A DNA stretch of 64,000 bases from the NCBI GenBank assembly GCA_947179485.1, contig OX359247.1, forward strand, positions 60,175,131-60,239,130, written 5' to 3'. Positions 1 through 64,000 of the stretch are shown in pieces. The position numbers were made by a program, and so were the translations under genes. Source of the DNA: Allacma fusca (lineage: Eukaryota; Arthropoda; Collembola; Symphypleona; Sminthuridae). Under the pieces are notes generated by a model. The model saw nothing but the letters and a program-made list of their open reading frames with translations, was not told where the DNA came from and searched no databases. The first letter of the stretch is position 1. Each line of letters opens with the position of its first letter.

Positions 1-1345
1 AAGTGAACATCCGTGCTTTGGAATGTCCCCTGTTATCCTATCCACTAAACCATGGACCTCCTTACTAGTAATAGTCATTGCTGTTACCTATCCGCTAGCT
101 CGGGCACATTACAAACATATACCTATATCGGTGCGTCAATCATAGCCTCTCCGATTACCTCTAGTAGGTCACAGGCTTATCGGTACTTTTGTCGGCACTC
201 CATCCGATCATCTCCGTGCTTGGAATGACTCGAACCCTACTAAACCATAAGGTTCCTCCTAATCTTCCTAGCCTCTCGGATTCTACGTATACTAAACTTA
301 TACACAACAATGATTCCGCTCACATTTCGGCCCTTGAATCCCTAAAAACTACGTAGATGAGAATTTTCTTATATGTATGCTTATGTACTATGCCAATGTG
401 TCCACGCTCAATGTACCTCGGCCCTTTGGACTAAATTTTGTTCAAACCTTAATTAAACTGTCCTAATCACCTCGGTGCTCATATTCGGCCCTCCCGATAT
501 AATTTTGTTCTCCGTACATACTATAATCTTTAGATGGTCTGATCTACCTATGCTCTCTAACTGAGCTGTATAGGTTTTGATTTGCAAACTGACTAACTGA
601 AATCTGATATGCTCCGTGCTCACATTCGGCCTTCCGGATTAACTTTAAAGTCCTAGTATTTGCCAAAACCATGACAAATTATGTCCTAATTACCCAGCGC
701 TCAACCGGCACTTCTGGTGGAAAAAAATGGAAAGATGGAAGAAGAAAAGATGTTTGTGAAAAGTTTATGATAGGTCCTATTGTTACCCGTGTAAACCTAC
801 ACATCAGGTAAAGAAAGTAATTTTCAGCGAAAGAGTTTTAATTGGGTTTTGCCCCCTAGCCATGGGGCTCGTAATTACGTAATTTGGAGATAAAGAATCT
901 AAAGACATTTGCGCTCAATCCCGGCCCTTCAAATGTACTTATATTAGAAGGAGAAAGATGTAGAGAAAGAAGAAAGTGAAAAATTATTTTTGAGTTATTT
1001 ACTGAAAGATAGATCATATTTTTGCTTTAAACTAAGCTTGGAAAGTGAATGTTGAGAGTCTTGTATTAATAAAAAATGTCCTAATTAATTGAAAGATTTT
1101 TTAATTGTGTTTTGGGTTCCTATCCCCTAGCCTGGGGTTTCCCAAAACTTTGAAAAGTAATTTAAAGAATTAAAAGAATTTCAACGCTCAAAAACGGCCC
1201 TTTTGAAATTAGGAACTTAAACTTACGAAGAGAAAGATTACTATTATACTGCGCACAAGAACGGCACTTCAGCCGGAATAGTTCCCTTTACAATACGAAC
1301 ACTGTTTATGCCTACGCTCAAAACCCGGCCCTTTAGGCGTCTAAA
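1..1345. repeat. Array of covarying hairpins with conserved loops
   Basis: I see about eleven copies of a short hairpin whose loop is conserved (consensus CGCTCA or TGCTCA, 2-8 free bases, then CGGCCCTT or CGGCACTT) but whose stem changes between copies and stays complementary. Clear copies lie at 127-155 (ATCGG/CCGAT), 312-340 (GATTC/GAATC), 400-431 (GTCCA/TGGAC), 472-497 (TCGG/CCGA), 613-638 (TCCG/CGGA), 694-717 (CCAG/CTGG), 905-936 (ACATTTG/CAAATGT), 1177-1210 (AATTTCAA/TTGAAATT) and 1308-1340 (ATGCCTA/TAGGCGT, with one G-T wobble). Weaker copies are at 179-208 and 1249-1272. A second type with loop GTGCTT sits at 7-26 and 208-228. A third type with a CCCCTAGCC-TGGGG core sits at 839-877 and 1110-1147. 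No coding potential is visible. The family is unknown to me. Confidence 0.75.
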
Positions 1346-2600
1346 AAGATAGAAGAAGACTTATTTTAGTGGAAGAAGCTAATTTTGGTGAAAATTTGTT
1401 ATGCACATACACCTACTATGTACTCTGAAAAGCCCTCAAAATACATATACATATATGCGCCATCTTCTAATTTAAATCTATGATTTGCACCTGAACTCTG
1501 GTTAATTACTCCTGAATATTAGCTACGCCTCGTAACTACATGACAAAATTAATGCGCTCCTAAACATGAAATTCATGAACCTTAAAGAAAAATTGTATTA
1601 CCTTATTGGACGTCCTCTTCCCCTAATTTTCCGGTTGGAAAGAGTCCCAATTTCACTAGTCACTTAAAATAGTATTCCTGGCCAGTAAATAGTTCTTTTT
1701 ATAGTGCTGCACTAGGATTTCTGAATTCGAACTTGAATCCGCGCGTGATGATAATGGCCAAATTTTCTTTCTTGAGGTAACATTGTTGCATGTTATAACT
1801 GCCTTTCACGAGAAGTTTCGGGTGGCCCTGGAGAGAAATGAGAATATTTTCTCCTTGTCGAGCCCCATACTTCCATCCCATGAATTTTGTTTGACTAACG
1901 ACCTTACTTGCTACAAAGTTTGGTCTTATGTCACAGGGTCATCCGCAGGTCCCCGACCTACGGATCCTCCGGGTCCTTACCAAATAAACCCGAAGGCCTG
2001 GCAGAAACACCATGTTACATTTGCTATCACCCGGGTATTGATGTTGTGTGGGAAATAGACAATGTAGCCTAGGTTCGGGCGTTCCATTCCCCTGAATTAT
2101 GGTTTCGATGTTGGTGAAACTCATGAATAAATGGAACTATTGATTCTGTTGTGTAGGTCTAAACTGTCTGATTTATTGGCCGATTATTGTTCCTAGAACT
2201 GATACAATTTACACTGAACAATTAACATTTAACACAAAATAGAATTTGAAGTCTGAATCTCTTCTTCCTGAAATTCTCTGAATTTCATGTTGCCCCGCTT
2301 GCTACCTTTTTGAGATTCATCCCGGAGGGAATGGACTCTAGGTGCGGCTCCTCTTGATGTTGCTTGCTTGAAGTCGAGATTAGAACCTGTACTTAATCTA
2401 CGTGTCTTAATCTAAATCTAATCTTATCCTATTCTTAGTTTATTGTTTATTAAATAATCTGAATCATTTCCTTTCCTTTTCTTGTAATTATGTTATGTCA
2501 GCGTTTGGCGTCACGTAGCCTCTGCTTACGACCTTCCAAACTATTTGCTGACTTAGATTATGCTTATTCTATTCTATTTATAATATATCCGTAACAATAC
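1345..2600. other. Intergenic, no gene recognised
   Basis: Composition changes from the hairpin array to ordinary AT-rich DNA. Short overlapping frames on both strands around 1699-2124 resemble nothing I know and have no splice context. A TATA-like word on the minus strand near 2580 and a TGTTACGG word nearby are weak hints of an old long-terminal-repeat piece, but no partner repeat is visible. Confidence 0.5.
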
Positions 2601-3480
2601 GTCATTAAGAGGCGAAGCACCACGATGTGATGTAACAGCAAGGGCTATAAACTGTTATAGCTTAAAACATTTATATTACGAGAGCGTTAAAGTGTACCTC
2701 GTAGTCATGTATAAGTATATTTGCTTTGTTTGTATTATATTCATATTGCAGTAGCATTTTTTCCCTTGCAAGTATATAATAATATATGGAGTACTTATTC
2801 ATATACAAAGTTTGCAAAATTTAACAATCGGATTCAAATCAAGCATGAATGACTTCCTGCGACAACTACCGGTTGGTGGAAAAGTAATATAAATGTAAAC
2901 AACATATCACACAATAGATGGGGCAAGCTGTACCTCACGTTGTACATACATATGGTTTTGTATATGTTTAGATGTGACCTCATTTGATTTTCTGAGGTCA
3001 AACGGTATACATTGTAGTCAAAAGTAGCTTCCTACTTTTGGTCTAATCTACCCCAGTAAAAAATTGTGGAATGTCTGCTGTCTTTGGTTTGATGGATATA
3101 TGTAGTTGAGAGACACAACAAGACCGAACAGCATCCACAATAGGAACTCAGTTTCCTAAGAAGTACCAATCAAATAGTGCTTTACTTGTTTCTATTGCAT
3201 TTAAACGATTTCAGAGGATAATTGTATGTTCCAACAAAACATGGTGCACTCTCGATACAAGAGCCCCTGAAAGCAGTGACTGTTGCCACGGTGTTTTTAG
3301 GGCAGCGCCATTAGAAGATTGGCATGTACGTACGTCCTTACACGATTCGATACTACTAAACGAATTTCAGCTATACTTTTAATTCCTCAAGGTGATATCT
3401 CGGATGAGTTCAACTTTTGCTAAAATTTCCCCCCGTTCTTTACGAGAAAATTCGCCAAAATTGTTAGCGCTGCTCCTTTG
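2600..3480. other. Intergenic; small reverse copy of a dispersed repeat
   Basis: No gene is seen. About 2905-3005, read on the minus strand, matches part of the dispersed family at 33490-34080 and 38325-38985: the words around GTACAGCTTG, CCATCTATTG and TTTGACCTCAG are shared. The rest is AT-rich unique-looking sequence. Confidence 0.4.
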
Positions 3481-3580
3481 CAGAAGCTAATCGTTGAAGA
3501 TATTTTTCTTGTCCAAGGAGAAAAATTGCACATTATGGTAAAAAAATCATCACTCCGCGATTATTTAAGGCTGTCACGTA

Positions 3581-3985
3581 GGGCGGTGTCAGCCTCTCTC
3601 CTTACACCATTTATAGTAATATATTATGTTGAGCTCAATTCAAAAATAAAAATGAAACGAAAAAACTAAAATTTTGATAATTTTAGAAAAACCATTAAAA
3701 TTGAGAAAATTTATAAAAAAATAATAGTAGTACTGACTGGTATACATAAAAAAAATTTAATTGAAATCAGTGGAACAGTTTGTAAGAAAACAAAGTTTAT
3801 TCTTTTTTATTTTTTTACGTACGAACACGCTTACCGATTTCAACCAATAACGAACTCATCTGTGAAGTTGCCTAAAGAATGTTAACACAAATTTTGAACA
3901 AAATCAGTTAAATAGTTTCGAAGGAAAACTGCGGGACAAACAGTCCCACGGACAACACTTTCCTATAAGGGGGCTGACGCCGTCC
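3581..3985. mobile_element. MITE-like repeat, TIR GGGCGGTGTCAGCC, TA flanks
   Basis: The left end GGGCGGTGTCAGCC and the inverted right end GGCTGACGCCGTCC are imperfect terminal repeats, each flanked by TA, as in Tc1/mariner-type MITEs. A related shorter copy lies at 36440-36785, and a further relative near 59790-60190 shares the left end. Similarity with the last copy begins upstream of the TIR (about 3527), so the true boundary may be wider. Confidence 0.5.
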
Positions 3986-3989
3986 TAAA

Positions 3990-4500
3990 ACCTAGTAATA
4001 TCCACATAGGTTTGTACTTTGTACACATCCTGTGGAGAAAATGCCCCTTAAAGGAAAACAGTTTTAGGTGTGAGTAATTGCATGTTTACCAGTTTTAAAT
4101 ACGAGGTAGCTCTAGCACGTAAGAGTAGTTCTGTTGCCTTTACAGTTTATTAGCGTGTACTTATTTGCGTGCAAGTTTTAATTACTTCGGAACTTTTGCT
4201 CTGCAAGCCAACTTGCTGACGTAACCTTGCAACGAGCTTGCAGAAGTGCATTGTGAACGTAGTATGAGAATGGCTAGTCAAAGTTAAATTAAATTAAATG
4301 ATGGAGAAAATTCCTTGTAAGTAATTCCTAAGTCTTCATTATTGATTATGTACCATGTACTTTTAATTTAATAAATGAACTAAAAATTTTTCACATTTCA
4401 ATTGGTTTCAGTGGAATACATTCTTTATTATAAAAAACAAAAATATGGAACGCTTACCGATTTTTTGCGTGTCCTGTATTAATTAATTATTTACAAAGAA
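3990..4500. other. Downstream flank of the GT31 gene
   Basis: AT-rich, no gene seen. TTTATT words here read as AATAAA on the minus strand and could serve as polyadenylation signals for the glycosyltransferase, but several candidates exist and none can be singled out. Confidence 0.4.
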
Positions 4501-4505
4501 ATTAA

Positions 4506-5608
4506 TTAACTTAGAATTCCCTGTTCGTATTTCTTCCAAAATTGTATCAGCTTCGGGGGGGTCTCGAGTCCATGAACAGCAATAGCATTCTTTTCCTGAT
4601 AGGGTTTGTCTTTCTTCGACCGTTTTGGATTCCAATTCCATTTGTTCAAAATTAATTCAGTAATAGGGAAAGGTTTGATGCAAAGCTTGGCTGCAACGAG
4701 ACTCAGGTAAACATCATCCAAGTTTAAATGCTTCACAAAGGGAGATGCTAACACAAACTGTTGGGTCACATTTCTCGAATAAATGATGGCCGCTCCTGGC
4801 ACCAAACTTGGAAAAGTTTTGAAAGGATACTCATCCCAGGTTATGAACCATTTGTTTTTGCGATCCCCTTCCAAAAATAAACATATCAATGTTTAGTAAA
4901 TCCAAAACAGTAGGTAGAATAATTGAGATGATAAGCAATATTAATTCGTCACATCAATAGGTAAAAACAATTACTTTTAGGGAACACCGGTTCATTGTAC
5001 ACAAACCCACTCCAAAATATTTGCCTCCCTGGAATTTCAAATTCATACTTCCCATTGACTTTCCGGTTGCCCCTTTTCGGGTACTTCCTCGGTTGCCTCA
5101 GAAATCCGATGAGATTGTGCAGCGACACGTACATGTCATCATCGACCATGAACAAGAACTCATAATCCTTACAATATTCCAAGCCCCAATGGAGTCCGGC
5201 AAGGGTTTTGAAAGTATTGTTTCTGTACGTGTCTACGAAATTCGCAATAATAATGTCTTGGTGGTTGGTAACTTCCTCCATGAATTTCTCCTTGACGGAG
5301 ATGTCATTGTAAACTCCATGTCCCAGGATAAAAGCGTACTCAACTGGTACGTCTAATTGTTCCAAGNNNNNNNNNNNNNNNNNNNNNNNNNNNNNNNNNN
5401 NNNNNNNNNNNNNNNNNNNNNNNNNNNNNNNNNNNNNNNNNNNNNNNNNNNNNNNNNNNNNNNNNNNNNNNNNNNNNNNNNNNNNNNNNNNNNNNNNNNN
5501 NNNNNNNNNNNNNNNNNNNNNNNNNNNNNNNNNNNNNNNNNNNNNNNNNNNNNNNNNNNNNNNNNNATAGGGCTTTGTGTTTACCTCGGAGACGCTCATA
5601 CAATCCAC
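4506..5608 (-). CDS. Beta-1,3-glycosyltransferase, GT31, brainiac-like (partial at a gap)
   Basis: A Golgi type II glycosyltransferase of family GT31, which adds galactose or GlcNAc in beta-1,3 linkage to glycolipids or glycoproteins. The downstream exon part 4975-5366 encodes the core, with YAFILGHG and the metal-binding MVDDDMYV motif (DxD), followed by the WSGFVYNEPVFPK stretch. A 107-bp intron (donor GTAATT at 4974, acceptor AG at 4868) leads to the last exon 4506-4867 with KWFITWDEYP, a PGAAIIYS stretch and NLDDVYLSL, matching the DDVYLG-type motif of the brainiac/B3GNT group. About 200 unknown bases hide the region where the R-x-x-x-R-x-T-W motif and the stem would lie. Sequence beyond the gap (5567-5608) stays open, but a donor-like GAG|GTAAAC suggests it may be another exon edge. 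The signal anchor is not visible. Specificity within GT31 is inferred. Confidence 0.82.
5367..5566. other. Assembly gap (200 N)
   Basis: Exactly 200 undetermined bases lie inside the glycosyltransferase gene. The round number suggests a scaffold gap of nominal size, so the coding frame across it cannot be assumed. Confidence 0.99.
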
Positions 5609-5910
5609 CCGTCGCTACATCGTGAATGAACCCTTATGTATGTATGTATACAAAATGCCCGTGTCGGTTTTTCCTGTTTTCGCGGTAAGCACAATGTAAT
5701 ACGCGATTTTTTTAATTTTGATTCGTCCTTCATGTGAAGCTTAATAGCCGTGAAAGACAGGCTTTGGTAGGGCACCACACGACCAGCTCTTCTTCAGACT
5801 ACAGTACTTATACAATGCATTGACGGAGCACATGAAATATGCGACTCTCATTAATACTTGCGAGCCAGTGTGCAACAGTCTTCGATATTTATACTCGAAG
5901 TCCTTCAAAG

Positions 5911-6583
5911 CAAGGATGGGAAACGGAATCGGAATTATATTCGAAAATTTGAGGATTTTAATTCATATTGGAATTCAAAATAATTCACAGGAAGTATTTT
6001 AATTCAAAATCGCATTCAAAATAATTTTTGGAATCGGTATTCAAATATTTTTTACTGAATTCCGATTAAAATAAAGTATTGTTTTCAATTTCATCAAGTG
6101 TACATACTTAAATATAAATTTAAAATTGTCACTAAAATTTTTTTACGTGCAACGTAAATCTAATCAAAGAGTATTGACGACCGTGCCGCAGCAGAACTAG
6201 TCCCAAATATATTTTTTAATAATTTGAGATTGGTTGGCTGTACCACAATCATTTTTGCCATCAGTAGTTTGCACGCTATTTAAAATGTCTATATGTACAT
6301 TATATGAACATAGTCCAAAAATACTTCACTATTGGAATGTCCGTATTGATAAAAACAGACTCAATTGTTTTTAGTTCATGAGTGCTTGACGTGGTACTTG
6401 CACACCTTTTTGGGCCGCACTGGTAAGTGCATTAATTCTGGAAGTATTCCCAGCAGTACTAAAGAAATCTATTGTTTAATTTATGAGAATTTGCTATTAG
6501 TTTGGTTCACTTAATACTGGGAAATATTTGTTGCTACAAATTGTAATGATTAACTCCAAGCATATACCGTCTTCCCGTCCTTG
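5911..6583. mobile_element. Possible word-repeat TIR element
   Basis: The left end CAAGGATGGGAAACGG and the inverted right end CCGTCTTCCCGTCCTTG are related. The left third is full of the word GGAATTCAAAATAATT. No 8-bp duplication is visible, so boundaries or membership in the hAT-like class are uncertain. Confidence 0.35.
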
Positions 6584-6744
6584 ATTACATCGCCTCATTC
6601 AGCAATCTGGCAGATCCCTCATTTTATCTCCTCATCCCGACCTCCCTGATTTTATACATGAACTTCTGAGTCCAAGACAAGGATCAGGGCATTCTACTCA
6701 TCCATTATATTTGAGCGATTCCTGGAATTTTTGTAGTTTTAGTC

Positions 6745-6930
6745 TTGAATAGGAATGGACTAGGAATTTACTAGGAATTGACTAAGAATAGACTAGAAGT
6801 TTGAAGAAAATGTGTGAATAGGACTAGACAAGTGCGAGGAAATTCGTATAAGAATAGACTAGAATTGAATAGGCAATGACAATCCTGCGAAAGAATGAAT
6901 AGACTAGACTAGTCAAGCTCGTGGGCACTA
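6745..6930. mobile_element. Right half of a word-repeat hAT-like element
   Basis: The sequence is dominated by GAATAGACTAGGAATT-like words and ends in GGGCACTA, the inverse of the TAGTGCCC terminus seen at 48261. No matching left terminus is visible, so this would be a truncated copy. Confidence 0.35.
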
Positions 6931-6985
6931 GTGACAGAAAGTGCTCCTTAATAATAAGGATTTGTACTCGCCTCGCGAAACCATA

Positions 6986-7438
6986 AGGGAACGTGTACAA
7001 ATTATGTCATCCAAGTAGTGGGTGGGTGACTTGGTAGTTCTGTGACATGAGATGACAGAGTCCATGGGTCTCTACCGTATTGTATGACATGTACCCAATG
7101 TCATCTATTCTTTACTTAAATTAAATACTTACCTGGAACTCAAAAAATATCTTTCCGAATTTTCATTCAGGATTCGGTGGTTCGACCTGTGCAGCTTCAA
7201 ACGAATATTCCTTTAATTGCATGTGACACGGACAAATTGCGAATCGAAGGAATTTCTATTTACTTTCAACGCTATAAGGTCAACCATAAAGTATGTACAT
7301 AGAATTCTGCGTCTGACACGATGATGTCATTTTCAAGGGTGGGTCAGTGCATTATTAACTTATGACACAAGATGACAGAGGAGTGATAGGGTCCTAAAAT
7401 GGCCCCTTTTTAGATGACATAATTTGTACACGTTCCCT
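6986..7438. mobile_element. MITE with long perfect TIRs
   Basis: A 453-bp element whose first and last 26 bases are exact inverse copies, beginning AGGGAACGTGTACAAATT and ending AATTTGTACACGTTCCCT. The inside carries repeated TGACA and GATGACAGAG words and has no coding frame. The target duplication is short and unclear. Similar TIRs around a TTACGTCA-like word are common in insect MITEs, but I cannot assign a superfamily. Confidence 0.7.
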
Positions 7439-7439
7439 A

Positions 7440-8635
7440 AAGCGCGTTTACGTTGTGTGTGTCGTGCTCGTGCCTCCACCCTTTCAACTTAGAAGAGGGG
7501 ACCATCTACTGATTGCGAGAGTTACTGCTGGATTGTATGGATTATGGTCATTTATGGACTTATGTAAGTATGTTATGGGGAATTCGGCGGAGAGTCTGGA
7601 AATTATGCCCCGAGTCGTCGGATTTATTGCAGACGGGATTATTTCTTCGAAGGATTGTCGGCGGGCTTACTTTTGACGGCAAATAACCAATACGGATGAA
7701 ACTGTTATCTTGCAAATCCGTGGTTTTACTTTTTATGCCAAAATTGTCATTTCATCTCTCCATATTCACATGGTAAGATTACACTGTACTGTACTCTTAA
7801 AATACCGGTTAGACCGCATGCAAGAATAAATACATTTAGTCCTGTACAAGAGTATTTTCAAACTGTTACTTGAAAATTGCAGTTACAATTTGTGGACGCA
7901 CTGCAAGTGAGCATTATTCCTATACTATTATATTCCCGTCCAGGAACTGTTTTATGATGCTGGAAAGCAAGAATGAAATTATCGGGTGCGGATGTGAGAT
8001 ATTCCTGCAAACTTGAAGTAAAACTTAACGGTCATTTATCATCTGTCTATTACTGTCTGTATATGGATAATGCAGCATGTCGCCATTACACGCAGTTCAT
8101 TGCAGGCATGCTGTAACAGTAACCGTACTCATTGTTAGTTTGGATATTATGGATTATTGCTGGTTTTAAAATAATTAAGTTTAAACAATAAGCTTCGTCA
8201 TTACTGATAAAGTGCTGAGTGACCTTAAGCTTAAGAGACGAAGTTTTATGGTAAGTTCATTTTTAATGTTTAATTAACTTTAATTAATGTAAACATTTTC
8301 CAATACCAATAGTATTGCATAATTAATGTATCTTGTTTTTACTAATTTTCAACTCAATTGCGAGTGCTTGCATTGCACTCCTTCCAAAGAAGAATTTCAC
8401 TATTATGTTTAATTGGTACACATACAATATTTCAGTAATAGATTATAAACCGAAGTTTTTGTCAGCAAACGTCTATAGTTTCGGATATAAGAATATCTAT
8501 TAATGCCTTTTTCACTGAATATTCGTTTGGAAGTTCTCGTATTTCGGCTTAGTTTTTTAATCACCGATCAAGCTACGTTGTTATTCAATTTTTGATGGTC
8601 AGGTTATAAACCAAAACCACAAAATTATGCTTTAG
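7440..8635. other. Intergenic, nothing recognised
   Basis: AT-rich DNA with no supported gene. A 73-codon frame at 7455-7676 begins at a non-ATG codon and lacks any recognisable motif. Confidence 0.5.
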
Positions 8636-8638
8636 TAG

Positions 8639-8925
8639 CGAATGTGACGTTTGACCTCACCTGAGCTGCGTTCAAGTTCAAGTATAACTTGAATAGTTCA
8701 GGTGCGTACCAAGTTCAAGTCAAGTTAAGTGCAGACAATTTTGTAACTTGAAACTTGATTATCAAGTTCAAGTGAAATTATAATTTTAACTTGAATTTTC
8801 AAGTTCAAGTTCGATCAAGTTCAAGTTAATAATTTATTACTTGATTGTAAAATCAAGTCAAGTTCAAGTACAATGAATGGAAGTACTTGAATAAAACTTG
8901 AGTATAACTTGAGGTTTTGTCACTG
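8639..8925. mobile_element. TCAAGTTCAAGT-word element, hAT-like
   Basis: The interior consists almost wholly of TCAAGTTCAAGT-type words in both orientations. The right end CACTG gives CAGTGACAAAACCTCA when inverted, and the left end near ATGTGACGTTTGACCTCA resembles it loosely. No target duplication is seen. Confidence 0.4.
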
Positions 8926-8929
8926 AAAA

Positions 8930-9580
8930 GGAAAAGCAATGTAAGCAATGCCTAATTAGTGGCATCATTGCATCCCACAAAAAATAATATTGGGCGTCAA
9001 ACATCATAATAATGACATCGTTGTATTTGTTTTCATTCCATCGACATTAAAGTCGCCCCCACGTTGGCCAGTGGTCGAGAATAATTCTTGTGTTCTGTTT
9101 CCACACTTTGAATTTTGAATAATTAAAATTTCCGTCTTATTGTTTTATAAAGATGTTCTTGATACTCGGGGTTCTTGTTCCATTATAAAAACGAAGTAAT
9201 TGTTCACTTCACCTGTTCTGAAGCCAAGAAGAAGTGTAAGAATAATTTATTATTTCATGTAACAATAATTTTTGCTGATATTAAACATGATGGAGCAGAG
9301 GAACAACCTTATAAATCAACATTGGTTAAATAAAATTAACGACGACAAATATTTATGAATATAACTGCTGGTTACACTCGCCAGATGAGTGCAACACTAA
9401 TGTAAACAAGCCAGTAATGTGATTTCTAAACTCTTAATAGTGCAAATTAGTAAATTAGATTGGACTACAATGTTTACATTTATTTGATCAAGTATTTTAA
9501 ATTTTTTAGCAATTTTAAAGTAAAGAATGTGAGTGGGCTCCCACGCACACACCTCAATTTAAAAAAACACTTTCGGTGGC
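8930..9580. other. Intergenic, AT-rich
   Basis: No gene, RNA or clear repeat is recognised here. Confidence 0.5.
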
Positions 9581-9581
9581 A

Positions 9582-9668
9582 CTACACACACACATACACA
9601 CACTCACTATCTTGGGGGTAACCGGACGGATGATGAGGAGCCGATGATGATGATGACGTCGATGACAG
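9582..9668. repeat. CA and GAT microsatellites
   Basis: An imperfect CA tract (about 9583-9605) is followed by an imperfect GATGAT tract (about 9630-9665). Confidence 0.8.
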
Positions 9669-9697
9669 AACCTGCAAAATAAAAATAAAAATGTAGG

Positions 9698-9745
9698 TCA
9701 TGAGACAAAATGTAAACAAAAAATTGTTTACATTTTGCCTCATGA
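9698..9745. repeat. Near-perfect 22-bp palindrome
   Basis: The arms 9698-9719 and 9724-9745 are inverse complements with a single mismatch around a 4-base loop, read as TCATGAG-CAAAATGTAAACAA. It could form a cruciform or RNA hairpin. Confidence 0.85.
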
Positions 9746-9871
9746 AAGTCCTCTCCCTTCCTTCCCTTCATTATTTAAATATGCCCTTAACCTATAGAAT
9801 TAAAATAATAAAAAAAGTTAAATCCCTTACCATGTATGTACCTACCTGTAAGTCCCGGTCCCTGAAAAGGG

Positions 9872-9879
9872 TATAAATA
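9872..9879 (+). promoter_or_regulatory. TATA box-like element
   Basis: TATAAATA followed about 30 bases later by GC-richer sequence with TCAAGGCAGACTTG. This looks like a core promoter, but no plus-strand gene follows, so it may belong to a repeat. Confidence 0.3.
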
Positions 9880-10264
9880 GGGCAGCCCGTCCAATGGTCA
9901 AGGCAGACTTGTACTAAGTCTCCTTCCGTGAGTAGCTCACGGCGAATCCTCCGAGGAACCCTCGGCACTGTTTCCGTATTATAACGGCTAAGTTAAAACC
10001 TTTCACGTTCCCGCCTATTAAGCCTTATCCTTGACATAAAGCCCTGCTCTCGTCCAATCCTGGTCCAGTCCTGGTCCGCTGGCAAATATTTTGAATTGTC
10101 CAGTCGGTGTTTCTGTCCATGGTAAAACATAGTAATTGTTTTTTTGTCCTAAATATTTTTTTTTTGAAGTATTAATATTTTGATAATAATTTTCATAATT
10201 ATACCTACCTGTGTCCGGATCCATCCTGGTTTTGTGTGGTACCCCTTTTGCTATTATTATTGAC

Positions 10265-11065
10265 AAACATTTTTGGATTTTTTCCACCTAGGTAGTTGAC
10301 AAAATCAGAAAAGTTGACAAAAATTTTGGGATGTTTCTCCGCCTAGGTGGTTGACAAAAATTTAGGGATTTGTCTCCGCCTAGGTAGTTGACAAAATCAA
10401 AAAAATTGACAAACATTTTTGGATTTTTCTCCACCTAGGTAGTTGACAAAATCAGAAAAGTTGACAAAAATTTTGGGATGTTTCTCCGCCTAGGTGGTTG
10501 ACAAAATCAAAAAAATTGACAAAAATTTTTGGATTTTTCTCCACCTAGGTAGTTGACAAAATCAAAAAAAATGACAAAAATTTTTGGATTTTTCTCCACC
10601 TAGGTAGTTGACAAAAATTTAGGGATTTGTCTCCGCCTAGGTAGTTGACATAATCAAAAAGATTGACAAACATTTTTGGATTTTTTTCCACCTAGGTAGT
10701 TGACAAAATCAGAAAAGTTGACAAAAATTTTGGGATTTTTTTCCACCTAGGTAGTTGACAAAATCAGAAAAGTTGACAAAAATTTTGGGATGTTTCTCCG
10801 CCTAGGTGGTTGACAAAATCAAAAAAATTGACAAAAATTTTGGGATTTTTCTCCGCCTAGGTAGTTGACAAAATCCAAAAAAATGACAAAAATTTTTGGA
10901 TTTTTCTCCACCTAGGTAGTTGACAAAATCAGAAAAGTTGACAAAAGTTTTTGGATTTTGCTCCGCCTAGGTAGTTGACAAAATCAGAAAAGTTGACAAA
11001 AATTTTGGGATTTTTCTCCCCCTAGGTAGTTGACAAAAATTTAGGGATTTGTCTCCGCCGGGGCA
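10265..11065. repeat. 55-bp minisatellite
   Basis: About sixteen tandem units, mostly 55 bp, each with a CTCCRCCTAGGTRGTTGACA block, a TTGACAAAAATTTTKGGATT block and an AvrII-type CCTAGG palindrome. A few units are shortened to about 37 bp by loss of one internal TTGACAAA block. Some units differ at only one or two positions, implying recent homogenisation. Confidence 0.9.
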
Positions 11066-12160
11066 GTTGACTAACTGGGACACAGTTGGAATTTCGGTCA
11101 AAATTTGGTTACTTGGCAGTTTGGAACTTTTTCCACCCCCGTTTCGGAGCTAGCAGCTATCCAAGCAGGAAGACAATTTTACCGCATCAGATATTAGTAG
11201 GCGCCTGTTTCACTGGGTGAAAAGCATTTCCTAGCAAGTCCAACGTAATTGAAATGTCATTAAAAAAATGAATTTTCACTATCTCACGAATGCTCCTTTT
11301 ATAGTTTTTTATTATCATAACTAATCATTCACTTCCTGTTATTTTACACAAAAGGTGAATAATTTGTGAATATTTTCCGCCCGATTATTGCAGGATTATT
11401 TAACTTACATAGTAAAACAGGAGTAAGCAAGGTGGAAAAAATACTTATATGTAGGAATTTATATATATAAATATAAATATCCAGCCAAAAATCCTATTGT
11501 AGTAAATTCTGTTGTGGTTAGTTCAAATCATATTTCATCAGCTCATATTAAAAATTGTTGCCATACCAGCCACTAATATGAGGATGGGTTGAAATGAAAC
11601 CGGAAGTCTTATTTCCTCATAATATATACAATTTTTGTAATATAATTAAAGACGTAGTGTCACATAATTACCTTAGACTAGGTTAAAAGATTTCGTTTCT
11701 ATTCAATTTTGTAATGCCAACACTTTCGTATGGTACTGTTCATTTTAACTCCCAAATTCTCGCCCTTGTAATTCGGTACTCCAAGTTGGTAGTCTAAACC
11801 GCACATCATAAATGTAGATACAAATGCCGAAAATAGTTACTCTATGTTAAAAATGCCCACAACATCCTAATATAACAATATGGTTGAGGGTAAATCGTTT
11901 CATGGCACACTATACACGTGACTTATCTTTATATTTACTATGACACCAACTATATACTAATGTGGTAAGTTCTCTGCCTAGGTTTCCCGTGTTGTAACCT
12001 GGGTTGCAAAACCGAAAATTACTACTTTAGCGTTTCCATTTATGTTATCAAAACGCGAGTCCTCATTTTTTCCGTTGAAACCGTTTTTCAAAAATGTTTT
12101 TCCATCCCTGATTGTAACGTCGACATTCGACATGACGGGCGAACTGAAGTTGGCTTTACA
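11066..12160. other. Intergenic, nothing recognised
   Basis: AT-rich DNA with no gene or structured repeat that I can support. A 67-codon minus-strand frame at 11978-12181 runs into the next transposon and has no family resemblance. Confidence 0.5.
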
Positions 12161-12168
12161 GGGAGCAG

Positions 12169-12950
12169 CAAAGGTGTCCAAATGACTCAGCCTATCCTAT
12201 ATCCTTCCTATTTATAAAATAAGAGCCTACATTTCATTGACAAATCAGCTCAACGAATTCTACACCATTCCTACATCTTGTATGCTTTTCGTTACTGACA
12301 GACTATTTAAGGCATTCTGCTCTAATAAATTAAAAACACTGTCTCAGCTCAATATAATCGGAATAAAATAGTTTGAGCTAAGTCACCTTGGCCAAAGTCC
12401 CTAAGAGCAGAACAGTGTCGATCTCGCCTTGGTTAGCGCCGGAATATTGACCAAATTTTACGACGTTGGTCCAAAAGAATCATGGTAACGGAAATCTATA
12501 GCTGACTGACAACATATCTCATAGTAAATCCTGTTTGAAATTTAAACTGTTCAAACGCAAATTTTCATTTCAGTGGTCGAGCTTTAACGTTTTCACTTTA
12601 CTGAATATTTAGAAGTTTTAATTTTGGTGAGGTTTTAGCGCATTTATCAAGGCACCAACTTTTCTTGCTTGAGTCGCACCATGAAACATACAATCTGCAA
12701 GTACCAGGTGCGGATTATTCTTTGATTTTCATTTTGCCAGTTCCATATGCCATTAAATGAAATTGACGTGTTTCAATAGCCTACTTATGTGCCTATATTT
12801 TTAAGACGGATGAGCCTACCTATTTTGTAGGTTAGGTTTTAAGTTTATATTCTTGCACCCTATTTTGCCTTCAAGCCTATTTAATAAAATCCTTGCACCC
12901 TATAAATAGCCTACAAATAGGCCTATATGTAGGATAGGCGGACACCTTTG
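12169..12950. mobile_element. hAT-like element, CCTACAT word, TSD GGGAGCAG
   Basis: The element begins CAAAGGTGTCC and ends GGACACCTTTG, flanked on both sides by GGGAGCAG (12161-12168 and 12951-12958). Both ends are rich in CCTATCCTA and TGTAGGATAGG words. It is related to the element at 55255-56132, which has the same word and a similar terminus. Non-coding. Confidence 0.85.
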
Positions 12951-13003
12951 GGGAGCAGAGTAACTCTGTAGGGAGACACGTTATAGGGAGTCGAAGTCGA
13001 CGG

Positions 13004-14390
13004 TAATGTTGGGGATAGTGGTCCCGATCTTTAAATTCTGAATCAAAAAAACTCGATTCGATTCAATTCTGATTCATCATTTTTTGATTCAATTCAAAAC
13101 ATGAATTGAATCATTTCATTCAATTCACTTCATGAATGAAATCACGCAAAATGCCTTGAATCGCGATTCAAATGATTCACGTGCTTAATGATTCACGGTA
13201 TTAAAAAAACTCGCACGTGTTTCCGAGACATTTTTGTTGGAAAACCGACTTACCAATTATTTCGTAAATAATAATTTGTGTACATTAAATACATCAATTA
13301 TTATTAATTATTATTACACCATTTACTATCGATAGAATTTAGGTCATAATGGAACAGTTAATTCGCAGGATATGTAACTCGAATTTGTGAATGTTACAAT
13401 TCACTCTCGCTATTAAGGGATGCTCATGGGACCTGCAAAATGTGTCCCTTATAAACATTATCCCGTATAAGCAGTGTTATACATTGTGTAAATGGGAATC
13501 GGGACTGTAAATCCCAATCCCTTATATCAAAAAATCCCCCAGGGAAAAAAAAGGGTATCCCTTATAGGGAAGGTCACTGTAATGACAATTTTATACAATA
13601 TTCTTCCGCTGTTGTATGTAGTCATTATAAAATCCTTAAATAAAATGTTTATGTTACCACCTCTTACTGTCTGAATGATTTGAATCATCATTCGATTCAA
13701 TTCATCACGCAGAATTGAATCAAATTGAATCATGTGAATCGTGAATTGAATCGAATCATTGTATGTCATTCAATTCATACGTTGAATTGAATCAAAACGA
13801 AATTTTTGAATTGAATTGAAAGATTGGGACCACTAGTTGGGGAATCGGGACTCAGTCTATTGGGACGGACTTCAAAAACTGAGATACAGATACGGACTGG
13901 ACTGAGACTGGGACTTAAAAATTAAACAAATACAGGGACTGGGACGGACTGGGACTTAAAAATGAAACAAATACAGGGACTGGGACGGACTGGGACTCTC
14001 TCTCTCTCTAAACGTCATAAAGACTGAGGAGACCCATAGTTGAGTTTGGGTTACATATCGTCGTGGAAGAGGCAAAATGGTCTACTCACGCTTACATTTG
14101 TACCGCACTTGGACCATTTTCCCTCTTCAGCAACGTTATGTTCATGTCTACTATGTAGCTTAGTTCCATCTCATGGCAATTTCCGCAAAACATGTGCTTT
14201 GTTGTGGGGGTTCCTCCTGGACTTATAAAGATAGGGACGGATACAGACTTTATCCAAAGACTCTGCCAGAGACTGGGACTGATTCGGACTCACGTCATTT
14301 CCAACTGGGACGGACTGGACGGACTTATTTCGTGATACTCTGGGACTCACAAGAGATAGGACTCTCAATTCAGGGACTTCCCCAACATTA
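13004..14390. mobile_element. hAT-like element, GGGACGGACT word, TSD GTCGACGG
   Basis: Termini TAATGTTGGGGA and TCCCCAACATTA, with the 8-bp duplication GTCGACGG at 12996-13003 and 14391-14398. The interior repeats GGGACTGGGACGGACT. A second element (13016-13835) has jumped into its left terminal repeat, 12 bp from the end, so this one is older. Confidence 0.85.
13016..13835. mobile_element. Nested hAT-like element, GATTCAATT word, TSD GTTGGGGA
   Basis: Begins TAGTGGTCCCGATC and ends in the inverse GATTGGGACCACTA, with the duplication GTTGGGGA at 13008-13015 and 13836-13843. About 170 bp at each end consists of GATTCAATTCA-type words in both orientations; the middle is unique. Confidence 0.88.
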
Positions 14391-14570
14391 GTCGACGGTA
14401 GTAATTGTTTATTACCAATTATACTCGATATGCTACCAATCATCATTTATGTTAATGCCTTGGTGCTATATATTCATACAAATGTTTCGGTATTCTAATT
14501 CTTACAACAAGCGACTCCCATGAATAAATCCGTTTAATTGTTTCTTCCAACATAAAAGGGTTTACTTGCC

Positions 14571-14576
14571 TTTATT
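14571..14576 (-). terminator. Polyadenylation signal AATAAA
   Basis: AATAAA on the minus strand, about 115 bp downstream of the stop codon of the secreted allergen-repeat gene. Confidence 0.5.
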
Positions 14577-14689
14577 AATGCACTTCAACAGTAAGACAAC
14601 AGTTTCGAAAGCATAAACATAATTATTAAACAATATCAAGAATGTCAATGATTTTGAAGGATACAAATATTTTAGCATAGGATGAGTAA

Positions 14690-15500
14690 CTAGAAACGTC
14701 CTGCAATCATGTTTGAAGTAGGAATATAATTTCCACTAGATAGAAAATCTTCCAACTTGGACAAACCTTCTAAAATATTAATTCCGTACTCCTTCGCATA
14801 TTTATCAAGTGCTATCACCTCGGGAAGGGCCTGGAATTTCTGAACTACTTGAATCACATCCGGCTGTTGCAAATAGAAAAACAAACGAATACCTTGCTCT
14901 GTCAAAACTTCCCCAGCCTTTTCCAGTTCCAGTTCAATCTCCCTGTACAATATTTTCAGAGCTTCGACAACCGGAACAATCACTTTCTTCAAAGCGGTAA
15001 ACAAAGGCGCAGCGTCCGGTCCGGTTAGGAAAATTCTTATACCTCGAACAATTGAGGGCAGCTCTGGGTACTTCTGCAAAGCTCTGTCAACAATGTCACG
15101 AACTTTTGGCACGCTTAACACCTCGATCAAATAAGTGCCTAATGGATTTTGATTTTCTGGATTCTGTTGATCACCAATCAATACTTCCAATTTGTTAATT
15201 ATGTCTTGAGTCGTTTTAATTACCTCTTGCCGTTCAAGAAATGTAGCTCGTAAATCGGAGAAGTCCTTACCAAAATTAACTGTAAATTAAAATTGGAATT
15301 AATTGATGTTATATCGTTATGATTAAATTTGACCATTTTGAGTCAAATAGATTTTTAAATTGAATATAAATTAGTAACTGTGCTGAATCTAAAACCTGGG
15401 ACTTACTTAATTCTGTATCGAAACTTTCCTCATACGAAAACTCTGAAGGTAAGGCTTGGACCGTTGCAAAGGCTAAACTAAACAGAAGAATGAGGATCAT
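14690..15500 (-). CDS. Secreted insect-allergen-repeat (G12-like) protein
   Basis: Two exons: 15407-15500 and 14690-15279, joined by a 127-bp intron with donor GTAAGT and acceptor TTTACAG, giving 227 residues. Translation starts at 15500 with the signal peptide MILILLFSLAFATVQALP. An in-frame ATG at 15551 lies too close to the expected transcription start. The body is alpha-helical and resembles the insect allergen-related repeat (PF06757): repeated pattern of leucine-rich helices with LPEVIALDKYAKEYGINILEG, and an earlier LSVPKVRDIVDRAL block. Members of this family are secreted or microvillar gut proteins of arthropods with poorly defined, possibly lipid- or detoxification-linked roles. Family assignment is from pattern only; the exon structure is firm. 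Confidence 0.65.
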
Positions 15501-15583
15501 TTTGAAGCTTTCAACAGAACTACTGGAGACTGGAAGACAGGGTTGGACCAAATACTGACAACTTTAGAAATTATTGGCACCCC

Positions 15584-15590
15584 TTTTATA
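15584..15590 (-). promoter_or_regulatory. TATA box of the secreted protein gene
   Basis: TATAAAA on the minus strand, about 85 bp upstream of the chosen ATG at 15500. A start about 30 bp downstream (near 15560) supports 15500, not 15551, as the initiator. Confidence 0.65.
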
Positions 15591-15599
15591 TGAATCTTT

Positions 15600-17655
15600 G
15601 CTTCCGATTCAAAGATTAGGAATTTAATAAATAGATCAATGATATTTACACGCTTTTTTTAAAAATAGATACATGATTTGATTCTGATGAAGTAATAGTC
15701 ATGGAATTCAGCCCAAATAAACAAATTGGGAAGAAAAAGATACTGCATGAGATGACTCAAAACATCATCCCTAAAAGTAAATTCTGCAGAAATATGAAAA
15801 AAATTAGGGCAGTGATTACACTTTGTGTCAAGCTTTAGAGGAAAACTAGGATTGCTTTTATAATATGCTTTGTATTCCTATCCTTAAAAAATATAGCATT
15901 AACAGTAAACAGTATCAAGAATAAGTACATCCACAGTGCAAATCTATTTTATGTAAAGCGAACGAAACGTTTGAGAAAATGCAATGTCCTGCAAAAGTGG
16001 ACAAATATTTGCCTAAAAACTGGAATTCATTTTAGTCAGAGGCGAACAGGCTTTGATAACGAAAGCAAACATTTGATGAGCTGGTTGAAGAATAATCCGA
16101 ACTTTGTTATCTGCGAATGTTTTATTTACAAACACATGTACATGTCTACATGAACGCTGCCTGGATGCGATTCTCCAAATCTGCTATAGTCATTTGAAAT
16201 TCTAAGTAATGTACGTCCTACAGTTAAGCCTGCATTTACGAGTTCCATCTAATAAGGAGCCATCCGTCATCCGTATAACTTTTACACATGTTTTTTCTGT
16301 ACAACAACCCTTTCTCCCTTTAAGAGACCCCTTCATTACGGCGTTGTAGACACATACGGATTAAAATCCTTGTTAAATTTTCTCCTTTTAACAGGATCCC
16401 ATTTTCAGGGTTGATTTTTGGTCCTTTAGCTCTCATAAGTACAAAGTCCTTCCTATTTAAGCCAGCACCCCTAAAACTACAGTAGTTAAATTAGATTCCC
16501 ACAGAATTACAGCAGCTTGATACCTCGCTTTAATGAGAAGTGTCTACAGTATATGTAATTATGCAAAATGTGGTAAATAAAAGGACATTTTTATCCCTAT
16601 TGAGCACATGCACCATGCACATAAAAGAAGAAATCTTTCCTAGAGAGAATCAGTAGAATACATTGTATGTGTATCGGCTATTTTCCTACAGTGTCTAAGA
16701 TCCACTGGGTTTTCTAATGCAAATTTCTTCCCCGTACCTGCATCCGTTTTGATATGACGATTGAAAATTTTCGGAGGGTAGAAGATTCGACGTACGTATG
16801 TACATACATAAGCATTCCTGGATAAAAACAAGACTGTTTGCGTTGTTTATATTTTATTACAAAATCTAGTGCAGCCACTACACACGTGCCAATTAATTAC
16901 AGTTAATTAAATGTGTAACCTCAGAACTGTCAAAACAGGATATTTTTATACGGTAGTAGCTATGGGCTCAAAGAATGACTGCAATGCTGACAGCCGTATA
17001 AATAAATTAGCCATAATTGCAAATAAAACATTTGAAGTCAATATTTTTCCATTTTGGGGAGCATATAATAGCTACATACTTATAATTATGTATAATTGAC
17101 TCCGCTATTGCTCCTTCTCTAAAATACTGAAAGTGAAATGAATGCTAAATGAATGAATACTAAAGTGCTACTACACTGAATGTGAATACTAAAGCATGAA
17201 AGTCAAATTTCTGCCCCGAAAGGGACTATGTTGTAGATAATTACGTACAATAAAGTAATAGTGAATAAGCATAGCACACTAAAACTTTACGTTGGATTTT
17301 GGATGGAACTACAGATAGCTGATTAAAAAGGTCAGGAGCAAATTATATTACGTTTAAGACTACGACCATTTTTCTCTCTATAACGAGCGTCCCTACCGCG
17401 AAACTTATTACAGCAGATTGGTATAATATGAGATTCCACCAAATGTAACTTATTTACATGCTTTACATGACGGGGTAATGAAATAATAAGGAGTCCACTC
17501 TGTCAGAGCTAAAATAGTTGAAATGGGCGAACGGATGTTGGAACTGTTGGAAATATTAACGAGGTGACGACAAATTAACAAACAAGTTGACAAGTGGCAT
17601 TTCTGCGGGACTAGATTCCTCCATATGATGGACCCCTGTGCCCGTTATTAGAGAT
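15600..17655. other. Intergenic, nothing recognised
   Basis: AT-rich DNA. Short frames at 15971-16153, 16640-16831 and 16911-17099 have no motif or splice context. No terminal repeats noticed. Confidence 0.5.
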
Positions 17656-17660
17656 AACAT

Positions 17661-19163
17661 TCAAAAACCATCATCTGCATTCTCAAACTGCACCAGGACA
17701 ATCAAGTACATTGTCAATGCTGACAAAATCTGCAATCACCATTAATAGAAAAGCATTTTGTTAATATACATAATTATCTACAGCAATCAAAGTAAGAATT
17801 TCATTTCTCTTACTGAAGTAAGAAGTCCTCGATTCAAAGTGAAATAATTGCATGGTTCAATTTTGGGAGGAGTTGATGAAATTGTCAGAGCCAGCATTTG
17901 AATTTTGGACCTCAGGAAGGTTGATAGCTGCTCAATTGGGAGAAAATTGAGCACATCGGTAATTTTTTGTGATTCTACTTGCAAATTCTCAGAAACATTT
18001 GCAAACCAATATAATTCCCCAATGAACATAACCAATGCTGGAATTGTGCCAAAGATATTTAATTTTAATCCTCGATGACCCCACACGAAGGAGAAAAAGG
18101 AGTAAATTAGTATAATGAGGATATCCAACAGAGTGTTCAGCATTAGTGTCAGACCAAAACATTTATTATATCGCTTAACTTCATCTTCAACCAGGTAATA
18201 CGCATCGATGCAACTGTTTATTAATTCTTCGGTTCGGCCATCGTTTTCCGAAACACCGTTGGTGGCACGCTCAATCCTCTCCATCCATGCGCTTTTGAGG
18301 GGAAGCGCTTTGGAGGAGACTCCCTTTACAGGTGAAATCGGGGGAATGTAAACAATATCAGGGAAAATCTTACTGCTGTAATATTGAAAGTCTGAAATTA
18401 TCTCATTGGGATTTAATTTTGCCTCATTCTTTGTAGACTTTACGTGGGATTGATTTTGAGCCTTTTTCGATACAGAAGTCAGCTCGATTTGGATCATCTT
18501 CAAACAGGTGGCATACATTTCAGGGAAAAAATTAACCCATAAATTAAATCCCGGATGAAGGAAACACGACAATGTCCAGAAAATAAATTCAAAAATATAT
18601 AAACTAGCTAAGGAATGAAGCTCTTCTACATACACTACACCAGAAACTATCATACAAATTCCGAAAATCCAAATTCCAAAAAATGCCCTTTTCTTTCCGC
18701 AACAAATTTCCTGAAACAAGCCTCCAAATTTTTCCTTGCCTCGAACATCTAAGAAATTCAAGTGTTTTGTGGAACAGAGCTTCTCCAACATGCGAATATT
18801 CTGTTGCCAGTTTTCTACTATTGTCTTCCCGCGCAATAAATTGTATAATTTTATGCCTTGGTAAAAGAATTGCGTCATGAAAGTCACCAGGCCCATCGCA
18901 AATCGATCCGTTGATGTTTTCAAAGTATTGGCAATCATAAAGTTGGATTGAGAAAATAATTGTAAATATATCCACAGTACCGCGACTCCAATCCAAAAAG
19001 AAACGTATAATGTTGAAATACTTATTCGTTTCCATTTTAAGGATTTCCCGGAAATGGTCAGAGGGAAATTCCCGATTAGCTTTGCCCCCAAAATAGCCCA
19101 GTAACCAACGTCTAACAAGTAAGATTCTATTTCTGCAAAACGATCTCCCTCACTTTGGTACAT
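17661..19163 (-). CDS. Gustatory receptor (7TM chemoreceptor)
   Basis: A ligand-gated cation-channel receptor of the insect GR/OR superfamily, in the plasma membrane of sensory neurons. Exon 1 (17814-19163) encodes 450 residues from MYQSEGDRF. It ends at LNRGLLTS, followed by donor GTAAGA. An 84-bp intron and acceptor GATTGCAG lead to exon 2 (17661-17729), which encodes ILSALTMYLIVLVQFENADDGF and a stop, for 472 residues in total. The last exon carries the diagnostic TYxxxxxQF-like motif as MYLIVLVQFE, split from the rest by the phase-0 intron typical of GR genes. Hydrophobic segments near residues 49-70, 140-165, 185-213, 335-360, 368-390 and 451-466 support a multipass protein. Without the small exon the frame would run on to a false end. 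The ligand is unknown. Confidence 0.88.
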
Positions 19164-19169
19164 TTTGAA

Positions 19170-21700
19170 GGCTCGCTTGATAAGACGTTTGAATTGACCT
19201 AAAATTTTGTTGTACTAGGGTTCTTGTAAAAGCTCGAAAGATTTATTGGACTTGGCTTCTGCAATGCCTGTGACTACATGGCAGTTGGAGGATACTAATT
19301 AATCCGATTGATTTACACATATAATATTAGCTAAGCACTGTCAATAATCATATGATCGGGAAAAGAATAGTAAATAATTAGGAAGGTGTTGTCCCTGAAA
19401 TAAATTGGCCAATTTTGACGAGCAAACAAGAAAACAAGCTTACTACGGAAAAATTCCACTCAAATTAAGTGAGCACACGTGGATGAGAAAAGTGCTAAAT
19501 ATATTTTCATTAAAATTTCCCAGCCTATTTATCCAATAGATTTCAAAAATTGATACATGATTCGTCGATTCTATTTCAATTCAAATAAAAATAATTCACA
19601 ACCATTAGATTATTTCAAACTGAGAAAATAGGTGCACTACACACGGTCCTAGCCAAATTCAAATAAATACACTCTCTCACCATGAGATTTCAAATGACAC
19701 ACAACGATACAGCAATTCACGTACGCATTGTTGAACGTTAGTTCAATCAAATACAAAATTCAGGACCTGTGTAGCAGATGTCAATTTGCTGACAAAATAA
19801 ATTCTAAATGTGACTACTTTATACGAATTTAAATAAAGTAGTTTCTACTTCTACCTACCTAGAAATGTCGCGAAATCTTTCATATCCCCGTGGCCCACAT
19901 TAGGAGGGACGGTAAAAAGAATATCCTATCTTCCATATTACATTCAATCATTTTTCAGCTTTTCAATATTTGTGCCATCCCAGTTAGTTCAAAATTTTTT
20001 GATAGAACGAATTTCGAACCGAACCTTAGCAAGTTATGGCTTTCTTCGCGCAGGAATAAGAACATTTTAAGGACTATCCAGGGACTTATTAAATACGAAC
20101 TACATATCTGCAGATACGTTGTGAATTGTGGGGTAGACTGGTAAAAATACAGAGCAAGGTTGGGGAAATTCAGCTTTAGGATAAAAAATGAAAACGACTC
20201 GGAATAGGATGAAATGTTGACGTTGATATTTTATCTCAGGGGATTTTGCGCTCATGATATTTCGAGACTTAGTCTTGTAGCAAATTTTATAACAATTCAT
20301 TGAATTTATTTCATTACCTCAGTCGAAACTTATGGACAAAGGAAATAGAAGCGTTGCGCGAGATTAATATAAGTAAAAGTAAAAACTAACGTCATCTCTT
20401 TTAATAGTATTAACCTTTCCTCTGGCATCAATTAGACTGCACGCCCATATAAGACCATTTGGTTTTTATGGTGCATATATGTAGGACATTTGCCCTTAAA
20501 GAAACTACCTACAGATAATTTTACTTTTAATCATAGTTTTATGAAGATGTGCCAATGGACACAGCATATCCGAGTTTCCAAATTTCCATGTTTCCTCAAC
20601 GAATCAACCACTATATTTTCTACATCGTTACCTTGTTCATTCTGCAGTCAGTGAGTATAATCCCCCAACCCCAAGTATGTATATGCTCCTCCGAACTGTA
20701 TAAGTGTAGCTTTCTATCGGAAGACTGGTATTTGAGAAAACTCCATTCAGGAGAAAATTTTCTTTAATGATTAAAATACTTAAGCATTTTATTGCCTGGG
20801 TTTAAATCGTTCCAGCAATTATTCCCTTTGCGGAAATATAAACATACACATGCACTTTAATGTACATAAATTTTAATGGATCAAAATAGCATTTTAATGC
20901 CTAAAATATGTTTCTAATACTACCTTAATTTCGTCCTAATAAAACTGTCACAGAAAGCCGGAAGCCAACCTAAAAGCGTGCACACAGTACATACTATTAA
21001 GCTGATTTCCTGTATCTTATACTCCATATGCAATGCCAATTCCTGAAATACATATCTAAAGCCCTTGAAATAATATACGATGGATTTTAACCCTACTACA
21101 ATTTATTTTTATACATTTTTACATATTAAAGTGTTTACGCAATTTGTACAGAATTATATAATTAAGTATGTAATTTGCACATGTTTCGAGCTTCTTTGCA
21201 CCTTCGCTCACAATCAGTCGTCTGCTGGAAATGCCCACCATAGACGAGCTCTACTATATTCTGAATTATCCCCAATCTGACCTGCTTTAGTTTAGTACGA
21301 GCGTCCGCATAGAACGGTTGACTGTCTTCTGCACTCAAGTACGTACATATACATATGGAGGTTAACGTGTTCTGAATGTCAGCAAATTATATATGTATAT
21401 CTCCCCTCTTTTTCACCCACCGTTGGTTCGGGATTGTTGAGATTGAGATCCTGTATCTTCTAAATGGTGCAATTACTCATAAAAATTTTTTATAGGGCCA
21501 GTGCTACTGGATACGCTAAATATAAATAACAATGTTGGTAAATGGTGTATTAAGGATAATTACCCACACGCTCACATGCACCAGATATCATCTCCTTCGA
21601 TAAGACCATTTCACAATGAGACCCTAAAAATCCATAGACTGCAAGCAGCGTGTCGCGTGAAATCATTTAAGGAGTAACTTTTGGTCAAGCATTTCTTAGT
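19170..21700. other. Intergenic between two receptor genes
   Basis: No gene is supported. A short frame from 20549 reads into a hydrophobic stretch that ends before a good donor (GTGAGT near 20650) and could be a lone first exon, but no partner exon is found before the next gene. Confidence 0.45.
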
Positions 21701-21707
21701 TACAAAA

Positions 21708-24086
21708 ATGTTGACAAAAACGGAATACAAATTCAATTTGTGGTTGTTAAAGATTCTTTCGAGACTGGGGATATTTCCAATAACAGTGGATAAAACATCA
21801 GTCACAATATCTAGGGCGCCGTCAAATTTTCAGAGGCTGGTTTGGTACGCGTACATGACCGTAACAATTTCCCACTTTATTTACATAACTCTCCGGCTCG
21901 TGCAGTCCTTAATTTACAGGGAGCAATTTGTCCTCAGTCATTTTACTTTACATTTCAACTACTGCATTGGTAGTCTTATGTCACTAAGCTGGTATGTTCT
22001 CAATTTCGTTGTATGCCCGGATATTCCCATCATAATTTTTAATGAGCTTTTCGCTGAAGACAGTATACGGGATTACAGTACGTTTACAGATAAAGCATTA
22101 GTAGTTATTCATTCAATTTGCTAAAAGTGGATCTAATGACTCTTATGTCTGTTCCTTTGCAGTTCCAGAATACATTTCTGGCAGGAAGAAGACAAGATCG
22201 ATTTTCAAATTTTCCAAGCAGGAACTATTAGCCATTTTTCTTCAGCCTTGTCATTTAGTATGTGGTCTAACCGTTACCATTGCAAGTATTGCAAATCCAG
22301 ATATGAAATTGCTCTTGTACACTGCCTTGAATAACGACTACCAAAACTCACTGACGTTCAGCTTCCTCTTGGTCTTTGAGTACTTAATCCTGGTCTTCTG
22401 GACAAACTCCATCTATTTTACTTTAGAACTTCAAATCCTATTCTTTGAGAAGCTAACCACAACACTTGACTCTTATACCAAGTTTCAACTGTAAGTGATG
22501 ATCTTTTTGCATTTATTTTTAAAATGGAAATTAGATATTTTAAAAGACAAGACCGTCACAGGACACACCTTCCACAGTATTCAAACCATAGCATGATCTG
22601 TCTGCAAATGAGCAAGTACAAGCAGAAGAATGTGGTTCCATTATTGAGTGTTAGGGTTTCCGGGCGTTTTCAAGCGTTGCCAGAGGGCACCATAATGATT
22701 TACAGATTTTTCTACAGGGAAATTTGTTCATATTGGAACAAGGACATTTTAGTAAGCGGCATTGTGCTAAAAATTTTAAGCCCAACGAAGAAATGCTTTT
22801 ACAAAAATATTCATTGCATCAGAACCTTCTTTTAGATATTGCAATAGATATTGTAATAGTATAATACTTCTATGAATGAAGATAAAATTGATTTAGTTGA
22901 CGATAGATAGAAATAATTTCGACATTGTGGAGAAACAAAAATATTCATTGCAACACACGATCAGGAGGAAAAACTGTTTATGCATAATTATTATCTAATA
23001 TAATCAGAACCTCCTAATTGCAAATTGATAGATATTACAATAGAATAATTCTTCCGTGTATTTGAAAGGATAAAATTGAGTTAGTTGATGATATATACAA
23101 ATATTTTCGACATTGTGGGGAAACAAAAACATTCATTGCAACACACGATCAGGAGGAAAGACTGGTTATGCATAATTACGTTATAATAGATTCAGAACTT
23201 CCTTATTGCTAATTTAATAGATATTATACAACAGTTATAATTTCTTCCATGAATTGAAAAGATAAAATTGGGCTAGTTGACGTTAGATAGAATTATTGAT
23301 GACAGTGTGGAGAAAGAAAAATATTCATTACAATACAGTTCAAGATGGGACACTGGTTATGCATAATTACGACCCAATAGAATCAGAACCTCCTTATTGC
23401 TAATTTGATAGATATTACAATTGTATAATGCTTTTATGCATTGACAAGATAAATTTGAGTTAGTTGACGATGGATAGAAATATTTTCGACAATGTGCAGA
23501 CAATTTTGTTTTGTTCCACGGAGTTCCTTATAACAAGAGTAATTATACATAATACATTAATGCAGATCCCATTTACATTTCGAAAAACAATTAATTGTGC
23601 TTTTATAGAAAATCCGCTTCAAAAAACACTTTGAATACATGCTGCAAGAAAATCCAGAAGATTTCTCTGCTCATAAACCTATTCAACAGCAGCAATTCAG
23701 TGATTATCTTCATCTTGAAAGTCGTATGCGCTACCTTTGGTATCGTTAGTGGATTTTTTGCAGTGGAATACTTCGGACTGAATCCAGCCTTGGGTGTATA
23801 TAATTATTCCATTTCCATTGACATGAGCATCCTGTATGCAGTTACATTCGAGAAAGCTTTCCATATTCCGGACAAGATCCACTCTTTCAAGAACGAAATA
23901 TTAATTAAGGCCAGGAGACTTCAACTTTCCACGCCCGATCAGAAATATATAGAACGGCTTGTAAAGTCCATTCCAGAAGGAGGGATCAAAGTCGGGATCT
24001 TCAAAACGTTTGAAAGAATTTCCACGCCTGAATTCGTCGATTTTCTTGTGAGGAACATCGCTGTTCTTCTAATCACCATTAAATAA
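21708..24086 (+). CDS. Multipass receptor-like protein, GR-like (391 aa)
   Basis: Three exons: 21708-22077, 22163-22490 and 23609-24086, joined in frame through GTACGT and GTAAGT donors and TTTGCAG and TTTATAG acceptors, giving 391 residues. The start MLTKTEYKFNLWLLKIL is the first ATG in frame. Hydrophobic segments lie in exon 1 (YMTVTISHFIYITLRL, CIGSLMSLSWYVLNFVV), exon 2 (a pair around HLVCGLTVTIASI and SFLLVFEYLILVFWTNSIY) and exon 3 (SVIIFILKVVCATFGIVSG). The N-terminal pattern (LSRLGIFPITVD) is like arthropod gustatory receptors. However, the C terminus ends STPEFVDFLVRNIAVLLITIK with no TYxxxxxQF motif. It may be a lineage-specific branch of the superfamily or a separate family. Function unknown. 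Confidence 0.62.
22800..23510. repeat. Intronic tandem repeat, about 190-bp unit
   Basis: Intron 2 of the receptor-like gene holds nearly four diverged copies of a unit of about 188-190 bp. Anchors GACATTGTGGAGAAAC recur near 22921, 23111, 23300 and 23488, with TTATGCATAATTA words in each complete copy. It accounts for most of the unusually long 1118-bp intron. Confidence 0.85.
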
Positions 24087-24089
24087 CCG

Positions 24090-24785
24090 GGTTATGTAAG
24101 ACCGTGGTTTCATCACAAAATTTACCTTGTTAATTTAAACAGAACACCTAACTGGAACGAGTCTTATTTTACTAGATGAAAATCGGAATCGTGCATTTCA
24201 TAAGTGGCCGAAGACAGGTGCTCAAGTGTTGCTTATCTGTGGAAGGAATGTCTAAAATAAAAATATTTTTGCACTCATTATTTACATAATAAAATACACC
24301 TATAGACAAATCTGCACGTCGTTGTCTTCGTCTCTGGCATACAAAGTTTGCATGGAAAAGTCAAAAGTAATGAAAACGTTCAACGAGTTTTGGCAACCTT
24401 ATACATTTGTACGCATTATGTTCATTAATAGCAGGTGACTTCGAAAATTTTAATGGGCCAACAAAAATTAATTTGGCAGAACATTTTCTCTGGTACTATA
24501 TTTTATTCGGCAAGTCTGATCAACGGATCACATTATCCAGAACGAACAATACTTACAAGGTATCAGCAATACCAGAAACCAAAAATTAATGAAACTAGCT
24601 GTGTCCTTGAAGATAATTGTAGAAACAGTAAATAATACCTTAATAAGAAACTAATAGTATAAAAGTGTACTAATGCGCTCCCAATACAAAACTTTATAAA
24701 TACTGTTCATATAAAGTACTACAAAAATATTACTACAAATCAACACGAAAATCACCACATTCAAAAACACCTAATTTAAATTTTA
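24090..24785. other. Convergent 3' flanks
   Basis: This lies between the stop codons of two convergent genes. AATAAA-type words near 24252 and 24287 suit the plus-strand receptor-like gene. Two overlapping short frames (24407-24635) look accidental. Confidence 0.45.
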
Positions 24786-24789
24786 AACC

Positions 24790-27700
24790 CTAATCTTCGT
24801 AGTGCGATTGCGGCTCTATCTTGATACTGCTTGCAACGTAGTCAGTCTCAATTTTAATCTTCGTTAGCCCCAAGTGTACCGGGATGACGGCAGGCTGTAT
24901 CTTCTGGGTTTTTGGATTTTTGAACATCGAATCTGGAATTGAATAATGACCAGATTTTCCAGACCCATGAGGTCTACCTCTTTTTTTAACTGGGGAACTC
25001 TCTACATTCAAAGGAGGTTCTTGAGCAACTTCTGCAGTCACGGTCTCGGGTGCGCTGGAAATCTCGTCCTGTTTCCTCTTTCGATTTTGCCGCGAATCCC
25101 CTTGAGCATCCTCCGACCCGTCCGAGTCCATGCACAAGGATTTTAGAACTTTGACAATCCCAGGATTTTCCAGCTGGAGAGGAGAGATAACTTCTTTTTC
25201 AGGACTTCGTGCGGGTCGACCAGCCTCTGCCAGGCTTGTTTTTATGGTATCAAGAAGATCGGCCTTATGGAACTGATCTGACAACAATCTTTCGATGTCA
25301 TCGGAAGGAATATTCATTTGTTTCAAAAACGTTCTGAGGTAAATCGTCTCGTCGTCCTCGGAAGACGAGTCATCCTCTTCAGAATAGCTGGACGATGAAG
25401 GTGTCTTGACTGGAGCAGCTGGCTCACTAACTTCGTCGGATTCGGAGCTCGATTCTATCACGCGACGACCTTTTAGAGCCCCTTTAGGGGAAGCTTTCTT
25501 CTGGAATGGAAACTTGATTTTGACCTGATCTTTGTGCGGAGTTTTCCTGGCTGCAGTCGGCCGCTTACCTACATCACCGAATTCTTTCACAGGAGTGGCA
25601 CGTCTTCTAACGGCGTTTTTCCTACTTGTGATTTTCTTCTGACTGTCGCTGCTGCTATCGGAATCTTCTGGTTTCTGAGGTGTCGGAGTTTTTCCATTTG
25701 TCTTGCAAGTTTTGGGTTTACATGGAGTTGCAATTTCTTTTAATGTCAATTCCTGGGTATATTCTTTTGAACTCTGTTTGTCGACTTCCTTCGAGCTAGG
25801 TTTTTCTGCTTCCTTTGAACAAGGTTTTCCAATTTCCTTCGAGCTCGGTGTTTCAAATTCAGTAGTATTAGTTTCTGCTGGTTCGGGAGCCTCCTCAAAA
25901 GTATTTTTACTTTTGGTACCTAACTTGTAAAACCCTGGTTTTGTCATAGACTTTTTCAAATCCTTCAGGCTGATACTTGAAGTATGTGAAGGCTGTTGAG
26001 CTTTTTTCCTTACACATGCCAGGCGAACTCGCTCTAACATCTCCATATGTTTTGATTTGCTCAACCGGGCTTTTCTATTATCCGCTACTTTTCTAAGCTC
26101 TACTGATGAATCACACGTCTGTGGACCTTTATCTCCCTCCACTGCAACTTCATCTGCAATGACAGCATCAGAGCTCTCAGGAACATCTCTAGAGTCAGTT
26201 CCCTCAATGACCTGATCGGTGGGATTGTTTGAATTCTTGCCAGGATTGTCCTCAGTTGCGGTATTATGATTTGAACGTAGATCTGCAGGATCACTGTACC
26301 GATTCTTTGGAGGCGGCCGTTGGTTGTTCTTATTATTGAAGTATCTTGGAAACCTCGGCCGGGCTGAAGAGGAAGCCCGTTGTCCAAAGTGGTTCTGAGC
26401 CTTCTGCCTGAACATTTCAGGAGTTAACTTGGGCCTGGGTCGCTGTGAAGCTGAAATTTGGGGTATGTACATTGACGGCAGTGGATTATGAGATGGCTGA
26501 GGAGCATTGAACACTGGCCGGGAATAAGCAACAGCCGGATTAGCAAATGAATTCACACAATGCAAGTTGCTGGATCGGAGCATTCCAGTTTCCAAAGTTG
26601 GCCCAGGCGAAATGTATCTTGGGTGATTATTTCTATTCAGCAAAGGTCTAGATGGCGGTGGATTAAAATGGGCTTGAGGAACATGTCCTCTGGTCGAAGA
26701 TGGTTCGGAAGCGTCTTGAAAGTAGTCAGAACTTTCCGCAAATGTTCCATTCCTTGACTGAACACCAGAGGATTCTCGCTGATATTGAAACCTCGGTATA
26801 TCCCTGCTTGAATCGTAGTAATCAAAGATCTCTTGTGGGCGAAGACTTAAGTGATTGTTTAGTTGAAAATTATCGCGGGGAATTTCCGGCCGCGGCACCA
26901 CCGGAGATGGATATGACACTATGTGGAAATTAGTTTTAAATTAATCAAAATTCGTACGGAAACCCTCACCTACCTATTTAATTCCAGTGTACTCTTTACC
27001 TGAATCGCGAAACTGGGTATGTGGAAAGTTACTATACAACGCATCTGGACAAGGATACCCGTTATTGAGATTTCTAAATTGCCCGTTGTAGACATTTCCA
27101 ACATCTGGTTCGGGCATCCGAAAGCTGCGCCCTCGACCACGTCCTACCATTGGGATACGAGAGTTAATTTCCTGTGGAGAGACATTTTGCCTACCAAAGT
27201 TTTCTCCGGAACATCTTGATGGTTCTTCTGGAAAACCAGATTTCCAATCACACCTACTATTTTGATCACCTTCAGATTGAAGTTCTTGATCAATTGGGTG
27301 ACTACGAGCACGCAGTGGGTTGGGGACTAATCCTTCAAAGCACACCAAAAGACGCTCAAATTCACATGTTCCTTTAGAGGGTCAAACAACTAAAATCGCA
27401 AGTTTTAAAAGTACGTTTTGCAAACGAGAATATCTGAAAAAGGTGATTGACTTCGTTAGATTTTATTATCGATTATTTACCGGACACCTCTGGTGTGCAA
27501 GGTACGTCTGTAGAAGCTGGTCCTTGGTGAGAAACATTTTCATTTCGAGTTTTACTCTTTTTGAGTCGTGGATCTGCGGCAGAAACCAAATCGTCCTCAT
27601 CTGAAAGGTCATGATCTTGATCAAGAACCTAAACAGAATCAGAACACACGAAGTTCACAACTACAATAAAAATTCTACAATACTTAAATACAACGCAGAA

Positions 27701-28340
27701 TACTGGAATAAATACAGCAGGAAAACTAGTATAAGAGCTCCAACTATAGCTCACCCATGTAAAGATTACAAAACGACAATAATATATAAGTATATTACCT
27801 CATCCATCGGATACTTTCGGGCCATGTTAATTATGTCTTGATAAGCAATTTCCAGGGTGTCCACGCCATAAACACTGAGAGCAACGTCAATATAAAGAAA
27901 AATTAAAACAAAATAAAATAAAACCTTTTATAAGATTATAAAAAAACTTACCAATCCGCTCGAACCTCCTGAGCAAGGGCGAGCCAAAAGTGAATGTTTT
28001 CGACATCATCACTCAGCAACAAGTGCTGGTTATCCTGTTCAATTTGCTTCAACCTCGCCCTCAAGTAAGTCTTGCATTCCCTGATTTTTGTCATGAGATC
28101 CAATGCTTTCAGATCCAGTTCCACCTCTTCTCCTTTAAAAATATAAACATAATAACACACTTTCATTAAAAAACTTACAAAGCTTAGTCGTTAAATCAAT
28201 TAATTCTACTACGTAAGACTACATCTAACTATGACAGTGGAAAAAATGTTACTGGAAGATCCTTGTCTCCTATCAAAGGTGCTGTTATTAAAACTCCCGA
28301 AATCATAGTCTGGGTAGGCTCCATAGTCAAAAGAACTCAT
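24790..28340 (-). CDS. Large disordered nuclear-type protein with AT-hook (997 aa)
   Basis: Six coding exons join in frame: 28253-28340, 27952-28132, 27799-27874, 27481-27628, 27000-27371 and 24790-26918, for 997 residues. The start MSSFDYGAYPDYDFG is at 28340. The first 110 residues form a helical region (LDLKALDLMTKIRECKTYLR and on to YQDIINMARKYP) that may be the only folded domain. An acidic stretch DLSDEDD follows. Then comes a long low-complexity region rich in P, R, N and Q with RGRGRSFR, next a Lys/Ser-rich region with repeated KEIGKPCSKEAEKPSSKEV-type units, and an acidic serine block (SSSYSEEDDSSSEDDE). A short helical segment YLRTFLKQMNIPSDDIERLL and an AT-hook core KKRGRPHGSGK follow. 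The end has two IKIE motifs, the psi-K-x-E consensus for SUMO attachment. I infer a chromatin- or transcription-associated role. No named family is recognised. Confidence 0.78.
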
Positions 28341-28349
28341 TTCTAATGA

Positions 28350-28742
28350 AAAATCAATAAATCTTCCTGGCCGAATTATAAAGACCGCATGTTAAATTAC
28401 AAACTGATGATTCAGAATCGATCGTTCACGCTGTATGACTTGAACTTACCCACCTGAAATGAATAAATAATGTTCAAAGTAAAAAATGTAATTATTATGC
28501 ACATATATACCTGTAGCAACATATAGTAATGACAATAAACAAAAAAAAAATCGAGAATAAAATCTAAGTTACTCCATGCGCGTTCCAAATCTAGGACGTA
28601 AAAACAGGAACTGGTTCCTGGAGTGGTAGCTCGAACTTCTAACATTTCTGCTCTCCTCTATGCTCTGCACTTTACCAAGCAAGCTTCTCATTACAATGGT
28701 GCTTACTGTACTCTATGGTAACCCATCCCATCTCTCACAGCG
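28350..28742. promoter_or_regulatory. 5' flank of the 997-aa gene, probable untranslated exon
   Basis: On the minus strand there is a small candidate splice pair (TTTCAG near 28457 and GTGGGTAAG near 28452), so transcription probably starts further upstream, near 28600-28700. No clear TATA box is seen. Confidence 0.3.
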
Positions 28743-28750
28743 CATGCATG

Positions 28751-30490
28751 TAGTGCTGTAATATTGTACTCGTTTAGTTTTGTACTTTTGTATTGTTTTT
28801 GTCTTTGGTACAAAACTAAACAAACAATATCCATTTTCGAGATACAAAACTAAAACAAAAACAAAAGAGGAATTGAAAAAAACAATACAATCCAAATTGT
28901 ATTGTTTCAAGGTTCTAGAGACGCTAGAAATTTACTAAAGTGATTGTTGTAATAGATTTCTAGAGCACATAGGAATTGATTTGTGTAATTGGAATCGTGA
29001 AAAAACACGTCAAAGCACAAAAACTGGGCATTGACTAATTATTGGTAGATTCGCCTATATAAAATATACACTTACATTGAGTATGTCATTCTAGTGTCAT
29101 GTGACCATTAATGCGCCAATAAAGTCAATCATAGGTGATTTACTACTAGTTACTCACCAAGTTTCATTATAGGTCATGCGCCCCTTAAAACCGTAATCTG
29201 TCATGACCCTATTGGTGACCCAATAAGGTCAATTTGAGGTCACATGACCTTACTGTGTCACTAGTAGTCACATGACCTCAGATTGACCTTACTGTGTCAC
29301 TAGTAGTCACATGACCTCAGATTGACCTTACTGTGTCACTGTAGTCACATGACCTCAGATTGACCTTACTGTGTCACTAATAGTCACATGACCTCAGATT
29401 GACCTTACTGTGTCACTAATAGTCACATGACCTCAGATTGACCTTACTGTGTCACTACTAGTCGCATGACCTCAGATTGACCTTACTGTATCACTAATAG
29501 TCACATGACCTCAGATTGACCCTACTGTGTCACTAATAGTCACATGACCTCAGATTGACCTTACTGTGTCACTAATAGTTGCATGACTTTTACTGTTACC
29601 ATATTGATTAATAAAGGTTGTAACGGCTGAGGCCACTATATCAACCAATAAAACCCTATTATTATTATTATATTGATTATTAGACGCCACCGATAAGATG
29701 TACTAGTTTTAGGTTACATTTAATGTGGATTAGTAAGATGTCATGAAAAAGGTCGTGAATTAAATCAATTAATGACAATTCAATGGCATCAGATATGATA
29801 CCAATGAATCGGTACTGATCAATAAAATTGGCTAACCGTATGGTTTAAATGTTGACCTGGATAAATCTAGTCTGTGTCTAACAAAGACAAAAGACCTAGT
29901 CTAACAAACGAACTATGCGATTTGTAAATGTAGTCCACGCATAGGGGACATTTCTACATCGATGAAATAGGTGGTAAAAGCCAACGGCTGAGCCAATTGA
30001 AAATATAGATATCAGAGCCCACGCGTCTACTCTATCCATTCTAATTTTAAGCAATGGTAGTGAATATTGTTTATGAAATTATGTTCTTCTGGAAATTACA
30101 ATGTGGTTATTACAGGGATTATTCACAAATAGGTTGGTGCCACAGAATTGCACCCTTCAAAATTCGACCGTCAACAGATTCAATGCATTTTATATGGGAG
30201 ATTCGTCAATGACTGGTTTTTTGATCTTTTACGTAATTTTTAAACAACTAAATTGCACAAATCAATTCCTACGTGCTCTTGAACTCAGATACAACTATCA
30301 CTTTAGCAAATTTCTAGCGTCTTCTAGAACCTTAGAACAATACAATACAGATTGTACAAAAACAAAAACAATCTGATAGAAGTACAAAACAAAAACAAAA
30401 CTCGGAGTACAAAACAATATCTTAGTTGTACTACTTTTGTAATTTTCGCCAAAGTACAATACAATACTAAAAGGACAAATTACAGCACTA
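28751..30490. mobile_element. Non-autonomous hAT-like element with long TIRs
   Basis: Begins TAGTGCTGTAAT and ends ATTACAGCACTA, flanked by CATGCATG (28743-28750 and 30491-30498). That duplication is itself palindromic, so it could also be the outer part of the TIR. The terminal repeats extend with divergence for about 300 bp each side, sharing for example AAGGTTCTAGA and GACGCTAGAAATTT. The interior holds the 39-bp array at 29259-29590. No coding frame is convincing. Confidence 0.8.
29259..29590. repeat. 39-bp tandem array of TGACCT half sites
   Basis: Eight units, 39 bp apart (one 38), start at 29273, 29312, 29350, 29389, 29428, 29467, 29506 and 29545. Each contains TGACCTcagatTGACC(T), that is, two AGGTCA half sites in direct repeat with a 5-base spacer, and most also carry GTCACATGAC. 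A palindromic AGGTCAcaTGACCT stands at the left edge (29257-29270). Confidence 0.92.
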
Positions 30491-30499
30491 CATGCATGA

Positions 30500-31218
30500 G
30501 TACTTGACTATTTCTTGCCTTAAGTACTGATTCAAGGACTCAGCTAACCCTTAGAGTTGCTTTATAGTACACTATAAATATCGAATTAAATATAGTATAG
30601 ATCCAAGGGGAACGACAATCATCTCAGCAGGCACATGCAACAAAAGTCCATCCCTATGTAATGTTATGCTATGTCACCCACGCTTCAATTCGCAATTAAA
30701 ATTACGCTGCGCTAATAATTTATATTATATGACTGTCGCGATTTCATTCACTTTTCGATTCTAATAGACTTTCATGGGGAGAATATTATAATTTTCAAAG
30801 GAAAAGCTAACATAATACTTATGAATGAATATAAATTTGTGCTTTGATTATTTCTGTTAAGCTTTCTGTTGACTTAGTATTTACGTTGCTTAATAGTTTA
30901 CAGCTTCTGGCTGCAAACTTGTTAAACTTGGGAACTTGGTTCCTTCGCTTTGGATTGTCTATATTGCTGCTGCTGTTGTTTGCTTCTACCGTGGTCATTG
31001 TAAGTTATCAAGCCATGTGCATTAGAACGTAATAAGTTAGTATTATGATTAAGAAAATATTTTAAAAATGTGACCGGGCGACTGTCGGTACGGCGGCATA
31101 AAATTTTGATTTAGGCATTAGTACAGTAGGAGTAGACCCACGTCCACGAGCATTTTCCTTGAGGGGACCATTCAAACATTTGGCTGGTATTGTACTAGGT
31201 ATTAGGCAATGAAAATAT
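30500..31218. other. Spacer between two transposons
   Basis: AT-rich, no gene recognised. A leucine-rich short frame at 30844-31032 starts without ATG and has no context. Confidence 0.5.
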
Positions 31219-31226
31219 TAACAAAG

Positions 31227-32448
31227 CATACTTGCAGCCGTTCAGTTCATAAAGTGGTGAACTGAACTGAACTAGCCCTTATTCTTATTGTTTTTGAATG
31301 AACTTGATCGAACTAGCTGAATGCAAACTTTTGATTGAATGAATTTGAATTGAACTCACCGGAGCTTATTGTGAATGTGAACGAACGTTCATCGTACGTT
31401 CAAGTAACACAAACTGAACTGAATTGAACTAAAGAGTCCAGGTTTGAATATAAACTTTTATATTTGTGAACGCAACGCGAATATCAAATATATATATATA
31501 ATTTGCATGGCCATATATTTTATAGTTATAATCTCAAAAGCTAGAACGCTGGTTTTTAAAGCGAAGCGCTTTTGTAAAATTGCTCGTTTTTGATTTTGTC
31601 CTTCTAAAGGCTCCCTCACGGGACAAGATACAACCGCCGGACCAGCGGCAAACGACCTGTTGGGTCCTGGACTACGGAATAACGCCTTTACTTTTTCAAT
31701 TTTCAAAATTTCATGAAATTTCGAAAATTCCCCGAATTCACTTAAAAATCTAATTTAACCGTGCAAACGAATTCGTTGATCACTAAAGTCGTGGAAAATA
31801 CCTTTCCCGCCCAAATTTCGTGAAATTTCGAAAATATTCCGAATTTACGTAAAATTCTGATTTAACCACTCGAAAGAATTCCTTGATCAATAAAATCGCC
31901 GAAAATACCTTCCTCGACAAAATATTCAAAATTTTTTGAAATTTCGAAAAAACTTTGAATTGACGTGAAAAACTGGGTTAACCACAGGAACTAGATTTTA
32001 ACTCGTTGATCACTAAGGCCATAAAAAATACCTTCCCTGCCTTGAAATCCGGCTTCGCTTTTGTTGCAATGGATGAATCGATTGCAGTTTTCGATTTTTG
32101 ACGATGCATTTGAATGACATTAAATTAAAAACCAAAAAAAAATTATTTACAAGCAAGCTGGTTTCTTATATGTATTTAATAACGCATATTTATCACATTT
32201 CGGGCGAAATCGTATGAATTAAAACGCGCAATAACGCGACCGAAAAGTATATAATGAATTGAATTGAACTTTGAAAAAATACTGCAAGGGTGAACTGAAC
32301 TGAACGCAACGACTGGAAAATATGCAGTGAATTGAACTGAACTTCGACGGGCTTTGGACAACAGGAACTGAACTTAACTGAACGGCACGAAAAATTTGGG
32401 GTTGTGAATGGAACTGAATTTGAACTTTGGACCAAAACTGCAAGTATG
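31227..32448. mobile_element. hAT-like element, GAACTGAA word, TSD TAACAAAG
   Basis: Termini CATACTTGCAG and CTGCAAGTATG, with the duplication TAACAAAG at 31219-31226 and 32449-32456. GAACTGAACTGAA words fill the first and last 200 bp. The middle holds about three tandem copies of a unit of roughly 110-120 bp (31698-32043) anchored by GAAATTTCGAAAA and CGTTGATCACTAA. The terminal CATAC departs from the usual hAT YANNG at its last base. Confidence 0.83.
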
Positions 32449-32456
32449 TAACAAAG

Positions 32457-33485
32457 GCTATTTTCTATGGACCCTGGTGTAACCCAGTATATGTACCTAT
32501 GGGCAAAGAAAAATTTAACTGCAAGAGTAACATTACGGGCTGTTTCACAAGGAGGCGAAGAGCAGACTTACTCCAAATGTATCGGCAACATGTTCTAATT
32601 CACTAAGGGGCCAGCCAATGTAATTACTCCATAATGTGAAGTAGAATGGGAAGTTGATAGCAAAAGTGAATTACAGTTGTAATACATGCTGAAGCACTTC
32701 CATTCGTTCGGAATTATCAGCACTACGAGCTAGTTCACTAAGGGGCAAAGCGCCATAACAAAGTTATATAATGTCTGCAATCAGTTGCAAATAAAGTTTT
32801 ATTGTTTTTCACTACTTGGTATGATCATCAACGAAATTAAAACAAAATCGAACAGTTCTTCCCGAGCATTATACAGACAAATAAGAGTGAAATAAGAAAT
32901 AAATACCTACAAAAAGTTTCTTTTGCGCCCTCAAAAGTTAAAAACAAGTTTTCTGGTTGGGTTTGTCAAAGGAATCAATATTCTGTTGCTGAAAATGATG
33001 AAAACGATTTACAATTATCATTGAAACATATAGGACTGCCAAATTAAAACTAAAATATAAGTGCTTTTTCAAAGTCGAAAATTGCTAAATTTTTTAAAAC
33101 AGATTACAATTTTCGACTAGAAGAAAAGACCACAAAAAGTAATTGTATAACCGTTACCAAAATGGTCCAAGGGAGCAATAACATTACGCGGCATGTTGAA
33201 CCTTGAAGAGGATCCACGAAAAATAAATTAAAATTACCATTTTACATTGTAGAGGTAAATTAACATTAAAATACATCTTGTACTGAATCTAATGTGAACC
33301 CATAGTAATATGACCTGCAATTCATTGATGTGTATGCTTGTGTTAACAATTAAAAATCTCTGAGTCCATTCATTCGTCCTTTTCATTAACTGGAAGGGGA
33401 CAGAATTTCCAAGGGGAATTTTTTCGGTATTATTGTAACGAGAAATAATACATGTGGGCATTTTCAACTGATTAGCGTTTATTTA
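32457..33485. other. Intergenic, nothing recognised
   Basis: No gene supported. The word TTCACTAAGGGGC occurs twice (near 32600 and 32735), a weak sign of an old local duplication. Confidence 0.45.
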
Positions 33486-33494
33486 CCTCATCAA

Positions 33495-34090
33495 AATCAG
33501 TTTTTTAGGGGTGAAGCGAAACGAGGCCTGTCTGCCTGTCTGTAGAGGCTGTCTTGTCCGCACGATATCTGCAGAAGCATTGCTACTACACATTACAAAA
33601 TTTTTACCGGGACAGATCATGCAAACAGGAAGAACCCTATTGTTTTTGAAGGACATCGTGTCATTCGTTTGACCTCAGAAAATTAAATGAGGTCACGTAT
33701 AAACTCATACTAATACATATGTGTTCACATTGGGGAGTACAGCTTACGCCACCTATTGTAGGATTTGTTGTTCACCTTAAATTGTGTGTTCTAACCACCG
33801 GTAGAGGTCGGGAGTACTTGTTTTTTTACGGGGACAGATCTTGCGAAAGGGAAGAACCCTATTGTTTTTGAAGGGCATCGTGTCATCGGTTTGATCCCGG
33901 AAAAATAAATGAGGTCACGTATAAACTCATGATAATACATTTGTGTGCACATTGGGGAGTGCAGCTTGCGCCATCTATTGAAGGATTGTTGTAACATTGA
34001 ATTGACTGCTGTAACGACCACTAGATGTCGGGGTATTTGTACATGGTGTTTTAAAATCGAATATGAAACGTAGTAATACATTGAAGGAAA
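33495..34090. repeat. Dispersed repeat family, two partial tandem copies
   Basis: Starts TTTTAGGGGTGAAGCG and continues with CTGTCTGTAGAGGCTGTC and CATTGGGGAGTACAGC blocks. A second partial copy follows at about 33825-34085. The same family recurs at 38325-38985, and in a short reverse copy near 2905-3005. Confidence 0.75.
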
Positions 34091-34345
34091 CACACGTATA
34101 AACAATTTAATGTGCAATTATATACTTAAGCGTTTTAACGCGCACATTATCCTTATAAATTAATGACCTAGGGATGGAGTTTGTGGCTATTAAACTTTCG
34201 CGCTCTACTCTTAATATCAGCGCGCAAGGTTTAGGCATACAGTAAGCCCAAGACTGGGCTTAATTCGAAAGCCGTTTAGCCTCTACACTTTTCTGCTGTT
34301 GTGTTAATTTAAAGTTGGGCGTGCATATATGCATATACAGCAAGT

Positions 34346-34410
34346 CGAGAAGCACAGCGGGCTGAAACTCTGTCGCAGAGGAGAGCTTTTTCAGCTCGCT
34401 CTGCTTCTCG
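34346..34410. repeat. Hairpin with 22-bp arms
   Basis: The arms 34346-34367 (CGAGAAGCACAGCG...) and 34389-34410 (...CTCTGCTTCTCG) are inverse complements with two mismatches, around a 21-base loop that itself contains short complementary words. Confidence 0.75.
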
Positions 34411-34659
34411 GCTATATACCAACTCCTTGCAGCCTACTGGAAGCTCGCAATATTACACAATTTTAGATTATCACTTAAAAGCGCTAATCGTAATTATTAT
34501 AAACATTAGACATAAATCATCAAATTTTGATTAAATTAAGTCTGATAGTGATCTTTAGTGGGCCGGAAGCTGTTGTCCCATAATTTTTTGATGAAATACC
34601 AACTATCCATGTATATGAAACGAATTGTTAGTCTAACAGTTAATAGTTCACATGTCTTA

Positions 34660-34811
34660 TATAAGATTACTTTACCCGGCGAAGCGGGACATTAATATTA
34701 AGCCTTCTCGACAGGCCTTGATACAGGATCTATGTATAGCCATTTAAGGTTTTGTGAATACTCACAATTCTCAAGTAATTTCCCATGTGCGAAGCACAGG
34801 GCTTTTACTAG
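34660..34811 (+). mobile_element. Helitron-like 3' end
   Basis: A small GC hairpin GTGCGAAGCAC (34787-34797) sits about ten bases before a terminal CTAG at 34808-34811 followed by T, the layout of a Helitron 3' terminus. A second hairpin, CCCGGCGAAGCGGG, lies near 34676-34689. No 5' TC end or Rep/helicase coding is visible, so the element's extent is unknown. Confidence 0.45.
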
Positions 34812-36130
34812 TTACAAACGAATGCACAATCGTTTCAAGTCAAAATGCTCACCATGTGGAAACGGTTCGATTGAAACGCGCAAGTACACATGAACATATT
34901 CTAGTGATGATTTTATTTAACATTCATTTCTTTCTCGTCAAATGGTGCCTTGCTAATTTTGTTTGTTGCATGTAGTTTTAACTGCTTATGCAAATTTTAG
35001 TCTTACTTTCACAGTGGTTTTACATGTCAAGGTGTTATGTGGTTATTTTGTTGGGAAATATTAAACATTGATTTATTTTAGTGTTCTCCCGTATATTATG
35101 TGGACTGGTGAACCACAAAACGGTAACATATCAAATTTTTATAAACTAATTGTGGTAAGAGGCTGTACACATTTACATTCATTATATACCTGGCGCCTTT
35201 ATTTCAAAATATCAGTATTTGAAATCACGGAGCTAGATTTAATGGAATGTAGGGTATATAACGGGCTTTTGTACGGGCATTTGTAACGCAAATGTTTTGG
35301 AATGGAATTTAATTGGCTGTGGGATATAAATGTTTATTTGCATGTATGTCAGTTTAAAGTGTGTTATATTTAATTTTTGTTTTGCCTCAGTTTACATCTT
35401 TGCCCAATACATATAAATGCGACCTGTACGGGGGGAAATTAATTGCATGTTTCCTTGTACACACCACATTACTGTTAATAACCCTTGTTGCAACTCCGCC
35501 CCCTAGTGACTTAGCACGTAGTGCTGATCACAGATGATTTTTTAATTTTATAAACTTACACTTAGTGGTTTTTCATATGTAAACAAAAATGAGCTAATCA
35601 CCAATGTGCTTTGAAGTTCAAACTTGAACAGCGCTCCAAAGATTTGGTAACCTCCTCCAAATGAACATGGCTATAGTCACCATAAAGTAGCCGAGAAGCA
35701 GCACTATACCTTAACTTTATGCAATCCCACAATATGCTGCATTTATTATCCATTGATTACACAATTATTGCAATTCCAGGAAATTCAGAAATTCTCACAT
35801 GTAAATACTGTTAAAAACACTACGGCGGAGTTTCGTATTTTAGATTGTTAGGATTGCATAGTTAGATCAACTCTTATTTTGAAACAAAGGCATTTATCGT
35901 TTGGATTGCAAGAATTTATGAAATTTAGTTTTTATTAATTTTAATATTTATTGTACAGAAAGTTAAAAATGTTGTTGACAACAGGATTAAGGAAAACTAT
36001 ATTTAAGGGCTGATCTCTTAAAGATCCCAGTACCAGATTTTTATACTAAGGTCCTAGTTACTAAAGGCACCCTCCTGAAAAATTTCATGTAGTTCCAAGG
36101 GGTGTAACTAGTGTTTCTGTCGGTGCAAGT
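34812..36130. other. Intergenic with fragments of the dispersed family
   Basis: About 35380-35540 matches the tail of the dispersed copy at 38795-38975 (shared CACATTACTGTTAATAAC and TGACTTAGCACGTAGTG). The two halves at 33495-34090 and 35380-35540 may be one interrupted copy. No gene seen. Confidence 0.5.
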
Positions 36131-36247
36131 ATTGGGATTAGGGCTCCTCACAACTCAAGTTATCACGTTATTTGAACTTGAAGTTGTACTTGAAATTGAA
36201 TTTTCAACTCAATTGTGACCTCATAGTTGTATTTGACCAATTGCAAA

Positions 36248-37040
36248 TAGTGGTCGGAACAATTCAATTCAATTCAAAATTTACAATTCAATCCAGTTCG
36301 AATACTGAACTGTATTAAAATTGGGGTTTCAATTCGGTTCAGAAAAAAACAATTCAATTCAGTTCAGTCTACTAACTGAACTGAATTGTAAACCAATTGG
36401 TTCGCCATTTACATATAAATACATACTGCAAAGTGGCTAGGGTGGCGCTTCAGCTAAGGCCATCTCTCCTTACCCTTTTTGTTGTATTAAGTTGACCTCA
36501 TTTAAAAAAAATAAAAATGCAAAATTTTGAAAAAATAAAATTTTGTTAATTTTTGAAAAATTTAAGCTAGTGTATATACTGGTAAGTGTAAAAAAATTCC
36601 ATTGAAATCGGTCGAACAGTTTGTGCGAAAACGCATTACAATTTCAACTTCAATCAATAATGACCTCCTCCAAGAGAGTGGCCTAAAGAATTTTCACAAA
36701 AAGTTTGAACAAAATTGGGTAGGAGGAATAAACAGTTCCAAGCGTCCACAGACAACAGTATCTTATAAGGGGGCTGACACCACCCTAAAAATATTAACAC
36801 ATACGTTTTAGATGCTGGCAAAGATGGTACTAAACTTATCCGTACAATATTGGTTTTGACTCAGCCTGAAATTGTTTTGAATTGGAATTCAAAGAAAACA
36901 ATTCAGTTCGATTCAACAGTTGAATTGAATTATTCGGTTCAGTAAACGATCGAATTGAATTGAAAAATCCCTGAATTGAACTGAACTGAATTGAATTGAA
37001 TTGTAAAATTGCAATTTAAACTGAATTGGTCCGACCACTA
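36248..37040. mobile_element. Nested hAT-like element, AATTCAATTCAG word, TSD ATTGCAAA
   Basis: Begins TAGTGGTCGGAACAATTC and ends GGTCCGACCACTA, with ATTGCAAA at 36240-36247 and 37041-37048. Its ends repeat CAATTCAATTCAGTT in both orientations. Confidence 0.88.
36440..36785. mobile_element. Third-level nested MITE, GGGTGGCG family
   Basis: GGGTGGCGCTTCAG at the left and GGGGGCTGACACCACCC at the right, each flanked by TA. This is a shorter relative of the copy at 3581-3985: both share ATTGAAATCGG/CAG, CCTAAAGAATTTT/GTT and TATAAGGGGGCTGAC blocks. Confidence 0.6.
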
Positions 37041-38324
37041 ATTGCAAATCAATTTTTTATTTGAAAGTCAATTACCGGAAACCAACTTATAACTTCATTA
37101 TTTGAAGTTGGAAATTTCAAGTTGTAATATTTGTACAAATTGAAGTTGAATTGAAATTGACTTGAAGTTGAATCAAATTGAGGTGACCAATTTAACGTGT
37201 TATTAAATAATACTGCCTAATATCAAAATAAAGTATAATGGGTAAAACTAAGTTTCCCCGAGAAGCGCTTTAGACATAGCAAATGATTTTTGCTTCAAAA
37301 ACTCCAAAAAACGGTTTTCAAATTTCAGCCGAAAATAAATACCGTAAATAACAAATAGACTCCGTCGTTAAATACATGCTTGTTTGTCAGAGGATTTCGT
37401 TTTTATTTTTAGGTGACTGCTTGAACCACCAACGGAGTCTCAACTAACAATTAAATCAACTATTTTCTCCCTTTCCTTACTCATAACGACTATCGTTGAT
37501 TAAACTTAAAAATAATTTTAACTTATTTTTCAACGTTAATAATTTTAGATTGTGCATGGAATAGATTTCAGGAGCTTTGCGTTTCCAGCAGCGTGACCCA
37601 GCATCTTTTGTTCATTAAGACAACCAGTGGATTCCCTCAATTTACTGCAAAGATTTCCCAACGCGCATGTTTAATTCGTCCAGAAACTGTCAATTGATCA
37701 ACTTCAACTGTCAACTATTTGTATTTCAGCAACTTGAAGTTGAATTGACTATGCTTCTCAAATGAAGAGCTTTATTTGTAAGTTGAACTGAAGTTGAACT
37801 TGAATGTTCAACTAATATTTCGTTTCAAATTGAAGTTGACTTCAATTTACAATTTAATTTTTTTAATAAATTGAAGTTGACTTGGAGTTGTAATTGTAAG
37901 TTGCAACTACTACTTGAAGTTGTGAGGAGCCCTAATTGGGATTAACCGAACTTGCAATTACAATATTATAATTGATAATGCAAGTACTAGTAATGCCGTA
38001 ACTGGTACTTGCTAAAATGCGGCAATTAAATCATGCAAATAACCGAAGTTAAACTTGCAATTAGTTCATAAGTTACTTGCAATTGGTAAGGCAATAATTG
38101 CAAAAACATTTTGATGTAATTGCACCGATAAGTACAATTGCAAGTGCAACTGCAATTTGTAATTGCAAGCTAACTGATATGTCAGTGAAGAGGCAAAATG
38201 ATCTGTGCATTTTTTTATTCGTAGCAAGAGGATATACATGCTTTTTCACTAAATCGAACAAAGTGTATTAAATAAATGGATCTAGATGATAGATAAATTC
38301 CGTGCAATTGGAAATGAACAATGT

Positions 38325-38985
38325 AAGGGCAAGTTTTTAGGGGCGAAGCGAAGCGAAAGTCCCTATTGCGAAGGTCTGGCTGTCTGTAGAGGCTGTCTTG
38401 TCCGCACGATATCTGCAGAAGCATTGCTACTAAACACTACACATTTTTTACCGGGGAAAAGCCATGCAAAAGGCAAGGTAAATAGAATGGCAAAAGGGAA
38501 GAATCCTATTGTTTTTGAAGGACATCGTGTCATCCGTTTGACCTCCGAAAAATAAATGAGGTCACTTATAAACTTATGGTAATACATGTGCGGGCACATT
38601 GGGGAGTACTGCTTGCGCCATCTATTGTATGGATTGTAGTAACATTGAATTGTATGTTGTAACGACCAATAGAGTTCGGGAGTACTTGTATGTGGTGTTT
38701 TAAAATCGAATATGAAACGTTTTGCACAATTTACTATACTGAATATAATACTACATATAAGAAAGCACATGTATAAAGGTATAAACCAGTTGTTTCTTTT
38801 GTCTCCGTTAACATCTTTGCTCAGTACATATAAATGTGACCAGTACGGGGGACAATTAAATACACGTTTCCTTGTACACCACATTACTGTTAATAACTCT
38901 TGTTGCCACATTCCGCCGGCGCTTCGCACCCTGGTGACTTAGCACGTAGTGTTGATCACAGACGCTTTTTTTATTTGTTACAGCG
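38325..38985. repeat. Dispersed repeat family, fuller copy
   Basis: Starts TTTTTAGGGGCGAAGCG and ends near GTGTTGATCACAGACGC. It matches the pieces at 33495-34090 and 35380-35540. A 188-codon minus-strand frame across it is shared in part by the 33791-34117 copy and looks like chance or an eroded repeat frame, not a host gene. Confidence 0.75.
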
Positions 38986-39137
38986 TCTATGCCGGTATTT
39001 GTTGCAGTCATTTATGTAGTTCTTAAAGCATACATACATGTTGGACCTGGTTTGATGACGTAATTGAGGAAGCGCATTACCAACTCCAGAATGGAGTCAC
39101 TCGACGTCGCACCTGAAACGTTTCCGTATACTGCACC

Positions 39138-40082
39138 TAAGGTCTCAACGAGTCGGATAAATTGAGCATCCGATCCGAAACCGATCCGAACCGAAGTTTT
39201 CGGATAAAGTATTATGATTAGTCGATCCGATTCTTGTTACACGGATAATAAAATTTGCAAATCCGATCCGATCCGTCAGAAAACGGTTCGGATGGTCTAA
39301 TAAACCGAACCGATCCGCGGATATTCGGCATCCGACATTAACATTAAAAAATAATTGCTTTAAACGCAGGAAAGCATTTTTTAAACTTTATTCGGCTAAA
39401 ATACCATATACCAAATATTTTGTGACTTCCGATTTAGTGCTGAGTTTACGAGGATGTACGGAGAACGATTGTCGGCTTCACAATCATTCTCAGTAGTATT
39501 AAACGTTTTTGAAGATATTTAGTCATTCCCTTTATTTTAATAACGGATATACTTTTTCGTAACCGTGGTCTTTAAAATACTAAATACCGTATTTTGGGTC
39601 AAGACCAGTTGCCACAAACAGTAGTGGCGACGATTCAACCACAGGGCTATATGTTTTCAGCTAAAAGTCCCTGTTGCTTCGTTTAAAATACTTCAACCTG
39701 TCAAGTAACCACGAATATGCGATATACACACAGTCACAGCTGCACTGGCGGGTAGCACCTAAAAACTTCCCAGCAAATGTTTGCTTTTGAGTACTTGAGT
39801 TCGATCGTTTGTTGCTGGCGGTACTCAAAAGTGACGTGATTAGGTTGAGAATTGTGCACGAAATTGAAATTTGGAAATCCGCGGATCATCCGACGAAATT
39901 AACCGATTCGAACGGTTAACGATTAAAATTATCCGATTCGGCTCGTTTTTTCTATCGGATGACTAATATTCGATCCGATCCGTTCGAGTAGGCATCGGAT
40001 CGGATGAACCTTACATCCGATCCGTATTTTCGGATATCCGACTCGCGGATAGCCGGTTTTATCCGATCCGTTGAGAACCTTA
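39138..40082. mobile_element. hAT-like element, CCGATCCG word, TSD ACTGCACC
   Basis: Begins TAAGGTCTCAACG and ends CGTTGAGAACCTTA, with ACTGCACC at 39130-39137 and 40083-40090. CGGATCCGATC words in both orientations crowd the first and last 200 bp. The middle is unique and non-coding. Confidence 0.9.
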
Positions 40083-40559
40083 ACTGCACCGTATGCTGAT
40101 ACTCCAGCTATTATGCACTAATAACATGTTCTAAAGGTACCAATAAAAACCTGATTGTATGCTCAGGATAATAATGTAAAACTGCTCAACACCCCATGAT
40201 TTATAGAATTCCATACGCTGGTTGCAAACACATATGTAAGTACCTCGCACCTCGCACTGTCACTGTAAACTAACCCCCCTTGCAGAATCGTTTTAACACA
40301 TGTAGGTAACATTTCCGTTTCCTCAAATTTAATTTTTCTGCTGATAGAGCAAACCATTATACAGTTGGCAAAGGCTACTGGTACGAATGCACAGAGATAC
40401 ATTGGATTTGCAATGTAACGTAACAGCGCACTATTGTACTTTTGCATAAAAAATATTTCTTTCAACCTTTGTATAATGTAATTAAAATTATTTTTCTAAG
40501 GCAAAAAATGTCATTAATAATAACAATACATATTATTGACAGAAATGATACTACCGTCA

Positions 40560-41770
40560 TCAAGCCTATCAGTATTAGTGAGTTCTCCAGCCTTAAAGTC
40601 TATTAGTGAGTTCTCCGGCCTTAAAGTTTGTTAGTGAGTTCTCCAGCCTATTGGTGCTTGCTGCAACCTCTAGCTTATAGATTATTTCAGTCTTCCGGCC
40701 TATCAGCATAGATGCACAATTTGTTAAGCACTCGCACTCCACTCGCACTCAGTGCAAATTGAATGAACTGCACTCATCCTCACACTGATATGTTAAACAT
40801 TGTCAAGTCTGCACTCACACTCGTCCTCATGAGGACAGAAGACTAGAATTTGATCCTCGCACTCGCACTCATGAGTGCATTTGATATGTTTATATGTATC
40901 TATGTATGTATGCATACGTGATTAATCCATTTGCAATACATTTAAATAATTTAGTTCCGTATTTATTTTTACATGTAAATTTGTTAGGTTAATAAGCAAA
41001 TAAAACTACATGTATCACTTTCTGTTCACACTAGCCGTTTTTTCAAGTCGGAATATTTTTACGAACAGAAAATGATCGGTTTAAAATGATTAACACACGA
41101 GTAAATAACAAATGCGTGCAATGGCTACGAAGACGGTAAAGGCTAAATGCTGCAAATTGTTATTTGTAAAGGTTTAGTTTAACGATGCAAAAATCAAGGT
41201 AACACAAAATATTTGCAATTGCAGATCTTTTAAGCCTAGATTGTTTTTATTTGAACAAGAAGTCTTCATGGTTTTAAAAACAGTTTTTCGCTTTTTTGCT
41301 TTACATTGTTCTCACTAATTTTTGAAATCATAAGATTGACACAAGATTATTATGACTGAAATATTAACGGGTGGAATTCTCAATCATACTTACTGGACGA
41401 TTTTATTTCGTTTCTATTTTGCGTAATTATTTATACGACATATACAAACCTAGCATTTTTTAACACTACAGTGCAGAGTATTGCATTTTTTTAAAAAATG
41501 AGTATATTTTTGTGTTCTCGTCCTCGCACTCATTAATAAACAAATCGGTGGTACGTACTCGCACTCATGATTATGAGTGCACGGTTGTAATAACATGCAC
41601 TCGTCCTCAACGTAAACTCGTGAGTACACTGAGTGCGAGGTGAGTGCGAGTGCTGCACTCTGTCCTCATGAGGATGTGCATCTATGCCTATCAGTGCTTT
41701 CTCCAACCTCCAGCATATTGGTGCTTTCTCCAGCCTCCATCCTATTGATGTATTCTCCAGCTTCCAGCCT
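40560..41770. repeat. Minisatellite TTCTCCAGCCT, split by a transposon
   Basis: Units of about 22-28 bp built on TATTAGTGAGTTCTCCAGCCT run from 40560 to 40706 and resume at 41687-41770 as TATTGGTGCTTTCTCCAGCCT. The hAT-like element 40707-41686 landed inside the array and duplicated CCTATCAG. Confidence 0.8.
40707..41686. mobile_element. hAT-like element, GCACTCGC word, TSD CCTATCAG
   Basis: Begins CATAGATGCACA and ends TGTGCATCTATG, with CCTATCAG at 40699-40706 and 41687-41694. The ends are packed with CACTCGCACTC and CTCATGAGGA words. Middle non-coding. Confidence 0.9.
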
Positions 41771-41777
41771 GGTAAAA

Positions 41778-43130
41778 ATATACGGAGTTACGAGGAAACT
41801 CCGCCGGGGGATTTTTACGCGGAGTTTTTTATGCAGAGAAAACTCCGCGGGAGATTACTATGCCCGGGTGTAGACTATTACGCGGAGATTTTTACGTGGA
41901 GAAAATTCCGCCGGAGATTATTACGCCAGGTGAGAAAAATTTACGCGGAGATTCCTTTGGGGATTCTTACGCTGCATTTTAAATTACACCCAGAAAAGAC
42001 CATTTAACTGCCAAGATTAATATTTTCAGTAGAATTTTCTGAGTCACTGTCAGTACAAATTGTTCCAGCGAATTCTTTAAATTCATAATACCAACTAGAG
42101 CATCTCGGGCGGTGAAAATTTGCGGGTAAGAGCTTGAAAACCCGTAAAAGCCCGTGAAAAATTCCGAGTGGAAGCAGCAAGCAGGATCAACTGTTGTGAA
42201 TGCATGTATGTATATATACTTACATTTATTGAACAAATTTTACCTTTGAAACAAAGCACGACTTAATGTGCTGGACTTCTAGCAATTATTGGTTTATTGC
42301 ATGCCTGACTTTGTTATTTAGTAATATTCGTTGCTGGGGAAAATTCCATTTTGTCTAGAAGATGAATCTTACTAATAATTCACGTATTGGTATTGAAAAT
42401 CCAGAACTTATCAATGCAATAAACTCAGGAAAATCACCAGAAGTGCCTACCAAAGCCGAAATTAAATCGTTGGTTGACATTCAATATCAACAAATTACAT
42501 TACAGGAAATAGCCGGAAAATCGCAAGTTTGGAAAACATTTAAACAGATACTGGTTGACTATAGGTTTCCGTAAATCATGTGAAGTGCAATGAGTGCAGG
42601 AATATGTTTAACAGGTAATCAGGCCAAGGAGAGACATCAATTCTGGCCAAACACAATTGTAAGAATTGTGCAGGGGAATTACCAATTTCATTTTAAAAAA
42701 GTCGCCAATGCAAAATTGAATGAACAAATTGTTCTGGGTATAGCTACGGATTTACAAGAGTACTGGTATTATATTTATTGGTATTTACGGAAGGACTACG
42801 GGCTTTTTTAAACTTTGTGGGCCGGGCTTTATTGCTGAACTTCAATTTCGGACCGGCCGGGCATAGGTATTTTTATATTTACGGGCCACGGGACTAAAAT
42901 ATCCCACGGGGAGTTACTCTAATACTAGCCATAATGATTGGGTACTACTAGATATAAATAAATGGCATGAAGATGAGAAGGTCAGAACGTGGCGTAAAAA
43001 TCTCCGGTGGAATTTTCTCCGCGTATTTATCTCCACCCGGGCGTAAATAACTCCCGCGGAGTTTTGGCGGCGTACAAATCTCGGCGGAAAAATCCCCAGC
43101 GGAATTTTCTCCGAACACGAATGAGACACC
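41778..43130. mobile_element. CTCCGCGGAG-word repeat split by a hAT element
   Basis: The left part (41778-41965) and right part (42990-43110) are both built of TTTACGCGGAGA/CTCCGCCGGAG words and appear to be halves of one element opened by the insertion at 42096-42921. Outer termini and a duplication were not identified. Confidence 0.5.
42096..42921 (+). mobile_element. hAT element with decayed BED-finger transposase
   Basis: Begins TAGAGCATCTCGGGC and ends GAGTTACTCTA, with near-duplicate flanks ATACCAAC and ATACTAGC. GGGCCGGGC words mark the right end. The interior keeps a transposase remnant. A frame from 42362 reads to GKSQVWKTFKQILVD (a BED zinc-finger start, Trp at 42530-42532), and a shifted frame supplies HVKCNECRNMF with the CxxC pair at 42586 and 42595. 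Then 42590-42811 reads to VLGIATDLQ, like the region after the finger in hAT transposases. At least two frame changes and the missing C-terminal catalytic part make it inactive. Confidence 0.72.
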
Positions 43131-43139
43131 TTTCTGCAT

Positions 43140-43744
43140 TATAACGTTTCATTTCATAATTTTGTTGCGCAGGTTTCAATATATACAAAGTATACATACA
43201 TTGTATTTGTAATATCTAAAAATGATGTTTTTATCAAATAAAAATGCATTTTGTTTTTACCTTTTCTGCTCTAGAAGGAATCTCACAAATTATTTTAAAT
43301 AAATTGTTTATTATAATAACACGCAAAAATAAAAAGTAATATTACAAATTACAAATTACAAATTACAACATCACACAGCAGAAGTATTGGCAATTGGCAT
43401 CATTATATTATTGACAATGAGAGATGAGAGAGTGTGTAATTGTAATGTATCTATATATTATGTGTGGTGTTTTACCGCGGTGTCTTGTGTAATCTGGTTT
43501 CCATTAAACATTTGTTTTCGGGGTGAATTTGACCGTTTGTTATTTGGTGTTGTTGCGCGCTAGGTTAATTATTGTTATTATTTAAGACTACCTTTTAACT
43601 TATAGCGAATCCAAAATATGGATTCTCAATTATACTGAAAATACAAGAGATGTTCAAAGTTATATCAATTACATTACAGTAGTTTATAAATGCCATTTGT
43701 TTTGAATTAACAAACAAAAATAGTACATTCATTGTCCGTCAAGA
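43140..43744. promoter_or_regulatory. 5' flank of the long receptor gene
   Basis: AT-rich, no other gene. It presumably includes the promoter of the gene starting at 43745. I see no clear TATA box at a suitable distance. Confidence 0.35.
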
Positions 43745-46700
43745 ATGTGGGTGAAAAGTGATACGGATGGGAAGACCTACTGGGTTGACGACTCCAATTA
43801 TTTTGCCACTGCAAGATTGTCGGAGTATTTTGGAAATCCTTTGAGCACACCGTTCCGCCTGCCCCAACATGTCAGGTATAAAAGTACAGAAAGTCTTACC
43901 TAATTTAAAAAAGAATGCATTGCCTCATTGCCTGTACATGTTATGCTGAAGGTCTGTTTGTACATAGGCTACAATTTTAATTTTCAATTGACATAATATA
44001 TAGCGAAAAGGTGGAAATAGAAAAACTACCGCACAAGCACCTCCCGGAACTCGATCCTTCGGAACCAATCATCGGATCATGTTTTGTTAACGGCCGGGTA
44101 ACGCGTTGTCAAATAGTTTTAGGCTACCGCGAAATCTATGTGAAGCGCCAGAGGATCGAGTTCCTCAAAGCAATTGCTCAAGAGGTACAATCTATGCACA
44201 AATCTAATTCCACTTGGGATCATTCAGACCTGGAAAGATCGGTTGCTCCTGGAGGAGGGGAGCCCAGGCCTCAGAAAAAGAGGAGGTCATTTTTAAATGG
44301 GAAAAATTCGAAGAAGATTGCTCCACAACCAAAGAAAACTACACAAGCTCAGCCGAAACGTCCTCGCCACGATGAAAATACAAAACAAAATCGCAGGACG
44401 TCCTCCAGCTTCTCAATAGTTCCTCCAACCCGGGACAAGTGTGAGATTGAACAAGAGGTCTCAGAACCTCCATCGGACTTTTTTGTAGTCAAGCAAATTG
44501 AAGCTGCCAGGCAGACGGCGATCAATGCAGGGAAACCGATTGTTCGACAATTGTCCCTCGGATCGCATTACATGGTACTGTCCCAGTCCGGTCATCAACT
44601 CGATAGTGAATGGCTACAACTGTCAGCATCGACCGATCAGGAAGACGACGTTAAATGGCAAATGACTAGAAGGATGCGGAAACCACTTGAGCCATGGCAC
44701 GTGTCCTCTCGCTATATAATACTTAAACCTCTTAAAAGGACATTTTCGCAGTATGAAATTCAATTGACCTGGTCACATGTTATGGTCATATATGTTAACT
44801 TAATCTTCATGTATAGGATGGATCCCGGACTGAATTACGCCAGCCAGAAAATGTTCCGATCACTTTCTCTCTTTTTCTGCATCCTGACGCTCACGTTCCG
44901 AAATCCTTTTGGTATTCAACCCTGTTACAGGAATCGGGTGCCGATGGTCCACGTCTACCGAAGCAGAATGGTCCTTTTCAGCTTCTCCACTATCTTCATC
45001 TGGATGGTGTTGGGATTCATGACGATAAATGCACTTGACTTTATGTATCGCACGGAGGAAGATGATTCGTACCAGTATGACAAAAATAAAGTTTATATAC
45101 TTCACAAGTAATATTGTAAATTAATCCTATACATAATTACATATATAATAATTTATTACTGTAGAACAATGGAGTACGAGGAATTGCAGATTTACTACAT
45201 CCCAGTATTGGCAGTGTTCATCAATGTATTTCTCGCTGCTTTCTGGAGTATGCTAGTCCTCTTGCATTATTGTTTAGTTATGGCCAACTACTACAATTTA
45301 TGGTCCAAAGCGATGCCATTCTTGGATATGAATCCGTCCTTTGCTCTGGGTAGCTACATTCGGGTCCATGTGTTCTGTTACTTGGTCTATGTGACAGTTG
45401 TTGCAGTATCTTTTGCTTTGGACTGGCCCGTGGTCACTCGAGGGACTTTTGGACAGCTTTTTATCCTCATATGTCGACAAATGTGGCCTCAGGTGAGGCT
45501 TCTCCCAGAAGCGTATTTTTTCTGGGGTCAGCTCGCATGCTGCATTGTGTACTTATACTGTGTCTGGGTCAATCGGACCATATTCATGCACATGCATTCC
45601 TTCTCCCTCATCCTTCGAAACGCCTCGTATCAATGGAACCTCAACTTTGCCATTCGTTTCCAACTCAGTAAGATCTTAGTTCCTTGAATTATTTATTATT
45701 TATATTAATTATAATTTTATTAATGTGTATAACGACGCCTCCCCTATAAACACACTGGTATTCCGATATTCTCCAGCTTGAGAGTATTTATATAATGAAT
45801 TTATAACTGATCTGGAGAGCTATAGACTTGGATGCTAATCGATGTTTTTCGTTTTAAAAATCTTGTATCTTGGTGAAATGTTTTTAAAAAATCGAAGCAT
45901 ACTCCATAGTCATAGTGCAGTAAAGTCTAGTTACAGAGGGATTAACAAAGGATCTGAGATTTTCCCCACTTGTAAAAACATTCTTTTCTTCAAGTTAATG
46001 TGCGATGGTGCTGAGTAAATGTGTCCCTAATGATGGAAAGCTCTTGTCAACATCCCTTTGAACAACCTTACTATTTCCTGTGTTCGAGTGTGTTCCATTT
46101 TTTCAGTTGTCACGTACTATCGAGCTCATTTGCTTCGCATTGCAACTCAAGGGAACATGATACGACTATATAATCAACACAGACTTATCGTGGGACTATG
46201 TAATTATTACGGAAAAGTTTTTCTCCATCCATTGTGCATCTACATGGTGACAAATGTAAGGTGTCAAATATCCGTTAAAAGGTCTTATAAATGAAAATAA
46301 CATTTCTAGCAATTAGATAATTACTTATGATTAAATTGACTGTGTGGTTTCGTTTCGATGAACAGATGGGTGTCGTGACTGTCATTATGATTTACTTCAT
46401 CAGGTATGAAGAGAAGGACCCAAAGGAATTTAATTACGACTACAAGATACAATTCCCCGATAATATCACTGATGCCGTTATTTATGTATTTAATTTCTAT
46501 TAATTGAAGTATTTTATAGATTTTAATTTTTTACTTTACATACAAATATTCCTCCTAAGGAGATCTGCTTGATAGCAATTTGTCTGTATGTGTATGAGTT
46601 AACAAAAGTCATATTCCCATTTAGCCTAATGCTAAATTTTGTTGGCTAAATTGATTCTAAAAAGTACCATTTTCATTTCATAACCTATGCTTTTTAAATG

Positions 46701-49700
46701 GGTTTACAAATGAAAATGGTACTTTTTATTTAGCCAACGATTTTCTCCAAGAGGTATGTTCTTACAATGTTTTATATAATATTAAATATTAATATTACGG
46801 ATTTTTCAGTACACGCTGCCCAAGCAGCACGAAGTGACAACGGTTTTTGTCGTCCTAGTTCAATGCTTGGTTGATTTTATTCAAGGAACACTCGGGATTA
46901 GCTGGGGATCACAGGCTGTAATTACCTAATAATTACTAAAATGCATTATTGTAATAATTGACCTTTATAGCACGGTGTAGTTGTATCGAGCAAATAGTAA
47001 AAAAATGCTACACTTTGAGGAACCCTGTGATAAATTATCACTATTGTAGTAATTTTGTATTCATTATTGTACAGGTGCAAGAATCATTTGAATTCGTACG
47101 ACGTCACGGCCTCATTCAATGTAACACTCGGCATGAGAGGCGAATGGTAAGCTTTCTATGTTATATTGTAAATTGATGTGGTACACTTTATGCGCGAAAC
47201 GGTGAAAGTATTTCCTTGAAATCATAGTAATATTTGTTTAATTAACATTTAATATTCCTAGATACACAGTTTGTACATGAGTTTTTCGGATCCCAATTCT
47301 CCGTTAATAACAGCAGATTCTTACTTCGGTATGACGAAGGCAAAAATATTTTCAGTAAGTTTTAGCTTATTTTTTTGCACATATTACAGCTTTTTAGTTT
47401 TTATTTATTTTGTAATCAATTTGATTCCTCGTTTTATCGTATGATAAATTATATAACAGTCTGGTTACTTTCTGGTTTTATAATATCTCTTGATAATTTA
47501 TTTGGTATGAATTTTTACAAGTTCTTTAAATGTATTTTCTGGGTCGTTATCCCCAGGGTATAATGGTAATGGCTTTTTTCTGGACGATGATCATTCAGTG
47601 TCAAGTAGAGGCGCCATCAGCATTGATCGAGTGGGTGCCGAATAGCAGTGAGACATGCATTGGTTTGCCAGCTTACGAAGATGACTTAGGCAGATTTTAC
47701 TGCATGAAAGGCCACAAGTTAGCACGTGAAGTTATAAGCTTTGCTTTTAAACTTTATTCTTTTATTTTTGTATTGACCGAAATATTTTTTATATTTTAGG
47801 ATGCGGATGAAGGTAAAGAATCGAACGAGGAGAAATCGATTTTCAGAGATACTCAAACAGAAAATCTCCTATGACCCCAACTTGAACTTTTGGTTTTTTG
47901 AAAACTGCTATGACCCGATCTTTACTGCCGCCCAATCCAAAGTACTTCAGGCTGACTTTGGAATGTGTCGTGTCACGTTCACTGGTGTTCCGTAAGTTGC
48001 AATTACCATAAGCACATAAGATTAGGGCGTAAGGTATTAAATTTGTAAGCACTTATACTGTAAAAAGAAATTTTTAAAGGAATCGAAAATGTATATGTAT
48101 CATCGGTCAACAGACAAAATGGACTTGCATTAATCAACAGACAGCTTTAGGCACGTGTAGTTTGGAAGTTTCACGTATTATAAATGTAAAATGGACCAGG
48201 ATATATTAAAATCAAATAGAATTAACCATGTGTCACGACAAAATCCAAATGGACCTTGAGTAGTGCCCCTCATGGGTACAGGTTTTACCCGGGTATTTGG
48301 GTACAGGTTCAGGTACAGGTGCGTATCAGGTACAAACCTTTTGTACCCATCCGGTTTGGGTGTAGGTTCAGGTTCAGTCGTTAGATACCTAAAAATTCAG
48401 GTTCAGGTATGGGTATCGGTACAGATACAAAAACCAATCTTTTGGGTATAAACCCATCAGGTACGGGTACTCACTGGGTAAATATCTGAACCTGAATGTA
48501 AAATACATGGACATTCAGGTACTTTTTAGTCAATAATATTTCCAAGTAATAACACATGCAAAGTTGTTGTTGAGTTTAAAACAAATCAAAATTTTTGACC
48601 TTGAAGCATGTTAAATTAAAATTTATATGTATGAGCTCAGTCATGCAAATTAATTCCACCATATACGATGGCGAGGTTATTTACCCAGCATTAGCTCGAA
48701 TGGCGAGAGATTTTTTAGTAGTTTCTGGAATGGAGTATCGATAAAGCGGGCCTTCTCATATAGCCCAAATTTTCTGATGCATAAACTCTAATCATTGAGT
48801 GGAGATACGATCAGGAAATTTTTTTGTCTCAAAGATTGACAGAAATTAAAATGTAGAGTTTGAATCTAAAAAAAAATGTACATTTAAAGAAAAAATTCAT
48901 AATACAGTAGTACTTTGGAAATCCTTTAATTTAGTACAATCGAAAATACCCGGGTAGGTTCAGGTACTTTTAAAATATACCCGGGTACAGGTACGTCTTT
49001 GGGTACAGGTACTTTTCAAGTACAGGTACTCCTGATTTAGTTTGAGTACAGGTACAGGTCCAGGAAAATTGAACCCGGGTATTCAGGTACAGGTGCGGGT
49101 ACAGGTTCAAAAAATCCATGTACCCAAGATTCAGGTACAGGTCCAGGTACAACATTTTTGTACCCATGGGGGGCACTAACCTTGAGTAAGCTTGTCCTAA
49201 AAGCCACACGGGATACTTTTAGTTTCCTTAAATGCAAAATGAACCAAGCGTTTTAAAAATTAAAAGCAAAACTGTTCACAAAATAATTTATCCCATAGGC
49301 GTCATGCGCTAATGCGCTACAAGAAATTCATCTTAATAACAAATTGGACAACATGTAATGTATCTTATAAAAGCAAGATTCGCTACATTTAATTTATTCT
49401 AAACGGAAAACTAAAAAATGGACTAATTACTTACATTCTCCATCATGTTTGAAACAGGAACAGGAATGGGTGCGTACGGGAACGTAAATTTTGTTCCCAA
49501 GCCAATTTGGGAACGTTTGGGAACATGGCAATTGTTCCCAAAATATGGGAACAAAAGCGGGTTTGAGAGCAGGAACAAAATGTGTACCTACACATTCCCA
49601 TGAAGTTGATAAAAGGAAAATACCTCACGCACAAAATAGAATTTTAAAAATACATCACTAACATACCATATAAGCCACCCTTTGACATACATTTATTTCA

Positions 49701-52700
49701 AAAGCACCGAACCACGTAACAAGAATGAAATTTAATGGAAGTTAAAACCAAATCAGTGCTCAGAAAACGTCAGCGTACTGTTTCCCTTATTAGCTTAGCA
49801 AAATGATAACGAAGGTGCTACTTGTAGTCATAGCTAATTTCCAATAAGCGAAAAATACAAATTAAATGTATTCGCAATTATGGGACCAAAGTTCCAGGCA
49901 ATAGCTGTGATGCTGCAATTATTACATTGAGCGAAACTGACACTAAGGAAAACAAAGGGACAACTCAACACATATCTGAAGTGTACCAACATTTTCAATG
50001 GGTTAAAGTCGGGGTCGGATTTTTGTGGGAAGATTCTTCCCAGGGAAAAAATATTTCTTGCAGGGAAAATCTCAAAGGGAAAGAATTCTTTTTTTGGAAA
50101 CAGGGATTTTCAAATTCGTTAATCTTATATGGGAACGGGATCATTTCCTTTGTACCTGAAAAAATGGGCATAGGTACAGGAACAGGAATGGGTACCAAAT
50201 TCTTGTTCCCATGGACAGCACTAGAATATACACAACACAGCTCTCTTTCATTTAATAAAAACTAATTACATATAGTATAAGATTTTTTACGGTGAGGGAG
50301 GCTTTACGATTTTACGCAAAAAATGACACACGTCTTCACCATCATATTATGTAACTGAAGCTTTTCATATTCTCAGCAAACCAAACGTTTGTTTATACTC
50401 ATTTTATTTCAGGGAAGAGTTGGGTGACCTGAAGAAGCAATACCCTCGGTTTCTCAATGAACCTATGTACAATCAGTTCAAGTTGAAATGGAGCCAAAAT
50501 GCTGAAGACTGGACTGCACCAACGATGCTCCACACTGACTCTATTTACCCTTGCGATGTGTCTACAGAGTTAAAATGGAAGGTATTCTATCGAGATTTTT
50601 TTGTAACATGCAGAAGCGTGCTTCATAACCGGGACTTCGTGTACCCCGTCCTTTTTTATCGGGGCAGTGAACAAGACCACGGGAAAGCCAAGCATTACTT
50701 CGTGGATACTAACGGTAATAATAGGGACTGCGGTGTGAATCCATTTGCGGGCGACGACATTAAAGATTTGGTCGCTTGCGATGGATCCGACCTTAGATTT
50801 GATGACTGTGGATCCCCCAACACTCCAGACTTCACCTTCGATATGGGAGGTAGAATTGGACGGCTCAAAAAACCTACTCTTAAATACGAAACACTGGAAA
50901 TACCCGATTTACCGGAAGCTTACGCAGATGCTGGATTTTTTAGTACTACGTCTATTCGTTGCTGGAGAACTTTGACTGCTATTGGTAAATATATAATTTA
51001 GTTATTTACATATATTATTACACCAAGCATGCTTTCTAACACAGGTAATCTCACCATAAGAGCCACCCTTGTGTTTTGTCGATATTGGTAAATATCATTG
51101 AACACGTTCCCATATTTGCTACAATTTTTTTCCCTTGTAAAAGCGTATTTACTATTACTAAGTTAGCTTTTATTTTTTTTAATTAGATACTTTATACAGA
51201 GTGTGCTACACTTGCATGTGTTTCAAACCTCAATAATTCTAATAATAAGGAATCCGTGGGCGTTGAGCTTGGTGATTCTAAAATTGTAATTGTTTGGAGC
51301 AGAGAAATGTACGAACAAAGAGTTCCGTCAGTACTGTCGTCTGGCGCTCATTCATACTCCCATAACGGATAACAACAAACCTTTATACGGCTATCTTTTC
51401 GGGAAATTTTGTTACGATTTTCTGTACTTCGTGGAATTTCAACAACCGAATTTCTACCAATTTTGTCGGCATCCTCGTCCTGCAGAGTACGTCAAACTTT
51501 TAAATATGTTCCCATTATATCTACTATTGTTCTAGAGATTGTTTGAAAAAAGGAAGTAGGTAATACGGTCAGAGAAAGGGAGTGTAGTGGACCATTAATT
51601 TATTTGCAAGGGACGAAGGGACCGTAGGTTTTCGTACCTTCTGAAACATATCCTTAATAGAACCAGTTTCTCTTGCATGAATGAGTGTCGGTTCGAGTAC
51701 AGCTTCCCTGCAATGAGAAATATATCTATATACCTTTTAAACCAATCAAGTATATGTAACCCGATACTACTGTAGGACAGGTTATAGCTTTTTATCAGTT
51801 TTGTCAAAATTTCCATTCAACACATACTTTTTTATCACTTGCAGACACAATCATTTTTGTTGCTTTTAAAAACAACTGCATAAATGCTTACATTTAGAAC
51901 TCCTCAACTTCATTTAGAACTCTAATATCATTAATTTGGGTTTATTTATTCCCAGCATTAAACGTCGAAATCAATGGATACCAGAATGGATGATTAATAC
52001 AACAATAATTTTGTGGGGTTCCAAGGAAAAATTTTATCAAAATATCCAGAGGATACGAATGCGCCGGAATGCTCCGTTGCTGCTCAACTTAACCAAGAAA
52101 TCTAGACAACGCTCTAAAAGCAGGAGTAAGTTTAAAGAGAAACCAAATGCACCGGCGCAAAGGGTTTTTGTTGAAATAAACAATTGTTTAATTCAGAATC
52201 TGTAAAACAAAATGACTTTGGTTCACACGTTCGTTCCCCCTGTACCGGAAAAATTGACGGAGGTCAAAGGAAAACATTTAAGTAGATCTAAAAACGAATT
52301 TACTACAGACTGGGGATATCAAATATTTTACGAATTAATTCATTACGTAGGCTACGGGGGTGATAGTTTTGTGCCACTGTGCATTTGTTACCGTTTAGGT
52401 GTTTGACCCTTATGTAAGACAGAGAACGAAGGAACCTTTTTTACCCATACCATTTACAGTATGATTTTATATAGTGCTAATACTTATGTAAACCTTTTTC
52501 TCTTTTCATATACTTACTAAATTCCCTACCGAATATTATTTGATTTCCCATTTTGAGCATACTAATTTGAAACTTTATAAAGTAACTGTGTAGGTTGTAA
52601 GGACTAGGACCAAATCGACCAGTAAACAACCTATTTATCTACATATAATAAATTATTGATACCGTATATGTACCCCATGGGTTGAGCGTTCCTTTGAGAT

Positions 52701-54177
52701 TTATTGGTGAATATTCCTTAACAAAACTGTTTCACCACACAGTTCGTTATGTTAGCAAGTCTTTTCAGAAACTTTCCCATTCCATTAAAACGGCATCTCT
52801 TTGAACTCCCAACTCCCAACCAACAAAAATTAAATTCAAGATAACTTTTTGCAGGTAAGGTGTACCTAAGTAGAGCCATTAGATCATCAAAAAAGTACCA
52901 CATGCCTTCAGTCAGAGAATTGCTGGACCTACAGTACAGTACCTCCAATGAAACAACAATGACTTCAAGGCAGATTCTCTTGTTCAAATTCTTCCCCTGC
53001 AAAAAAAATGTCGAACTTGTTCAAGGTTGGCTCCCTATCCCCAATGTTGTCTACATGAATGATGACGTAAGGGTCGAGAAGTTTCTTCCGGATATGCAAC
53101 AGCTGATGAAGGACAAGACTAATTGTTGGGACTGGCCCTATAGCCGGGCAATGATTGAGAAAGACTTTTCCAATATCATTGCAATTAAAGACCCATTAGG
53201 CAACAACTTTTTGGACGATTGCTTCAATGCCTGGTTCAAGCACTACGTCGACTCTGAGACTTTCATTCCTGACCTAGTCTTTAGTGTACCTACTGGTAAA
53301 CTACAGACAATCGAAGGTTATAAATGCTGGGATTTTATTGGTAAGACCAGATCTTCTTCACCTGTATACCCTCTACAGTAGCAATAACAATCTAAGAAAA
53401 ATACGAACATGCCTCTCATTCGCATTGCACGGGGTAACGAGAATTTAAAGCCCGTCCTAAGCTCATATATATAATTACTTCATACTAACTAGAATAGAAT
53501 GAAAGAGCAAAACAAAACAAACAAAAAAAAACAGTTTTTACAAAACCAGTTAAGATTATTCTTGCAATCCGTGCAAAGGCAAAAACAGGAACATTGATTT
53601 GGACATAATGCATGTAACGTTAAATAATGTAGTAATGAATCGTAATAATTTATTATTGTAGCTGTAAACCGAAAGACAATATTAATGCCTCAAGTTTTAT
53701 AGTAACTTTTAATACTGCACTAGGGTATAGAAAATATTACATCGATGATGATGCAAAATGGGCTAGAAGAATTCTCAAATAGAAGCAAAATGATCTTCAA
53801 GTATTTTGCTCATACAGGCAAAATAACCTACTTGCAGTATTCATTAAAACTACTACCAACTAACAGTAAGCGCATATTTAATATTTTAAAGGTATGATGC
53901 AAGTAGCTCATGGCTTTCAGCTTAAATTGCACTTGTTGTTAATTTTTATTACAAGTGGTCCATTTTGCATTTAATGAAACTGCATCTACAGATAATGTTG
54001 CTTTTATTTTAAAATACAACAAGTCCATTTTGTCCTGGTAAGTAATGATGTTATGCGTAATGGACTATAATACATTGAAACTGTCTATCCCATTATTTTA
54101 CAGATCCTATAGAGTGCCAAGCAGCCATAAAGGCAAAGAACTGCACGTTACTTGAACATGACGCGATAAATCTATAA
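43745..54177 (+). CDS. Giant GR-like 7TM protein with N-terminal extension and Cys-rich tail
   Basis: Fifteen exons stay in frame: 43745-43875, 44004-45107, 45165-45667, 46107-46255, 46366-46485, 46810-46917, 47075-47146, 47262-47354, 47557-47717, 47800-47991, 50413-50984, 51303-51486, 51956-52125, 52855-53340 and 54104-54177, for 1372 residues. Residues 1-290 are hydrophilic with a basic KKRRSFLNGKNSKK patch. Residues 345-780 hold about seven membrane segments and end in SYFGMTKAKIF plus WTMIIQCQ, the place of the GR signature. Residues 780-1372 are cysteine-rich (over 20 Cys) and polar. GR topology puts the C terminus outside, which suits a disulfide-rich tail. A 66-bp in-frame stretch (44751-44816) may be an extra intron. 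Weak points are the GTTAGC donor at 47718 and the poor acceptor at 51303. It may instead be two or three adjacent genes, with breaks near 44818 and 47801. Confidence 0.55.
46641..46738. repeat. Intronic hairpin, 30-bp arms
   Basis: GTTGGCTAAAT...AAAAAGTACCATTTTCATTT (46641-46678) and its inverse (46709-46738) pair with a 7-base bulge in the left arm, leaving a loop of about 30 bases. This could be a tiny MITE or a precursor-like RNA hairpin. Confidence 0.75.
48261..49178. mobile_element. hAT-like element, GGTACAGG word, TSD ACCTTGAG
   Basis: Inserted in the long intron 47992-50412. Begins TAGTGCCCCTCATGGG and ends CCCATGGGGGGCACTA, with ACCTTGAG at 48253-48260 and 49179-49186. GGTACAGGTTCAGG words in both orientations cover the first and last 220 bp. 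Confidence 0.9.
49449..50223. mobile_element. hAT-like element, GGGAACAGG word, left end lost
   Basis: The right terminus CCATGGACAGCACTA (ending 50223) inverts to TAGTGCTGTCCATGG, close to the termini at 28751 and 48261. GGAACAGGAATGGG and TTGTTCCCA words mark both sides, but no matching left terminus or 8-bp duplication is visible. Confidence 0.6.
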
Positions 54178-54179
54178 CA

Positions 54180-55246
54180 TTACGGTCCCCGTCTGTAATA
54201 CTAATTTCTTTAAGAAAAGAAATTCCAAGATGCCTTAAATGTAACTCCTGTAGGAGTGGGGTATGCGTTTCACTAACTGAAATGGGTTATTATTGTTGTT
54301 TCTATGTTTCACGTGACGTCATTTTATCTACTTCATGTTCATTATACACAATAAACGTGGATGATGCTGGAACTGTGGATTATTTTGAATATTTTTAATT
54401 CCGTATAGTTTATTATAGTATATATGCAGATAATTTACATGCAAATCACATCTTTCCAAGACTACTATTTTCTCAAAACTTTGAAAAGTTTTATTGAAGC
54501 TCTTGATAAATTGTATAGAAAGGTTCAGAAGTGAGAGACATTAAATATTAAATATTGAATATATAATTTTCCTTCAAATATACTTTCATATTTAATTGCA
54601 TTTTGATAATTGTGCTTTGATACTCATTTCGTGAAGTTACCCGTGTCGCAATATGACAGTACCGCTTTATGTGATTTACATACATCAGGAGTGCGACGAC
54701 TCCCTTGGTTACATAATTGACTTTGACATCTTCATAAATCCTAAGGATCATTCTCACATCGTAACTATCTTTAATTAACAAGTAACCATAAACTCAAACG
54801 TCTCATGTCAACCGCTTCCGAGAACCTACTTACATTTGCTGCTACAACACCCCTGAGGTAATTAACACTCTATATTGAAACTTTTTTTTAGAGATGTATG
54901 TATTTATCTTAGAAATTTCTAGTGATTACAGCTTTGGTAATTCCGAATTTCGAATATCCTAAAAAGAACTCTTTCGTATATTGACCAAACATTTTTGAAA
55001 ATTCATATCTTAAAGGAAAAAATGGTAACATATTATAAATAGTTTAAGAAAATAATTTTGTCTACTGTATTACGAAATCGATACGTTTATAATTTCATGT
55101 TTAACTGAATTCTATAAAATATATTCTTACGTAACATTTATGCTAAACATGCATTATAAATTAACATGCTTTATTAATTTGTAAGAAGCGTCATATTTGT
55201 CATATGCTGCACGTATGCATATATGAAGTGCTATAATCTCTTAATA
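54180..55246. other. Intergenic, nothing recognised
   Basis: AT-rich. An ACAATAAACG word near 54348 could provide polyadenylation for the long upstream gene. Confidence 0.45.
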
Positions 55247-55254
55247 GCTTCAGT

Positions 55255-56132
55255 CAAAGATGCTAAACTGATTTTGCCTATCCTACATCCTACCTATACA
55301 TTCAGTTTAGGAGGGGCCTTCCTTCTTCCCTATTTGTGCAATTGCTAGGCCTATATCCTTGCCTACAAGTAGGCATTTGCCGCTGCCTACATTTCTGCCT
55401 ATATAGGGTAACGGCAAGTGTTAGCCCCTTCCTACATGGGACCCTACACTGTAGAATTAAATTATATTTTGATTAAAATTTATAATTACATTTTGCTGTC
55501 TGTATTTTAGCAAATTTATTATGGACATATAGCATTAGTTTAAAAAACAATTAGGCTATCCCTCAAATGCAATAATTATTCAGCAAACACTCACAATTGT
55601 TTGTTACTTTCTTATGTATCATATTTTTAAACAAACTGATTGTGAGTATTTCTTCAAAATTAATGTTACTCATGCATTATGTGAAAACTCCTTTTGATTG
55701 GTCGTATTGCACGTTACAGTAAGTATATAAGCATCGAGCAATCACATACAATATATGTATATGTACTTAATTATGTATGGATATTATTTTGAATGGGAAA
55801 TCTCACATGTCCCTACAGTAGCCTGATATTCCAACGTAGCAAACGTTCAAAAATCGTTTTGGTTAGCATTGAGATAACTTATTCCATAATGAGAAAATAG
55901 TTATGTATATATGTACATCCTACATATTTGCCTACATACAAGCGCGTTTTCGTGCTGCCTACATATGTGCCTATATGTCTGCGTGTATGCAGGCGTGCAT
56001 TCCTATTTTATAGGCATTTTTTCTGCGAAAACCAGTGCACCCTATTTTGCCTGTAATTTTTTCTGCAAATAGCTCGCACCCTATAAATAGGCCTACATGT
56101 AGGCCTACATGTAGGATAGGCTAGCATCTTTG
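55255..56132. mobile_element. hAT-like element, CCTACATG word, TSD GCTTCAGT
   Basis: Begins CAAAGATGCTA and ends TAGCATCTTTG, with GCTTCAGT at 55247-55254 and 56133-56140. The ends are rich in TGCCTACAT and CCTACATGTAGG words. Related to 12169-12950. Confidence 0.9.
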
Positions 56133-56663
56133 GCTTCAGTGCTAATTTGTAAGTTGTAATTCATAATATGAATTGTAATTATTTTCAGGTTTGCTCTTAT
56201 AGATAGTTCGTTGCATGTTGTAAAGTTTTCTCATAGTAAAATAAAGGAGCGCATGGTATACTGATACATGTATGTACCAACTTTACGGAATATATTCGAC
56301 ATTACATACTTCAAATCTGTGGAGAAAATGAGGACGCTGCCCTGCCTTAAAAACTACACACATATGTAGGTACAGGCACAGAAAGATTGATGCCGTAGCC
56401 ATTACGCCTCAATTAAACTTCCCAACTGCTAGTACCCAGCAGTGGTCGGACTTTGACTCATCAATACAATACTGTAGCGCTATTTTTGTACAGTTGCCTT
56501 TTCATGTACTGTGCTTTAGTGTAGCCTGGATATGGTAATTGTTTCAATACAATGCTTTACTGCTAAAAGCACAACGAAATATTGTTCAATACATACTCTG
56601 CTTTACTCCACTAGTTGTGCAAACATAAACATCAATACTCTTCTTTACTCTACTAGTTGTACA

Positions 56664-57224
56664 CAGAGATGCGCAACCTTCGAAGGCTAGCCTTCCAAGA
56701 AGGCTTCCTTGAAGGCGGAAAGGTAACTTTTTTAACGTTGCAGAAGGAATGGAAGGATGGGATACTTTTTTCTGAAGGCTGAAGGAAGCCTTTACAAAAA
56801 TTATCAATGAAGGATTGTCAAGGAAGGGTTCCTAAATGTTAGCTCTCTAAGGCCGTGAAGGCTTCCAGGTACACGAAATATCTATAACGTGAATAAAGCA
56901 TAGCATATGCAACGTCGTTTTGCTGCTAGCGCAACAATACAGCCAATTCGTGAAATCACAACTGACAATGTATGGCGCTCTCTTCACTGCACTGAATCCT
57001 GCTGTGCAAAACGTATTTAAGCGGGTTGTAGTTTAAAATTGAAGGAAGGCTATTTTTAGTTGAAGGCTGAAGGCAAAAATGAGTGAATGTATTTTGGACG
57101 GAAGGGTGAAGGAAGGCGGATTTTTTAGAGGGCTTCATTCCACGACATGTGGAAGGGGAAATCTTTCCTGAATTTTCGCCTTCGAAGGCTTGAAGGAAGG
57201 CTATTTTTCCTTTGCGCATCTCTG
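56664..57224. mobile_element. Nested hAT-like element, AAGGCTTG word, TSD GTTGTACA
   Basis: Begins CAGAGATGCGCAA and ends TTGCGCATCTCTG, with GTTGTACA at 56656-56663 and 57225-57232. The ends are GAAGGCTTGAAGGAAGG words. Confidence 0.9.
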
Positions 57225-57458
57225 GTTGTACATAAATAGTTGTCAATACTGTGCTTTACCCACAGCTGTACGTATATATTCGTCAATACGGTATTATTGG
57301 CAAGGAACAGTCGACTAATAATCTGCAATAGAAGCTTATTCTGTATTCATGCAATGAAATATTTAATATTTTGGTAGTACATGAAAGTACAAGTTAACCT
57401 TCTAAAAACGCTTAATGTAGTTATTAGAAAAACCGAATCTTAAAAAAACAAACACACA

Positions 57459-58283
57459 TAGGGTATGTCGATTTGAAAATGCCCGGCATTTTGGGCATTT
57501 TCATTTCAGGGCGAGGGCGGCACAGTAGGGCATTTTAGGCAAGGGCATTTTGGGCAGAATAGTGAAATAAAATAGTATATTTGCTACAATTTGGCAGTCG
57601 ACTTGAATATATCTTTGCAATTTTGACGGAAAAGTGTCCGAAAATGCCTTGCCAGGTATTTTTATTGTTGTGGATTTGGCGTATGTAACGACGTAAAATG
57701 AACTTCCTCCATCCTGGATACATGCATGCATACACCTATACATGTATTTATGTTGATGACGGGCGAAACATGTTTTCTGTTCAAATTAGAACTCGTACAG
57801 TAATTTTTTGTCTACACAGATAAACTAAAAAAACAATATTTGGGGACCTGTGTGGAGGATGGGTTTTACTCGAGCCATTTTTCCAGTAATTAGGGCCGAA
57901 TATATTTTTATTCTACATATCAATCATGCTATGATTTAAATTGATTTTCAGAGAGCCAAATTATATCACCCCATGTCATGGAAATTAAATTGGTTTGTCA
58001 ATGTTTCTGTTAATTCAATTAAAATTAAGGAACAAGCGAATAACCAGACATTCACGTGATTTTTCCTTCGCTGCGCTCCCATACATTCGGGTATTTTGAA
58101 TCTAAACTAGTGATCCAATTTTGGTGCCGTGAAAATGTCCAAAATGCCCAACTTGTCCTGCCCAAAATCAGAGCATTTTCAAAAGCTGCCCACATACCCA
58201 ATTTTGGGCATGTGGGCAGGCATTTTGGGCATTTTCAGCTGGGCAGGCAAATACTGCAGGGCATTTTCAATCGACATACCCTA
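57459..58283. mobile_element. Nested hAT-like element, GGGCATTTT word
   Basis: Begins TAGGGTATGTCGATTTGAAA and ends in the inverse form TTTCAATCGACATACCCTA. The flanks AACACACA and CATACACA agree at six of eight positions. GGGCATTTTGGGCA words in both orientations fill the ends. Confidence 0.82.
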
Positions 58284-58359
58284 CATACACATCGCTTTAC
58301 GTTGCTTTCGAGGTAATATGACAAATGAAAAAATATAAAAATCGCTTATCCTACATATA

Positions 58360-59023
58360 CAGTAAAACTTGTCTATAGTGGTTTCTCTAGGGGAAAGAAA
58401 ATTTGACCACTATTAACAGGGACCACTGTGCCGGATATAGTGGTCCTAACCACTATATACAGTACTTCAAATTAAACAATTCTCACGCACAATTAACGCA
58501 TTATTGCTTGCTCAGTATGCAATATTATATTAGCAATTACACTTTATTAAAGTAATTACTAATTTTTGAATGCTTTAGACTTTTAATATTGTTCCTTGCG
58601 AGAAATTCTTGAAGGAAATGTACACATTGGTGGGCCGTTACCCAAGACGTCATAATTGTATTTCCCTTTTAAATAACTTCGAAAACCAATCATACCGAGC
58701 ACACTTAAGCACCACTCCAAGCCTCAACGCAAGAAATGCGTATTATGGAATGCGCATGACGTTTTTGAAGTTGTCTAACTTCGCGCGATTTAAATTTACA
58801 CTATGTTTATTCGGACCACTGTATGCAGAGTTGAAAGCCTGCATTTCTATACGAATGGTCAAAAATCCCAGACCATAATTGGCAGGGGACCACTATATAA
58901 AAAACTATTATAAGCGGGGTGTACGTAATGTTAAAAGATAGGACTTATGACGGGGAAACCTGACATGGGCCACAATGTGGAGGAAACCACTATATAGCCG
59001 GCCACTATATACAAGTTTTACTG
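58360..59023. mobile_element. pogo/Tc1-like MITE
   Basis: Begins CAGTAAAACTTGTCTATAG and ends CTATATACAAGTTTTACTG, flanked by TA on both sides. The CAGTAAAAC...TATAGTGG terminus is typical of pogo-type Tc1/mariner elements. No transposase is recognisable. Confidence 0.82.
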
Positions 59024-59406
59024 TATACTGATTTGAAAGTGATTGTCAGGATGATGATGATGGCAGTCGGCACTTATGTACATGACGTTTTAATGTCGTA
59101 TGCTAAAAATCTAACGTAAGTAGATCGCCCGTAAATTTACTAGATGGGGTCCTTTGCGTGTATCAATGATTTGCTGTACTTTATATGATTTTGTATTATT
59201 TATAACAATACGTTGCTTTGCTTTACTTGCTTTTATTGCTATTGCGGCTTTTCAATACTATGCCAATAGTTTATGCTAGGAATAAGTGCAAATACTGTAC
59301 TCTGCTTTATTAATGAAACATAATGATCATGTGTTACTGTAACAATGCTGTACTTTTATCAATACTGTACTATCAAGTACAGTACAGTCCGACCACTGCT
59401 AGTACC

Positions 59407-59785
59407 ATTAATTGTTTATATGTAGGGTGTCCATATTATCTGAATCCCAAATCAGGACTTTTACTTTAAATAATTTGTATGTATTTAAAATACAAGTGAT
59501 CTCTATCTAACAGGAAGGTAGTTTGCAAGAATTCCAGAGAATGTATTTTCTGTCCAAATCTTGAGAGCGTGAGTTCCCAAAGGTAAATATATCAATAGTA
59601 GTAACACCACCACGACAAGTATACTAAAAATTTTAAAATTTTGGAGTCTCTGAACTAAGAACTGCTTCAAATTTGCCGACCGAAAAACGTTGGCCTACTT
59701 CTATTCTTTTGTAAGGTCCATTCTGAAAAGAAAGAGATTATTATTTAGATGACTTCTAAAATCTCTTTGTTGTAAAGAAAAATAC
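59407..59785. other. Intergenic, nothing recognised
   Basis: AT-rich DNA with no supported feature. Confidence 0.45.
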
Positions 59786-59787
59786 GA

Positions 59788-60195
59788 CAAGAAGAATCAT
59801 CACTACGCGATAATTTGGGGCTTCGCGTAAGGTGGTGTCAGCTACTGCCGTCCAAGCACCATGAATTTTGAGTTTTTGTCGAAATTTTAGATTTTTTCAA
59901 TAAAACTCGGGCCGATTTCAACTTCATAAGCACTGACCATTACGATTTACGTAAGCAACGTTCACAAAAAAATTCATTGAAATCGATTTAGTAGTTTTGG
60001 AGATAAACTGTCATTTGAATTGAAGTTCGAAGTTTCAAGATATTTTTTGAAAAAACTATCGGGCCGATTTCAATCACATAGGCAATAACAATTGCTATTT
60101 ACATAAGCAATACTCCCAAATTTTTTTATTGAAATGCATTCAGTAGTTTTGGAGATAACTGTCATTTGACTTGAAGTTCAAGAATTAGTATTTAA
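59788..60195. repeat. Relative of the GGGCGGTGTCAGC repeat with internal duplication
   Basis: The left part (AATCATCACTACGCGAT and AAGGTGGTGTCAGC) matches the copy near 3527-3595. It is followed by two tandem diverged copies, about 150 bp each, anchored by TCGGGCCGATTTCAA (59908 and 60060) and TAGTAGTTTTGGAGATAA. Confidence 0.6.
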
Positions 60196-60350
60196 ACAAA
60201 AGCTATCCTACAAAGTAGCACGAACCAGTTACTGTTAGGGTCAAAATATTTTAAAATTAAGGGAACGCACGCCATTGTTTTTTATTGAATATATCGGGCC
60301 CAATGGAAAAACAGTAATTTTGAGAAATTATTTCTTGCATTAGGGTTCAA

Positions 60351-60720
60351 GTGAGAAAGGTACTAGCACATTTTTTACTAAGCCTACTTTTGTTTGGCCT
60401 AACGTTAGTGAAGACGCAATCTTCGAACCTGCATAAAGTTGTCGCACTAATCCGGAAGTACAGTCGAAACTTAAAAACTGATAACTGGCTTAAAACCGTG
60501 GTAATCCAAAGTCAATTCTGCCACAGTTGTTTTTCATCAGACTGGTTTTTAAATTATTCAAACCCAGCAACAGTTGTCCCATTATTGGAATTTGCATTCT
60601 TTTTATGCTTGTCCGTAGAAACATTTACAAACACTTTAAATCCGTAATTCCATCATTCGCACAATTTCCATCGAATTTACAACTCGATACTGCACCAAAA
60701 ATAACTGACCTTTCCTGCTG
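60351..60720 (+). pseudogene. Possible secreted or receptor N-terminal fragment
   Basis: A frame from 60351 without an ATG reads a signal-like stretch VLAHFLLSLLLFGLTLVKT, then a polar region with CHSC. An overlapping second frame continues with RRNIYKHFKSVIPSF. The layout is reminiscent of the N-terminal region of divergent ionotropic receptors such as the one 1.2 kb downstream. Similarity is not demonstrable by eye, so a broken duplicate is only one reading. Confidence 0.22.
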
Positions 60721-60729
60721 GATTTAATA

Positions 60730-61838
60730 AAAATGTGCTCCTTTTTCCACAGCAAATTGTAAACGCAGTGATTCTTTGGCATTGTTAAGATTTAGTGTAG
60801 TTCGAGCACTTTTACATTTTTTATTTACAAAATCACTGGGCTAAAATTAACTTACTAAGAGTTTAAACTGTCACTAATTTCTATTGAAGTTTCACTTAAT
60901 TCACTACTTCAGTATGAAAACGTTTCAGAAATGCGATCTTTACAATAACATTCTACTTGATTGCGCGGATAGGATAACACGCAGTAGGGCCCTGTGGTGG
61001 CCTCAGTATTTGTAATATATGCTTTAGGACTAACAGTAAATTTACAAAGATACGTACATATACCAAGAAAAGCAGGGCATGTTCAGCGAGGGTTCTGTTT
61101 TTATTATTCATGGGGCAACTCTGCAACAACAGCTTGCATCAAATTAACTTAAAAACAATATTCGTACATACGTTCGAAAAATCAGGACTTTACGCCCACT
61201 CATCAGGTCATCAGGTATGCCCATCTCAAATCAGGACTGATGGACATCCTATTTATATGGATCAATATTACATCACTAAATATATGCAATAGTTGCGTGT
61301 AGAGTCGAATTGTATGGCTCATACTTTGCAGTCTTGATCAAACATGGTTTTTGGTACTACTGTAAACATATCAATGGAAATTTAATAACGTAAAAGTGCC
61401 CAGCCTTAATTTACGTAGCGTCATTCTTTCCCGGCCTTAAAAATAAATAGCAAATATTATGTAGTCATGCTTCAATGGTATGCAGGTGAAGAAGCATATT
61501 TGCGATTCTTAAATAATCCAATAATTTGAAAATTTTAAAAGTGAAAAACTCAAAAATTGAGAACTAAAACCAAATGGAAAGCACACATAATAAATGAAGA
61601 CATTCATAATCCATTTTCCTTCTTCATTTTTACCACGTGTGAGTTCCAGTTTGATTTGCTTAGTTTTGCACCTAAATCGGCTAAACCTGGGCAAGTTGCC
61701 ACATAAATACTGGGACAAATAGACGACTTCTATGGACTTACGCCACGTGAAATTATTGGTCCACTTTATGGAAGTACATACATAACATGCGTGAACCCAT
61801 CATGACTCAGAAATAATTTCAGTAGTCATTCAGTCATA
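60730..61838. other. 5' flank of the ionotropic receptor gene
   Basis: No other gene seen. No clear TATA box close to 61839. Confidence 0.4.
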
Positions 61839-63719
61839 ATGGCCCGCACACTTGTATTTGTTGAGACAATTTTTATAAATCTTATCATGACAGTTGGCAT
61901 GGGCCAAAAAGGACGTTGCCAGAAAATTGGCATACTTTTCCAGTCCGACATACAATTTATATTCGAAAACAATAACGTTTCTTTTGAGCTACCTCAGTTT
62001 TTATTACCAATCCCTAGGACTCTGATATCCATGCATTCAGAATTATACCAAAAGGGTCGTTTTAATAAACATAAAAATATTCTAACAAACAAGCGATACC
62101 TACCTCATTGGACTTCCCATTTGATTTTCTGGCTTCCTAAAAACGACTCAGCTACAACATTAGTACATAATTTGTTAGTGGAAAATGGGCACTCCATCAA
62201 AGACTTGTTTGTTTTTGCGAGCCATTTCCCAAAAAAATTACTACAAAAACATCATTTATTTTCGCGCTTCAAATTTAAATACACATCTGATTTCCCGCCA
62301 AGCGCTATCTGCCCAATTTTGGAACCTTTAGAAGTGCTTAAAGTAGCCGGTGCGATGATCCCGCCCCATTTAATAAAAACTTCTAGTGGGTTTGATGGCG
62401 GTAATTTTCAAGTTTTGTTAGCCGTAACAAAAAAGCTCAACTATTCCTTTGAAATTGATGCTTCCAATATTGGAACGGGGTCTTATCGGAACGGGACTTG
62501 GACGGGAATGACTGGTTCAGTTTACTACAAAAAAGCGGATCTGTGCATTTTAAATTCCGCATCATTAGAACGCCATGACATCCTGGATTTCGTTTACATT
62601 GCATCGGACCATATTGAATTCGGGACGAGATTGCCAAGTATTTACATTAAATGGCAAACTGTGGTTTACCCCTTTACCACCGAACTCTGGGGTTTACTTG
62701 GTTGTTGTTTTGTTGGAACTGCCATCCTTTTACATTTAGAGCTGCACTTGCGCAGTGAATTTAATAATTATTATTGTACAAACTCTGGGTTACTGATCAC
62801 CTACAAAATCATGATGGACCAATCAAGTGAATTAAAAGGTTTCTCGGAGAAGTTTAAAATATTTTTGGGACTCTGGATGCTATGTTACCTAGTTATAGGA
62901 TCTGCCTATAAAAGTGATTTGGTATCATTTTTTTCAACTCAAGCGGAAGAAGAGGTTCCTGAAGATTTCGACCAATTAGACCTACATCAAGAATATTCTA
63001 TCGTATTTAATTATTTAGGCGGAACATCCTATAACTACTTCAATAAATCCAGAGATGGCGTCGCTACACACATTTTGCCACGCGTTATTAGCTTTGAAAG
63101 AGATCCCGGAAAATGTATACTTGAAGCTGTCCTTAATTCCAAAACTGTTTGTATTTCCTTTCATACTCCTCTAAAAACAGTCATAGCTAGAAATGTGAGC
63201 CTCCCTGGAATAGCGGAGTCAATTGTGCTTATTTCAAGACCAATAAGGAGCTTCTCTACCGGATTCGCATTTCAAAAAAAATCCGTGTTGACTGATGATT
63301 TTGCGGGGCTTGTCGGAAGGTTACGGGATGCGGGAATGCCAGGGAAGTGGAGGGAAAATATTTACGCTTACTTTATGCACAGGGGAAAGTTATGGATCAA
63401 GAGTAAAAATTCAAAGTTGTTATATCAAACGCTGGTCAGGATCTGGGAAGAGCGGAAGCGTGAGTCTGATAGTTTCACAATAGAAAATCTGACCGGGGCC
63501 TTTGTAATACTATTTGTTGGGCATATCTTTAGTTTTGCAGTAGAATTGTGGGAGTTTTTGCAGGCATATTGGGTAACTTTAAGACTGAGATTACTTTGGG
63601 CTCGACTAGCCTTTTATGAATGCTTGACTACGAAAATGAAATTGCTTCAGGGTTCTATGCAAGTGTTCAAATTAAACTCAAGTTTTGCTGATATTTTGCA
63701 AGTGAAAGCATGCAAATAA
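61839..63719 (+). CDS. Divergent ionotropic receptor (IR)
   Basis: A variant ionotropic glutamate receptor, used as a ligand-gated cation channel for taste, smell or other chemosensation. One uninterrupted exon encodes 626 residues from ATG at 61839 (signal-like MARTLVFVETIFINLIMTVG). The ligand-binding S1 half lies at about residues 172-275 (IPPHLIKTSSGFDGGNFQVL and NGTWTGMTGSVYYKKADL). The first membrane helix is near 283-303 (WGLLGCCFVGTAILLHLEL). The pore loop and second helix near 344-366 end in the SAYKSDLVSFF motif, matching the SYxxxLxxFLT of IRs. S2 spans 370-545, and the last helix is near 550-573 (GAFVILFVGHIFSFAVELW). The short N-terminal part lacks a full glutamate-receptor ATD, as in most divergent IRs. 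An AATAAA at about 63951 can serve polyadenylation. Ligand unknown. Confidence 0.88.
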   Translation: MARTLVFVETIFINLIMTVGMGQKGRCQKIGILFQSDIQFIFENNNVSFELPQFLLPIPRTLISMHSELYQKGRFNKHKNILTNKRYLPHWTSHLIFWLPKNDSATTLVHNLLVENGHSIKDLFVFASHFPKKLLQKHHLFSRFKFKYTSDFPPSAICPILEPLEVLKVAGAMIPPHLIKTSSGFDGGNFQVLLAVTKKLNYSFEIDASNIGTGSYRNGTWTGMTGSVYYKKADLCILNSASLERHDILDFVYIASDHIEFGTRLPSIYIKWQTVVYPFTTELWGLLGCCFVGTAILLHLELHLRSEFNNYYCTNSGLLITYKIMMDQSSELKGFSEKFKIFLGLWMLCYLVIGSAYKSDLVSFFSTQAEEEVPEDFDQLDLHQEYSIVFNYLGGTSYNYFNKSRDGVATHILPRVISFERDPGKCILEAVLNSKTVCISFHTPLKTVIARNVSLPGIAESIVLISRPIRSFSTGFAFQKKSVLTDDFAGLVGRLRDAGMPGKWRENIYAYFMHRGKLWIKSKNSKLLYQTLVRIWEERKRESDSFTIENLTGAFVILFVGHIFSFAVELWEFLQAYWVTLRLRLLWARLAFYECLTTKMKLLQGSMQVFKLNSSFADILQVKACK

Positions 63720-64000
63720 ACATGTGAAACAAATAATAGTTCCTATACGTCTCATAAAATCTTCATTTATTCAAGTTAATTTTTTTGGAACCATTTTTAC
63801 AGGCCCGAAACTCCATAAAGAATAACGATTGAAGCAAATCTGTATAAGCCAGTCTGAAACCTACTATATATAACAGAGGATTGAACTCACACACATTATG
63901 TGCATTTTATAAGAGCAATCGCCTTTAAACAAGGGTGTTTTGTAAGGGGAAATAAAATGTGATTTAATAGGAACTCGTCCTGTATTCTTCATTATAACAT

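Follow-up and report, generated by a model that had tools for sequence, protein, structure and literature searches.

The window, by which we mean the whole 64-kb stretch of DNA analysed, has a GC content of ~36% and contains a run of N at 5367-5566. When 10 translated stretches of the window were searched against Pfam, 4 of the 10 gave matches, which identify the following genes.

4949-5356, - strand, galactosyltransferase gene
14690-15190, - strand, insect allergen related repeat gene
17787-19163, - strand, 7tm chemosensory receptor gene
61839-63719, + strand, ligand-gated ion channel gene, ionotropic-receptor-like

The window appears to be arthropod DNA. The frame at 1705-2058, beside the hairpin array described below, is without a Pfam match. 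Tandem arrays are seen at 10260-11071 (units of about 55/92/147 bases), 22844-23500 (unit of about 188 bases) and 29245-29587 (unit of about 39 bases).

The hairpin array consists of nine related hairpins, all on the + strand, which occupy 312 to 1340 at one locus; because the window starts at base 1, the array may extend to the left. An earlier note on this DNA had claimed nine clear copies with a shared loop. All nine were located, and every stem sequence quoted there is present in the window.

312-340, + strand, c1: stem GATTC (312-316) / GAATC (336-340), loop 317-335
400-431, + strand, c2: stem GTCCA (400-404) / TGGAC (427-431), loop 405-426
472-497, + strand, c3: stem TCGG (472-475) / CCGA (494-497), loop 476-493
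613-638, + strand, c4: stem TCCG (613-616) / CGGA (635-638), loop 617-634
694-717, + strand, c5: stem CCAG (694-697) / CTGG (714-717), loop 698-713
905-936, + strand, c6: stem ACATTTG (905-911) / CAAATGT (930-936), loop 912-929
1177-1210, + strand, c7: stem AATTTCAA (1177-1184) / TTGAAATT (1203-1210), loop 1185-1202
1249-1272, + strand, c8, weakest of the nine with 3 bp: stem CTG (1249-1251) / CAG (1270-1272), loop 1252-1269
1308-1340, + strand, c9: stem ATGCCTA (1308-1314) / TAGGCGT (1334-1340) with one T-G pair, loop 1315-1333

The copies follow the consensus stem–Y–GCTCA–N(2-8)–CGGCCCTT–stem, in which the loop is nearly fixed and the unit spans 24-34 nt from stem end to stem end. GCTCA, or GCACA in c8, begins with its G at 318, 406, 477, 618, 699, 913, 1186, 1253 and 1316 on the + strand, and the leading pyrimidine is C in seven of the nine copies and T in two. 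Conservation is confined to two sides of the loop, Y-GCTCA at the 5' side and CGGC(C/A)CTT at the 3' side. The exact loop GCTCA-N(0-8)-CGGCCCTT occurs in five of the nine copies and in none of 100 dinucleotide shuffles; in the other four the boxes carry one to two changes (c3 CGGCCCTC, c4 CGGCCTTC, c5 CGGCACTT, and c8 GCACA with CGGCACTT). Stem lengths from c1 to c9 are 5, 5, 4, 4, 4, 7, 8, 3 and 7, the count for c9 including one T-G. Counted without the leading pyrimidine, five loops are 17 long and the others 15, 18, 18 and 21; with it they measure 16-22 (c5 = 16), which corrects the 18-22 bases given before. The spacing of copies is not constant (63-273), and four of the eight spacings are not multiples of three. 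A coding role was rejected, since loop lengths (15, 17, 18 or 21) and spacings keep no frame. A regular ~70-base period was rejected as well, a 71-base period being found in 147 of 2,000 random layouts.

A single register serves all nine copies: the left stem arm stops one base 5' of GCTCA and the right arm directly abuts the 3' box. In this register the nine stems sum to 45 contiguous Watson-Crick pairs, or 47 pairs when the G-U of c9 is counted. Left arms set against the right arms of other copies give a mean of 0.39 pairs per stem (maximum 2), and no arm permutation among 200,000 reaches 45 pairs, the largest reaching 40. When 42 arm-offset combinations were compared, two others re-read this helix shifted outward by one or two bases (36 and 27 pairs), and the remaining 39 gave at most 8. 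Two-sided changes are found in all eight stem columns of the alignment of nine copies, with the outer four columns unpaired in 4, 2, 5 and 4 of them. For this sample of nine paralogues from one locus of a single genome, the covariation score is 0.571 against 0.190 in shuffled alignments; none of 500 shuffles reaches 0.571, and slid registers give at most 0.220. A weaker measure, the number of pairs changed on both sides, is 8 against 5.4, with 16 of 500 shuffles as high. G-U accounts for 1 of the 47 stem pairs, a lower share than we would anticipate for drifting RNA helices. In leave-one-out scoring with loop and stem, for which we chose the stem weight, every copy ranks above all non-family sites on both strands; with the loop alone, eight of nine copies rank above background and c4 is equalled by 2 sites. 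The earlier proposal of selection on structure around a fixed loop is supported by this covariation, and the hairpins are a true, selected family at one locus.

Unconstrained folding of isolated copies yields the proposed stem together with an inner helix in six of nine copies on the + strand and in none on the - strand. The fold of these six comprises the stem, a 1-by-4 internal loop and a GCU/GGC inner helix. With more flank included, five of nine copies adopt the proposed form; the minimum free energy fold of c8 differs from it. The inner helix exhibits no covariation: two of its pairs are invariant, and the third is U-G in eight copies and A-G in c8. Folding energies of the copies range from -3.8 to -8.5 kcal/mol, and folding 60-base windows across the array gives energies indistinguishable from background, whichever strand is folded (p 0.51 and 0.35). 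Longer stems are AT-rich, and across the nine copies stem length and GC content are strongly anticorrelated (r = -0.90, one-sided permutation p 0.001; Spearman -0.85, p 0.0035), as would be expected if sufficient stability rather than sequence is preserved. Stem strength, not stem sequence, is thus perhaps what has been kept alongside the loop and the adjoining stem. Stability is not constant, however, since stem duplex energies spread from -0.1 (c8) to -7.8 (c9) kcal/mol.

The kinship of the copies was assessed from the sequence in and around them. An alignment of c3 with c4 spans 36 columns at 83% identity (E 0.002) and consists mostly of the hairpin, and a single G-C to C-G exchange separates their two stems (TCGG/CCGA and TCCG/CGGA). 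Outside the hairpins, flanks are similar in four of seven comparisons, each matched by at most 3 of 500 shuffles that preserve base content but not dinucleotide content. These are the upstream flanks of c6 and c7 (equalled by 1 of 500 shuffles, the comparison taking in the left stem arms), the downstream flanks of the same two copies (3 of 500), the downstream flanks of c5 and c9 (0 of 500) and the upstream flanks of c3 and c5 (1 of 500). The purine-rich downstream flanks of c5 and c6 (15 of 500), the downstream flanks of c2 and c3 (41 of 500) and the further downstream sequence of c3 and c4 (420 of 500) are not clearly related. Because flanks are shared in some copies, tandem duplication is favoured over insertion into nine palindromes, and duplication followed by long divergence appears, from these alignments, to be the best account of at least part of the array. 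A box, TGTCCTAAT, is also found on the + strand at 459, 682 and 1077, the first two occurrences lying just upstream of c3 and c5.

Four further sites were considered as tentative members.

127-155, + strand, tentative diverged copy: ATCGG/CCGAT stem; family model E 0.13 in 1,600 bases, 5.1 in 64 kb
179-208, + strand, tentative diverged copy: ATCGG/CCGAT stem, CGGCACT in loop; E 2.9 in 1,600 bases, model match 188-211, not significant
546-575, + strand, tentative, same geometry: ACCTA-T-GCTC...GAGC-TGTA-TAGGT; from geometric search; family model E 8 in 1,600 bases
783-811, + strand, tentative, same geometry: TTACC-C-GTGTA...TACAC-ATCA-GGTAA; from geometric search alone; not significant

The first two are the weaker copies of the earlier note; their membership in the family is tentative since the family-model E values are only 0.13 and 2.9. 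Extra copies on geometry alone were rejected: a search for a stem of at least 5 and an inner helix of at least 3 gives 8 hits in the bin formed by the first 1,400 bases of the + strand, of which 5 are already known copies, and other bins likewise reach 8. With known copies removed, geometric hits are no commoner than background. The family model, which scores the nine copies it was built from at 31.2-40.7 bits, finds no additional copy in the rest of the window, where the best site reaches 13.1 bits, in agreement with the leave-one-out ranking.

Known families and relatives were sought in several collections. The covariance models of Rfam 15 gave no match at gathering score across the whole 64 kb. 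Below gathering, 4 weak matches fall in 1-2000 (best E 0.15) and 2 in 890-1350, the best of the latter being MIR2655 on the - strand (E 0.065, 25.7 bits, where gathering requires 122). Viral contigs contain at least 120 loop matches; among the matches listed, one has a 5 bp stem, one a 3 bp stem and the others 0-2 bp. Bacterial and archaeal DNA contains 109 tandem loop matches in 102 stretches, all with stems of 0-2 bp, and these matches are not independent, many coming from repeats within the same genomes. The stretch surrounding one tandem loop match (L121) is without a stem by eye. No related sequence was found among phage records (5 weak matches, E 0.3) or plasmid records (2 weak matches, E 1), and in the literature searched the motif is not described. 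A repeat of the form ...GCTCA...CGGCCCTTT was observed in one gammaproteobacterial metagenome-assembled genome, in at least seven stretches (L136, L156, L161, L167, L175, L190 and L195) and without a stem; it is a separate bacterial repeat.

The array is likely to be a new noncoding RNA element, for which we infer a function as follows. Our tentative leading interpretation is that it belongs to a noncoding RNA or UTR in which the repeated hairpins serve as docking sites for a single RNA-binding factor. The array would be read from the + strand, and each unit would be a short stem of free sequence presenting a two-part motif, whose 5' part is a single pyrimidine and GCUCA and whose 3' part is CGGC and CCUU, or a close variant, with a variable cap between. 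GCU may pair with GGC in a short inner helix, so that a 1-by-4 internal loop remains. The motif would presumably be read by one RNA-binding protein or RNP, and the many copies would allow multivalent binding, with the transcript acting as a scaffold or sponge. A putative lead towards such a partner is that in eight of nine copies the first four loop bases, YGCU, fit the YGCY preference of Muscleblind-type proteins. The units would have been multiplied long ago by tandem duplication, after which spacers drifted and stems changed by paired changes while the loop was held. In favour of this scheme are the pairing in one register, the covariation, the leave-one-out ranking, the relation of stem length to GC content, the tandem layout free of a reading frame and the folding of isolated copies on the + strand but not the - strand. 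Against it count the ordinary folding energies, the drop to five of nine proposed folds with more flank, the uneven stem energies, the 3 bp of c8, the scarcity of G-U, the inner helix that does not covary and the origin of all nine copies from one locus. With slightly more reserve, we also entertain the possibility that the array represents a new arthropod structured-RNA family, a tandem two-part loop motif on free stems that is either read by a factor or forms a minimal catalytic core.

Several known RNA systems offer partial parallels. Like the array, the Xist A-repeat has tandem conserved cores with diverged spacers in one RNA; unlike it, the A-repeat has another sequence, and its cores are conserved rather than being a fixed loop on free stems. 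A transcript that gathers a factor through many copies is favoured because a fixed two-part loop on free, repeated stems resembles a structure- and loop-specific binding site and because roX offers a precedent. The Drosophila dosage compensation lncRNAs roX1 and roX2 resemble the array in carrying a short motif within stem-loops that recur along a fast-evolving noncoding RNA; the stem-loops are the functional units, their copy number matters, and in distant species the motif is often the sole recognisable feature (PMC4719309). The roX motif is an 8-nt roXbox, unlike the loop of the array, and roX boxes pair with inverted boxes, which places the motif in the stem. In the array it is the loop that is fixed, on stems of free sequence. 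Dictyostelium Class I RNAs close with a stem formed by their two ends, bear a conserved ~11-nt motif by the 5' stem, lie in intergenic clusters and arose by duplication (PMC7919456). The short closing stem is shared with the array, where its pairing and covariation are seen, but the Class I motif sits beside the 5' stem only and the array is conserved on both sides. Class I RNAs also have another motif, are known from social amoebae and carry a conserved DUSE ~60 nt upstream of the start; in the array, where a unit measures 24-34 nt, the repeated box noticed upstream is TGTCCTAAT, close to c3 and c5. The array may therefore be said to work like roX stem-loops or to be built like Class I RNAs by analogy, with membership in neither established.

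The Class I likeness raises the alternative of a cluster of tiny noncoding RNA genes, in which every copy would be transcribed separately as an RNA that has a closing stem and contains a conserved motif. Besides the terminal stem, motif, clustering and duplication origin reported for Class I RNAs (PMC7919456), the upstream box before c3 and c5, with its third occurrence at 1077, is in keeping with this idea. However, the units are very short, the box stands before two of nine copies only, and spacing down to 63 leaves little promoter room, and we regard such a cluster as somewhat unlikely. Selection could instead act on DNA, with a cruciform or single-stranded hairpin bound by a replication, recombination or chromatin protein. 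The near absence of G-U and the marginal RNA folding energies would fit, but the sole non-Watson-Crick pair is T-G when read on the + strand and A-C on the opposite strand, and the possible inner helix exists only as + strand RNA; we regard DNA-level selection as unlikely. It is quite unlikely that the array is left over from a mobile or satellite sequence that formerly used the hairpin to replicate or package itself, and that it now has no function for the host. Tandem diverged copies with shared flanks and the two weak, broken-looking copies at the left would agree with such an origin, but phage and plasmid records gave weak matches only, no other copy lies in the 64-kb window, and the paired changes require long selection after duplication.

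Hairpins that mark cut sites in a precursor RNA, cleaved by a protein or a new small ribozyme to free spacers or units, would account for the tandem layout and for a core that is small, fixed and repeated within stems of free sequence. Such processing marks are decidedly unlikely, given that no ribozyme or other Rfam family was matched and spacing is irregular; to our knowledge, a core of ~13 fixed bases is also below the size of known self-cleaving classes. The earlier note had offered another reading, a very small mobile unit inserted nine times at palindrome centres, and removing the loop does leave perfect or near perfect palindromes. A mobile unit of this kind requires unrelated flanks at each copy; the similarity outside the hairpin in four of seven comparisons (the other three are unclear) and the paired exchange between c3 and c4 speak against it, and it is very improbable. 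Chance is barely conceivable, and nothing was found in its favour. That loop-anchored stems arise as often by chance, the objection foreseen in the earlier note, fails against shuffles, permutations and the viral and bacterial/archaeal loop matches, and covariation and leave-one-out ranking likewise argue against it.

Sequence drift makes the functional noncoding RNAs of invertebrates difficult to detect. With nine diverged copies in one kilobase, covariation can be measured in this array from a single genome, and its fixed motif can be searched for in other genomes and used to seek a binding partner. Were the array transcribed, as our preferred reading of repeated docking hairpins would have it, the RNA families of animals would gain one with a clear trade of structure for sequence.

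Other repeated elements were observed in and beside the array. The elements TCCGTGCTT...ACTAAACCAT occur in two copies, at 10-57 and 213-252, and resemble tRNA remnants on the - strand. A tRNA array or its remnants (- strand stretches at about 10-57, 213-252 and 530-580) was rejected, as ARAGORN found 0 genes and Rfam none. A second hairpin type, CCCCTAGCC(A)TGGGG, is found twice inside the array, at 829-868 and 1090-1138, in two blocks that can be aligned to one another.
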